From Granulicella sp. (GTDB taxonomy: Bacteria; Acidobacteriota; Terriglobia; Terriglobales; Acidobacteriaceae): 42,664 bases of DNA. The DNA lies in contig PKWU01000008.1 of assembly GCA_003132145.1 (NCBI GenBank), positions 1 to 42,664 on the forward strand, written 5' to 3'. A program made the translations under genes and the position numbers. The notes beneath the pieces were generated by a model. It saw only the letters and a program-made list of their open reading frames with translations, made no database searches and was not told the DNA's origin. Shown one piece after another: positions 1 through 42,664 of this stretch; positions within the stretch are counted from its first letter, which is position 1, and each line of letters begins with the position of its first letter.

Positions 1-106
1 TATATGTCGATACGGCCTAGTATAGGTGTGCGATCCCCCTGGCAGTAGACTGTAAACATCATCTCTGCTAACTGAGAACTTGCAACCTGCAACTCACAAC
101 TGTCTT

Positions 107-1876
107 ATGAAGATCGCTCTTGCCCAGATCAACCCGACCGTTGGGGACTTTGCCGGAAATGCGCGGCTGATTCTCGACTTCGCCGCGCGTGCCGGAGAGT
201 CTGGCGCGGACCTGGCGGTATTTCCTGAGCTCTGCGTCTGCGGATACCCTCCGGCCGACCTGCTGGAGAAGAGGTCCTTTCTCGACCGCTCGCGCGAGAC
301 GCTGGATGAGATTGCAACCCACACCGCCAATGGCCCGGCGATTCTGTGCGGCGCCGCCCTGTCCGCCGGCCCGGTCGATGGCAGCCGCTGCGAAGGGAAG
401 CACGCGCGCAATGTTGCCGCGCTGCTCTCTGGCGGTCGGGTCAGCTTCGTGCAGCACAAGATGTTGCTTCCCTTTTACGACATCTTCGACGAGCAGCGCT
501 ACTTTGAACCTGCCGCGGAGCAGACCCTGACCTTGCTGAACGGGCAGCCGCTGGCCATCACCATCTGCGAAGACGCGTGGAACGATAAGGGCTTCTGGGA
601 GCGCCGTCTCTACCCGATAGACCCGGTCGACGAACTGATGCGGCAGTGGCGGGCGCTGCCCGATCCGCTGGCCGTACACCCGCGCCTGGTGCTGAACATC
701 TCGGCCTCGCCCTTCTGGTGCGGCAAGCCGCTGTTGCGGCGCAAGATGCTCTCCGTGCTGGCGCGCCGGCACAATGCGATAGTGGCGATGGTCAACCAGG
801 TGGGGGGAAACGACTCGCTGGTCTTCGACGGATCGTCGATTGCGATTGCGCCCAATGGCGAGGTTGTGGCGCAGGCCGCATCCTTCCGCGAAGACCTGAT
901 CGTCTTCGATACAGGAGAATTGCAGTCGATGGCGACGAACTTGACTCAAACTAAATCCGCATCCCAAACTGAATCTGCATCTGCTGTCGTTTCCACCTCA
1001 CAGTCCTGCGACGCCGGCGAACCCGCAGACACGTGGAACGCTCTTGTTCTGGGGACGCGCGACTATGTGCGGAAGTGCGGATTCTCGAAGGCGCTGGTGG
1101 GACTGTCGGGCGGCATCGACTCGGCGTTGGTGGCGGCCATCGCGGTGGAGGCGCTGGGCGCGGAGAATGTGCTGGGCGTGGGAATGCCCAGCGAGTTCTC
1201 CTCGGCAGGCTCGATCGACGACGCTCGCGCGCTGACGGTGAACCTTGGCATCCGCTACGAGCTGGTTGCGATTCACGATGTGTTTGCGCAATATCAGAGC
1301 ACGCTGGAGCCGCTGTTCGCGGGGACGCCCTTTGGACTGGCGGAGGAGAACCTGCAGTCGCGCATCCGCGGCGGGCTGCTGATGGCGCTGTCGAACAAGC
1401 GCGGCGCGCTGGTGCTGACCACCGGCAACAAGAGCGAGATGTCCACCGGCTACTGCACACTCTACGGAGACATGGTGGGCGCGCTGGCGGTGATTGGCGA
1501 CGTCTTGAAGACGCGGGTCTATGCGCTGAGCCGCTACGCCAACCGCGAGCGCGAGGTGATTCCGCGAGCAACGATCGAGAAGCCGCCCTCGGCGGAGCTG
1601 CGTCCCGGCCAGCGCGACACCGACTCGCTGCCGCCGTACGAGGTCCTCGACCCAATTCTGGAGGCCTATGTGGAGCGCTACGCCTCCGCCGAGCAGATCG
1701 TCGAAGAGATGAAAACCGCCGGCCACCCGGTGGATCTCACACTCGTCCGCCGCGTTCTTCAGCTGGTGGAGCGCAGCGAGTACAAGCGCCAGCAGGCTGC
1801 GCCGGTGCTCAAGGTGACGCCAAAGTCGTTCGGCAGCGGGCGGCGCTTTCCCATCGCCGTGAAGGTCGAACTATAA
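107..1876 (+). CDS. nadE: Glutamine-dependent NAD+ synthetase
   Basis: Makes NAD+ from deamido-NAD+, ATP and glutamine in the cytoplasm, the last step of NAD synthesis. The 589-aa protein has two domains. An N-terminal nitrilase-type glutaminase (about 1-270) shows the Glu of FPELCVCGYPP, the Lys of QHKMLLPFYD and the nucleophilic Cys of ITICEDAW. A C-terminal synthetase domain has the ATP-binding SGGIDSALVA loop near residue 346. This is the length of bacterial two-domain NadE proteins. The ATG at 107 is chosen because family members begin at MKIALAQINP; an in-frame TTG at 80 would add nine residues encoded by low-complexity AACT/GCAA repeats. Residues about 280-310 form a Ser/Thr/Gln-rich linker. 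No strong ribosome site is seen. It appears to be a single-gene unit. Confidence 0.95.
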   Translation: MKIALAQINPTVGDFAGNARLILDFAARAGESGADLAVFPELCVCGYPPADLLEKRSFLDRSRETLDEIATHTANGPAILCGAALSAGPVDGSRCEGKHARNVAALLSGGRVSFVQHKMLLPFYDIFDEQRYFEPAAEQTLTLLNGQPLAITICEDAWNDKGFWERRLYPIDPVDELMRQWRALPDPLAVHPRLVLNISASPFWCGKPLLRRKMLSVLARRHNAIVAMVNQVGGNDSLVFDGSSIAIAPNGEVVAQAASFREDLIVFDTGELQSMATNLTQTKSASQTESASAVVSTSQSCDAGEPADTWNALVLGTRDYVRKCGFSKALVGLSGGIDSALVAAIAVEALGAENVLGVGMPSEFSSAGSIDDARALTVNLGIRYELVAIHDVFAQYQSTLEPLFAGTPFGLAEENLQSRIRGGLLMALSNKRGALVLTTGNKSEMSTGYCTLYGDMVGALAVIGDVLKTRVYALSRYANREREVIPRATIEKPPSAELRPGQRDTDSLPPYEVLDPILEAYVERYASAEQIVEEMKTAGHPVDLTLVRRVLQLVERSEYKRQQAAPVLKVTPKSFGSGRRFPIAVKVEL

Positions 1877-2002
1877 CCCCCGCAGGGGAAGCGCAGTCAA
1901 AGAAGAACCGGACGAGGCGTGCATTGCAACCTACGGGCTGTTCCCGGTAGAATTAACAGGAACCGCGCAAAGAACATGCTATTGCAGAGGAAGGAAACCA
2001 CA

Positions 2003-3106
2003 TTGAAGAGCACCGATTCAGCTATGCAGTCAGTTTCGGGATGGGTCCCGGCAGTAGCGCTCGCCATCACCCTGAGCATGGGAACAGCTGTCGCATTTGC
2101 CCAAGCCCCAGCGCAACAGGCCCCAGCGACCACGCCCTCCGCTCCCGCAGCGAAGGCGCCGTATCTTGCTCCGCCCCCCGTGCCCGTCGTGCCCGCCGAT
2201 CCGCTGCCTCCGGCCAATCCGAAGGCCTTTACCGCTGCATCGCCCACGGTCGAGACTGTGAACTCCTTTCTCAACCAGGTATGGGGTTTTGATACCAAGC
2301 GGGTGTGGCGCGTGATGGCTATCGAGCCGACGGTCGCGCCCAACGTCTCCAAGGTGCTGGTCTACATTACGACCAAGGACCCGGACGCAAAGCCCCAGGC
2401 CGCTGTCTTCTTCGTCACGCCGGACGGCAATCACATCATTCAGGGTTCCAGCATCATTTACTTCAGCGCAACTCCCTTTGCCGTCACTCGCGATCTGCTG
2501 AAAGCAAAGGCCACTGGAGCTGCTCGCGGCGCTGCCAGCAAGGACCTAATGCTGGTGGAGTTCTCCGATCTGCAGTGCCCGTCCTGCAAGGTGGCCCAGG
2601 CCACGATGGACCAGATCGTCAAGGACTTTCCCGCCGCGCGCGTGGTCTTCCAGCAACTCCCGCTGGTAGACAAGCATCCCTCGGCCTTCAAGGCCGCGGC
2701 CTATGGCGTCTGCGTCCAGAAGCAGTCGGACGAGGCCTTCTTCAAGTACGCGGCGGGCGTCTTCGGGACGCAGGAAGCGCTGACTCCAGCCACGGATGAT
2801 ACGCTGCTGAGGGCTGCCGTCCAGCGTGCCGGACTCGATAGCGTGGCCGTCTCCGCCTGCGCAAATACGCAGGCCACCAAGGATGCCATCAACGCAGGCA
2901 TCAAACTGGCCAATGACGCGGGGATCACGGTGACTCCGTCGCTGGTGATCAACGGTCGCGTGATTCCCCTGAACACTCCCTACGACACGATCAAGCAGAT
3001 CATCGTCTACCAGGCCAAGCTGGATGGAGTCGCCACCGGGGCCGCGGCCGATATTCTGGCTCCTGCGCCACCCGCGCCGCCCTCGCTGAACGGCCTTCCC
3101 AAGTAG
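2003..3106 (+). CDS. Secreted DsbA-like thiol:disulfide oxidoreductase
   Basis: A 367-aa exported thioredoxin-fold protein. An N-terminal signal peptide is followed by an Ala/Pro-rich linker and a roughly 90-aa domain (about 55-150) that may be a DsbC/DsbG-like dimerisation module. The DsbA domain carries the redox motif CPSC (C192/C195) after FSDLQ and ends with a cis-Pro loop, ITVTPSLVING. It probably oxidises or isomerises cysteines in the periplasm; the direction cannot be read from sequence. The TTG at 2003 is preferred because GAGGAAGG lies eight bases upstream. In-frame alternatives are GTG 1919, ATG 1976 and ATG 2024. It ends in a Pro-rich tail. The fold assignment is firm and the substrate unknown. 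Confidence 0.82.
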   Translation: MKSTDSAMQSVSGWVPAVALAITLSMGTAVAFAQAPAQQAPATTPSAPAAKAPYLAPPPVPVVPADPLPPANPKAFTAASPTVETVNSFLNQVWGFDTKRVWRVMAIEPTVAPNVSKVLVYITTKDPDAKPQAAVFFVTPDGNHIIQGSSIIYFSATPFAVTRDLLKAKATGAARGAASKDLMLVEFSDLQCPSCKVAQATMDQIVKDFPAARVVFQQLPLVDKHPSAFKAAAYGVCVQKQSDEAFFKYAAGVFGTQEALTPATDDTLLRAAVQRAGLDSVAVSACANTQATKDAINAGIKLANDAGITVTPSLVINGRVIPLNTPYDTIKQIIVYQAKLDGVATGAAADILAPAPPAPPSLNGLPK

Positions 3107-3156
3107 ACGCGACGCTGCACTCTGCCAACGCGATCACGAACCGCATCCGCCTGCGA

Positions 3157-3182
3157 GCCGCTCACGGAAGATTGTGAGCGGC
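3157..3182 (+). terminator. Hairpin after the DsbA-like gene, possible terminator
   Basis: A perfect 9-bp stem, GCCGCTCAC paired with GTGAGCGGC around an 8-nt loop, lies 50 bases after the stop codon. No T-run follows, so a Rho-independent terminator is only possible. It could also be a regulatory hairpin for the next gene. Confidence 0.35.
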
Positions 3183-3326
3183 CAAGGGAGACGCGTGGAT
3201 TTGCGTAGCGGAATGGACGGGGGACCGCGGCATTGCGCGTGCGTGATATCCATCACTAAGTCATTTTGTATCTACATCGAAAGAGTTATAGGACGATTTC
3301 CGGCACGCGGCTAATCTGGGTGCATC

Positions 3327-5174
3327 ATGCGCGTTCTGAAATCAATTATGCTGTGGTTCTTTGCCATGCAGGCAATTCCATTGCTTCTGATGGCAGTTTT
3401 CTCACTGCTCAAGCCAAGGCATGCAACGCACGCCATCTCACTGGAAAGCCAAATCTTTACCTGCGCAGGTTTTCTAGTATTTTCTCTGCCATTTGTGATG
3501 GCGTGGTGGACCACCCGCAAACCGAGCGCGAATCGAAACGCATGGGCCATTCTTGCAAGCCTCATATTCATCGCAGAGGGCATCCTAATACTTTGGTTCA
3601 TGCATAAATTCCCCGCCTTATCGCATGGAGCCTCCGCCAGGGATGGGCTGTACTTTGCCGTCATTGGCGTGGCAGGAGTCGTTCTGTTCTCGCTGCGAGA
3701 GTCCGTGCCTGCGTCAGAGGTTGCGGCTGTAAAACGCACGCCTATCGCCGGCGACCGGACCCACCCATTGGTGTATCGCGCATTTACCGCGCTGTCGGTT
3801 GTATTGCAGATCGCGTGCATGGTTCTCTGCGGGCACTGGGCGCGTTCCCACGGCCTGCTGTACAGCGGGCGAATACCCTGGCTGGTTCTGTTCACCGTCG
3901 CCGTCCTTGCCACCGCGGTGCTGCATGAGTGCGGTCATGCGCTGATTGCGTGGGGCTTCCACATGAAGCTGCTGGGCTTCAACGCGGGGCCGGTGCAATG
4001 GCAGAAGCGCGAGGGCAGATGGAAGTTCAAGTTTGTGCCGGCGGGGTTCATCAACCTGGGCGGGTCGGTGCGCGTGGTCCCCACCGATGCGAGGCAGCCT
4101 CGCGTCCACGACCTGTGGATGATCGCCGCCGGTCCGCTCTCCAATATCTTCTTCGGGTCGGTCGCTCTCTACCTGTTGCTGTGCGCCCACTGGCCGTATT
4201 ACGAGCAGACGTGGAGGCTGATCGCCTATACGGCGTCGTTCTGCTACATCGCAGGCATCACAAACCTGCTGCCGTTCATGACCGAGGACGGCAGCTACTC
4301 CGATGGCGCGCGCATCCTGCAGATCCTTACCAACAGCCCGCTGGAGGACTACCACCGCACCATGAACAGCCTTGCCTCCACGCTGGTGACAGAACGGCGC
4401 TACAGGGACCTGGACATCGACGCGATCCAACGCGCGGCCAGTCAGTTCCCGGAGGAGCAGCGGGGGTTGTTCCTGCAACTCTGCGCTTCAAACTATTACC
4501 TGGACACCGGACGCATCCGCGAGGCGCGCTCCGCGCTGGACACCGCCGAGGCGATCTACAACAACAATTCCATCGATCTACCCGGTCCGCTGCATACACC
4601 CTTCGTCATCGGCCATGCGTATTTGAACCACAACGCCGCGGCCGCGCGCACCTGGTGGGAGCGGATGGAGGCCAAGAAGTTTGAGCGCAACAATGTCGAC
4701 TACTGGCTCGCGCAGACCGCGCTCTTCTGGATCGAAGGACGACAGAAAGAGGCCGAGGAATCATGGCGGAAGGCAGATGCAGCGGCGCAAAAGCTGCCGC
4801 AGATCGGCGGCGCTTACGAGTTCGACCGGATGCGCTGCGCCCTTCTGCGCACGGAACTCGATCACCCATCGACAGAGCCAGTCGTGCCGGTTGCGCCGGT
4901 CTTCCGCGTCGCCTCAACACCAGTCGCACCGGCTGCACCGGTCTTCCGAGAGGCACCAACTCCAGCCGTGCCGGTTGCCCCGTTCACCCCGTTTGCCCCA
5001 GTCTTCCGGGTTGCCCCAACGCCAGCCGCATCCGTTGCCCGGGACGTGCCATTCGCGCCGGTCGCACCATTCGCGCCGGTCGCCGCGGTGCTGCCAGCAA
5101 CTGCGGAAGACAATGCGCGTTTTGATCCGCTACAGTTCCTGCGAGCTGCCGCGATAGAGAATTTGCGCAGTTGA
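3327..5174 (+). CDS. Membrane-bound M50-family metalloprotease with TPR-like region and Pro/Ala-rich tail
   Basis: A 615-aa membrane protein. Several hydrophobic segments occupy about residues 1-200. The zinc motif HECGH (H200, E201, H204) sits in a membrane helix, followed by [11 protein letters not shown] and a later [19 protein letters not shown] region that supplies the third-ligand position of M50 proteases. Residues about 355-510 are helical and TPR-like (repeated A-x-x-x-W/Y pairs). The last ~100 residues repeat APVFR-x-A-P/S-T-P units. M50 enzymes cut substrates within or near membranes; this substrate is unknown. The start ATG at 3327 precedes a hydrophobic signal-like segment. The 220-bp upstream gap holds only the hairpin at 3157. 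The repeat tail is unusual for the family. Confidence 0.8.
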
Positions 5175-5398
5175 TCCGCCGTGGCGGGCAAGAAGGCAGC
5201 GCCGAAGGAACTATCGAGTTGCGTCAAGAATGTTCTTTCTTCCCTTCGACCTGAGTGGGATAGCTACCGCTTATGTGTGCATGCCCAGCTCTGCGCCGAG
5301 TGGCCGGAGTTCCGGCAGTTGATCTGTGAACTTACGCGCCCCGTGCTTGCGTCTCCACGTTAAGGAAGGTCTGCACAAGCGTTCGAGATTTCCCCGGC

Positions 5399-5457
5399 GG
5401 CTAAAGCCACGTTCAAAACAGGCGGTTTGCGGCGGGACTAAAGTCCCGCCCTTTCAA
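5399..5457 (+). repeat. Paired-hairpin dispersed repeat, copy 1
   Basis: Two hairpins with a CTAAAG core. The first is GGC-TAAA-GCC (5399-5408). The second is a perfect 9-bp stem, GGCGGGACT/AGTCCCGCC (5431-5450). They are separated by 22 bases and followed by the tail CTTTCAA. Three more copies with the same plan and orientation lie at 18206, 27307 and 28201. Confidence 0.8.
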
Positions 5458-5572
5458 AACGTGGACTTGCGCAGAGATTTCTTAGAGATTCCCTAAGCAG
5501 GTTGCTGCTGTTGGTGGGGCTGCGGGGCTTTCGCAGGACTGCTTCCATCGCTGTGCTGCTGAACACGGCTGC

Positions 5573-5598
5573 GCCGGGCATCCATTTGTGCGCCCGGC
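5573..5598 (+). other. Hairpin in the intergenic region
   Basis: Perfect 7-bp stem GCCGGGC/GCCCGGC with a 12-nt loop, about 190 bases before the pilin start. No T-run follows. Its role is unknown; it could be part of a leader or an end signal for read-through from upstream. Confidence 0.3.
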
Positions 5599-5787
5599 CT
5601 GTCTGTGCGCCTACTTCCCATTCCGGGACGGAATTCGCAAGGGAATAATGCGAGCCGGACCACGCGTCGAACTCATGCTTTTGCCATTTCATCCGATAGA
5701 AGAATCAGAGCTCGCATCAACTGAGAGTGGTTGGACGACACTCGCGGAATCGGGGCCTATATGCAGAACCTCAGGAGAAAAATCAAA

Positions 5788-5973
5788 ATGAAAAACATCA
5801 AGCATGTGTTTGCCTCCTTCGTGAAGGACGAGTCGGGCCAGGACCTGATCGAATACGCGTTGGTTGCGGGTTTGATCGGTCTGGGCGCGGTTATCGCCAT
5901 GACCGGACTCTCGGGCAAGATCAGCAACGCCTTCAACGCGGTTGGCAGCAGTCTGACCAACGCAATGGCATAA
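5788..5973 (+). CDS. flp: Flp-type pilin (class IVb prepilin)
   Basis: A 61-aa small prepilin, the structural subunit of the Tad/Flp pilus. A short basic leader is followed by ESGQDLIEYALVAGLIGLGA, the hallmark hydrophobic Flp motif with Glu and Tyr; the prepilin peptidase would cut just upstream of it. The ATG at 5788 is chosen because TCAGGAGA lies about nine bases upstream and the product then has normal Flp length; in-frame starts at 5731 and 5761 would make an overlong leader. The gene stands 173 bases before the prepilin peptidase, consistent with separately tuned high pilin expression. It is the first gene of the tad cluster. Confidence 0.93.
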   Translation: MKNIKHVFASFVKDESGQDLIEYALVAGLIGLGAVIAMTGLSGKISNAFNAVGSSLTNAMA

Positions 5974-6146
5974 CCAGCAATCAGTCTGTAGAAAGACTCG
6001 GAGACGGAGATTGCGAGCGGTGATGCGGCACGGATCGGCGTGTTGCCTCACCACTTACCACCAATATTGGTTTACGCCAGTGTGGGAGGGGTCTGTCTGT
6101 TCGCCGCGTCGCGACCTGGTTCGCATGACACGCACGGGTGTTTCCC

Positions 6147-6695
6147 ATGGATGTTCTCGATCAGCAACTGATGTTTCTTGGAGGCTCGTTGCTGTGCGCC
6201 GGCATAGGCTCCGTCACGGACGTCCGAGAGCGCAGGATTCCAAACTATGTGACCGGTCCGGCGATCGTCGCCGGCCTACTGCTGCACGCGATCAGCGGCG
6301 GCTGGCGAGGATTGGGAGGCGCGGCGCTTGCCGGAGCGATCGCCGGAGGCATCTTTCTTATCTTTTTTCTGGCCGGGGGCATGGGCGCGGGCGATGTCAA
6401 GCTGATGACGGCGGTGGGATGCTTTTCCGGGCTCTCCGCGCTGCCTCTGATAGTGATCTCCACGGCCATAGCGGGCGCGTTGTTTGCGCTGGCCATCGGC
6501 ATCTATAACCGGCGGTTGGGCGAGACGCTGCGCAACGTCGTCGATCTGCTCGATCATCACGGACGGCACGGTCTGCAGCCGCATCCGGAGCTGAGACTGA
6601 GCAACGCGCGCACGCTTCGCCTGCCCTTTGCGCTGCCTATTGCGGCTGGATGCCTGTACACACTCTGCAGCGTGGCGTGGGAGGCGCGTCCATGA
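6147..6695 (+). CDS. cpaA: Prepilin peptidase (TadV/CpaA, A24 family)
   Basis: An inner-membrane aspartic protease that removes the prepilin leader from Flp. The 182-aa protein is almost entirely membrane segments. The two catalytic aspartates are visible: D25 in GSVTDVRERRIPN and D83 in the GxGD-type motif GMGAGDVKLM. It has the short form typical of CpaA/TadV, without the N-methyltransferase domain of PilD. The start is uncertain: ATG 6147 is favoured, GTG 6138 is in frame, and neither has a strong ribosome site. The stop overlaps the next gene by ATGA, so translation is probably coupled. Confidence 0.9.
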   Translation: MDVLDQQLMFLGGSLLCAGIGSVTDVRERRIPNYVTGPAIVAGLLLHAISGGWRGLGGAALAGAIAGGIFLIFFLAGGMGAGDVKLMTAVGCFSGLSALPLIVISTAIAGALFALAIGIYNRRLGETLRNVVDLLDHHGRHGLQPHPELRLSNARTLRLPFALPIAAGCLYTLCSVAWEARP

Positions 6696-7537
6696 ACTCA
6701 AAGCGCATCCTGATCGCACTTACTCTCGCTCTGATCGTCTCCGGCCTGTGTACATGGCTTGTATCCAGAAAATTGACCGCGACGCCCACGGTGCAGAAGC
6801 ATCCGGAGGTCATGTACGCGGCGCCATCGCGTGCTCTGCAGGCGGGCGAAGTGCTGAAGGCCGAGGACATGGAGGTTGTGGCATGGCCGGGCAACGATCC
6901 CCTTGAAGGGGCGTTTTCGCAGACCGCCGAGGCGATTGGCCGCGAGGTCCTATTTCCGCTGGCCAAAGGGCAGCCCATTCTGGACAGCGACCTGTCTGCC
7001 GCAGGATCCGGCACCGGCCTGGCCAGCAAGATTCCGGACGGCATGCGCGCCATCGCGCTGCGCTCCGACGAGGTGGTTGGGGTCGCCGGATTTCTGGTTC
7101 CCGGCTCGCATCTCGACGTGCTGGTGACCTACCACTCGGAGATCTCGCCTGAGCCTGTGACGGCGACCGTATTACAGAACACCGTTGTGCTGGCCGCCGG
7201 GCACCAACTGGAACCCGACCCCACGGGCAAGACAGCGGACGTTACGGTGGTGACTCTGTTGCTGACTCCGGAGCAGGCGGAGCGCGCCGTTCTGGCAAGC
7301 ACTCAGGGCGCGATCCACTTTGTACTGCGCAACGGAGCGGACACAAGCCGTAGCGGAGACACACCGATGATGCTGTCGCAACTCACCGGTCAGGCGCCCG
7401 CCGCAGCGCACATCGTACCCCGTCCGGCTGCACCGGCAACTGCGGCAGCCCCGCGACAACACGAGATCGAAACCATTCTTGGCGGCACCGGCGATACGCA
7501 GCCGACAGGAACGCCGAATGGAGGAGCCAGACCATGA
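6692..7537 (+). CDS. cpaB: Flp pilus assembly protein CpaB/RcpC
   Basis: A 281-aa periplasmic protein anchored by one N-terminal membrane helix (about 5-25). An SAF domain follows (about 40-110; APSRALQAGEVLKAEDME), then an RcpC/CpaB beta-rich domain with GFLVPGSHLDVLVTY. In Tad systems this protein works with the secretin to gate the pilus channel. The C-terminus is Ala/Pro-rich and probably disordered. The start ATG at 6692 overlaps the cpaA stop (ATGA), and the stop overlaps cpaC in the same way. Confidence 0.9.
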   Translation: MNSKRILIALTLALIVSGLCTWLVSRKLTATPTVQKHPEVMYAAPSRALQAGEVLKAEDMEVVAWPGNDPLEGAFSQTAEAIGREVLFPLAKGQPILDSDLSAAGSGTGLASKIPDGMRAIALRSDEVVGVAGFLVPGSHLDVLVTYHSEISPEPVTATVLQNTVVLAAGHQLEPDPTGKTADVTVVTLLLTPEQAERAVLASTQGAIHFVLRNGADTSRSGDTPMMLSQLTGQAPAAAHIVPRPAAPATAAAPRQHEIETILGGTGDTQPTGTPNGGARP

Positions 7538-9123
7538 ACCTTCGCACCTCACAGACGGCCAAGCGGGGTCCAGCCAATCCGGATTCGATCCACATGGGAC
7601 GAGCCAAGCCGGACCTCGTCTGCGCGCTTGCGTTCCTGCTGCTGCTCGGCTTTGGTGCGTTGCATGGGGCCATCGCGCAGAGCCGCGCCCTTCCGATTAA
7701 GCTGCATGCCCAGACGCAGAATGCGGCATTTGTATCGCCTGCCATTCACTCCGCGGGCGCCAGCGATATGCTTCATATGACCGTGGGACGCTCTGTAATG
7801 CTAACCTCGGCCACGCCTCTGCGCCGCATCTACGTCGGCAACCCGGCGGTGCTACAGACCTACACCTCGGGAACCAGCGAGATCGTTCTTACCGCGAAGA
7901 CGGCGGGGGTCAGCAGCATGGTGTTGTGGGACGAGGCAGGCGGCCATCGCCTGTACACGGTCTCCGCGGACCTGGATCCCAATGCTCTGCGCGCCTCGTT
8001 CGATGCGGCATTTCCCGGCTCGTCCATCCACGTCGAGACCGGCGAAGGCAAGGTATTTCTTACCGGAACGGTTGCCACCGACGCTGCGTCCGACGCTGCA
8101 TTCAAGATGGCTTCGCTGTATACGAAGGACGTTGTCAACTCGCTGGTTGTGGTTCCCGTGCATGGCAAGCAGGTGCAGTTGAAGCTGCGCATTGTGGAGG
8201 TGGACCGCACCCGCCTGGACCAACTGGGCGTCAACCTCTTCGCGGGAGGCCGCACCGCCATTGGGACCTCAACCCAGCAGTTCAGCTCCACCGCTACCGG
8301 CAGCGGTTCGACGCTCTCCGTCAGCGATCCGCTCAACATTTTTCTATACAACTCCAAACTTAACGTCGGGCTCACGGTGCAGGACCTGGAACAGAAGCAG
8401 ATTCTGCAAGTGCTGGCCGAGCCGACACTGACCACGCTGAGCGGTCTGCCCGCGCGCTTCCTCTCCGGCGGCGAATTTCCATTTCCCGTGGTGCAGGGCG
8501 GGACCGGCAACACGACGGCGATCTCCATCGAGTTCCGTCCGTACGGCGTGAAGGTCGACTTCACGCCGACGGTCAATCCCGACGGCTCCATTCGCATCAA
8601 ACTCTCGCCCGAGGTGAGCACGCTGGACTATACCAACGCCGTCACCATCTCCGGGTTTACCATTCCCGCGCTCTCCACGCGGCAGACCGAGACCGAGGTG
8701 GAGATCCAGAATGGTCAGAGCTTCGTCGTCTCCGGCCTGCTGGACCACCGCACCACGGAGATCATGAGCAAGATGCCGGGGATTTCGAGCATACCGATTC
8801 TGGGTGATCTCTTCCGCTCGAAGAACTTCAACCACTCCGTGGTGGAACTGGTCATCATCGTCACCGCGACGGTGGTTGATCCTCTGACGCTGCCACCGCA
8901 GGCGGTGCCGGAGCAGCCGAAGATGTCGGTGCCCAACCTCGAACCCAACGCTTTTGACGGACGGGCGCACGACCTGCCCAAGGCCGGCATCTCCGCGTTA
9001 GCGCCGCAATCGCAACCGCCAGCGCAATCGGCGCCTCCAGCGCAAGCTCAGACGCAACCGCAACGCTCAGCGCAACCCCAAACGCAGCAACCTGCGCCCC
9101 AGGCGCGAACGGACCTTCCATGA
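7534..9123 (+). CDS. cpaC: Tad pilus outer-membrane secretin CpaC/RcpA
   Basis: A 529-aa secretin that forms the outer-membrane pore for the Flp pilus. An N-terminal signal region follows a ~25-residue polar extension; ATG 7594 would remove it. A pilus-assembly N-domain (about 70-145) is followed by a BON-like domain (about 145-215) and the secretin core with KLRIVEVDRTRLDQLGVN, FLSGGEFPFPV and SGLLDHRT (about 220-455). The last ~40 residues are Gln/Pro/Ala repeats and probably disordered. ATGA overlaps on both sides tie it to cpaB and cpaE. Confidence 0.93.
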   Translation: MNLRTSQTAKRGPANPDSIHMGRAKPDLVCALAFLLLLGFGALHGAIAQSRALPIKLHAQTQNAAFVSPAIHSAGASDMLHMTVGRSVMLTSATPLRRIYVGNPAVLQTYTSGTSEIVLTAKTAGVSSMVLWDEAGGHRLYTVSADLDPNALRASFDAAFPGSSIHVETGEGKVFLTGTVATDAASDAAFKMASLYTKDVVNSLVVVPVHGKQVQLKLRIVEVDRTRLDQLGVNLFAGGRTAIGTSTQQFSSTATGSGSTLSVSDPLNIFLYNSKLNVGLTVQDLEQKQILQVLAEPTLTTLSGLPARFLSGGEFPFPVVQGGTGNTTAISIEFRPYGVKVDFTPTVNPDGSIRIKLSPEVSTLDYTNAVTISGFTIPALSTRQTETEVEIQNGQSFVVSGLLDHRTTEIMSKMPGISSIPILGDLFRSKNFNHSVVELVIIVTATVVDPLTLPPQAVPEQPKMSVPNLEPNAFDGRAHDLPKAGISALAPQSQPPAQSAPPAQAQTQPQRSAQPQTQQPAPQARTDLP

Positions 9124-10352
9124 ACCGTATGACGAACACCTCGGAGCATTCCACACAGGCCATCTTCAGCGTCTGCGCGGATGCGGACGTGGTCCAAGTG
9201 GCGACCTCGGCCGCATCCAATATCTCCGGCGCTCACTTCGCGGGTGAGTTTCACGACTACATCACCGCCGAGAGACGTCCTCAGTTCTCTCCGGAGTTGA
9301 AAAACGCCTCCTCCTGCGTCGCGCTCATTGATTTCGATCGCGACCCTGAACTGGCGATTGAGACCACCGAGCGCCTGCATCAGATATTTCTCAAGAATAT
9401 CGGCATCATCGGGGTTGGCTCCGAGCTCGATGCGGGCATTCTGCTGCGCGCCGTTCGCAACGGATGCACCGAGTTCCTGACCAAGCCGGTCAGCCTGATG
9501 GAACTGACCGCATCGCTCAACCGCTACAACGACGTCCTGGCCGTCGATCCCAACGCGCAGAGCAGCCTTGGGCGCGTCATCTCCTTCTTTGGGGCCAAGG
9601 GCGGCGTCGGGACCACGATGCTGGCGGTCCATCTGGCCATATTTCTGGTTCGCCAGCACGGCAAGAAGGTACTGCTGATCGACCACAAGCAGCAGCTTGG
9701 CCACGTCGCCTTGTACCTGGGCCTGAAGGACACGCAGTACCACTTTGAAGAGCTGCTGCACAACGCCGACCGGCTCGACTCGGAGCTTCTGAAAGGCTTT
9801 GTCATCCGCCACCGGAGCGGCCTGGACGTCATCGCGTCGCCGGAGTTGTCGGGAAGTCCGCACGAGGCCACGAGCCTTGAGTTTGAACGCGTGATGGACT
9901 TTTTGCGCCGCGAATACGACTACGTTCTGATCGACTCCTCGGTTGCGTACCAGGAGTCCAAGAACGCACTGATCGAACAGTCCGACGAGGTCTTCATCGT
10001 CTCAACGCCGGACGTGGCCGCGTTGCGCGACCTGGCCCGGCTGGTGGAAAACCTGTCGCTCAGTGAGTCCTCCACAAACAAGCTGCGTCTGGTGGTAAAC
10101 CGCTCCACGGCAACCGACTCCATCACTCCCGAGCAGATTGAGAAGACCGTACGGTTCCCCATCTCCGTTGCTGTTCCCAACAACTACTTCGAGCTGCTTC
10201 GCGCGATCAACGATGGGGAGCCGATTTCGCCGCAGCGCCGCTCTGAGTTCAACCAGGCGCTCTCGCGATGGGCCAACCAGATTGTGAACGGATTAGACGC
10301 TGCGGAACCTCCCACGGCAAAGAAGAAGCTCTTCTCATTTTTGCACTCATAG
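9120..10352 (+). CDS. cpaE: Pilus localisation ATPase-like protein CpaE/TadZ
   Basis: A 410-aa protein with an N-terminal receiver-like domain (about 10-135, ending GCTEFLTKPVSLMEL) and a MinD/ParA-type domain. TadZ/CpaE proteins set the polar site of the Tad pilus. The deviant Walker A motif is KGGVGTT starting at K160: the signature Lys of KGG is kept but the usual second Lys (GKT) is Thr. The next motif reads LLIDHKQQLGHVALYLGL, where many CpaE proteins have DLDLQFG. A late DSS motif (VLIDSS) is present. ATP hydrolysis may therefore be weak or absent, which fits atypical ATPases of this family. The start overlaps the cpaC stop (ATGA). Confidence 0.9.
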   Translation: MNRMTNTSEHSTQAIFSVCADADVVQVATSAASNISGAHFAGEFHDYITAERRPQFSPELKNASSCVALIDFDRDPELAIETTERLHQIFLKNIGIIGVGSELDAGILLRAVRNGCTEFLTKPVSLMELTASLNRYNDVLAVDPNAQSSLGRVISFFGAKGGVGTTMLAVHLAIFLVRQHGKKVLLIDHKQQLGHVALYLGLKDTQYHFEELLHNADRLDSELLKGFVIRHRSGLDVIASPELSGSPHEATSLEFERVMDFLRREYDYVLIDSSVAYQESKNALIEQSDEVFIVSTPDVAALRDLARLVENLSLSESSTNKLRLVVNRSTATDSITPEQIEKTVRFPISVAVPNNYFELLRAINDGEPISPQRRSEFNQALSRWANQIVNGLDAAEPPTAKKKLFSFLHS

Positions 10353-10394
10353 CGGATTGAGGAACGGTCCTGCAAATATTTCGAGGTGCTTGCA

Positions 10395-11753
10395 ATGGCT
10401 GAAGTATCGATGTACATGACTCCGTCCGTCCGCCCCGCTGTTGCCACCGAGGTGCGCGTCACCACGGTGCTGGACGATCGCGCGCGCCAGGCGCTGAAGA
10501 CCGCCGTGCATCACGAACTGATCCGGCGCATGGACCTGGAAAAGCTCTCCGCCATCCAGTCCGACGAGACCGGGGGACGGCAGCGCCTGCTCAGCATAAT
10601 ACTGCAACTGATTGGCGAACAGAGCGCCCCGCTGAGCACGCTGGACCGCGACCATCTGGCGCAGGACATCCTGGACGAGGTCTTCGGCCTCGGCCCGCTG
10701 GAGCCGCTGCTGCACGATCCCACGGTGAGCGACATTCTGGTGAACACCTACAAGCACGTCTACGTGGAACGGCGCGGCGTGATCGAGAAGACCGACATCT
10801 CCTTCAAGGATGAGGCCCACCTGATGCACATCATCGACAAGATCGTCTCCGCGGTTGGTCGCCGGATCGATGAGTCGTCGCCCATGGTGGACGCGCGCCT
10901 GCTGGACGGCTCGCGCGTGAACATTGTGATTCCGCCGCTTGCGGTGGACGGCCCTCTGCTGTCGATACGGCGGTTCGGGTCCACGCCGCTTACCGCCGAC
11001 GATCTGCTGCGCCACCGCACGCTCACTCCGCAGATGCTGGAAACCCTGCGCGGTGCGGTGCGCGCGCGGCTGAACATTGTCATCTCCGGGGGCACCGGCT
11101 CGGGCAAGACGACTCTGCTCAACGTTCTCTCGGGCTACATCAGCGACGCCGAGCGGATCGTGACCATCGAGGACTCCGCTGAACTACAGATCAAACAGGA
11201 GCACGTTGCCCGCCTGGAGTGCCGCCCACCGAATCTGGAGGGCAAGGGCGCGATCCGCCAGCGCGAGCTGGTGATCAACGCGCTGCGCATGCGCCCCGAC
11301 CGCATCATCCTGGGCGAGGTGCGCGGGGAAGAGGCGCTGGACATGCTGCAGGCCATGAACACCGGCCATGACGGGTCCATTACCACCATTCACGCCAACA
11401 ATCCGCGGGATGCCATCGCGCGCATCGAGACCATGGCGATGATGGGCTCGATCACGCTGCCCGTAGCAGCCATCCGCGCCCAGATCGCCTCCGCCGTCGA
11501 TATTATTGTGCAGGTCTCGCGCATGAGCGACGGATCGCGCCGCGTCACCCACATCAGCGAGATCACCGGGACTAGCGGAGACATCATCAGCCTGCAGGAC
11601 ATCTACCTGTTCGAGAAGCTGGGACTTGGGCCGAGCGGAAATGTCAAAGGGCGGTTCCACTCCACCGGCATCGTGCCCAAGTTCGGCGAACGGCTGAAGG
11701 CCGCCGGAATCCCGCTTGGCCTCAACCTTCTGGACCATTCGGTCGAAGTATAG
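10395..11753 (+). CDS. cpaF: Pilus secretion ATPase CpaF/TadA
   Basis: A 452-aa cytoplasmic hexameric ATPase powering Flp pilus assembly. The Walker A motif is [12 protein letters not shown] (near residue 233). An aspartate-box region ([12 protein letters not shown]), a Walker B region ([19 protein letters not shown]) and a His-box ([16 protein letters not shown]) follow in order. An N-terminal helical domain has the [13 protein letters not shown] segment typical of CpaF. The ATG at 10395 is preferred over GTG 10386 because GAGGT is suitably spaced upstream. A 42-bp gap separates it from cpaE and 27 bp from tadB. Confidence 0.95.
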
Positions 11754-11780
11754 AGGAGAGGCAGAGAGGGAGCGCCGACC

Positions 11781-12749
11781 ATGGTACTGCTGACACTTAC
11801 ATTTCTGCTTGCGCTGGCGCTCAGCTTCACCATCCTCATGCTTGGGACGCGCGCAACGGCGTCAAGCAAGTCCGCCCAAGTGCGCCTGACAACCATCCGG
11901 CATTCCATTCAGGCGCAACAGTCCGGCACCAGAGGAGCTGAGCTGGAGTCAGCCGGGGAGGAGGATTCTGTCGCCCGCCTCGGCATCTTCCTGGAGCGCT
12001 ATCCAATTGGAAATAAGCTCAAGGTGCTGCTGATCCACGCCAACAGCAGCATGAGCCTGGGCGGTATCGTTCTGGTCAGCGCGGGTTCGGCACTGGCCTG
12101 CGGCCTGCTCTGCTTCCTCTTTCTGCATGTGGTTCTGCTTGCCTTAGCCGTTAGCTTTGCCGGAGCAGTTCTGCCCTACGTTCTGCTGCGGATGAAACGC
12201 GATCGCCGGCTCAAGGCGTTCAACACCGCTCTGCCCGACGCCATCGATCTGATGGCCCGAGCGCTGCGCGCCGGCCACTCGATGAACTCGTCGATAGAGA
12301 TGATCGCCGAACAGGCGCCCGAGCCGCTCGCCTCCGAGTTCGTACAGGTCTACAAGCAGCAGAGGCTGGGTCTGCACTTTCGCGAGGCACTGCTGCAGAT
12401 GGGCACGCGCATTCCATCGAAAGACCTGCAATTCCTGATTACCGCGATTCTGGTGCAGAAGGAGACGGGGGGCGACCTGACGGAGATCCTCGACCGAACC
12501 ACGCACGTCATACGCGACCGCATCCGCATCGAAGGCGAGGTGCGCACCCACACCGCGCAGGGGCGGCTGACCGGCTGGATCCTCGGCCTGCTCCCGATCA
12601 TCATGCTGGTGCTGATCAACATCGCCAGCCCCGGCTACTCTTCGGTCCTCTTCCACGATCCCACCGGGCAGAAGCTGCTCTATGCCGGCGGGGCACTGAT
12701 ACTTCTCGGCGGCCTCATCATCCGCAAGATCGTCGATGTCGAGGTCTGA
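11781..12749 (+). CDS. tadB: Tad inner-membrane platform protein TadB
   Basis: A 322-aa GspF-type inner-membrane protein forming half of the Tad assembly platform. It has an N-terminal membrane helix, two central helices (about 90-135), and a cytoplasmic T2SSF domain with LPDAIDLMARALRAGHSM and TAILVQKETGGDLTEILD, then two C-terminal helices. A GAGAGG/GAGGG-rich segment precedes the ATG. It pairs with TadC directly downstream (9-bp gap). Confidence 0.92.
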   Translation: MVLLTLTFLLALALSFTILMLGTRATASSKSAQVRLTTIRHSIQAQQSGTRGAELESAGEEDSVARLGIFLERYPIGNKLKVLLIHANSSMSLGGIVLVSAGSALACGLLCFLFLHVVLLALAVSFAGAVLPYVLLRMKRDRRLKAFNTALPDAIDLMARALRAGHSMNSSIEMIAEQAPEPLASEFVQVYKQQRLGLHFREALLQMGTRIPSKDLQFLITAILVQKETGGDLTEILDRTTHVIRDRIRIEGEVRTHTAQGRLTGWILGLLPIIMLVLINIASPGYSSVLFHDPTGQKLLYAGGALILLGGLIIRKIVDVEV

Positions 12750-12758
12750 CTGCCCGCT

Positions 12759-13664
12759 ATGACTCCTCTCTTTACCCTCACCTTCGGCGCGACAATCTTT
12801 TTCGCTCTTGCGCTTGCCGTGGTTTTCTTCTTCACCCGCACCTCGCGCGCCGCGCTACAGCGGATCCGCGAGATCACCTACCGCGGCAGACGCTTTCGGC
12901 GAAGCGTTCCAGTGGGCAGCAACGCAGGGCGCCAGTTCATGGCGTTCATTCATTGGGCGCGTGCGCATCTCGGCCTGGCCGCGGACGTGGACCTGCCCGA
13001 GCGCCTGGCCAACGCCGGAACCAAGGGCACGCTGTCAGCCGATATCTACACCACGTCGCGCATCCTCTGTCCGCTGCTGGCGCTGGTTGCCGGCTCCTTC
13101 ATCCCGTACAGCCGTTTGTTCTGGATGATCGCGCTTCCCGCCGCCGCCTTCATTGCGCCCAACATCGCGCTGACGCGGCTGATCAAGCGCCGCCGCGAAA
13201 AGATCCGCAAGAGCATTCCCGACGCCGTCGACCTGCTGGTGATCTGCGTCGATGCCGGGCTGGGCCTCGATCAGGCCCTGCTGCGCGTCGGGCAGGAACT
13301 GGGCAACAGCCATCCCCAGATCACTGAAGAACTGCTGCAGATCAACCGCGAGCAACGCGCCGGAAAGCCACGCATCCAGGCCTGGGCCGATATGGCTAAG
13401 CGCAGCGAACTGCCCGACATCGATGCCTTCGCCGGAATGCTGGTGCAGACCGAGCGCTTCGGTACGCCCATCGCGCGCGCCCTGAGCGGCTTCGCCGACA
13501 ACATCCGGCTCAAACGCCGTCAACTGGCCGAAGAGATGGCCGCAAAGACCACCGTGAAGATCATCTTCCCGCTGGTACTGTTCATCTTTCCCAGCATGTT
13601 CCTTGTCCTGCTCGGCCCCGCCGTGCTCAGCATTATGCGCGGCATGTCCCACATGGGCCAGTGA
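12759..13664 (+). CDS. tadC: Tad inner-membrane platform protein TadC
   Basis: A 301-aa GspF-type membrane protein, partner of TadB. The T2SSF motif IPDAVDLLVICVDAGLGLDQ and the second half (FAGMLVQTERFGTPIARAL) are clear. Membrane helices occur near residues 5-25, 105-140 and 265-295. It is the last pilus gene here: no tadD, tadE, tadF or tadG homologue follows within the window, and the next gene is housekeeping aroC. Confidence 0.92.
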   Translation: MTPLFTLTFGATIFFALALAVVFFFTRTSRAALQRIREITYRGRRFRRSVPVGSNAGRQFMAFIHWARAHLGLAADVDLPERLANAGTKGTLSADIYTTSRILCPLLALVAGSFIPYSRLFWMIALPAAAFIAPNIALTRLIKRRREKIRKSIPDAVDLLVICVDAGLGLDQALLRVGQELGNSHPQITEELLQINREQRAGKPRIQAWADMAKRSELPDIDAFAGMLVQTERFGTPIARALSGFADNIRLKRRQLAEEMAAKTTVKIIFPLVLFIFPSMFLVLLGPAVLSIMRGMSHMGQ

Positions 13665-13801
13665 CAACTCCCATTCCGCAGCCGTACCTGGCACCATTGA
13701 GGTCGAGCGTGTCGCGCAAGGCCCAGAGAAGAGGCGTGTCGTGGAGGAGGAGTTGTTACAATCTGAGTCTGGGCAGAAAGAGTTTGGACTGAGAGAGATA
13801 A

Positions 13802-15001
13802 ATGCTGCGATTTTCAACTGCGGGAGAGAGCCACGGAGAGGCGCTGGTGGCGATGGTGAGCGGGCTGCCGGCGGGCGTGCCGGTGGAGCAGGAGTTCCTC
13901 GACCGTGAGATGGCTCGTAGGCAGAAGGGCTATGGACGCGGCGGGAGAATGCGCATCGAGCAGGACAGGGCGCACATCCTGAGCGGCGTGCGGCACGGCA
14001 AGACGATCGGGTCGCCCGTGGCGATGACGATTGCCAATGCGGACTGGAAGAACTGGGAGGAGATTCTGCCGGTCTTCGTTGGGGAGGGCGCGGGCGACGT
14101 GGCGAAGCACAAGGCGGTGGCGTCGCCGCGACCGGGGCACGCGGACCTGGCGGGAAGCCTGAAGTACGACTTTGCGGACGCGCGCTACGTTCTGGAGCGG
14201 TCGAGCGCGCGGGAGACGGCTGCGCGGGTGGCTTGCGGTGCGATGGCGAAGATGCTGCTGAGGGAGCTGAATGTTTCGGTGGCAAGCCATGTGGTGCGCG
14301 TGGGCAAGGCGGAGCTGCGGCGCGAGGCGACGTGGGAGGAGATTGTCGCGCTGGCGGCGAAGGATGAGGTGTTGCTGAACTGCGTGGACGCGGAGGACGA
14401 GGCGCGGATGAAGGCCGAGGTGGATGCGGCGCTGAGAACGGGCGATACGATTGGCGGCGTCTTCGAGGTGGTGGTGCATGGGCTTCCGCCGGGCGTGGGG
14501 ACGCATGCGAACTGGGACGAGCGGCTGGATGGGTTGCTGGCGCAGGCGGTGATGAGTCTACAGGCGGTGAAGGCGGTGGAGATCGGGCGCGGAGTGACGG
14601 CGGCGGAGTCGCTGGGTAGCGTGGTGCATGACGAGATTGGATACGCGGGCGCGGGGGATGGGAAGGATGGGGACTTCACGAAGTTCTCGCGCGAGCAGAA
14701 CAATGCGGGCGGGATCGAGGGCGGGATCTCGAATGGCGAGGATGTGGTGGTGCGGGGCTATCTGAAGCCCATATCGACACTGCGAAGGCCACTGGGCTCG
14801 GTGAGTTTTGCGACCCGCGAACCGGTCAAAGCATCGTATGAGAGAAGCGATGTGTGCGTGGTTCCGGCGGCGGGCGTCGTCGCTGAGTCGATGGTTGCGC
14901 TGACGATTGCCCGGTTGTCGATCGAGAAGTTTGGCGGCGACTCGCTGGGCGAGATGCTGCGGAACTACAAGGGATATTGCGAGCAGATTCGGGCGTATTG
15001 A
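13802..15001 (+). CDS. aroC: Chorismate synthase
   Basis: Converts EPSP to chorismate, the last step of the shikimate pathway, using reduced FMN. The 399-aa product begins MLRFSTAGESHGEALVA, matching the family N-terminus with the conserved GESHG. Other family signatures are the GRGGRMRIEQD region, HADLAGSLKYDFADARYVLE and the FMN-contacting FSREQNNAGGIEGGISNGED (about residues 297-316). The ATG at 13802 gives the standard N-terminus. A 137-bp gap separates it from tadC, so it probably has its own promoter. Confidence 0.97.
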   Translation: MLRFSTAGESHGEALVAMVSGLPAGVPVEQEFLDREMARRQKGYGRGGRMRIEQDRAHILSGVRHGKTIGSPVAMTIANADWKNWEEILPVFVGEGAGDVAKHKAVASPRPGHADLAGSLKYDFADARYVLERSSARETAARVACGAMAKMLLRELNVSVASHVVRVGKAELRREATWEEIVALAAKDEVLLNCVDAEDEARMKAEVDAALRTGDTIGGVFEVVVHGLPPGVGTHANWDERLDGLLAQAVMSLQAVKAVEIGRGVTAAESLGSVVHDEIGYAGAGDGKDGDFTKFSREQNNAGGIEGGISNGEDVVVRGYLKPISTLRRPLGSVSFATREPVKASYERSDVCVVPAAGVVAESMVALTIARLSIEKFGGDSLGEMLRNYKGYCEQIRAY

Positions 15002-15061
15002 AGACGGTTGTTGGTTGTTAGTTGTTGGTTGTCAGTAAAAGCAAGGGCAAAGGCAGAGACG

Positions 15062-15094
15062 AAATACGGAGATTCTGGCTGCGCCAGAATGACG
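15062..15094 (+). repeat. GATTCT...GAATGAC palindromic repeat, site 1
   Basis: Contains ATTCTGGC-TGC-GCCAGAAT (8-bp perfect stem, 15072-15090) followed by GACG. The 33 bases are identical to 31128-31160. A degenerate extra unit (CTGGAATGACGAAC) follows at about 15102-15116. A TTG/GTT-rich low-complexity run lies just upstream (15005-15035). Related sites are at 21953, 23853 and 31128. Confidence 0.85.
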
Positions 15095-15132
15095 AACAAA
15101 AGCTGGAATGACGAACTGAGTCAGGGACGACG

Positions 15133-15684
15133 ATGGCGACGACGGCGACGATGATGGCGGCGAAGGAAGCGTTGAAGATTCACGAGATCGTGAAGTATCC
15201 GGACCCGGTGCTGGCGAAGATGTGCGCGCCGGTGACGGTCTTCGACGCGGCGCTGCGGACGCTGGTGGAGGAGATGTTCGAGAGCATGTATGTGGCGCAG
15301 GGGATCGGGTTGGCGGCGCCGCAGATCGGACTGCTGCATCGGCTTACGGTGATCGATGTCAGCTACAAGAAGAACGCGAAGGAGAAGCTAGTGCTGATCA
15401 ACCCGGAGGTGGTGGAGACCCGGGGCAAGCAGGTGGAGGAAGAGGGATGCCTGAGCCTGCCTGAGATCCGCGAGAAGGTGAGGCGGGCGGCATGGGTGAA
15501 GATCCGGGCGCAGAACGAGCGCGGCGAGTGGTTCGAGGTGGAGGGCGAGGAGCTGCTGGCGCGCGCGATTCTGCACGAGATCGACCACCTGAACGGGGTG
15601 CTGTTCATCGACCTCATCAGCCGGCTGAAGCGCGAGTTGGTGCTGCGCAAGATCAAGAAGATGCAGAAGAACGGCGAGTGGTAG
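15133..15684 (+). CDS. def: Peptide deformylase
   Basis: Removes the formyl group from nascent proteins. The 183-aa product carries all three family motifs: GIGLAAPQIG, EEGCLSLP with metal ligand C106, and HEIDH with H148, E149 and H152. The N-terminus MATTATMMAAKEA is not conserved, so ATG 15151 or 15154 may be used instead of 15133. The C-terminal helix is Lys-rich (KRELVLRKIKKMQK). It is followed by fmt 108 bp later, the classic def-fmt-rsmB order. Confidence 0.95.
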   Translation: MATTATMMAAKEALKIHEIVKYPDPVLAKMCAPVTVFDAALRTLVEEMFESMYVAQGIGLAAPQIGLLHRLTVIDVSYKKNAKEKLVLINPEVVETRGKQVEEEGCLSLPEIREKVRRAAWVKIRAQNERGEWFEVEGEELLARAILHEIDHLNGVLFIDLISRLKRELVLRKIKKMQKNGEW

Positions 15685-15792
15685 CACTTCGTGCCGTTCT
15701 CGACCGCTTCGCGGTGGCTTCGCGTGGTGGTGCGGTCAGCTATGCTCTCCGTGGGATTGCTCGATGAGCGATTATATTGATGTGGTGATTCG

Positions 15793-16725
15793 ATGAAGCT
15801 GGTTTTTTGTGGGACGCCGGAGTTCGCGGTGGGTACGCTGGAGGCGGTGATCCGTGCGGGGCACGAGGTGGCGCTGGCGGTGACACAGCCGGACCGCGCG
15901 GCTGGGCGCGGGATGGAGTTGCAGGCCCCGCCGGTGAAGAGGGCTGCGGCGGCGCATGGGATTGCGGTGGTGCAGCCGGAGAAGATCCGGAACAATGAGG
16001 AGTTTAGCGAGCGGCTGGAAGGGGTGCGGCCGGATGCGATTGTGGTGGTGGCGTATGGGCGGATGATTCCGCAGTGGATGCTGGAGTTGCCACGGCTGGG
16101 GTGTATCAATCTGCATGGGTCGTTGCTGCCGAAGTACCGCGGGGCCGCGCCGATCCAGTGGGCCGTGGCCAACGGCGAGAGGGTGACGGGCGTGACGACG
16201 ATGCGGCTCGACGAAGGGCTGGACACGGGCCCGATGCTGCTGGCGCGGGAGGTGGCGATTGGGGCCCAGGAGACGGCGGTCGATGTGTTTCGGTCGCTGG
16301 CGGTGGTGGGCGCGGAGTTGATGGTGGAGACGCTGGCGGGGCTCGCGGAGGGGACGTTGGTGGGGCGGAAGCAGGACGAGGCGCAAGCTACGCTGGCTCC
16401 GATCCTGACACGCGAGGATGGGGCGATTGATTTTTCTCGGACGGCGCGACAGATCTACGACCGCTGGCGTGGATTTCAGCCCTGGCCGGGAGCGCATACG
16501 CGGCTGCGCGGGAAGAAGCTGATTGTGCATCGCATGCATGTGGGCGCGGAGAGCGGGATTGAGGCTGGTGTGTTGCGGGTTGTGGGGGACGAGATGGTGG
16601 CGGGATGCGGCGAGCGCTGCTCGGTGGTCTTCGACGAGGTGCAGCTGGAAGGCAAGCGGCGGATGAGCGCGGCGGAGTTTCTGCACGGGTTTCAGGTTAA
16701 GAGCGGCGAGAGGTTGGGGGATTGA
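15793..16725 (+). CDS. fmt: Methionyl-tRNA formyltransferase
   Basis: Formylates initiator Met-tRNA using 10-formyl-THF. The 310-aa product starts MKLVFCGTPEFAV. It has the catalytic loop with N106/H108 (INLHGSLLPKYRGAAPIQWA) and downstream GVTTMRLDEGLDTGPML, then a C-terminal tRNA-binding domain (about 205-310) with the linker WRGFQPWPGAHT. Length is normal for Fmt. Its TGA stop overlaps the TTG start of rsmB, so the two are probably translationally coupled. Confidence 0.97.
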   Translation: MKLVFCGTPEFAVGTLEAVIRAGHEVALAVTQPDRAAGRGMELQAPPVKRAAAAHGIAVVQPEKIRNNEEFSERLEGVRPDAIVVVAYGRMIPQWMLELPRLGCINLHGSLLPKYRGAAPIQWAVANGERVTGVTTMRLDEGLDTGPMLLAREVAIGAQETAVDVFRSLAVVGAELMVETLAGLAEGTLVGRKQDEAQATLAPILTREDGAIDFSRTARQIYDRWRGFQPWPGAHTRLRGKKLIVHRMHVGAESGIEAGVLRVVGDEMVAGCGERCSVVFDEVQLEGKRRMSAAEFLHGFQVKSGERLGD

Positions 16726-18161
16726 GCGATGCGCGGCGCGACGGTGCAGTAAAGCGTGGAGTGCGGGCGCGGCCACGGTCGGCTGGGCCGACGGCATCGG
16801 CGGCGGAGGCGATTGCGAAGATTGCTCCTGCACGGGCTGTGGCGTTCGAGATCCTGACACTGGTGGGCGAGGGCAAGGGACATAGCGATGAACTGCTGCA
16901 CTCGGCGCGGACCGATGAGCTGACGGCGGAGGACCGCAACCTGACGACGGCGCTGGTGATGGGCGTGCTGCGCTGGCAGATTGCGCTGGACGCGCGTGTG
17001 GCGAAGCTGCTGGCGCGGCCCGAGCAGAGGCTGGCGGAGCCGGTGGCGCTGGCGCTGCGCATGGGTGCGTTTCAACTGCTGCAGATGGACCGGATTCCGG
17101 CGCACGCGGTGCTGAACGAGAGCGTGGAGATGTGTCGCGCGGCGGGGCAGCCCCATGCGGCGGGGATGGTGAATGCGGTGCTGCGCAAGCTGGCGGCTAA
17201 ACCCATATCTCAAAATCGAGATGTGGGGCACCCGCTGCGGAGCGTTCCATTGTTCGAGTCGGCGGCGGCGTTTGCGGAGCGGTTGGGACATCCTCTGTGG
17301 CTGGTGGAGCGATGGGCGGCGGCGTATGGGCGCGATGCCGCGCTGGCGATCTGCGAGTATGGACAGAGAGAGCCGCTGGCAGGATCACTCTTTGTTGAGG
17401 CGAAGGGCGGTGGCGCGGCTTCCGCGGAAGAGGCACCGCAGATGGACGATGGATCGCGGTTGGTGGCGGAGATTACGGCGGCTGCGATGCCGGTGGTTGC
17501 AGGACGCGTGGCGCGAGTGTGGGACTGCTGCGCCGCACCGGGAGGAAAGACGCTGATGTTGGCGATGCGGCTGAACCCACATCTCAAGAATGAGATCTCG
17601 GGCTCCCACGACGCGGAGATTCTGGCGACGGACGTGAGCGCGAAGCGGATGGCACTGATGACAGCGCGTCTGCGGCGTTATGCGTATGCCGAGCGCGTGC
17701 GGTGCGCTGTGGCGGATGCTTCGGTCGTTGCGGGCGATGCGGAGGAGAAGTTCGATCTGATTTTGTGCGATGTGCCGTGCAGCGGGACGGGGACGCTGGC
17801 GCGCAATCCGGAGATACGTCATCGTTTGCGCGTGGAGGAGTTGGCGCGGCAATCTGCGCGGCAGCGGGCGATCCTGACGGGAGCACTGGGGCGGCTGGCA
17901 CCAGGCGGGCGACTGGTGTACTCCACCTGCTCGCTGGAACCGGAGGAGAATGAGCTGGTGGTGGAGACAGTGGCGAATGAGGCTGGAGTGCGGCGGATTC
18001 CGGTGGAGACGCTGATGGCAAAGCTGGCTGAGACAGGGGTGCTTAAGCAGGAGGTTGCCGCTGGGCTGATTGGTTCGGCGGTGAGGGATGGCACGCTGCG
18101 CACTCTGCCCGGTGTGTGCGGGTGCGACGGATTTTTTGCGGTGGTTCTGGAGCGGGGATAA
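16722..18161 (+). CDS. rsmB: 16S rRNA m5C967 methyltransferase with two in-frame repeat insertions
   Basis: A SAM-dependent rRNA cytosine-5 methyltransferase of 479 aa. An N-terminal NusB-like RNA-binding domain covers about 30-160. The Rossmann methyltransferase domain has WDCCAAPGGKTLML, the Cys-containing DVPCSGTGT (C353) and the nucleophile motif STCSLEPEEN (C403). The TTG at 16722 overlaps the fmt stop; GTG 16761 is an alternative. Two copies of a 32-nt palindromic repeat lie inside the coding region: near residues 161-171, in the linker between domains, and near 285-296, just after the SAM loop and before ILATDVS. Neither breaks the frame. The inserted residues differ because the copies are read in different frames. 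Confidence 0.93.
   Translation: MSDARRDGAVKRGVRARPRSAGPTASAAEAIAKIAPARAVAFEILTLVGEGKGHSDELLHSARTDELTAEDRNLTTALVMGVLRWQIALDARVAKLLARPEQRLAEPVALALRMGAFQLLQMDRIPAHAVLNESVEMCRAAGQPHAAGMVNAVLRKLAAKPISQNRDVGHPLRSVPLFESAAAFAERLGHPLWLVERWAAAYGRDAALAICEYGQREPLAGSLFVEAKGGGAASAEEAPQMDDGSRLVAEITAAAMPVVAGRVARVWDCCAAPGGKTLMLAMRLNPHLKNEISGSHDAEILATDVSAKRMALMTARLRRYAYAERVRCAVADASVVAGDAEEKFDLILCDVPCSGTGTLARNPEIRHRLRVEELARQSARQRAILTGALGRLAPGGRLVYSTCSLEPEENELVVETVANEAGVRRIPVETLMAKLAETGVLKQEVAAGLIGSAVRDGTLRTLPGVCGCDGFFAVVLERG
17202..17233 (+). repeat. CCCACATCTC palindromic repeat, copy 1 (inside rsmB)
   Basis: A 32-nt element beginning CCCATATCTC and ending GATGTGGGGCACCC. Arms CATATCTC and GAGATGTGGG pair with one mismatch. 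It matches the intergenic copy at 26468 at 29 of 32 positions. Read in rsmB as PISQNRDVGHP. Confidence 0.88.
17576..17607 (+). repeat. CCCACATCTC palindromic repeat, copy 2 (inside rsmB)
   Basis: A more diverged copy beginning CCCACATCTCAAGAAT, then GAGATCTCGGGCTCCC. It keeps the CCCACATCTC and GAGAT arms and the GGGC-x-CCC end. It is read in a different frame from copy 1, giving PHLKNEISGSH. The weaker 3' arm suggests an older insertion. Confidence 0.7.
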
Positions 18162-18205
18162 GAGGCAGCGGGAACATCTGTGGCTGAACGGAAACGCTGA
18201 CCACA

Positions 18206-18265
18206 GGGGCTAAAGCCCCATCGCCAATGCAGCACTTATGGCACGGGTAAACCTGTACCCTTAAG
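18206..18265 (+). repeat. Paired-hairpin dispersed repeat, copy 2
   Basis: First hairpin GGGGC-TAAA-GCCCC (18206-18219), 20-base spacer, then a diverged second hairpin GGCACGGG-TAAA-CCTGTACC (18240-18259) with one mismatch and one G-T pair, and the tail CTTAAG. Lies between rsmB and metH. Confidence 0.7.
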
Positions 18266-18269
18266 CAAA

Positions 18270-18331
18270 ACAGGGGTATTCACAGCTCCGCGATGGGCGG
18301 AGAAGCATGTTGATACCCCTGCGACCCCTGT
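18270..18331 (+). promoter_or_regulatory. Structured leader/operator region upstream of metH
   Basis: CAGGGGTAT (18271-18279) pairs perfectly with ATACCCCTG (18313-18321), enclosing an inner perfect stem CTCCGC/GCGGAG (18286-18302). The same left arm, as ACAGGGGT, can instead pair with ACCCCTGT at 18324-18331, so two exclusive folds are possible. A weak promoter-like pair, TTGATA (18310) and TATTCT (18331) with 15-bp spacing, overlaps it. It may be an RNA leader or a DNA operator. It does not match any riboswitch consensus I can recall. Confidence 0.4.
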
Positions 18332-18384
18332 ATTCTAGAGAGGGGGCACTGGCGCACCTGCTGGAACGAACTTTCAAACCAACT

Positions 18385-21300
18385 ATGACCACATCGCCTA
18401 CATTCCTCGATCTGCTGAAGCAACGCGTGCTGGTCTACGACGGTGCGATGGGCACGTCGATCCAGAACTACGCGCTCACCGTGGAAGGCGACTTTGCGGG
18501 CAAGGAGAACTGCTCGGAGATACTGGTCGTCACGCGGCCCGACGTGATCCGCGAGATCCACGCCAGCTATCTCGAAGTTGGAGCAGATGTCATCGAGACC
18601 GACTCGTTTGGCGCATCGTCTCTGGTGCTGTCGGAGTTCGGGATTGCAGATCGCGCGCGGGAGCTGAATATTGCCGCAGCGCGGCTGGCGAAGGATGTGG
18701 CGCGCGAGTTTTCCACGGCGGAGAAGCCGCGCTTCGTTGCGGGGTCGATGGGGCCGACGACCAAGCTGCCGTCGCTGGGGCACATCGGATATGACGCGAT
18801 GCTGGCCAGCTATGTGGAGCAGGCGGAGGCGCTGATCGAGGGCGGCGTGGACGTGCTGCTGGTCGAGACCTGTCAGGACCTGCTGCAGGTCAAGATCGCC
18901 ATCGCAGCCTGCCACGACGCGATGAAGAAGACCGGCGTGACTCTGCCGCTTCAGGTGCAGATCACGATGGAGGCGACGGGCACGATGCTGCTGGGCAGCG
19001 AGATTGGCGCTGCGCTGGCGGTGATCGAGTGCTTCCGGCCGGATGTTGTTGGGATGAACTGCGCGACCGGGCCGGCGGAGATGAACGACGCTGTGCGCTT
19101 CCTGTGCCAGAACGCGACGATGGCGGTGAGCGTGTTGCCCAACGCAGGGCTGCCGCAGAACGTGGGTGGGCGCGCCGTCTACAAGCTGACTCCGGCGGAG
19201 TTTGCGGAACACCATCGGCGGTTTGTGAGTGAGTACGGCGTGAATGTGGTTGGCGGCTGCTGCGGGACAACGCCGGCGCACATCAAGGCGGCGGCGGAGG
19301 CTGTGGCTGGGCTGAGGCCGCTGGCGCGCGCGAATAAGCCGCAGTCGGTGGCCGCGAGCGCGTTTTCGGTGGTGCCGCTGGAGGTGGATGGGCAGCCGGC
19401 GATTATCGCGGAGGAGATGAACGCCACGACGCGCGTCACGCACTTCAAAGACATGGTGCGAAAGGGCGACTACGACGGCATCTTCACACTGGCAAAGCGG
19501 CTGGTGAACGAGGGGTCGCAACTGCTGGACATCTGCTGCGCGGTGGTGGGCGAGGACGAGGTCGCATACATGAACGGCGTGATGGAGAAGATTGCCACGC
19601 GCGTGCCTGCGCCGATCCTGATCGATTCGACCGAGGCCAATGTGATCGAGGAGGCGCTGAAGCGGATTCCGGGCAAGCCGATCATTAATTCGATCAACCT
19701 GGAGGACGGCGAGAAGCGGACGAGCCAGGTGCTGCCAATGGCGCGGCGCTACGGGGCGGCGGTGATCGCGCTGACGATCGACGAAGATGGGATGGCACTG
19801 ACCGCCGACAAGAAGCTGGCCGTCGCGCACCGCATCCACAAGCTGGCCACGGAGAAGTACGGGCTGCGCGCACAGGACCTGATCTTCGACGCGCTGACGC
19901 TGCCCATCACGACGGGGCAGGAGGACTACCGCACGGCGGGAATCGAGACACTGGAGGCGGTGCGGCGGATCAAGCTGGAACTGCCGGAGTGCCGGACGAC
20001 GCTTGGCGTTTCGAACATCAGCTTCGGGCTGAACGCGTACGCGCGACGTGTGCTGAACTCGGTGTTTCTGGCCGAGGCGGTTGCGCGTGGTCTGGATACG
20101 GCGATTGTGAACTACAGCAAGATCTATCCGCTGTTCAAGATTCCCGAGGCGGAGGTGGAGCTGGCACGCAACCTGATCTTCCGCAATGTGCAGACGGAAC
20201 AGGACCCGTTGCAGGTCTACATGCAGTACTTTACCGGGCTGACGAAGGGCGCGGGCGTTGAGGAGGAGACGGCGGCTTCGACCGACGATATGACGGACGA
20301 GGAGAAGCTGAAGCACCTGATCATCAATGGAGAGCGCGGGCTGGGACAGGGCGAGAGGAAGCAGTCGCTGGAGGAGATTATCGAGTCGGCGCTCGCGCGC
20401 TACACGCCGCTGGAGCTGATCAATACGGTGCTGCTGGACGGGATGAAGACGGTGGGCGAGCTGTTTGGCGCACGCAAGATGCAACTGCCTTCGGTGCTGG
20501 ATTCGGCGGCGACGATGAAGGCCGCGGTGGCGTATCTGGAGCCGAAGATGGAGAAGTCCGAGGGCAACCAGCGAGGGACTCTGGTGCTGGCGACGGTGAA
20601 GGGAGACGTCCACGACATTGGCAAGAACCTGGTGGACATTATTTTGTCCAACAACGGCTACAAGGTGGTGAACCTGGGAATCAAACAGCCTGCCGGGGCG
20701 ATCATCGAGGCTGCGAAGCTGCATAATGCGGACGCGATTGGGCTGTCTGGGCTGCTGGTGAAATCGACGCTGGAGATGAAGTATGTGATCCAGGACCTGC
20801 AACTGATTCAGTCGCAGATTCCAGTGATCTGCGGCGGCGCGGCGCTGACGCGCAAATATGTGGAGGACGATCTGCGCAAGGAGTATAGCTCGGCGGTCTT
20901 CTATGCCGAGGATGCGTTCGCCGGGCTGCATGTGATGAGCGACCTGACCGACGCCGATGAGAGCGTCCGCGTTAGCCGCCTCAGCGATGGGGCCACGCGT
21001 CGCGAGTTCAACCGGCCCGGAGTGGCGGAGCATCTGGCTTCGCTGCCGGCCGCGACTACGGAGCGATCGAGCATTGTGAAGGATGTGGAGGAGATTCCCA
21101 TACCGCCGTTCCTGGGCGTGCGCACGCGGCGCGACTTCGACCTGAATGAGCTGTACAAGTACATCAACGAGACGGCGCTCTTCAAGAACCAGTGGCAACT
21201 GAAGACGGCCTCAGCCACCGACTATCTGCGTCTGGTGGAGGAGAAGTTCCGCCCGATCCTGAAGGAGCTGGAGCAAGAGGTGATTGCGAACGACTGGTTC

Positions 21301-21906
21301 GATCCGAAGACGGTCTACGGATGGTTTCCCGCGCAGAGCGAGGGCAACGAGGTGATCGTCTACGATCCCGAAGGCAGCAGCGGGGATCCGGAAGGGCAGA
21401 GCAGGGAGTTGCTGCGGATCAATTTTCCGCGGCAAAGGGAGGGACGGCTGCTGTCGATTGCGGACTTCTTCTCGCCGAAGAAATCCGGGCGGATGGATGT
21501 GATCGGCTTCTCGGTGGTGACGATCGGAAGCAGAGCAAGCGAGGCGACGCAGAAGCTCTTCGAGGGCGGCGACTTCACAAAATATCTCTACCTGCATGGG
21601 CTCTCGGTGGAGACGGCCGAGGCGCTGGCGGAGTATATGCACGTGGTGATGCGCAAGGAGCTGGGCATCGACGGCGAAGACGCGCCGGACGTGCGCGATC
21701 TGTTCCACCAGAAGTACCGTGGCTCGCGCTACTCGTTCGGCTATCCGGCGTGCCCCAATCTGGAGGACCAGGCGAAGATCTTCTCGCTGCTGAAGCCGGA
21801 GGAGAAGATCAACGTGCGCCTGACCGAGGGGTACCACATCGAGCCCGAGCAGAGCACAAATGCGCTGGTGGTGCATCATCCGCAGGCGAAGTACTTCGTG
21901 GTGTAG
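18385..21906 (+). CDS. metH: Cobalamin-dependent methionine synthase
   Basis: Transfers methyl from 5-methyl-THF to homocysteine through B12. The 1173-aa protein has all four modules: a homocysteine/zinc domain (about 1-320) with C226 (MNCATGP) and the C292/C293 pair (GGCCGTT); a pterin-binding domain (about 335-625); a B12 domain (about 640-870) with the cobalt-ligand motif DVHDIG (H743); and a SAM-dependent reactivation domain (about 890-1170) with RYSFGYPACPNLEDQ. It starts MTTSPTFLDLLKQRVLVYDGAMG-like at ATG 18385. An in-frame ATG at 18307, with GGAG four bases upstream, would add 26 non-conserved residues and lies inside the upstream hairpin. Confidence 0.97.
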   Translation: MTTSPTFLDLLKQRVLVYDGAMGTSIQNYALTVEGDFAGKENCSEILVVTRPDVIREIHASYLEVGADVIETDSFGASSLVLSEFGIADRARELNIAAARLAKDVAREFSTAEKPRFVAGSMGPTTKLPSLGHIGYDAMLASYVEQAEALIEGGVDVLLVETCQDLLQVKIAIAACHDAMKKTGVTLPLQVQITMEATGTMLLGSEIGAALAVIECFRPDVVGMNCATGPAEMNDAVRFLCQNATMAVSVLPNAGLPQNVGGRAVYKLTPAEFAEHHRRFVSEYGVNVVGGCCGTTPAHIKAAAEAVAGLRPLARANKPQSVAASAFSVVPLEVDGQPAIIAEEMNATTRVTHFKDMVRKGDYDGIFTLAKRLVNEGSQLLDICCAVVGEDEVAYMNGVMEKIATRVPAPILIDSTEANVIEEALKRIPGKPIINSINLEDGEKRTSQVLPMARRYGAAVIALTIDEDGMALTADKKLAVAHRIHKLATEKYGLRAQDLIFDALTLPITTGQEDYRTAGIETLEAVRRIKLELPECRTTLGVSNISFGLNAYARRVLNSVFLAEAVARGLDTAIVNYSKIYPLFKIPEAEVELARNLIFRNVQTEQDPLQVYMQYFTGLTKGAGVEEETAASTDDMTDEEKLKHLIINGERGLGQGERKQSLEEIIESALARYTPLELINTVLLDGMKTVGELFGARKMQLPSVLDSAATMKAAVAYLEPKMEKSEGNQRGTLVLATVKGDVHDIGKNLVDIILSNNGYKVVNLGIKQPAGAIIEAAKLHNADAIGLSGLLVKSTLEMKYVIQDLQLIQSQIPVICGGAALTRKYVEDDLRKEYSSAVFYAEDAFAGLHVMSDLTDADESVRVSRLSDGATRREFNRPGVAEHLASLPAATTERSSIVKDVEEIPIPPFLGVRTRRDFDLNELYKYINETALFKNQWQLKTASATDYLRLVEEKFRPILKELEQEVIANDWFDPKTVYGWFPAQSEGNEVIVYDPEGSSGDPEGQSRELLRINFPRQREGRLLSIADFFSPKKSGRMDVIGFSVVTIGSRASEATQKLFEGGDFTKYLYLHGLSVETAEALAEYMHVVMRKELGIDGEDAPDVRDLFHQKYRGSRYSFGYPACPNLEDQAKIFSLLKPEEKINVRLTEGYHIEPEQSTNALVVHHPQAKYFVV

Positions 21907-21952
21907 CGGCGATCCCCGAAGGCGTATTGCTGATCCGAAAGACAACTACAGG

Positions 21953-22036
21953 GATTCTGAGCTTCGCTCAGAATGACGACTCTAAGGGATGCTTCGCCAG
22001 AATGACGACTCTCAAGGGAGCTTCGCTCAGAATGAC
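21953..22036 (+). repeat. GATTCT...GAATGAC palindromic repeat, site 2 (three tandem units)
   Basis: Unit 1 is GATTCTGAG-CTTCG-CTCAGAATGACGAC (hairpin of 7-8 bp). Units 2 and 3 keep the 3' half (GCTTCGCCAGAATGACGACTC and GCTTCGCTCAGAATGAC), with GAATGAC at 21971, 22000 and 22030. Period is about 29-30 bases. It lies between the convergent genes metH and the TlpA-like gene. Confidence 0.85.
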
Positions 22037-22072
22037 AATTATTTTGTTCCCTTTGCCTACAGGAAATAATTC

Positions 22073-22576
22073 TTAGAGTTTGCTGAGGTAGTCGATGATC
22101 TCGGGGCTGGTCCAGTCCTGGGCGGAGACGAACTTGCGGCGGAGGATGCCGCGCGAGTCGATGATGTAGGTTTCGGGGAGCTTGACGGTGCCGTAGAGGT
22201 GTGGGACGCGGGCGGAGGGGTCGCGCAGGGTAAGGAAGTCGACGTGGTTGTCGAGCAGAAAGGCGCGATAAGCGGCGGGGTCTTCGTCCTGGCTGATGGC
22301 GAGCACGGTGACCTGCGGGAGGCGGCGCTGGAGAGCCATGAGGCTGGGCATCTCCACCACGCAGGGCGCGCACCAGGAGGCCCAGAAGTGGAGGACGACG
22401 ATGTGGCCGCGGAGGCGTGCGAGGTCGACGTTCTGCGCGCCGTCGGCGAGGGTGAACTGGGGTGCGGGGGAGCCGATGCGTGCGGGGTGGTCGCCGCGGT
22501 CGCAGGAGGTGATAGAGAGCGCGCAGAGGGCGAGGAGAAGAATTCCGCTGCGAAGAGTTGGTCTGGCTTTGCGCAC
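22073..22576 (-). CDS. TlpA/ResA-family thioredoxin-like lipoprotein
   Basis: A 167-aa membrane-anchored periplasmic thiol-disulfide protein. The lipoprotein signal ends in the lipobox ITSC (C25). A TlpA-like thioredoxin fold follows with the active site WASWCAPC (C69/C72) and a later cis-Pro segment VKLPETYIID. Such proteins reduce cysteines in cytochrome c maturation or other envelope targets; no partner is next to it. The GTG at 22576 is chosen because AGGAG lies seven bases upstream and the signal peptide then starts normally. Its start is only 31 bp from the divergent glycosyltransferase start. Confidence 0.88.
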   Translation of the reverse strand: MRKARPTLRSGILLLALCALSITSCDRGDHPARIGSPAPQFTLADGAQNVDLARLRGHIVVLHFWASWCAPCVVEMPSLMALQRRLPQVTVLAISQDEDPAAYRAFLLDNHVDFLTLRDPSARVPHLYGTVKLPETYIIDSRGILRRKFVSAQDWTSPEIIDYLSKL

Positions 22577-22607
22577 GTCACGCTCCTGCTTCCTATAATA
22601 CGAATCT

Positions 22608-23762
22608 GTGAGCGATGCGGGCGATGGGATGGCAACGAGCGGAGTGGCGGAGGCGGATTCGGCTGCGGTTGCGGCGTCTGCGGAGACGCGGTTGCGGCTG
22701 TCGGTGGTAGTGCCGGCGCGCAATGAGGCGGCGGTGCTGGGGGAGTGCCTGCGGTCGCTGGTGGAGCAGTCGGAGGCGGGGTTTGAGCTGGGCGTGGAGT
22801 GGGAGCTGATTGTCGTCGATGACGATTCGACGGATGGGACGCGGGAGATTGCGCGGGAGGTGGAAGGCGAGGGCGTGGTGGTGATCCCGGCGCCGGCGCT
22901 GGACCAGAGCGAGCGGGGCGGATTTACCGGGAAGACGAATGCTTGCTGGGCGGGGGCGCAGTGTGCCTTGTCGCATGGGAACGGCGAGTGGCTGCTGTTT
23001 ACCGATGCGGACACGGTGCATGAGCCGGGAGATTTGTCGCGGGCGCTGCACGAGGCGAAGAAGTATGGGGCGGTGCTGCTGTCGTATTCGCCGCGGCAGA
23101 TTGTGACGGGCTTCTGGCAGCGGGCGGTGATGCCGCTGGTCTTCTCGGAGCTGGCGAGCGTCTACCCGCCGAAGCGGGTGAGCGATCCGGCGAGCCGAGT
23201 GGCGGCGGCGAATGGGCAATTTCTATTAGTCGAGCGCGAGGCTTACTTCTCGGTGGGCGGACATCGCGTGGTGGGGCAGGAGATTCTGGAGGACGTGGCG
23301 CTGGCGCGCAAGATCAAGCGGGCGCGGCACGGGATCCGCTTCCGCTACGCGCCGGACGCGCTGGCGGCGCGGATGTATCGCACGCTGCCGGAGATGGTGG
23401 AGGGCTGGACGAAGAACCTTGCGCTGCTGTTTCCGCGGCCACTGGGACTGGCGGCGTGGCGCGCGCTGGACCTGCTGCTGTTCTTCGGGTTGCCGGTGCT
23501 GGCGCTGATGCTGCCGGTGGTGGCGATGGGGCTGTCTGCGTCGCGGCTGATGTTGGCCACGGCGTTGCTCTGGCTGCTGTGGCTGCGCACGCTGTTTCGG
23601 TTCTATGGGCGGGTGGCGCGGTCGAACTTTCCGGCGGCGGATGTGGCGATCTCGATTCTCGGGGTCCCGATGTTCTGCTGGCTGCTGGTGCGGAGCCATC
23701 TTCACCATCGGGTGAGTAAGTCGGTGGATTGGAAGGGGCGGAGATACAAGGTTGGGCGGTAG
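22608..23762 (+). CDS. Membrane-associated family 2 glycosyltransferase
   Basis: A 384-aa GT-A fold transferase. The family 2 core shows LSVVVPARNEAAVLGECLRS, VVDDDSTDGT and the metal-binding FTDADT, then GQEILEDVALARKIK as the acceptor/base region. A membrane-associated C-terminus has about three helices (470-560 bp before the stop: LLLFFGLPVLALMLPV and following). It resembles glycosyltransferases acting on lipid or carotenoid/hopanoid acceptors, but the acceptor is not readable. The start is GTG 22608 or ATG 22629; the first 30 residues are Ala/Ser-rich and not conserved. Confidence 0.85.
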   Translation: MSDAGDGMATSGVAEADSAAVAASAETRLRLSVVVPARNEAAVLGECLRSLVEQSEAGFELGVEWELIVVDDDSTDGTREIAREVEGEGVVVIPAPALDQSERGGFTGKTNACWAGAQCALSHGNGEWLLFTDADTVHEPGDLSRALHEAKKYGAVLLSYSPRQIVTGFWQRAVMPLVFSELASVYPPKRVSDPASRVAAANGQFLLVEREAYFSVGGHRVVGQEILEDVALARKIKRARHGIRFRYAPDALAARMYRTLPEMVEGWTKNLALLFPRPLGLAAWRALDLLLFFGLPVLALMLPVVAMGLSASRLMLATALLWLLWLRTLFRFYGRVARSNFPAADVAISILGVPMFCWLLVRSHLHHRVSKSVDWKGRRYKVGR

Positions 23763-23852
23763 ACTTCGTGGAACGGATTTGCGACGCATCAAAGCAGTTG
23801 TTGCTACATCTAATGGAGTGGTTGGTCGAGAGAACTGGCAAGAGCAACAGCA

Positions 23853-23911
23853 GATTCCTCCGCTTCGCTGCGGAATGACAAACAAATTGCTGCGGCATGA
23901 CAAACAAACGG
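23853..23911 (+). repeat. GATTCT...GAATGAC palindromic repeat, site 3
   Basis: A variant beginning GATTCCTCCGCTTCGCTGCGGAATGAC, with pairing arms ATTCC/GGAAT. It is followed by a partial unit (TGCTGCGGCATGACAAACAAA) repeating the ATGACAAACAAA tail. It sits 36-95 bases before the first pterin synthase gene. Confidence 0.75.
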
Positions 23912-23946
23912 ACAAGTAACGGCGACATGGCTGGACGGGCGCAATC

Positions 23947-24366
23947 ATGATTCTTCTGACACGGAAGGCGGAGTTTTCTTCGGCGCACTACTACTGGAAT
24001 GAGGCGTGGACGAAGGAGGAGAACGAGCGCGTCTTTGGGCGGTGCGCCAATCGCAATGGGCACGGGCACAACTACACGTTGGAGGTTACGGTGGCGGGCG
24101 AGGTGGATGCGGTGTCGGGGTTTGTGGTGGACCTGAAGGAGCTGAAGGAGATACTGGAGCGCGAGGTGGTCAGCGTATACGACCATCGGCATCTCAATCT
24201 GGAGGTTGCGGAGTTTGCGGCAGGGACAGGAGTGGTTCCGACGACGGAGAACATTGCGATTGCGATCTGGCGTCGGCTGGAGGGGAAGATCCCTGGAGCG
24301 AAGCTGCAGCGGGTACGCGTGTATGAGATGAACGATCTATTCGCGGACTACTACGGGGAGCGTTGA
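23947..24366 (+). CDS. 6-pyruvoyl/6-carboxy-tetrahydropterin synthase family protein, paralog A
   Basis: A 139-aa tunnelling-fold enzyme acting on dihydroneopterin triphosphate. Zinc ligands H14 (SSAHYYW), H39 and H41 (GHGHNY) are present, as is the catalytic C33. The Asp-His of the catalytic relay is present as D79/H80 (YDHRHLN). PTTEN and a C-terminal Glu (VYEMND) complete the site. It could be QueD-like (queuosine precursor) or make 6-pyruvoyl-tetrahydropterin. FolE two genes downstream supplies its substrate. Its TGA is followed immediately by the ATG of paralog B. Confidence 0.88.
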   Translation: MILLTRKAEFSSAHYYWNEAWTKEENERVFGRCANRNGHGHNYTLEVTVAGEVDAVSGFVVDLKELKEILEREVVSVYDHRHLNLEVAEFAAGTGVVPTTENIAIAIWRRLEGKIPGAKLQRVRVYEMNDLFADYYGER

Positions 24367-24825
24367 ATGGCGGCCGGCGAGCTTCAAGAGACGCGGCAGA
24401 GTGCGGGGTCGAGGGCTTATCTGTCGCGACGATACCGGGTGAGCGCGTCGCACCGGCTGCACTCGGAGGCGTACAGCGCGGAGGAGAACCGTGCGGTCTA
24501 CGGGAAGTGCAACAACCCGCATGGGCACGGGCATAACTATGTGGTGGAGGTGACGGTAGGCGGGCCGGTGAACGCGGAGACGGGGATGGTCTGCGATCTG
24601 GGCGAGCTGGATGAGTTTGCGCGGGTGCAGCTGATCGAGCGATTCGATGGGATGAACCTGAATACGCTGGATGAGTTTCGCGAACTTGTGCCGACGACGG
24701 AGAACTTTACGGCTGAGGTCTACCGGAACTTTCAGGGATTTTGCGGCGGGCGGGTTGCGCGAGTGAGGATAGAAGAGACGGGGAACAATTCGTTCGAGAT
24801 TGGCGATGAGTTTGGGAGAGGTTGA
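24367..24825 (+). CDS. 6-pyruvoyl-tetrahydropterin synthase family protein, paralog B lacking the catalytic His
   Basis: A 152-aa paralog of the preceding gene. It resembles animal-type PTPS around ASHRLHSEAYSAEEN and YGKCNNPHGHGHNY. Zinc ligands H29, H54 and H56 and the catalytic C48 are kept, and so are PTTEN and EETGNN near the end. At the catalytic relay, where family members read Asp-His, this protein reads D94-G95 (RFDGMNLN). It may have altered chemistry, act with paralog A, or be inactive. An N-terminal extension of about 17 residues precedes the domain. It is directly joined to paralog A and lies 6 bp from folE, so all three are probably one operon. Confidence 0.87.
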   Translation: MAAGELQETRQSAGSRAYLSRRYRVSASHRLHSEAYSAEENRAVYGKCNNPHGHGHNYVVEVTVGGPVNAETGMVCDLGELDEFARVQLIERFDGMNLNTLDEFRELVPTTENFTAEVYRNFQGFCGGRVARVRIEETGNNSFEIGDEFGRG

Positions 24826-24831
24826 ATCGAT

Positions 24832-25458
24832 ATGAGCACACGGACAGTTTTGCAAGAGGGAACGGCTGCGGCAGAAGCGAGAGCAGCCGCGGCACTGACG
24901 ACCGAGGAGCTTTATCGAGAGCTGCTGCGGCGGATTGGCGAGGACACGATGCGCGATGGGCTGGCGGAGACGCCGGAGCGGGTGGAGAAGGCGATGGCGT
25001 TCCTGACCCAGGGCTACGCGATGGACGTGGCGACGGTGCTGAACGAGGCGCTCTTCGAGGTGGAGTACGACGAGATGGTGATGGTGCGGGACATCGAGTT
25101 CTATTCGCTGTGCGAGCATCATTTGCTGCCTTTCTTCGGCAAGGTGCATGTGGCGTATGTGCCGAGCGGGCGCGTGATCGGGCTGTCCAAGATTCCGCGG
25201 CTGGTGGAGATGTACTCTCGGCGGCTGCAGGTGCAGGAGCGGTTGACGACGCAGATTGCGGACGCGATTGTGGAGGCGATTGCGCCGCAGGGCGTGGGCG
25301 TGATTGTGGAGGCGCAGCACCTGTGCATGATGATGCGCGGTGTGGAGAAGCAGCATTCGGCGACGGTGACCTCGGCGATGCGCGGGGTGTTCAAGACGCA
25401 GATGCAGACGCGGAATGAGTTTCTGTCGCTGGTGCGGCACGGCGGCGACGAGATTTAG
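24832..25458 (+). CDS. folE: GTP cyclohydrolase I
   Basis: Converts GTP to 7,8-dihydroneopterin triphosphate, the entry point for folate, tetrahydrobiopterin-type pterins and queuosine. The 208-aa protein has zinc ligands C94 and H97 ([17 protein letters not shown]) and C165 (HLCMMMRGV), plus the signature [20 protein letters not shown]. The N-terminal ~20 residues are Ala/Glu-rich and variable. It is last in the operon with two pterin synthase paralogs, which use its product. Confidence 0.96.
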
Positions 25459-25576
25459 GCAAAGGCTTAACACCGATCTACTCCGATGGAACCGACTGAG
25501 ACGAATGCGAACCGAACCACCAGGAGAACTGAGTGGGACGATGCATTTTTACAAGACCGCGTAGTCTGAATAGACG

Positions 25577-26455
25577 ATGAATGGACTCCTGGTTCTGGAC
25601 AAGCCCGCGGGGATGACCTCGCACGACGTGGTGGATATTGTGCGCAGGGCCACAGGCGAACGGTCTGTGGGGCATCTGGGAACGCTGGATCCGATGGCGA
25701 CCGGGGTGTTGCCGCTGCTGCTTGGCAAGTACACGCGGCTGGCGCAGTTCTTCGGCACGGCGGAGAAGAGCTACGAGGGCGCGATCCGGTTTGGATTTGC
25801 GACCGACACCTTCGATGCCGAGGGGACGGCGGCGGGTGAGGCCCGTCCGCTGGAGAAGAATTTGGCAGAGCTTCGCGGGCTGGCCGAGCGCTTCCACGGC
25901 GAGATGGAACAGATGCCGCCGGTGTTTTCCGCGAAGAAGATTGGCGGAGTTCCGGCGCACAAGCTGGCGCGGGCGGGCAAGCCGGTGGAGATGAAGCCGG
26001 CGCGGATCGTGATCCATCGCTTCGAGCTGCTGTCGCTGGAGGGCGAGCTGGCGCGGTTCGAGATGCAGGTTTCGGCGGGTGGATACGTTCGTTCGGTGGC
26101 GCACGAGCTGGGCGAGCTGGCGGGATGCGGCGCGCATCTGGCCACGCTGCGGAGAACGCAGGCTGGGGCGTTCCGGCTGGCGCAGGCGATCGGGCTCGAT
26201 GAGTTGAAGGCGCTGGCGGGCAAGCCGGACGAGATCGAGCGGCGGATGCCGCATCCGCGGACGCTGCTGCCGGAGATGCCTTCGGTGACCGTGGACGAGC
26301 AGGCGGCGGGACGGCTGCGCAATGGGATGCAGGTGAACCTGCCGGAGTACTCTGGCGCGGCGCTGGTGAAGGTGTTTACCGGCCCGGCAGAGCTGCTGGG
26401 GATTGCCAAGCGGATTGCGGGGACGCTGATGCAGCCGATTGTGGTGCTGGCGTAG
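25577..26455 (+). CDS. truB: tRNA pseudouridine-55 synthase
   Basis: Forms pseudouridine 55 in the T-loop of tRNAs. The 292-aa protein starts MNGLLVLDKPAGMTSHDVV and has the catalytic Asp D38 in GHLGTLDPMATGVLP, then the conserved KSYEGAIRFG and a C-terminal PUA-like segment (about 230-290). Length is normal. A 118-bp gap from folE suggests a separate start of transcription, though read-through is possible. It is convergent with the downstream esterase. Confidence 0.96.
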   Translation: MNGLLVLDKPAGMTSHDVVDIVRRATGERSVGHLGTLDPMATGVLPLLLGKYTRLAQFFGTAEKSYEGAIRFGFATDTFDAEGTAAGEARPLEKNLAELRGLAERFHGEMEQMPPVFSAKKIGGVPAHKLARAGKPVEMKPARIVIHRFELLSLEGELARFEMQVSAGGYVRSVAHELGELAGCGAHLATLRRTQAGAFRLAQAIGLDELKALAGKPDEIERRMPHPRTLLPEMPSVTVDEQAAGRLRNGMQVNLPEYSGAALVKVFTGPAELLGIAKRIAGTLMQPIVVLA

Positions 26456-26467
26456 CGACGCGGAAAT

Positions 26468-26499
26468 CCCACATCTCAGAATAGAGATGTGGGGCACCC
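26468..26499 (+). repeat. CCCACATCTC palindromic repeat, copy 3 (intergenic)
   Basis: A 32-nt element with perfect arms CCCACATCTC and GAGATGTGGG around AGAATA, then GCACCC. It lies between the convergent stops of truB and the esterase, where it could also act as a bidirectional terminator. It is the best preserved palindrome of the three copies. Confidence 0.85.
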
Positions 26500-26514
26500 G
26501 GCCGGGGTAGCTCT

Positions 26515-27213
26515 CTACTTCTTCAATAGAGGCAGGATGAGCGGCAACAGGTTGCGGGCGACGATCTGGTTGCCGGCGGCGGTGGCGTGGGTGCGGTCGG
26601 GCTGCATCATGCCGGGGACGCCGTAGACGTCTTTGAGGAGGAAGGGAAGCATGGGGACGCGGTACTTCTTAGCGAGGATTGTGTAGGTCTGGTTGAACTG
26701 GCGGATGTAGTCGGGGCCGTAGTCGGGCGGGAGGGTGATACCGGCGAGGGCGACCTTTGCGCCGGAGTGTTGCAGCGTGGCTACGATCTGGGCCAGGTTG
26801 GCGCGGGTGTCTGCGATGGGCAGGCCGCGCAGACCGTCGTTGCCGCCGAATTCGACGAGGACAACGGCGGGATGGAGGGCGAGGACCTCGGGGAGACGCT
26901 GGAGGCCGTCCTTGGTGGTGTTGCCGCTGATGCCCTGATTGTCGACGCGGTAGTGGAGGTGGCGGCGGTCGAGGGCGGCTTGGAGGTAGTCGGGGTAGCT
27001 TTGGCCGGGATCGGTGCCAGCTCCCGCAGTGAGCGAGTCGCCGAAGCAGACCAGGATGGGGCGTGGGTCGGTGGGCGCGGGTTCGGCGGGTGAGGCTATG
27101 GTGGATGCGGCAGGCTGGGGAGTGGGTTGCGGCGCGGGGGTGGTGTTTGCGCGGCAGCCGGTGAGGGCCAACAGGAGTGTCAAGAAAATGCGTTGAGGAT
27201 GAACTTTCCGCAT
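26515..27213 (-). CDS. tesA: GDSL-family lipoprotein esterase (TesA/lysophospholipase L1-like)
   Basis: A 232-aa SGNH hydrolase. The lipoprotein signal has lipobox LTGC (C20), followed by a Pro/Thr/Ala-rich linker. The four SGNH blocks are visible: FGDSLTAG with nucleophile S60, NQGISGNTT (Gly), EFGGNDGLRG (Asn) and PDRTHAT with the catalytic Asp/His. It probably cleaves esters, thioesters or lysophospholipids in the envelope. It is divergent from an ABC ATPase and FtsX permease, the same neighbourhood as tesA in E. coli, which supports the symbol. Unlike E. coli TesA it carries a lipid anchor. Confidence 0.85.
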   Translation of the reverse strand: MRKVHPQRIFLTLLLALTGCRANTTPAPQPTPQPAASTIASPAEPAPTDPRPILVCFGDSLTAGAGTDPGQSYPDYLQAALDRRHLHYRVDNQGISGNTTKDGLQRLPEVLALHPAVVLVEFGGNDGLRGLPIADTRANLAQIVATLQHSGAKVALAGITLPPDYGPDYIRQFNQTYTILAKKYRVPMLPFLLKDVYGVPGMMQPDRTHATAAGNQIVARNLLPLILPLLKK

Positions 27214-27306
27214 GGTTCCAACGTATCAAAGATACGAGTGTAGGATGCGATGGGAGTGCCTGCGCAGCGCGGCAAAGGATTGAACCGGTTCTAGAGATTC
27301 CCTCAG

Positions 27307-27365
27307 GGGCTAAAGCCCGGTTGATTTTTCGGCCCTACGGCGGGACTGAAGTCCCGCCCTTTCAA
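27307..27365 (+). repeat. Paired-hairpin dispersed repeat, copy 3
   Basis: First hairpin GGGC-TAAA-GCCC (27307-27318), 20-base spacer, second hairpin GGCGGGACT/AGTCCCGCC (27339-27358) and tail CTTTCAA. The second hairpin is nearly identical to copy 1. It lies in the divergent promoter region between tesA and the ABC transporter. Confidence 0.82.
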
Positions 27366-27430
27366 GACGAATTTGTGTAGTGGCTTGTTCTCAACACTTG
27401 ATTCCGCGATGCAGAGGGAGAGGTTGATTG

Positions 27431-28159
27431 GTGAGTGAAGACGCAGAGAACGGGCAGGCGATGATTGTGGTGGAGGGGCTGCGGAAGTCCATCCGCAATG
27501 GGGCGCGGACGGTGGAGATCCTGCGCGGGCTGGATTTCAGCGTGGCGAAGGGCGAGTTTGTGGCGATTATGGGAGCTTCGGGGAGCGGGAAATCGACGCT
27601 GCTGGGGCTGCTGGCGGGCCTCGATACGCCGAGCGCGGGCGAGGTGCGGCTGAATGGAGTGGCGATCAGCTATCTGCCGGAGGATCGGCTGGCGCAGGTG
27701 CGGGGGAAGACGGTGGGGTTCGTCTTTCAGTCGTACCAGTTGATACCGACGCTGACTGCGCTGGAGAATGTGTTGCTGTCGTACGAGCTGAATGCGGAGG
27801 GCGATGGGTTGGCGCGGGCGCGGCAGTTGCTGGCGAGCGTGGGGCTGGGCGACCGGATGGACCACTACCCGGTGCAGCTCTCGGGCGGGGAGCAGCAACG
27901 CGTGGCGCTGGCGCGGGCGTTTGTGATGCGGCCGCCGATTGTGCTGGCCGACGAGCCGACGGGGAACCTGGACACGGCCAACGGCGCGCATGTGCTGGAG
28001 CTGCTGCTGGGGCTGAACACGACGGAGGGAACGACTCTGGTGCTGGTGACGCACGATGCGACGCTGACGGCGCGCTCGGACCGGCGGATTGTGCTGCGCG
28101 ATGGTGCGATTATTTCGGATGAGATGAATGCGGAGCGGCGAAGAGCGGCAAAAAATTAG
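27431..28159 (+). CDS. ybbA: ABC transporter ATPase (YbbA/LolD-type)
   Basis: A 242-aa nucleotide-binding subunit of the LolD/MacB class. Walker A GASGSGKST, Q-loop VFQSYQLIPTLTALENV, signature LSGGEQQRVALARAF, Walker B IVLADEPTGNLD and the switch His in LVTHD are all intact. GTG 27431 is chosen over TTG 27428 because GGGAGAGG is better spaced; ATG 27461 would still keep the domain. It pairs with the permease that starts 131 bases later. The pair is predicted to move or extract lipids or lipoproteins at the inner membrane, linked by context to the esterase. Confidence 0.88.
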   Translation: MSEDAENGQAMIVVEGLRKSIRNGARTVEILRGLDFSVAKGEFVAIMGASGSGKSTLLGLLAGLDTPSAGEVRLNGVAISYLPEDRLAQVRGKTVGFVFQSYQLIPTLTALENVLLSYELNAEGDGLARARQLLASVGLGDRMDHYPVQLSGGEQQRVALARAFVMRPPIVLADEPTGNLDTANGAHVLELLLGLNTTEGTTLVLVTHDATLTARSDRRIVLRDGAIISDEMNAERRRAAKN

Positions 28160-28200
28160 CGTTGGGTTGTAAGTTGTGCGGTACGGGAATATTCCCTCGG

Positions 28201-28260
28201 CGGCTAAAGCCGTAATGATTTTGCGGCATTCATGGACGGGCTGAAGCCCGTCCCCTTCAA
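28201..28260 (+). repeat. Paired-hairpin dispersed repeat, copy 4
   Basis: First hairpin CGGC-TAAA-GCCG (28201-28212), 21-base spacer, second hairpin GGACGGGCT/AGCCCGTCC (28234-28253) and tail CCTTCAA. It lies between the ATPase and permease genes of one operon. The stem bases differ from copy 1 on both arms together, so pairing is kept. Confidence 0.82.
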
Positions 28261-28290
28261 GGCAACGACGGATTCAGAGGTCACTTCGAG

Positions 28291-31077
28291 ATGGCGAGCG
28301 GGCTGGCGTGGGGAACGGCGGCGAAGATTGCGGCGCGCGAGATGCGTCACTCGCGGGGGAAGTTTCTATTTGTAATTCTTTCGGTTGCAATTGGGGTGGC
28401 GGCGCTGAGCGGAGTGCGGGGATTTTCGGCGTCGTTCCGCACGACGCTGCTGGACAGGGCGCGGTCGATCATGGCGGGGGACCTGGCGGCGAGGACGAAC
28501 AAGCCGCCCGATACGGAGGAACAGAAGGGGCTGGAAGAGATCCGCGCGGGCGGCGTGGAGATGACGACGGTGACGGAGATGATGTCGATGGCCGCGTCGC
28601 CGAGCGCGATGATGCCGGTGCTGATCAGCCTGAAGGCGGTCGATCCGGCGATGTATCCGTTCTATGGGGAGATAACGCTGGCGCCGGCGATGCGGCTGAA
28701 GGATGCGCTGGGGCCGGGATCGGTTGCGGTGGGCGACGACCTGCTGCTGCGCACCGGGTTGCGCGTGGGCGACGACGTGCGCGTGGGCGGCAAGACGTTT
28801 CGCATTGCGGCGACGGTGGTGGATGAGCCGGACCGGCTGTCGGGGAACTTCGAAGCGGGGCCGCGAGTGCTGATTTCGCGTGAGGCGCTGGATGCGACCG
28901 GACTGCTTGCTCCGGGGAACCATGCGACCGAGCGGCTGCTGTTCAAGATGCCGCCGCCGAGCGATGGACGACCGGTGTCGGATGCGGCGGTCGCGGCGCT
29001 GAAGGTGAGGCTGACGGCGCTGCTGCCGGAGGCGCAGATCACGGACTACCGCGAGACCAATCCGGCGCTGACCGAGGGACTGGACCGCGCGACGAGTTTG
29101 CTGTCGCTGATGAGCCTGGTGGCGCTGGTGCTGGGCGCGGTGGGCGTGGCGATGGCGATGCGCGCGCACCTGCAACAGCGGTTGGACACGATTGCGATCA
29201 TGAAGTCGCTGGGCGCGCGCAGCGGGCAGATCATGAAGATCTACCTGCTGCAGACGCTGCTGCTGGGGCTGGCCGGGGGATTGCTGGGCGTGCTTCTGGG
29301 GGTTGCGGTGCAGCTTGCGTTCCCGCTGGTGCTGGGCAAGCTGATCAATGTGCCGACCCAGATGCACTTGCAGTGGAGGGCGATCTTCGCTGGGCTGGGC
29401 GCGGGGATGCTGACGACGCTGCTGTTTACGCTGCCGCCGCTGCTGGACATTCGTGGGGTGAGGCCGAGCATGATCCTGCGGCGCGATACGGAGTCGGACT
29501 TTGGCGACGACGGCGGGTTGAGTTTTGTGAGGCGCGTGCTGGCACGTCTGCCATGGGTTGCACTGGCGCTGGTGGTGACGGTGGTGAGCGTGGTAGTGGT
29601 ACGCAGGCACTCGCCGGGGCACGCGCTGGAGCTTTTGTTGGAGGGGATCTGCCTGTTTTCGGCGGCGGGATTCGGGCCGATGATCTGGGACTGGGTGCGC
29701 AGGGAACCGATGCAGGCGGGGTCATTTCTACTGATACTTGCTGGGATTGCTGTGATTGCGACTACGCTGTCGGACTCGTCCGAGGTGGGGCGGGTGTTTT
29801 CGGTGGGGCTGGCGATTGTTCTGCTGGTGTTGCTGGCGGCGTCGGCTGCGGTGCTGTGGGGGCTGAAGTTCTTCTTGAATCGCACACGGCTGCATCTGCC
29901 GTCGGCGCTGAGGCATGGGCTGGCGAACCTGTATCGCCCGGGGAACCCTTCGGCGGCGCTGCTGGCGGCCCTGGGCATGGGGGTGATGCAGATGATGACG
30001 GTGTATCTGGTGCAGCGGGCGGTGGTCGACGAGCTGCATATCGCGTCTGCGCCGAATATGCCGAATGTGTTTCTGGTGGACATTGCGCAGACGGAGATCG
30101 AGGGGATTCGCGCGGTGCTGAAGGCTCAGCCGGGAGTGACGACGCAACCGGAGCTGGTGCCGATGGTCGCGGCACGGGTGGAGTCTGTCGACGGCGTGAC
30201 GCAGGCCGAGGCGAGGGCGAAGGCGGAGACGGAGAGGCGGCCTGCGCAGGGGATGCCGCGGAGTGGGCGGCGGCACATGCCGCGCGGGGTGAACCTGACC
30301 TGGGCCGAGGAGGTCCCGGTGGGGACGAAGGTGGTGTCGGGCGAGTGGTGGAAGGCGGGCGAACGCAGGGCGGAGCTTGCGATCTCCGAGCAGCAGGCGG
30401 AGTGGATGGGGGTGAAGCTGGGATCGACGATTGTGTTTGCAGCGCAGGATACGAAGATCGCGGCGACCGTGGTGGCTCTGACCAAAGACGATGGGCAGCA
30501 CGTCTTCGGACGCGCGCAGTTCACGCTGCCGAAAGCTGCGCTGGACGGGCTGCCCGCGGTGTGGGCCGGCGGCGTGCATGTGACGCCGGCGCGGGTGGGC
30601 GAGCTGCAACGCGCGCTGTATGCGGCGTATCCCACGGTGACGGTGATCAATGTGGCGCAGGCTCTGGAGACAGTGCGCGCGGTGGTGATCCAGGTTACGT
30701 ATGTGATCCAGTTTCTGGCGGCGTTCTCGATCTTCGCGGGAGTGGTGATTCTGGCGTCTTCGATTGCGGGGACGAAGTACCGGCGGACGCGCGAGGTGGT
30801 GGTGTTGAAGACGCTGGGCGCGACGCGTGGGCGAATTGCCGCGATCTTCTCGATTGAGTTTGCCGTGCTGGGGTTGGTGGCGGGGGTGGTGGGGATCGGG
30901 TTTGCCAACCTGATTGTGTGCTCGCTGCTGCACCAGATGAGCGTGGCATACAGGGTGCAGTGGCTGCTGAACCTGGGGGCGCTGGCGGGAGTAGCCATGC
31001 TGACTGTGGCGACGGGATGGGTGGCGAGCCATCGGACGCTGGGGCAGAAGCCGCTGGAGGTGCTGCGGGAGGAGTAG
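28291..31077 (+). CDS. ybbP: FtsX-family ABC transporter permease (YbbP-like)
   Basis: A 928-aa inner-membrane permease. It has a first membrane helix (LFVILSVAIGVAALSGV), a MacB-type periplasmic domain (about 45-260), a first FtsX domain (about 265-395, with LDTIAIMKSLGARSGQI), central helices (about 425-570), a second periplasmic region (about 580-800) and a final FtsX domain (about 800-925, with REVVVLKTLGATRGRIAAI). The double FtsX plan and length match YbbP. The ATG at 28291 is near the repeat at 28201. Together with the ATPase and divergent esterase it recreates the tesA-ybbAP neighbourhood. Confidence 0.88.
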   Translation: MASGLAWGTAAKIAAREMRHSRGKFLFVILSVAIGVAALSGVRGFSASFRTTLLDRARSIMAGDLAARTNKPPDTEEQKGLEEIRAGGVEMTTVTEMMSMAASPSAMMPVLISLKAVDPAMYPFYGEITLAPAMRLKDALGPGSVAVGDDLLLRTGLRVGDDVRVGGKTFRIAATVVDEPDRLSGNFEAGPRVLISREALDATGLLAPGNHATERLLFKMPPPSDGRPVSDAAVAALKVRLTALLPEAQITDYRETNPALTEGLDRATSLLSLMSLVALVLGAVGVAMAMRAHLQQRLDTIAIMKSLGARSGQIMKIYLLQTLLLGLAGGLLGVLLGVAVQLAFPLVLGKLINVPTQMHLQWRAIFAGLGAGMLTTLLFTLPPLLDIRGVRPSMILRRDTESDFGDDGGLSFVRRVLARLPWVALALVVTVVSVVVVRRHSPGHALELLLEGICLFSAAGFGPMIWDWVRREPMQAGSFLLILAGIAVIATTLSDSSEVGRVFSVGLAIVLLVLLAASAAVLWGLKFFLNRTRLHLPSALRHGLANLYRPGNPSAALLAALGMGVMQMMTVYLVQRAVVDELHIASAPNMPNVFLVDIAQTEIEGIRAVLKAQPGVTTQPELVPMVAARVESVDGVTQAEARAKAETERRPAQGMPRSGRRHMPRGVNLTWAEEVPVGTKVVSGEWWKAGERRAELAISEQQAEWMGVKLGSTIVFAAQDTKIAATVVALTKDDGQHVFGRAQFTLPKAALDGLPAVWAGGVHVTPARVGELQRALYAAYPTVTVINVAQALETVRAVVIQVTYVIQFLAAFSIFAGVVILASSIAGTKYRRTREVVVLKTLGATRGRIAAIFSIEFAVLGLVAGVVGIGFANLIVCSLLHQMSVAYRVQWLLNLGALAGVAMLTVATGWVASHRTLGQKPLEVLREE

Positions 31078-31382
31078 CGAGCGCCGTTCCGGTGCGGCTT
31101 GCGATGTGTTGCGATGCGAGACAAGGCAAATACGGAGATTCTGGCTGCGCCAGAATGACGGCTTTTGCGGGCTGCGCCAGAATGACGGCGTCGCAGTTGA
31201 TTCGCGGTGACAATTCTGCAAAGATAGCCTTAACCCGGCTGAACTTATTCTGTTAGCACATTGTTGGCACTCGCCAAACGCGATCGCTCTCTTACCGGCG
31301 GAAGCATCGGGCCGGGCCAGCCGGGGTGGTTGCAATCCATTGCCCGAGTTGGTTTTGCGCAGGAACCGGAAGGCAGGGGCAT
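31078..31382. other. Intergenic stretch between ybbP and the sigma-54 activator
   Basis: About 305 bases holding the GATTCT repeat (31128-31190) and then the presumed promoter of the activator. No gene is seen. A TGGCAC at 31265 resembles half of a sigma-54 site but lacks a GC at the right distance. Confidence 0.5.
31128..31190 (+). repeat. GATTCT...GAATGAC palindromic repeat, site 4
   Basis: The first 33 bases are identical to 15062-15094 (hairpin ATTCTGGC/GCCAGAAT). A second partial unit, GCTGCGCCAGAATGACGGCG, starts at 31171. Located just after the ybbP stop. Confidence 0.85.
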
Positions 31383-33074
31383 GTGTTGAACGAAGCCGAG
31401 ACCAGCGTGCGCCAGGAAGCGATCGAGCCGGCGTCGGTGCGCACGCACGCGGCGCTGATGGGCATCTACGAGATATCCAAGGTGCTGACGCGGCCGGCGC
31501 GGCTGGAGACGGCGCTCGCTGGCGTAGTGAACCTGCTGCACAGCTTTATGGACATGAGCGGCGGACTGATCGCATTGCTGGACGAAGAAGACCAGACGAC
31601 GACCGTGGTGGGCGCGGGCTGGAACGAGGCCGAGGCGAGAGAGCACTTTGAACGGCTGCCGGAGCAGGCGGTGGGGCAGATTGTTGTCTCCGGAATGCCG
31701 CTGGTGGTGCGCGATGTGGCGCGCAGCCCGCTGTTCGCCGAGTGGAGCGAACTGAAGGCCGAGGATGCGGCGGTGGTGCGGTCGTTTGTGGGGGTGCCGA
31801 TCAAGGGCGAGAGCCGCACCATCGGGACGATCACGATCGAGCGGGTGGGGAGCCAGTCATCGCCCGGCACGCTCGACGAAGACGTGCGCTACCTGACGAT
31901 GATCGCCAACCTGGTGGGACAGACGGTGGCGCTGCAGACCATGGTGGAGCGCGACCGCGAGCGGTTGATGGAAGAACGCAACCGGCTGGAGCAGGAGCTG
32001 GAACAGAAGAACGCGGCGAAGCATGAGGGGATCTCGTGGATCATTGGACAGAGCGCGGCGATCCGCGAGGTGACGGAGAAGGTGCAACTGGTGGCGCGAT
32101 GCAACCTTCCGGTGCTGCTGTGCGGCGAGTCGGGGACGGGCAAGGAGCTGTTTGCGCGGGCGATCCATGAGTACTCGCCGCGCAAGGAAATGCCGTATAT
32201 CCGGTTGAACTGCGCGGCGCTGTCGGAGTCGGTTCTGGAGTCGGAGCTGTTTGGCCACGACAAGGGGGCGTTCACCGGCGCCATTGGAATGCGCAAGGGA
32301 CGCTTCGAGATGGCCGACGGTGGGACACTGTTTCTGGATGAGATTGGCGAGATATCGACGACATTCCAGGCAAAACTGCTGAGGGTGCTGCAGGAGGGGG
32401 AGTTCGAGCGGGTGGGCGGCAATCACACCATCAAGGTGGATGTGCGGCTGGTGACGGCGACCAACCGGAACCTGGAGGCGGCGGTGATCTCGGGCGACTT
32501 CCGCTCAGACTTGTACTATCGCATCAGCGTGGTGCCGATCTTCCTGCCCGCGCTGCGCGAGCGGCGAGAGGACATTCCGCTGCTGGCGCGCGAGTTTGTG
32601 AAGCGCTTCAACAAGGAGCATGGGGTCAGCCTGAGCATCTCTCCGCGCGCCATGGAGGTGCTGACGGCGTGCGAGTTTCCCGGCAACGTGCGCGAGCTGG
32701 AGAGCTACGTGCGGCGCACCGCGGCGCTGACCAAGAACCCCGTGTTGCAGGCGGAGGACTTCGAGCTGAGCAGCAAGAGCAGTTCGGCGGCGATGGGCAA
32801 GTCGATGAGCAGGGCGCGCGCTGCCGGCAAAGGCGCGATGGACCTTCCTGCACTGGAGCCGAATGGGAGAGCGCAGGCCGCAGCGGAGCCGGGCAATGCG
32901 GAGCCGGACAGGGGGTCCTCCGGAGAAGGCGACTTCAGTGAGCGCGAGCGGTTGGTGGACGCTATGGAGCGGGCCGGATGGGTGCAGGCAAAGGCGGCCC
33001 GGCTGCTTGGCCTGACGCCGCGACAGATGGGCTACGCGCTGCGCAAGCAGGGAATCGAGATCAAGCGGTTCTGA
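31383..33074 (+). CDS. NifA-type sigma-54-dependent transcriptional activator
   Basis: A 563-aa enhancer-binding protein. The GAF sensor domain covers about 15-190, then a short coiled-coil-like linker rich in Glu/Arg. The AAA+ domain has Walker A GESGTGKE (K254), sigma-54 contact loop GAFTGA and Walker B GGTLFLDEIGE. The C-terminal Fis-type helix-turn-helix reads GWVQAKAARLLGLTPRQMGY, the NifA-class signature. The linker after CEFPGNVRELE has no further Cys pair, so the oxygen-sensing Cys motif of rhizobial NifA is absent. GTG 31383 (AGGGG upstream) or TTG 31386 is likely; an ORF start at 31326 would add unsupported residues. No nif genes are nearby. Confidence 0.87.
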   Translation: MLNEAETSVRQEAIEPASVRTHAALMGIYEISKVLTRPARLETALAGVVNLLHSFMDMSGGLIALLDEEDQTTTVVGAGWNEAEAREHFERLPEQAVGQIVVSGMPLVVRDVARSPLFAEWSELKAEDAAVVRSFVGVPIKGESRTIGTITIERVGSQSSPGTLDEDVRYLTMIANLVGQTVALQTMVERDRERLMEERNRLEQELEQKNAAKHEGISWIIGQSAAIREVTEKVQLVARCNLPVLLCGESGTGKELFARAIHEYSPRKEMPYIRLNCAALSESVLESELFGHDKGAFTGAIGMRKGRFEMADGGTLFLDEIGEISTTFQAKLLRVLQEGEFERVGGNHTIKVDVRLVTATNRNLEAAVISGDFRSDLYYRISVVPIFLPALRERREDIPLLAREFVKRFNKEHGVSLSISPRAMEVLTACEFPGNVRELESYVRRTAALTKNPVLQAEDFELSSKSSSAAMGKSMSRARAAGKGAMDLPALEPNGRAQAAAEPGNAEPDRGSSGEGDFSERERLVDAMERAGWVQAKAARLLGLTPRQMGYALRKQGIEIKRF

Positions 33075-33847
33075 TGGGGCTTGCGGGCGGCCGCTCTCTC
33101 CCCCTTCCGCGGAAGAAGCATTGAAGTTGTCCAGCGAGAGTCAGACTTGCGTAGGGAAAGCCCATTGACGGGACAATCAAGAGGGTTGCTTGGAAGCAAG
33201 GTCGCACTAGTGGACGATTTTCGTATTGTTCACGCTTCCGGGGCCGGTTTAGAGGGCCTCTCAACGTTCTGTTAACCACTTGGCCTGGAGCTGCCCCAGA
33301 ACTTTGAGCCGTTTCCACCGATTCCGCTCGAAGTTTCCGATAATCCCGTATTCACCCAAATTTGCGGTGGCGCATTCTTCGCGGCTGGTGGATGCCTGGG
33401 GAGTCGAGTCTGTTTTCTATGCGCAAGGTCAGTTCACGAGACTGCGTTCCATGCCTTCCTTCGCAACCGACACTATAAGCATTTCCTTATAAATATGGGG
33501 GCGCGCGCACACGCGTATTTCATAAACAGCTTCACGTCTGCAAGTCATTGATTTCAAGAGATAATCAGCAACAGCCAACCATTGATAAAAACGCGCTCTC
33601 GCGGTTATGTCTACGTGTTCAATATTGATCACTTTTAAATTATTTTTTGTGCAACCATACGCAAGTACCTTGCATCGCAGCTTCTATGCACCTGATACGG
33701 CACGTGAATCCAACTCCGGAACCACTCGATCCCTTATGTGTGGTTCGCGTATACGATTCGGCGCAAGAAAAGCGATGGACAACTTTGCAGCACAGTTTAT
33801 GCATCGCAGTTTATGTTATGCATCGCAGTTGGAGAAGGGGACACTAA
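33075..33847. other. Long AT-richer intergenic region upstream of the adhesin gene
   Basis: About 770 bases with no credible gene; short frames here have no domains. It is clearly more AT-rich than its surroundings from about 33470 (for example TTATAAATAT near 33487 and a T/A-rich run near 33631-33650). Contents worth noting are a sigma-54-like TTGG-N10-GC element at 33190-33206, a small ATAAG/CTTAT hairpin at 33475-33490, and the GCATCGCAG repeats at 33672, 33801 and 33820. It is probably a long regulatory region. Confidence 0.5.
33797..33830 (+). promoter_or_regulatory. 15-bp direct repeats directly upstream of the adhesin ribosome site
   Basis: TTATGCATCGCAGTT occurs at 33797-33811 and again at 33816-33830, a 19-bp period, ending just before the ribosome site GGAGAAGGGG. 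The core GCATCGCAG occurs a third time at 33672-33680. The arrangement looks like an operator or a leader RNA element. Confidence 0.5.
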
Positions 33848-36547
33848 ATGAACAAGCGCATGGTTCAGAGCACATGGTTCTTATCGGCATTGACACTCCT
33901 GGCCGTTTCCATCGCTGGCTGCGGTCGAGAAACAATCAATGTCCCAGACACCACGCCCATCTTTGTGACCTCCGCGGTGCCCCTTCCAGGCACGGGAGAC
34001 GTGGCCTTGAGTGCGCCCATCATCAGCGCGACTTTCAGCGTGCCGGTGAACTGCTCCAGCCTCACCGCGTCAACCTTTATCTTTACGGTTATACCGGCTG
34101 GCGGAACTGCCGTGGGCGGAGCTGTCACCTGCTCTGGGTCCACCGTGACCTTTGCCCCCACGATCGCTCTTGTGGCGCATACGCTCTATACGGCCAAGAT
34201 TAATGGGGTCACAGACCTGGTCGGCAATGCCATGCTCAGCGCCTATTCCTGGAACTTTGAAGCAGCAGTGGCAGCTCCCTCGGTGGTTTCCACCACTCCT
34301 GTACTTGGCGCCACCGGCGTGGCCTACAACCCAGCGCCAACGATCAGCGCCACCTTCCTGCAACTCCCAACGACAGACCCCGACTACGCCGATGCATTAT
34401 TGAACTGCACCTCCGTCACCGCGACAACCACGGGAACCACGGGAACCTTCACGTTGACAGCCCCATCCCCTATCGGTAATGTGGCCGGAACCATCACCTC
34501 CTGCTCTAGCGCAACCTCAACCGTAACATTCACACCAACCGCGCCTCTGCTAGCAGGCATCACCTACACTGCCACGCTTGCGACAGGTGTCACAAACGTA
34601 GCTGGCATTGGCCTGGCAAGTGCTTATCGGTGGAACTTCACGACCACTATAGTCCCCCCCACAGTGATCAACACGGTTCCAGCCAATTTGGCCGGGAGCG
34701 TGCCGACCAGTCAGGCCCTCACTGCGACCTTCAGCGATGGGTTGAATGGTTCGATGAATGCTTCCACGATCATCAGCCCAGCAACCAACTTCACGCTGGT
34801 AAACGAGTCTACCGGAGTTGCCGTGACCGGAATCGTCACATATGTCGGCCCAGGCTTGATCGCGACCTTTACGCCGACAAGCACAACTGCGCCGACAGTC
34901 CCAACCCCCCTCGCGAACAACACCAGCTATGAAGCCACAATTACGACGGGGGTCCAGGACTCGTTAGGCAATGCGCTGGTCAACAACTATGTCTGGGTAT
35001 TTACCACCGCCGCGGCTCCAGACACCACGCAGCCGACGGTGATTGGCGAGAATCCTGTCGATGGCGCCACGGGCGTGCCGACCAACCAGATCGTCACTGC
35101 GACCTTCAGCAAGCCCATGATGGCAGCCACGGTCACGGCCACCAGCCCAGCCACCTTCACGCTGACAGGTCCCGCACCAGCGACCACCGTTGTCGGAGGC
35201 GCGGTCGTGTACTCCAGCGTTGGAGATGCACTGACCTTTACACTTACAACAGGCACTACTCTCGCACCGGGGGTGTACACGGCCACCATCACAAACGCGG
35301 CCACGGACCTTTCAGGCAATACGCTGACGTATACTGCCGGTACCGGCGATCTTCCGCTTTCCTGGAGCTTCACCGTCGGCAGCACTACAGCCCCCGCGGG
35401 GCCGTACATCACCCTCACCTCGCCTGTCGACAACGCCACCAGTGTGCCACTCACCCAAGCCGTCAGTGCGACCTTCAGCACGCCCATGAATCCAAATACA
35501 TTCACCTCATCCACCTTCACGCTGACAAGCCCCGGAGCTGTGATAAACGGAACCTATAGCTACAATTCAACCACCCAAGTCGCGACCTTTACCCCTTCTA
35601 TCACGACCCCTCTCTTGGCCGACACCACCTATACGGCGGACATCACGAACGGAGTGACGGATACCTCTACCCCGGGCAATGCGCTTGTATCCGGCCCTGT
35701 ACCGAATCCGTGGATCTTCACAACCGCCGCTTCATCAGGTTCAGCGCCAGTGGCTCTGGGAACGGTCGCTCTGTTCGGAGACTTTGGCGGATCCGCCGGA
35801 ATGACCAATGATGCGGGGGTCGAAACGGTCATCAATGGAGATATCGGGACTACGGCGGCCGCTTCTTCGGTAGTCAATTTCCACGATGCCGAAGGCTGCT
35901 CGTATGGAGAAACGCCGCTCGATACAGGCGGACTAGTCAATGGAACCATCTACACGGATGGGCCCCCTCCGACTTTAGATTGCACCCCCCCTGAAGGAAA
36001 CGGAGTCACAGCGGCTATTGCACTACAGGCCTGGCAGGACGCTGAGACCGCTTACGCCTCCATGTCGCCTGCTTCCATGCCTAACGGTACGAGAGTCGAA
36101 ACCTGCGCGGCCCCGCAATGCACAGGCACAAACGGTAACGCGGACGAGCTGGGCATGCGAACCCTGCGAAAAGGCGTTTATTTTTCCACGCCGGGCGATT
36201 ACCAAATAACGACGGGGCCTCTTACTCTCGACGGTAATGGCGACCCCACCTCCACATGGGTATTCCAGATGCCATCCTCAACACTCAAGGTAGGCAGTGC
36301 ATCAGGAGGACCTGAAGATGTCATCCTGACCAATGGCGCCCAGGCCGCGAACGTCTTCTGGTACGTTGGGGCCGCTGCGACGTTCCTGCCTGCCGGTGGG
36401 ACGTTCTACGGAACCGTTATCTCTTATGCGGGCGTAACGACCGGGACTAGCGGAGTCACCACACTCACCACCATCAACGGCAGATTGATCTCTGTGAATG
36501 CGGCGGTCACCATCTCGAATACCGTCATCAATGTACCTGCTCCGTAA
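33848..36547 (+). CDS. Surface lipoprotein with five Ig-like (Big_5) domains and a C-terminal ice-binding-like (DUF3494) domain
   Basis: An 899-aa exported lipoprotein; the lipobox is SIAGC near residue 25. Five tandem Ig-like repeats, each about 110-125 aa (about 36-141, 142-267, 268-389, 390-512, 513-627), share P-x-G/V-A-x-x-VP-x-x-x-x-x-x-ATFS starts, N-T-x-Y-x-A-x-I-T middles and W-x-F-T ends. The last ~270 residues match the DUF3494/ice-binding fold: LGTVALFGDFGGSAGMTN, VINGDIGTT, VFQMPSSTL, VFWYVGAAATF and a final TTINGRLISVNAAVTISN. Such proteins bind ice or act as adhesins. The ATG at 33848 has AAGGGG eight bases upstream. Thr/Ser-rich composition and lower GC than neighbours hint at transfer or secretion-driven drift. 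Confidence 0.85.
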   Translation: MNKRMVQSTWFLSALTLLAVSIAGCGRETINVPDTTPIFVTSAVPLPGTGDVALSAPIISATFSVPVNCSSLTASTFIFTVIPAGGTAVGGAVTCSGSTVTFAPTIALVAHTLYTAKINGVTDLVGNAMLSAYSWNFEAAVAAPSVVSTTPVLGATGVAYNPAPTISATFLQLPTTDPDYADALLNCTSVTATTTGTTGTFTLTAPSPIGNVAGTITSCSSATSTVTFTPTAPLLAGITYTATLATGVTNVAGIGLASAYRWNFTTTIVPPTVINTVPANLAGSVPTSQALTATFSDGLNGSMNASTIISPATNFTLVNESTGVAVTGIVTYVGPGLIATFTPTSTTAPTVPTPLANNTSYEATITTGVQDSLGNALVNNYVWVFTTAAAPDTTQPTVIGENPVDGATGVPTNQIVTATFSKPMMAATVTATSPATFTLTGPAPATTVVGGAVVYSSVGDALTFTLTTGTTLAPGVYTATITNAATDLSGNTLTYTAGTGDLPLSWSFTVGSTTAPAGPYITLTSPVDNATSVPLTQAVSATFSTPMNPNTFTSSTFTLTSPGAVINGTYSYNSTTQVATFTPSITTPLLADTTYTADITNGVTDTSTPGNALVSGPVPNPWIFTTAASSGSAPVALGTVALFGDFGGSAGMTNDAGVETVINGDIGTTAAASSVVNFHDAEGCSYGETPLDTGGLVNGTIYTDGPPPTLDCTPPEGNGVTAAIALQAWQDAETAYASMSPASMPNGTRVETCAAPQCTGTNGNADELGMRTLRKGVYFSTPGDYQITTGPLTLDGNGDPTSTWVFQMPSSTLKVGSASGGPEDVILTNGAQAANVFWYVGAAATFLPAGGTFYGTVISYAGVTTGTSGVTTLTTINGRLISVNAAVTISNTVINVPAP

Positions 36548-36549
36548 GG

Positions 36550-36588
36550 CTACGCGGAGACCGTCCCCCGGGGACGGTCTCCGCGTAG
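36550..36588. terminator. Perfect 39-nt palindrome after the adhesin gene
   Basis: CTACGCGGAGACCGTCCCC and its exact reverse complement are separated by a single C, three bases after the adhesin stop codon. No T-run follows on either strand. It is probably a strong transcription-ending or mRNA-protecting hairpin; a protein-binding site is also possible. Confidence 0.6.
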
Positions 36589-36746
36589 AAAGGTAGTGCG
36601 GGAAGAAGCGTGCAAGCAGGGCGAGCAAGGCTTGATTGCTGGGAAGAGCGAATCTGTTCCCACATTCCAGCCAATCGAAGGCAAACCGAGCGAGCCTGAT
36701 GGTGAGGATGGATGGTTTTCGCGAGCAGCAATTCAGGAGAACGACA

Positions 36747-38459
36747 ATGAAATTCAGGACGCGGATGATTGCCACAACAGCGGCTGTTGCATTGCTGGTG
36801 CCACCATTCTTATTTGCTGCGGAAGACTCGACGAACTCGTCGGCCAGAGCCACCGCTGTCGACTCCGCGGTCACGCCCGATGCCGTGGGCAACGCCGAAG
36901 TGCCTGCTGCGCTGGCGTCGGCCCAGTCCGCGGCTCCCGCGCCATCTTCAGGCCGCACCTACAGGAGTTATCCTAGGGCAGAGCTTTTTCTGGGCTACTC
37001 ATATATACGGGGTGTGCCGACGCTAAGCCCCGGCAACCGCATGGACTTCCTGAATGGCGGCAGCACGTCCATTGCCTTCAACCTGAACCGCACTCTGGGG
37101 CTAGTTGGCGATTTTGGCGGCTACAATGCCAGGGAACTCCAGCTCACGGGCGCAGGCGCAAACCCGGCCCGCGTGGCAGACGCAAGCGGGACTGCCTTCA
37201 CATACCTGGCCGGTCCACGCCTTTCCTTCCGCTACAGCAGGGTCACTCCCTTCGTACAAGCTTTGTTTGGCGGCGTACACGCAAGTCAGGTGACACTTTC
37301 CAATTGCACCGGCGCTCTTTGCACGCCGCTGCCCACGGAGAACGCGTTTGCCATGACAGCCGGAGGCGGAATCGACCTCAAGATCCATCGGCATATTGCC
37401 ATACGCATCGTTCAGGCCGAGTACCTGATGACGCGCTTCGCCGATCTCAGCACAGGCAACAGGGACACGCAGAACGACATACGTCTTTCGTCCGGACTTG
37501 TCTTCGGCTTCGGCGGGAATGCACCACCGCCGACGGTTGAGTACACCTGCTCGGCCAGCCCATCGACTGTGTTCCCGGGCGACCCAATCACAGTGACAGG
37601 CGTGGCGCTGAACCTGAACCCTAAGAAGACGGCGAGCTACACCTGGACGACAGATGGCGGTACGATCTCAGGGACATCGAACATCGCGAACGTTGACACA
37701 AAGAACACAGCTCCGGGCACATACACGGTCAAGGGCCATGTGTCGGAGGGCGTAAAGCCCGGCCAGATGGCGGACTGCTCCGCGCAGTTCACAGTCAAGC
37801 CCTTCGATCCGCCGACCATCAGTTGCTCGGCGAATCCTACGTCGGTTAATCCGGGCGACAGCTCGACCATCACGGCGATCGCAATCAGCCCGCAGAACCG
37901 TCCTCTGACCTACAGCTACAACGCAACGGCTGGTTCGATCAGCGGAACTTCCTCCTCGACCGCGTTGTCATCGGCGGGTGCGGGTACGGGCCCGATCACG
38001 GTGACCTGCGGCGTGATGGACGACAAGGGCAACAACGCATCGGCGACAACCAGCGTCAATGTGATTGCGCCTCCTCCTTCGCCTCCTCCTGTCGCTCCTC
38101 TGGCCTCCAGCCTGTGCCCGGTGAGCTTCGAGCGCGATGCAACGCGCCCGACACGCGTGGACAACGAAGCCAAGGCCTGCCTGGACGACATCGCCCTCAA
38201 CATGCAGCGCTCCAGCGATGCCAAGCTGGCCCTGGTGGGCAATCAAGATGCCAAAGAGTCGGCCACGAAACGGAGAGAGAAGGCCAACTTCGCCGCGGAA
38301 CGCGCGGTCAACACCAAGCAGTATCTGGTGAACGAGAAGGGCATCGATCCGTCTCGCATCTTGCTCTACACCGGAACGGACGATGCCAAGACGGTTACGT
38401 CGACGCTTATCCCGGCCGGCGCAGTCAACCCCGCCGCAGGCAACACTCCAGTGGACTAA
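36747..38459 (+). CDS. Outer-membrane beta-barrel protein with Ig-like repeats and an OmpA-like C-terminal domain
   Basis: A 570-aa protein with a signal peptide (about 1-23). A barrel-type region (about 75-245) starts RAELFLGYSYIRGV and has alternating aromatic strands (GDFGGYNAREL, AGPRLSFRYSRVTPFVQ). Two Ig/PKD-like domains follow (about 260-350 and 354-435), each starting with CSASPSTV or CSANPTSV. A Pro linker leads to an OmpA-like domain (about 453-560) with FERD and KRREKANFAAERA, likely to contact peptidoglycan. ATG 36747 is chosen because AGGAGA lies six bases upstream; upstream ATGs would add an unconserved 37 residues. It follows the adhesin gene and may tether or display surface structures; that link is inferred from position only. 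Confidence 0.82.
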   Translation: MKFRTRMIATTAAVALLVPPFLFAAEDSTNSSARATAVDSAVTPDAVGNAEVPAALASAQSAAPAPSSGRTYRSYPRAELFLGYSYIRGVPTLSPGNRMDFLNGGSTSIAFNLNRTLGLVGDFGGYNARELQLTGAGANPARVADASGTAFTYLAGPRLSFRYSRVTPFVQALFGGVHASQVTLSNCTGALCTPLPTENAFAMTAGGGIDLKIHRHIAIRIVQAEYLMTRFADLSTGNRDTQNDIRLSSGLVFGFGGNAPPPTVEYTCSASPSTVFPGDPITVTGVALNLNPKKTASYTWTTDGGTISGTSNIANVDTKNTAPGTYTVKGHVSEGVKPGQMADCSAQFTVKPFDPPTISCSANPTSVNPGDSSTITAIAISPQNRPLTYSYNATAGSISGTSSSTALSSAGAGTGPITVTCGVMDDKGNNASATTSVNVIAPPPSPPPVAPLASSLCPVSFERDATRPTRVDNEAKACLDDIALNMQRSSDAKLALVGNQDAKESATKRREKANFAAERAVNTKQYLVNEKGIDPSRILLYTGTDDAKTVTSTLIPAGAVNPAAGNTPVD

Positions 38460-38717
38460 ACGCCTGGAAACGAGCTCATTGCCGACTGAGGAAATGGCAG
38501 AGAACCTTCAGCAAAGGGGTGTTGCTCTGAGCAAGCAAGATATTCTTGGGACAGGCATCGCAGCACATAGCCCGCGATCACTACATCTACGCTATCGCGG
38601 CTGAGACGCGGCTTGCCGTCGAACGGGTTCTAGATTTTGTAATTGGATCCAACTGGGCTCAAATCCCGACAGAGAGCGGGAACGGGCATGAAGTAGTCCA
38701 TTGAAGAAGCGAAATAA

Positions 38718-38795
<78 letters not shown>

Positions 38796-39277
38796 AACGT
38801 TGTTGCCAAGAGCCACTCGTGATGCCAAGTGCCACGCGCCTCGTTGCCAAGTGCAAGAAGCCGCGGCGGAGTGGATGCCGGTGAGTGGGATGCAATCCGT
38901 GGGCCGGGAGGCGCACTGGACCACAATGCCGACATAAGCAGTTTAGCAGAGATTGCGCGGCGAGGTGTGCGGGCTCTGGCGATCGGCGACGGCCGGCGGC
39001 ATTGCGGCGGGGGTTGAGGGCGGATACAATCAGGAAATGATGAATCTGCGCCAAAATTGCGCGTCTTGTTGCCGGACAAACCTGGACGGCCGCTGTCGAC
39101 GCTAGCGATCTCATCTCTTCCTGCTTCCCTTCACATCTCTCCTGGATTCCATTCTTTTCCGTGACCACGGATCTGATGGATTCCACATTCAACTCAGCTT
39201 TTGATTCTTTGCGATTGCGGGCCGCATCTGTATCTATAGGACGCGACGATGTGGACGCTTTGGAGAATCCCCCCTCA
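38796..39277. other. Intergenic stretch between tRNA-Pro and cysD
   Basis: About 480 bases. TGCCAAG repeats occur at 38804, 38823 and 38845, the last two followed by TGC, in a low-complexity run. A promoter-like pair for cysD lies at 39002-39030. In-frame GTG 39161 and ATG 39173 would extend CysD into the end of this stretch. No other gene is visible. Confidence 0.5.
39002..39030 (+). promoter_or_regulatory. Candidate sigma-70-type promoter of the cys operon
   Basis: TTGCGG (39002-39007) and TACAAT (39025-39030) are separated by exactly 17 bases. The -10 box matches five of six consensus positions and the -35 box three. The start of transcription would be near 39037, giving a leader of about 240 bases before ATG 39278. 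Confidence 0.4.
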
Positions 39278-40222
39278 ATGACAACGCTGGCAGTGGCGGA
39301 AGACGAGACCAACGAGATTCATGCGGCGCGGCTGAACCACTTGCAGGCGCTGGAGGCGGAGAGCATCTCGATCCTGCGCGAGGCGGTGGCGGAGTTTGCG
39401 CGACCGGTGATGCTGTACTCGATCGGCAAGGACTCTTCGGTGATGCTGCGTTTGGCGCAGAAGGCGTTTTATCCGGGGAAGATTCCGTTTCCGCTGCTGC
39501 ACGTCGATACAAGCTACAAATTTCCCGAGATGATCAAATTTCGCGATGAGTATACGCACGAGATTGGCGCGAAGTTGATTGTGCATCGCAACGAGGCGGC
39601 GATTGCGGCGGGCGCGAGTCCGTACAAGCTGGGCACTCAGAACTGCTGCGGGCTGCTGAAGACGCGCAGCCTGCTGGATGCGCTGGAGGAGGGTGGGTTC
39701 GACGCGGCGTTTGGCGGTGCGCGGCGAGATGAGGAGAAGAGCCGCGCAAAGGAGCGCGTCTACTCGTTCCGCGACGGAGCAGGGCAGTGGGACCCCAAGA
39801 ACCAGCGGCCAGAACTGTGGAGCCTATACAACTCACGGCTGCGCAAGGGCGAGAGCATTCGGGTGTTTCCGCTGTCGAACTGGACGGAACTGGATGTGTG
39901 GCTGTACTTGTATGCGGAAAAAATTCCGATTGTGCCGCTGTACTTCGCACAGGCGCGACCGATTGTGATGCGCGGCGGCGCGATGACGCTGGTGCATGAG
40001 GGGATGGATCTGATGGCCGGCGAGAAGGTGAAGCAGATCAAGGTGAGGATGCGCTCGCTGGGATGCGCGCCATGCACGGGCGCGATGCGCAGCGATGCGG
40101 ACACGCTGCCGAAGATTATTGAGGAACTGATTACGTTTCGGCGGAGCGAGAGAGAGAACCGCGCCATCGACCACGATGAGGAAGGCTCGATGGAAGTGAA
40201 GAAGCGGGAGGGATACTTCTAA
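39278..40222 (+). CDS. cysD: Sulfate adenylyltransferase small subunit
   Basis: Adenylyl-transfer subunit that makes APS from sulfate and ATP with CysN. The 314-aa protein has the PP-loop-family motif [45 protein letters not shown] and the C-terminal [10 protein letters not shown] with RREGYF-type end (KKREGYF). ATG 39278 gives an N-terminus reaching the conserved [18 protein letters not shown], close to typical length. GTG 39161 would add 39 unconserved residues. The stop TAA overlaps the cysN start by one base. Confidence 0.93.
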
Positions 40223-41919
40223 TGGAGATTGGGTTCGAGGTTCCAGGTTCGAGGTTCGAGGTGTTGGAGGAAACTGAGGACGGGCGTACCTTCGAGGAGT
40301 TTCTCGAAGGACATCTGGGGCAGGAGATGCTGCGCTTTACCACGGCGGGAAGCGTGGACGATGGCAAGTCGACGCTGATTGGGCGGCTGCTGCACGACAC
40401 CAAGAGCGTGTACGAGGACCAGCTTGCGGCAGTGAAGAAGAGCCGCGTGAATCGCGCGGCGAACGGGCATGTGGACTTCTCGCTGCTGACCGACGGGTTG
40501 AAGGTGGAGCGCGAGCAGGGAATCACGATTGACGTGGCGTATCGCTACTTTTCGACCGCGCGGCGGAAGTTCATCATTGCGGACACGCCGGGGCACGAGC
40601 AGTACACGCGCAATATGGCGACGGGCGCGTCGACGGCGGATGTGGCGATTATTCTGATCGACGCAAAGGCGTTCGCCAAGGCGGGCAGGCTGCTGCCGCA
40701 GTCGCGGCGGCATACCTACATCGCGTCGCTGCTGGGGATTCCGCATGTGGTGGCGGCGGTGAACAAGATGGACCTGGTGGACTACTCCGAGGAGAGCTTC
40801 GCGGAGATCCGGCGGGAGTTCGATGCGCTGTGCGCGCAGCTTGGGCTAGCCGATGAGGTGACGATTCCAGTGAGCGCGCTGGAGGGCGACAACGTGGTGG
40901 CAGCCAGCGCGCGGATGCCTTGGTACACTGGGCCGACTCTGTTGGAGTATCTGGAGACAGTGCCGCTCGCGCTGGCTGAGACGAGCGGGCCGATGCGCTT
41001 TCCGGTGCAGCTTGTGTTGCGGCCGGATGCGAACTTTCGCGGATTTGCGGGACAGGTGGCGCGTGGGACGCTGCGCGCTGGGGACCGCGTGATGGCGCTG
41101 CCTTCGCGGCGCGAATCGACGGTGCGGCGGATTGTGACTTATGACGGCGATCTTGCGGCGGCGGCGTATCCGCAGAGCGTGACGGTGGAGTTGGAGGACG
41201 AGATCGACTTGAGCCGCGGCGAGATGCTGGTGGAAGCCAATGTCGACGCAGACGCGCTGCCCGATGTGAGCAATCGCTTTCGCGCCATGGTGGTGTGGAT
41301 GCACGAGGAGCCGCTGGCGGTTGGGCGGACGTACATTGCGAAGCACACGACGCGCACGGTGCGGGCTACGGTACGGCGGATCGATTATCGCGTGGAGGTC
41401 AACTCGCTCGATCATCTGAACTCGGATTCGATTGCCATGAACGAGATTGCGGAGGTGGAGTTCGAGACCAGCTTGCCGCTGTTTTTCGACAGCTACGGCG
41501 CGTGCCGCTGGACAGGATCGCTGATCCTGATCGATGCGTTGAGCAATGCGACGGTGGGCGCGGCGATGATTGTGGGGCCGGTTGCGGATACGGCGCCAGC
41601 AGCGGAGATGTTGCCGGGCTCGACGCGGCGGCCTGCGCTGATCCTGCTGCCGGGACGGGCGAAGCTTGCGGAACGGGTGCGGGATGCGCTGGGCGCGCGC
41701 GGCGAGCGGGCGGTGGTGATCGACGACGCGCTGATTCCCGACTCGGCAGTGGACGCAGTGGTTCGTGCGCTGGAGCTGGCCGGAGTGATTGCGGTCTCTT
41801 CTCGCCGGTTGGCGAAGGATGTGGTTGCGGCGATCGAGGGCTTTGCGCCGGGAGCCGTGCGCGTGGAAGAGGACGCCGACGACGAGGCGATTCTAAACCG
41901 TCTGACGGGGCAACTATGA
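40222..41919 (+). CDS. cysN: Sulfate adenylyltransferase GTPase subunit with a degenerate C-terminal domain
   Basis: A GTPase that drives APS formation by CysD. The 565-aa protein has an EF-Tu-like GTPase domain with G1 GSVDDGKST (about 43-51), DTPGHEQYTRN and NKMD, then two beta-barrel domains to about residue 455. About 100 extra residues (467-565) follow the place where CysC is fused in CysNC proteins. They keep a beta-alpha-beta pattern (RPALILLPGRAKLAERVRDA, then RAVVIDD) but have no GxSGSGKS P-loop, so this is probably a dead APS kinase remnant. The first ~14 residues are encoded by GGTTCGAGG repeats. Overlaps cysD by one base and cysH by ATGA. Confidence 0.93.
   Translation: MEIGFEVPGSRFEVLEETEDGRTFEEFLEGHLGQEMLRFTTAGSVDDGKSTLIGRLLHDTKSVYEDQLAAVKKSRVNRAANGHVDFSLLTDGLKVEREQGITIDVAYRYFSTARRKFIIADTPGHEQYTRNMATGASTADVAIILIDAKAFAKAGRLLPQSRRHTYIASLLGIPHVVAAVNKMDLVDYSEESFAEIRREFDALCAQLGLADEVTIPVSALEGDNVVAASARMPWYTGPTLLEYLETVPLALAETSGPMRFPVQLVLRPDANFRGFAGQVARGTLRAGDRVMALPSRRESTVRRIVTYDGDLAAAAYPQSVTVELEDEIDLSRGEMLVEANVDADALPDVSNRFRAMVVWMHEEPLAVGRTYIAKHTTRTVRATVRRIDYRVEVNSLDHLNSDSIAMNEIAEVEFETSLPLFFDSYGACRWTGSLILIDALSNATVGAAMIVGPVADTAPAAEMLPGSTRRPALILLPGRAKLAERVRDALGARGERAVVIDDALIPDSAVDAVVRALELAGVIAVSSRRLAKDVVAAIEGFAPGAVRVEEDADDEAILNRLTGQL
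40232..40262 (+). repeat. GGTTCGAGG micro-repeats in the cysN start region
   Basis: GGTTCGAGG occurs at 40232, 40246 and 40253 with a GGTTCC variant between, within the first 14 codons of cysN. Such low-complexity runs normally sit between genes, so this one may have been captured by the reading frame. Confidence 0.6.
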
Positions 41920-42611
41920 GTGTAACTGAAATGGTTACAAATTATGAGGCGTTGACCGCCGAGGCTCTCGTCGCGCAGGTGGTACGCGAGGCCGCGGGCG
42001 CGCCGGTGTGTTTGACGAGCAGCTTTCAGACCGAGGACATGGTGGTGTTGCATATGCTGCGCAAGCATCTGCCGGATGTGCCGGTGATCTTTCTGGAGAC
42101 GGGATACCACTTCAAGGAACTGATTGCGTATCGCGACCGGATGACGGCGGAGTGGGGACTGAATCTGATCAATGCGCTGCCGCAGACGACGCTGGCGGAG
42201 CATGAGGCGCAGTTCGGGCTGCTGTACATCGTGCAGCCGACGGAGTGCTGCCAGATACGCAAGGTCGAGCCGCTGATGCGCTCGCTGGAGCCGTTCGACT
42301 GGTGGTTCACGGGGCTGCGGCGAGAGCAATCGCCGACGCGCGCGGGGCTGCAAAAGATCGAGGAACACAGGACGCCGAGTGGCAGGCGGATGAAGAAGGT
42401 GAGCGTGCTGGCCGACTGGACGATGGCCCAGGTGGACGCATACGCCGAGGCGAACAGTATCCCGAAGCTGGAGCTGTATGCGCGTGGGTACACCAGCATC
42501 GGATGCGAGCCTTGCACGGCGATTGCGGACGATCCGGCGAACCCGCGCGCGGGACGGTGGGGCGGGAAGAAACTGGAGTGCGGCATCCATACATTTTCCG
42601 AGAAGGTATAA
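41916..42611 (+). CDS. cysH: Adenylylsulfate (APS) reductase, thioredoxin-dependent, 4Fe-4S type
   Basis: Reduces activated sulfate to sulfite in the cytoplasm. The 231-aa protein has the PAPS-reductase fold with SSFQTEDMVVLHML and FLETGYHFKELIAYRDRM. The iron-sulfur ligands of the APS-using class are present: C111-C112 (TECCQIRKV) and C197-x-x-C200 (GCEPCT). The catalytic Cys is C222 in KKLECGIH. PAPS-specific reductases lack the CC/CxxC set, so APS is the expected substrate. The start overlaps the cysN stop (ATGA). The remaining 53 bases of the window hold no gene. Confidence 0.92.
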   Translation: MSVTEMVTNYEALTAEALVAQVVREAAGAPVCLTSSFQTEDMVVLHMLRKHLPDVPVIFLETGYHFKELIAYRDRMTAEWGLNLINALPQTTLAEHEAQFGLLYIVQPTECCQIRKVEPLMRSLEPFDWWFTGLRREQSPTRAGLQKIEEHRTPSGRRMKKVSVLADWTMAQVDAYAEANSIPKLELYARGYTSIGCEPCTAIADDPANPRAGRWGGKKLECGIHTFSEKV

Positions 42612-42664
42612 ACTACCCGCGCAATTGCATGACTTGTTAATTAGTTAGTACCTAGTACCCCCCC

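Follow-up and report, generated by a model that had tools for sequence, protein, structure and literature searches.

GTAG and CGTC REPs, intragenic REPs of several genera and the Rickettsia palindromic elements have been described together, along with tyrosine transposases of Acidobacteria that are bordered by inverted repeats (PMC3733652). The HUH classes and the GTAG/GTGG rule have been set out as well (PMC6006769). The spread of REPs is nevertheless unsettled: TnpA-REP cuts REPs in vitro, with a described role of the GTAG tag (PMC8266576), yet in the DNA between genes, filled sites are difficult to match with empty ones. Coding insertions, unlike intergenic DNA, can be aligned across species, so genes can yield the junctions, the unit length and the turnover of such elements. 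Intragenic REPs are already known from other bacteria (PMC3733652), while a description of coding REPs in Acidobacteria was not found among the literature matches listed, in main texts taken without supplements.

Here, a stretch of 42,664 nucleotides from Granulicella sp. (hereafter the window) was analyzed, which lies in contig 76 of a genome of 3.17 Mb in 89 contigs that is 96% complete and has near relatives named, for example, Granulicella, Edaphobacter or Acidobacteriaceae. An initial annotation had proposed that an intergenic palindromic repeat entered the rsmB gene twice, in two reading frames, without breaking it. The features concerned are the following:

16722..18161, + strand: rsmB, 16S rRNA (cytosine-967-C5) methyltransferase, 479 aa from TTG, start codon uncertain
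17202..17233, + strand: REP copy 1 in rsmB, read PISQNRDVGHP (residues 161-171), tag end GGGTGCCCC on the - strand
17576..17607, + strand: REP copy 2 in rsmB, decayed, in the other frame, read NPHLKNEISGSH (residues 285-296)
26468..26499, + strand: intergenic REP copy, palindrome intact, loop AGAATA

Copy 1 and the intergenic copy are identical at 29 of 32 bases, and copy 2, which had been called a diverged relative, differs from the consensus at three of its 26 arm positions; sequences and count were as the initial annotation gave them. When the whole genome was searched for the element, 30 copies were obtained (at most three mismatches at 26 positions), of which 17 differ from the consensus by no more than one mismatch, while the reversed pattern gave none; BLAST returned 34 matches to the repeat. 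Matches of the grade of copy 2 are expected about 1e-4 times per genome and 5e-8 times in rsmB at equal base frequencies, and these tiny numbers together with the empty reversed control rule out chance similarity as the origin of the copies. Folding of the DNA hairpins resulted in z-scores of -2.76 for copy 1, -1.85 for the decayed copy 2 and -4.09 for the intergenic copy. Within the window, GGTGCCCCA occurs in copy 1 and in the intergenic copy only. The window also holds a 33-nt repeat in two identical copies (15062-15094 and 31128-31160) with the inner palindrome TTCTGGCTGCGCCAGAA, apparently a separate repeat family.

The rsmB product matches the Pfam families NusB and Methyltr_RsmB-F, the RsmB models rank best in NCBIfam with scores below their cut-offs, and in the PDB the SUN protein (1sqf/1sqg) is matched. 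The frame 16722-18161 is open across both copies, which are read at different codon positions, as had been claimed, and the proposed placement of the two inserts was also borne out. Site 1 lies in the domain linker, between the NusB match (residues 36-158) and a weak, below-cut-off ferredoxin-like match (190-218), and site 2 lies in the methyltransferase domain downstream of the SAM-binding motif APGGKT. The catalytic residues C353 and C403, said to be kept, are invariant in 57 aligned sequences including that of the window, and judged from its sequence the rsmB gene carrying both inserts looks functional. The predicted protein model was poor (mean pLDDT 66.7, below 50 at residues 117-177 and 291-295); low values near the inserts are compatible with flexible inserts, though much of the N-terminal half is also low.

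Subsequently, RsmB proteins of relatives were aligned. Among 46 distinct sequences including that of the window (16 of 62 loci were removed as duplicates), most carry an AAAQKPGxRIFES-like stretch at site 1 and RLxxAEIL at site 2, where the window's protein instead reads AAKPISQNRDVGHPLRSVPLFES and RLNPHLKNEISGSHDAEIL, respectively. Each of the two rsmB segments is an insertion that is specific to the lineage and leaves the gene in frame; both derive from the same palindromic repeat, which is translated in a different frame at each site. An origin as ancestral residues was rejected, as the segments are absent from most relatives. Of 60 genomes from the genus, four have a filled site 1 (the window's genome, L015 of G017, L136 of G063 and L137 of G064) and three a filled site 2 (the window's genome, L252 of G074 and L010 of G021), with a text pattern that gave no reading in nine of the 60 at site 1 and in three of the 60 at site 2. 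At site 2, the palindrome of G074 is nested and duplicated, and G021 has a longer loop that is decayed beyond certainty.

A wider set comprised 160 RsmB sequences, namely 108 database proteins (from a search with 8000 sequences scored, of which the best 120 of 2063 hits were used) and genome loci for the rest, 17 of 177 having been dropped as duplicates and both L009 and P0002, almost one protein, having been kept. Here the element was seen singly, in tandem (KPTSNKRDESKPTSQNRDVGHP), in triplicate, nested with PSTGSGQV or TLTPASKLAGDPE, and decayed, besides empty sites. When recognizable copies only were counted, site 1 was filled in 42 and empty in 107 sequences (11 left out), with at least 18 changes of state on a quick tree built without the insert columns, and site 2 was filled in 25 and empty in 118 (17 left out), with at least nine changes. 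A looser rule, by which any longer site 2 loop counts, gave 48 and 42 filled sequences and 19 and 14 changes at sites 1 and 2, with five of 160 unclassed at site 1. Genome loci alone require at least three changes at site 1 (4 filled, 45 empty, 3 left out) and at least two at site 2 (3 filled, 49 empty). The high counts depend on proteins from metagenomes that may be chimeras, and such counts do not separate gain from loss.

Further palindromes were observed within the inserts. In L252 (site 2 of G074) and in L043, a 39-nt palindromic unit is nested in the REP as a tandem pair (TLTPASKLAGDPE twice), and a like palindrome is nested within another tagged hairpin of the window's genome (G000:C22:73883). 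At site 1 of the L015 rsmB, a different hairpin repeat (CCCTTCGACGGGCTCAGGGCAGG, PSTGSGQV) is nested in the REP with the frame intact.

At least nine of the 30 genome copies lie inside recognized genes whose relatives or structural homologues are without the stretch, and others lie between genes. The genes are rsmB and ispE (two copies each), hemE and those for PEP carboxylase, farnesyl diphosphate synthase, an acyl-CoA ligase and an S9 peptidase. The two ispE copies have an identical 32-nt core; the second is common to G074 and G075, and the first site in G074 holds two element-like stretches in tandem. The hemE copy runs in the opposite orientation, and no REP was found at this site among the aligned relatives, of which L208 and L210 have other extra residues. 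Residues ~276-350 of the same protein (L124:842-2449) form an unrelated in-frame stretch of ~75 residues made of other repeats (CHPERS.., GSPASLLAGVE), which is absent from most aligned relatives, a few having other repeat-like sequence there. In comparison with solved structures, PEP carboxylase runs from residue 457 to 523 where the chain spans 743 to 747, and around the copies the S9 peptidase runs from 486 to 529 against 596 to 603 and the acyl-CoA ligase from 140 to 210 against 107 to 153. Farnesyl diphosphate synthase also has an extra stretch relative to the solved structure, with an insert at the same place in a second genome (L200). Besides the full rsmB, 19 of the 35 own spanning frames were run through Pfam, and copies in three PMT_2-type frames (L106, L128, L130) and before a GltX domain (L123) were kept outside the in-gene count.

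In a genus sample with one copy per genome (29 loci from 33 other genomes with a match, Pfam run on 20 of 32 listed frames), the copy falls inside a Pfam match, or in the gap between matches of the same open frame, at 11 of the 29 loci. Named from their domains, these encode an OpuAC protein, RsmB (twice), PheT, ArgS, GltX, a MiaB/RimO-like radical SAM protein, MnmE, a polyprenyl synthase, a histidine phosphatase and a beta-lactamase-family/NamZ fusion; L190 (DUF308) and L202 (N_methyl) were not included. About 57 extra residues are present at the copy in GltX. The MnmE case (L198) is weak, with ~6 extra residues compared to T. maritima MnmE, and the histidine phosphatase (L189) had no PDB match at the cut-off used. 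In L197:2-2899, a single open frame holds a beta-lactamase-family domain and NamZ domains with the REP in between. As conserved genes are easier to recognize, no enrichment is claimed. The exact CAYRTCTC-type pattern was found in 41 of 74 sampled genomes of the window's Acidobacteria family (rows tallied by hand) and in one of 225 others of the class. The suggestion that the repeats are actively spreading stands in so far as presence and absence vary among close relatives and 17 of the 30 copies are within one mismatch of the consensus, while transposition itself was not seen.

To the length of the insert, rsmB site 2 gave the cleanest answer, with 14 residues in seven of seven filled proteins against three in three empty ones (empty lengths were measurable in three of five proteins tried), a gain of 11 codons or 33 nt. 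An empty site 1 is 12 residues long in four proteins, against 23 (+11) in the filled P0003 and P0008 and 18, 22, 28 or 33 (+6, 10, 16 or 21) in the other seven of nine filled proteins. Counted by eye, the window has 22 residues at site 1 (+10) and L047 has 26 (+14), ispE site A of the window's genome gained 11 codons relative to G021 and 12 relative to the nearer G075, and the hemE insert amounts to 12 codons relative to G074. The gain is thus steady at rsmB site 2 only and depends on the comparison elsewhere, and 33 nt is therefore regarded as a leaning. AA precedes 19 of the 30 copies and G follows 24 of the 30.

With three of the four common loops, the unit is open in five of six frames, and the loop AGAATA shuts one more. 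Four frames are used in recognized genes, corresponding to PTSQNRDVGHP, NPHLKNEMWGTH, THISEARCGAP (MnmE only) and GAPHLDSEMW. A further open frame, the hydrophobic RVPHISILRCG, was found in L190 alone, inside a stop-to-stop frame that has its DUF308 match at another place; the gene may start downstream of the copy, which leaves L190 as a possible exception. Selection against buried or sticky loops would explain the near absence of this frame and is a candidate reason for it.

To which class the repeat belongs was then examined. The element is a 10-bp hairpin of ~32-35 nt with the 5' foot GGGTGC. Its general form is GGGTGCCCCA-stem-loop-stem-TGGG, with several stem variants that have foot and end in common; among the matches listed, stems vary while tag and end are constant. 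For GGGTGCCCCA-N14-40-TGGG, 174 matches were obtained in the genome, some of which are two readings of one hairpin, and none in the reversed control. Transposases were surveyed at 51 loci, 14 of which, plain IS200-like ones included, were without a readable HUH motif; two of these 14 (L149 and L301) held tagged hairpins. Of 21 RAYT-like genes with an MPEHxH or MPNHxH motif, 16 had a tagged hairpin no more than 250 bp away from the open frame, 11 of them on both sides, and the remaining five had none inside this distance, whereas only one of 16 MPDHxH genes had such a neighbor (p 3e-5). As L283 and L290 had been fetched owing to a known nearby copy, the association was also counted without both and is then 14 of 19. 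Tagged hairpins reached 0.345 per kb at these transposase loci (43 in 124,572 bases) and 0.054 per kb at 99 control loci (21 in 391,382 bases).

Hairpins of the CATATCTC/CACATCTC type flank the RAYTs L167, L283 and L290 on both sides (genomes G072, G001 and G077) and L165 on one side (G065), and they equal the rsmB element save a base or two in arms and loop. L294 (G079) has the CACGTCTC variant, as in hemE, on one side. Each of the ten transposases examined (three belong to the MPDH type) scored above the cut-off of the NCBIfam model REP_Tyr_transpos, including L165, L167, L283, L290 and L294 as well as L039 and L040 of the window's genome. In this 96% complete genome, no RAYT with the stem of the rsmB element was found: L039 is accompanied by a CCTTCGC-stem REP and L040 by no tagged hairpin, and the own RAYT at C16 sits between two tagged hairpins. 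The own copies may therefore be remnants, or a RAYT that goes with another stem may act on them, or the RAYT gene may lie in the missing 4%. The element is a short multi-copy palindrome with a constant tag beside a variable stem, and RAYT genes are flanked by the same hairpins in other species and by a cousin stem only in the own genome, all of which agrees with RAYT-associated REPs in the broad sense. Its foot GGGTGC, with neither GTAG nor GTGG, places it outside the GTAG-REP superfamily, and RAYT-associated REP with a non-GTAG tag is the most fitting name.

We consider it likely that an Acidobacteriaceae RAYT-associated REP, copied by a RAYT, enters genes, survives in tolerant loops and afterwards decays or recombines. 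A present or past RAYT, as an HUH single-strand transposase, would copy the hairpin to new places through single-stranded DNA. Insertions into tolerant linkers and loops would be those that persist under selection, and they might later decay, receive further palindromes, duplicate in tandem or pass from strain to strain by homologous recombination. With a unit that is open in five of six frames and adds 33 nt at the cleanest site, a gene can take up a copy and stay in frame. The inserted peptides probably have no function of their own, and in this way small mobile DNA would add length to enzymes of translation and core metabolism. More speculatively, and rather doubtful as a whole, the element could be a gene-compatible REP, a unit of ~33 nt open in five frames that a RAYT clade specific for GGGTGC moves in single-stranded form, with protein loops as normal landing sites and in-gene hairpins as targets for further palindromes. 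If true, REP transposition would have left a readable record in rsmB, ispE and hemE, in the form of filled, nested and empty alleles.

For site 1 of rsmB, a different history comes close to an even chance without reaching it: the site was filled once long ago, and the present pattern reflects exchange of filled and empty alleles among strains and species by homologous recombination rather than repeated insertion. Distant filled alleles have a common junction with GCTAAA ahead of the copy and are without QKPG, which is consistent with one insertion passed on by recombination; filled alleles are alike in their KPTSQNRDVGHP junction and in having lost QKPGTRI. Very near proteins are in different states (P0013 versus P0032, and P0041 beside P0029/P0040), and in G063 and G064 the rsmB copy is the sole CACATCTC form among the matches listed, five others being CATATCTC. 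Over the 30 nt before site 1, the window is closest to L047 (28/30) among 11 rows compared. However, third codon positions agree no better with filled than with empty neighbors, neither over 40 codons to the left (30/40 with L047, 26/40 with L015) nor over 40 codons to the right (24/40 and 28/40). A search for DNA transferred between L009 and L047/L015, which are filled lineages, brought out no tract other than those 30 nt, and ispE, hemE and other genes have copies of their own, which argues against a single filling of site 1.

It is improbable that transposition played no part and that hypervariable loops acquired their REP-like sequence through slippage or through gene conversion with intergenic copies as donors. 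The ispE and hemE loops vary in length and content in many relatives, the 39-nt unit is exactly duplicated in tandem in G074, and the gains are uneven, as such a process would have it; but arms and tag end were gained as one, with 33 nt in all seven filled proteins at site 2, and gene conversion would need homology at the empty site. Still less credible is selection of the inserted peptides for a function, such as regulation of RsmB: inserts are kept in several lineages, yet they vary and decay, and the peptides that the same DNA yields in unrelated proteins (PTSQNRDVGHP, NPHLKNEMWGTH, GAPHLDSEMW, THISEARCGAP) bear no relation to one another. An assembly error in a metagenome-assembled genome can practically be dismissed, since the site 1 insert is also present in a 1.3-Mb contig of the named strain Edaphobacter lichenicola M8UP22 (L047) and in G064, although the window's relatives and many RsmB proteins are metagenomic and chimeras may inflate the state changes.

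A RAYT-copied REP that survives in tolerant loops, the reading we prefer, resembles the GTAG-tagged REP/RAYT systems (REPtrons) in its short hairpin, constant foot, many copies, adjoining RAYT and several stem families per genome. It differs from them by the foot GGGTGC instead of GTAG/GTGG, by at least nine of 30 copies in recognized genes and by the 33-nt gain at the cleanest site. The TIRYTs of Acidobacteria are likewise tyrosine transposases with flanking inverted repeats, some of which share GGGGWSAS (PMC3733652). Our tag complement GGGGCACC misfits this motif; judged by description, the TIRYTs and the transposases considered here may be the same proteins. Coding insertions are unmentioned for Acidobacteria in sections 15 and 16 of PMC3733652.

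The Rickettsia palindromic elements, to which the initial annotation had likened the repeat, are also in-frame palindromic inserts in conserved genes, at times two per gene. By description, they are set apart by another host and another foot; RPE-4 and RPE-6 belong to the CGTC class, whose tag the rsmB element does not have, and are without a link to a transposase (PMC3733652). The rsmB element is RAYT-associated and not one of the Rickettsia elements. Nor is Rickettsia the only precedent, as REPs that sit in genes without shifting the frame have been described in Opitutus, Thioalkalivibrio, Xanthomonas and others (PMC3733652). Those of Opitutus terrae, Thioalkalivibrio and Xanthomonas likewise lie in genes, repair- and RNA-related ones included, some twice per gene or at about one site in two species (PMC3733652). 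The REPs of O. terrae are of the GTAG class (PMC3733652), whereas here a non-GTAG element was followed through presence and absence, nesting and tandem states over 160 RsmB sequences.
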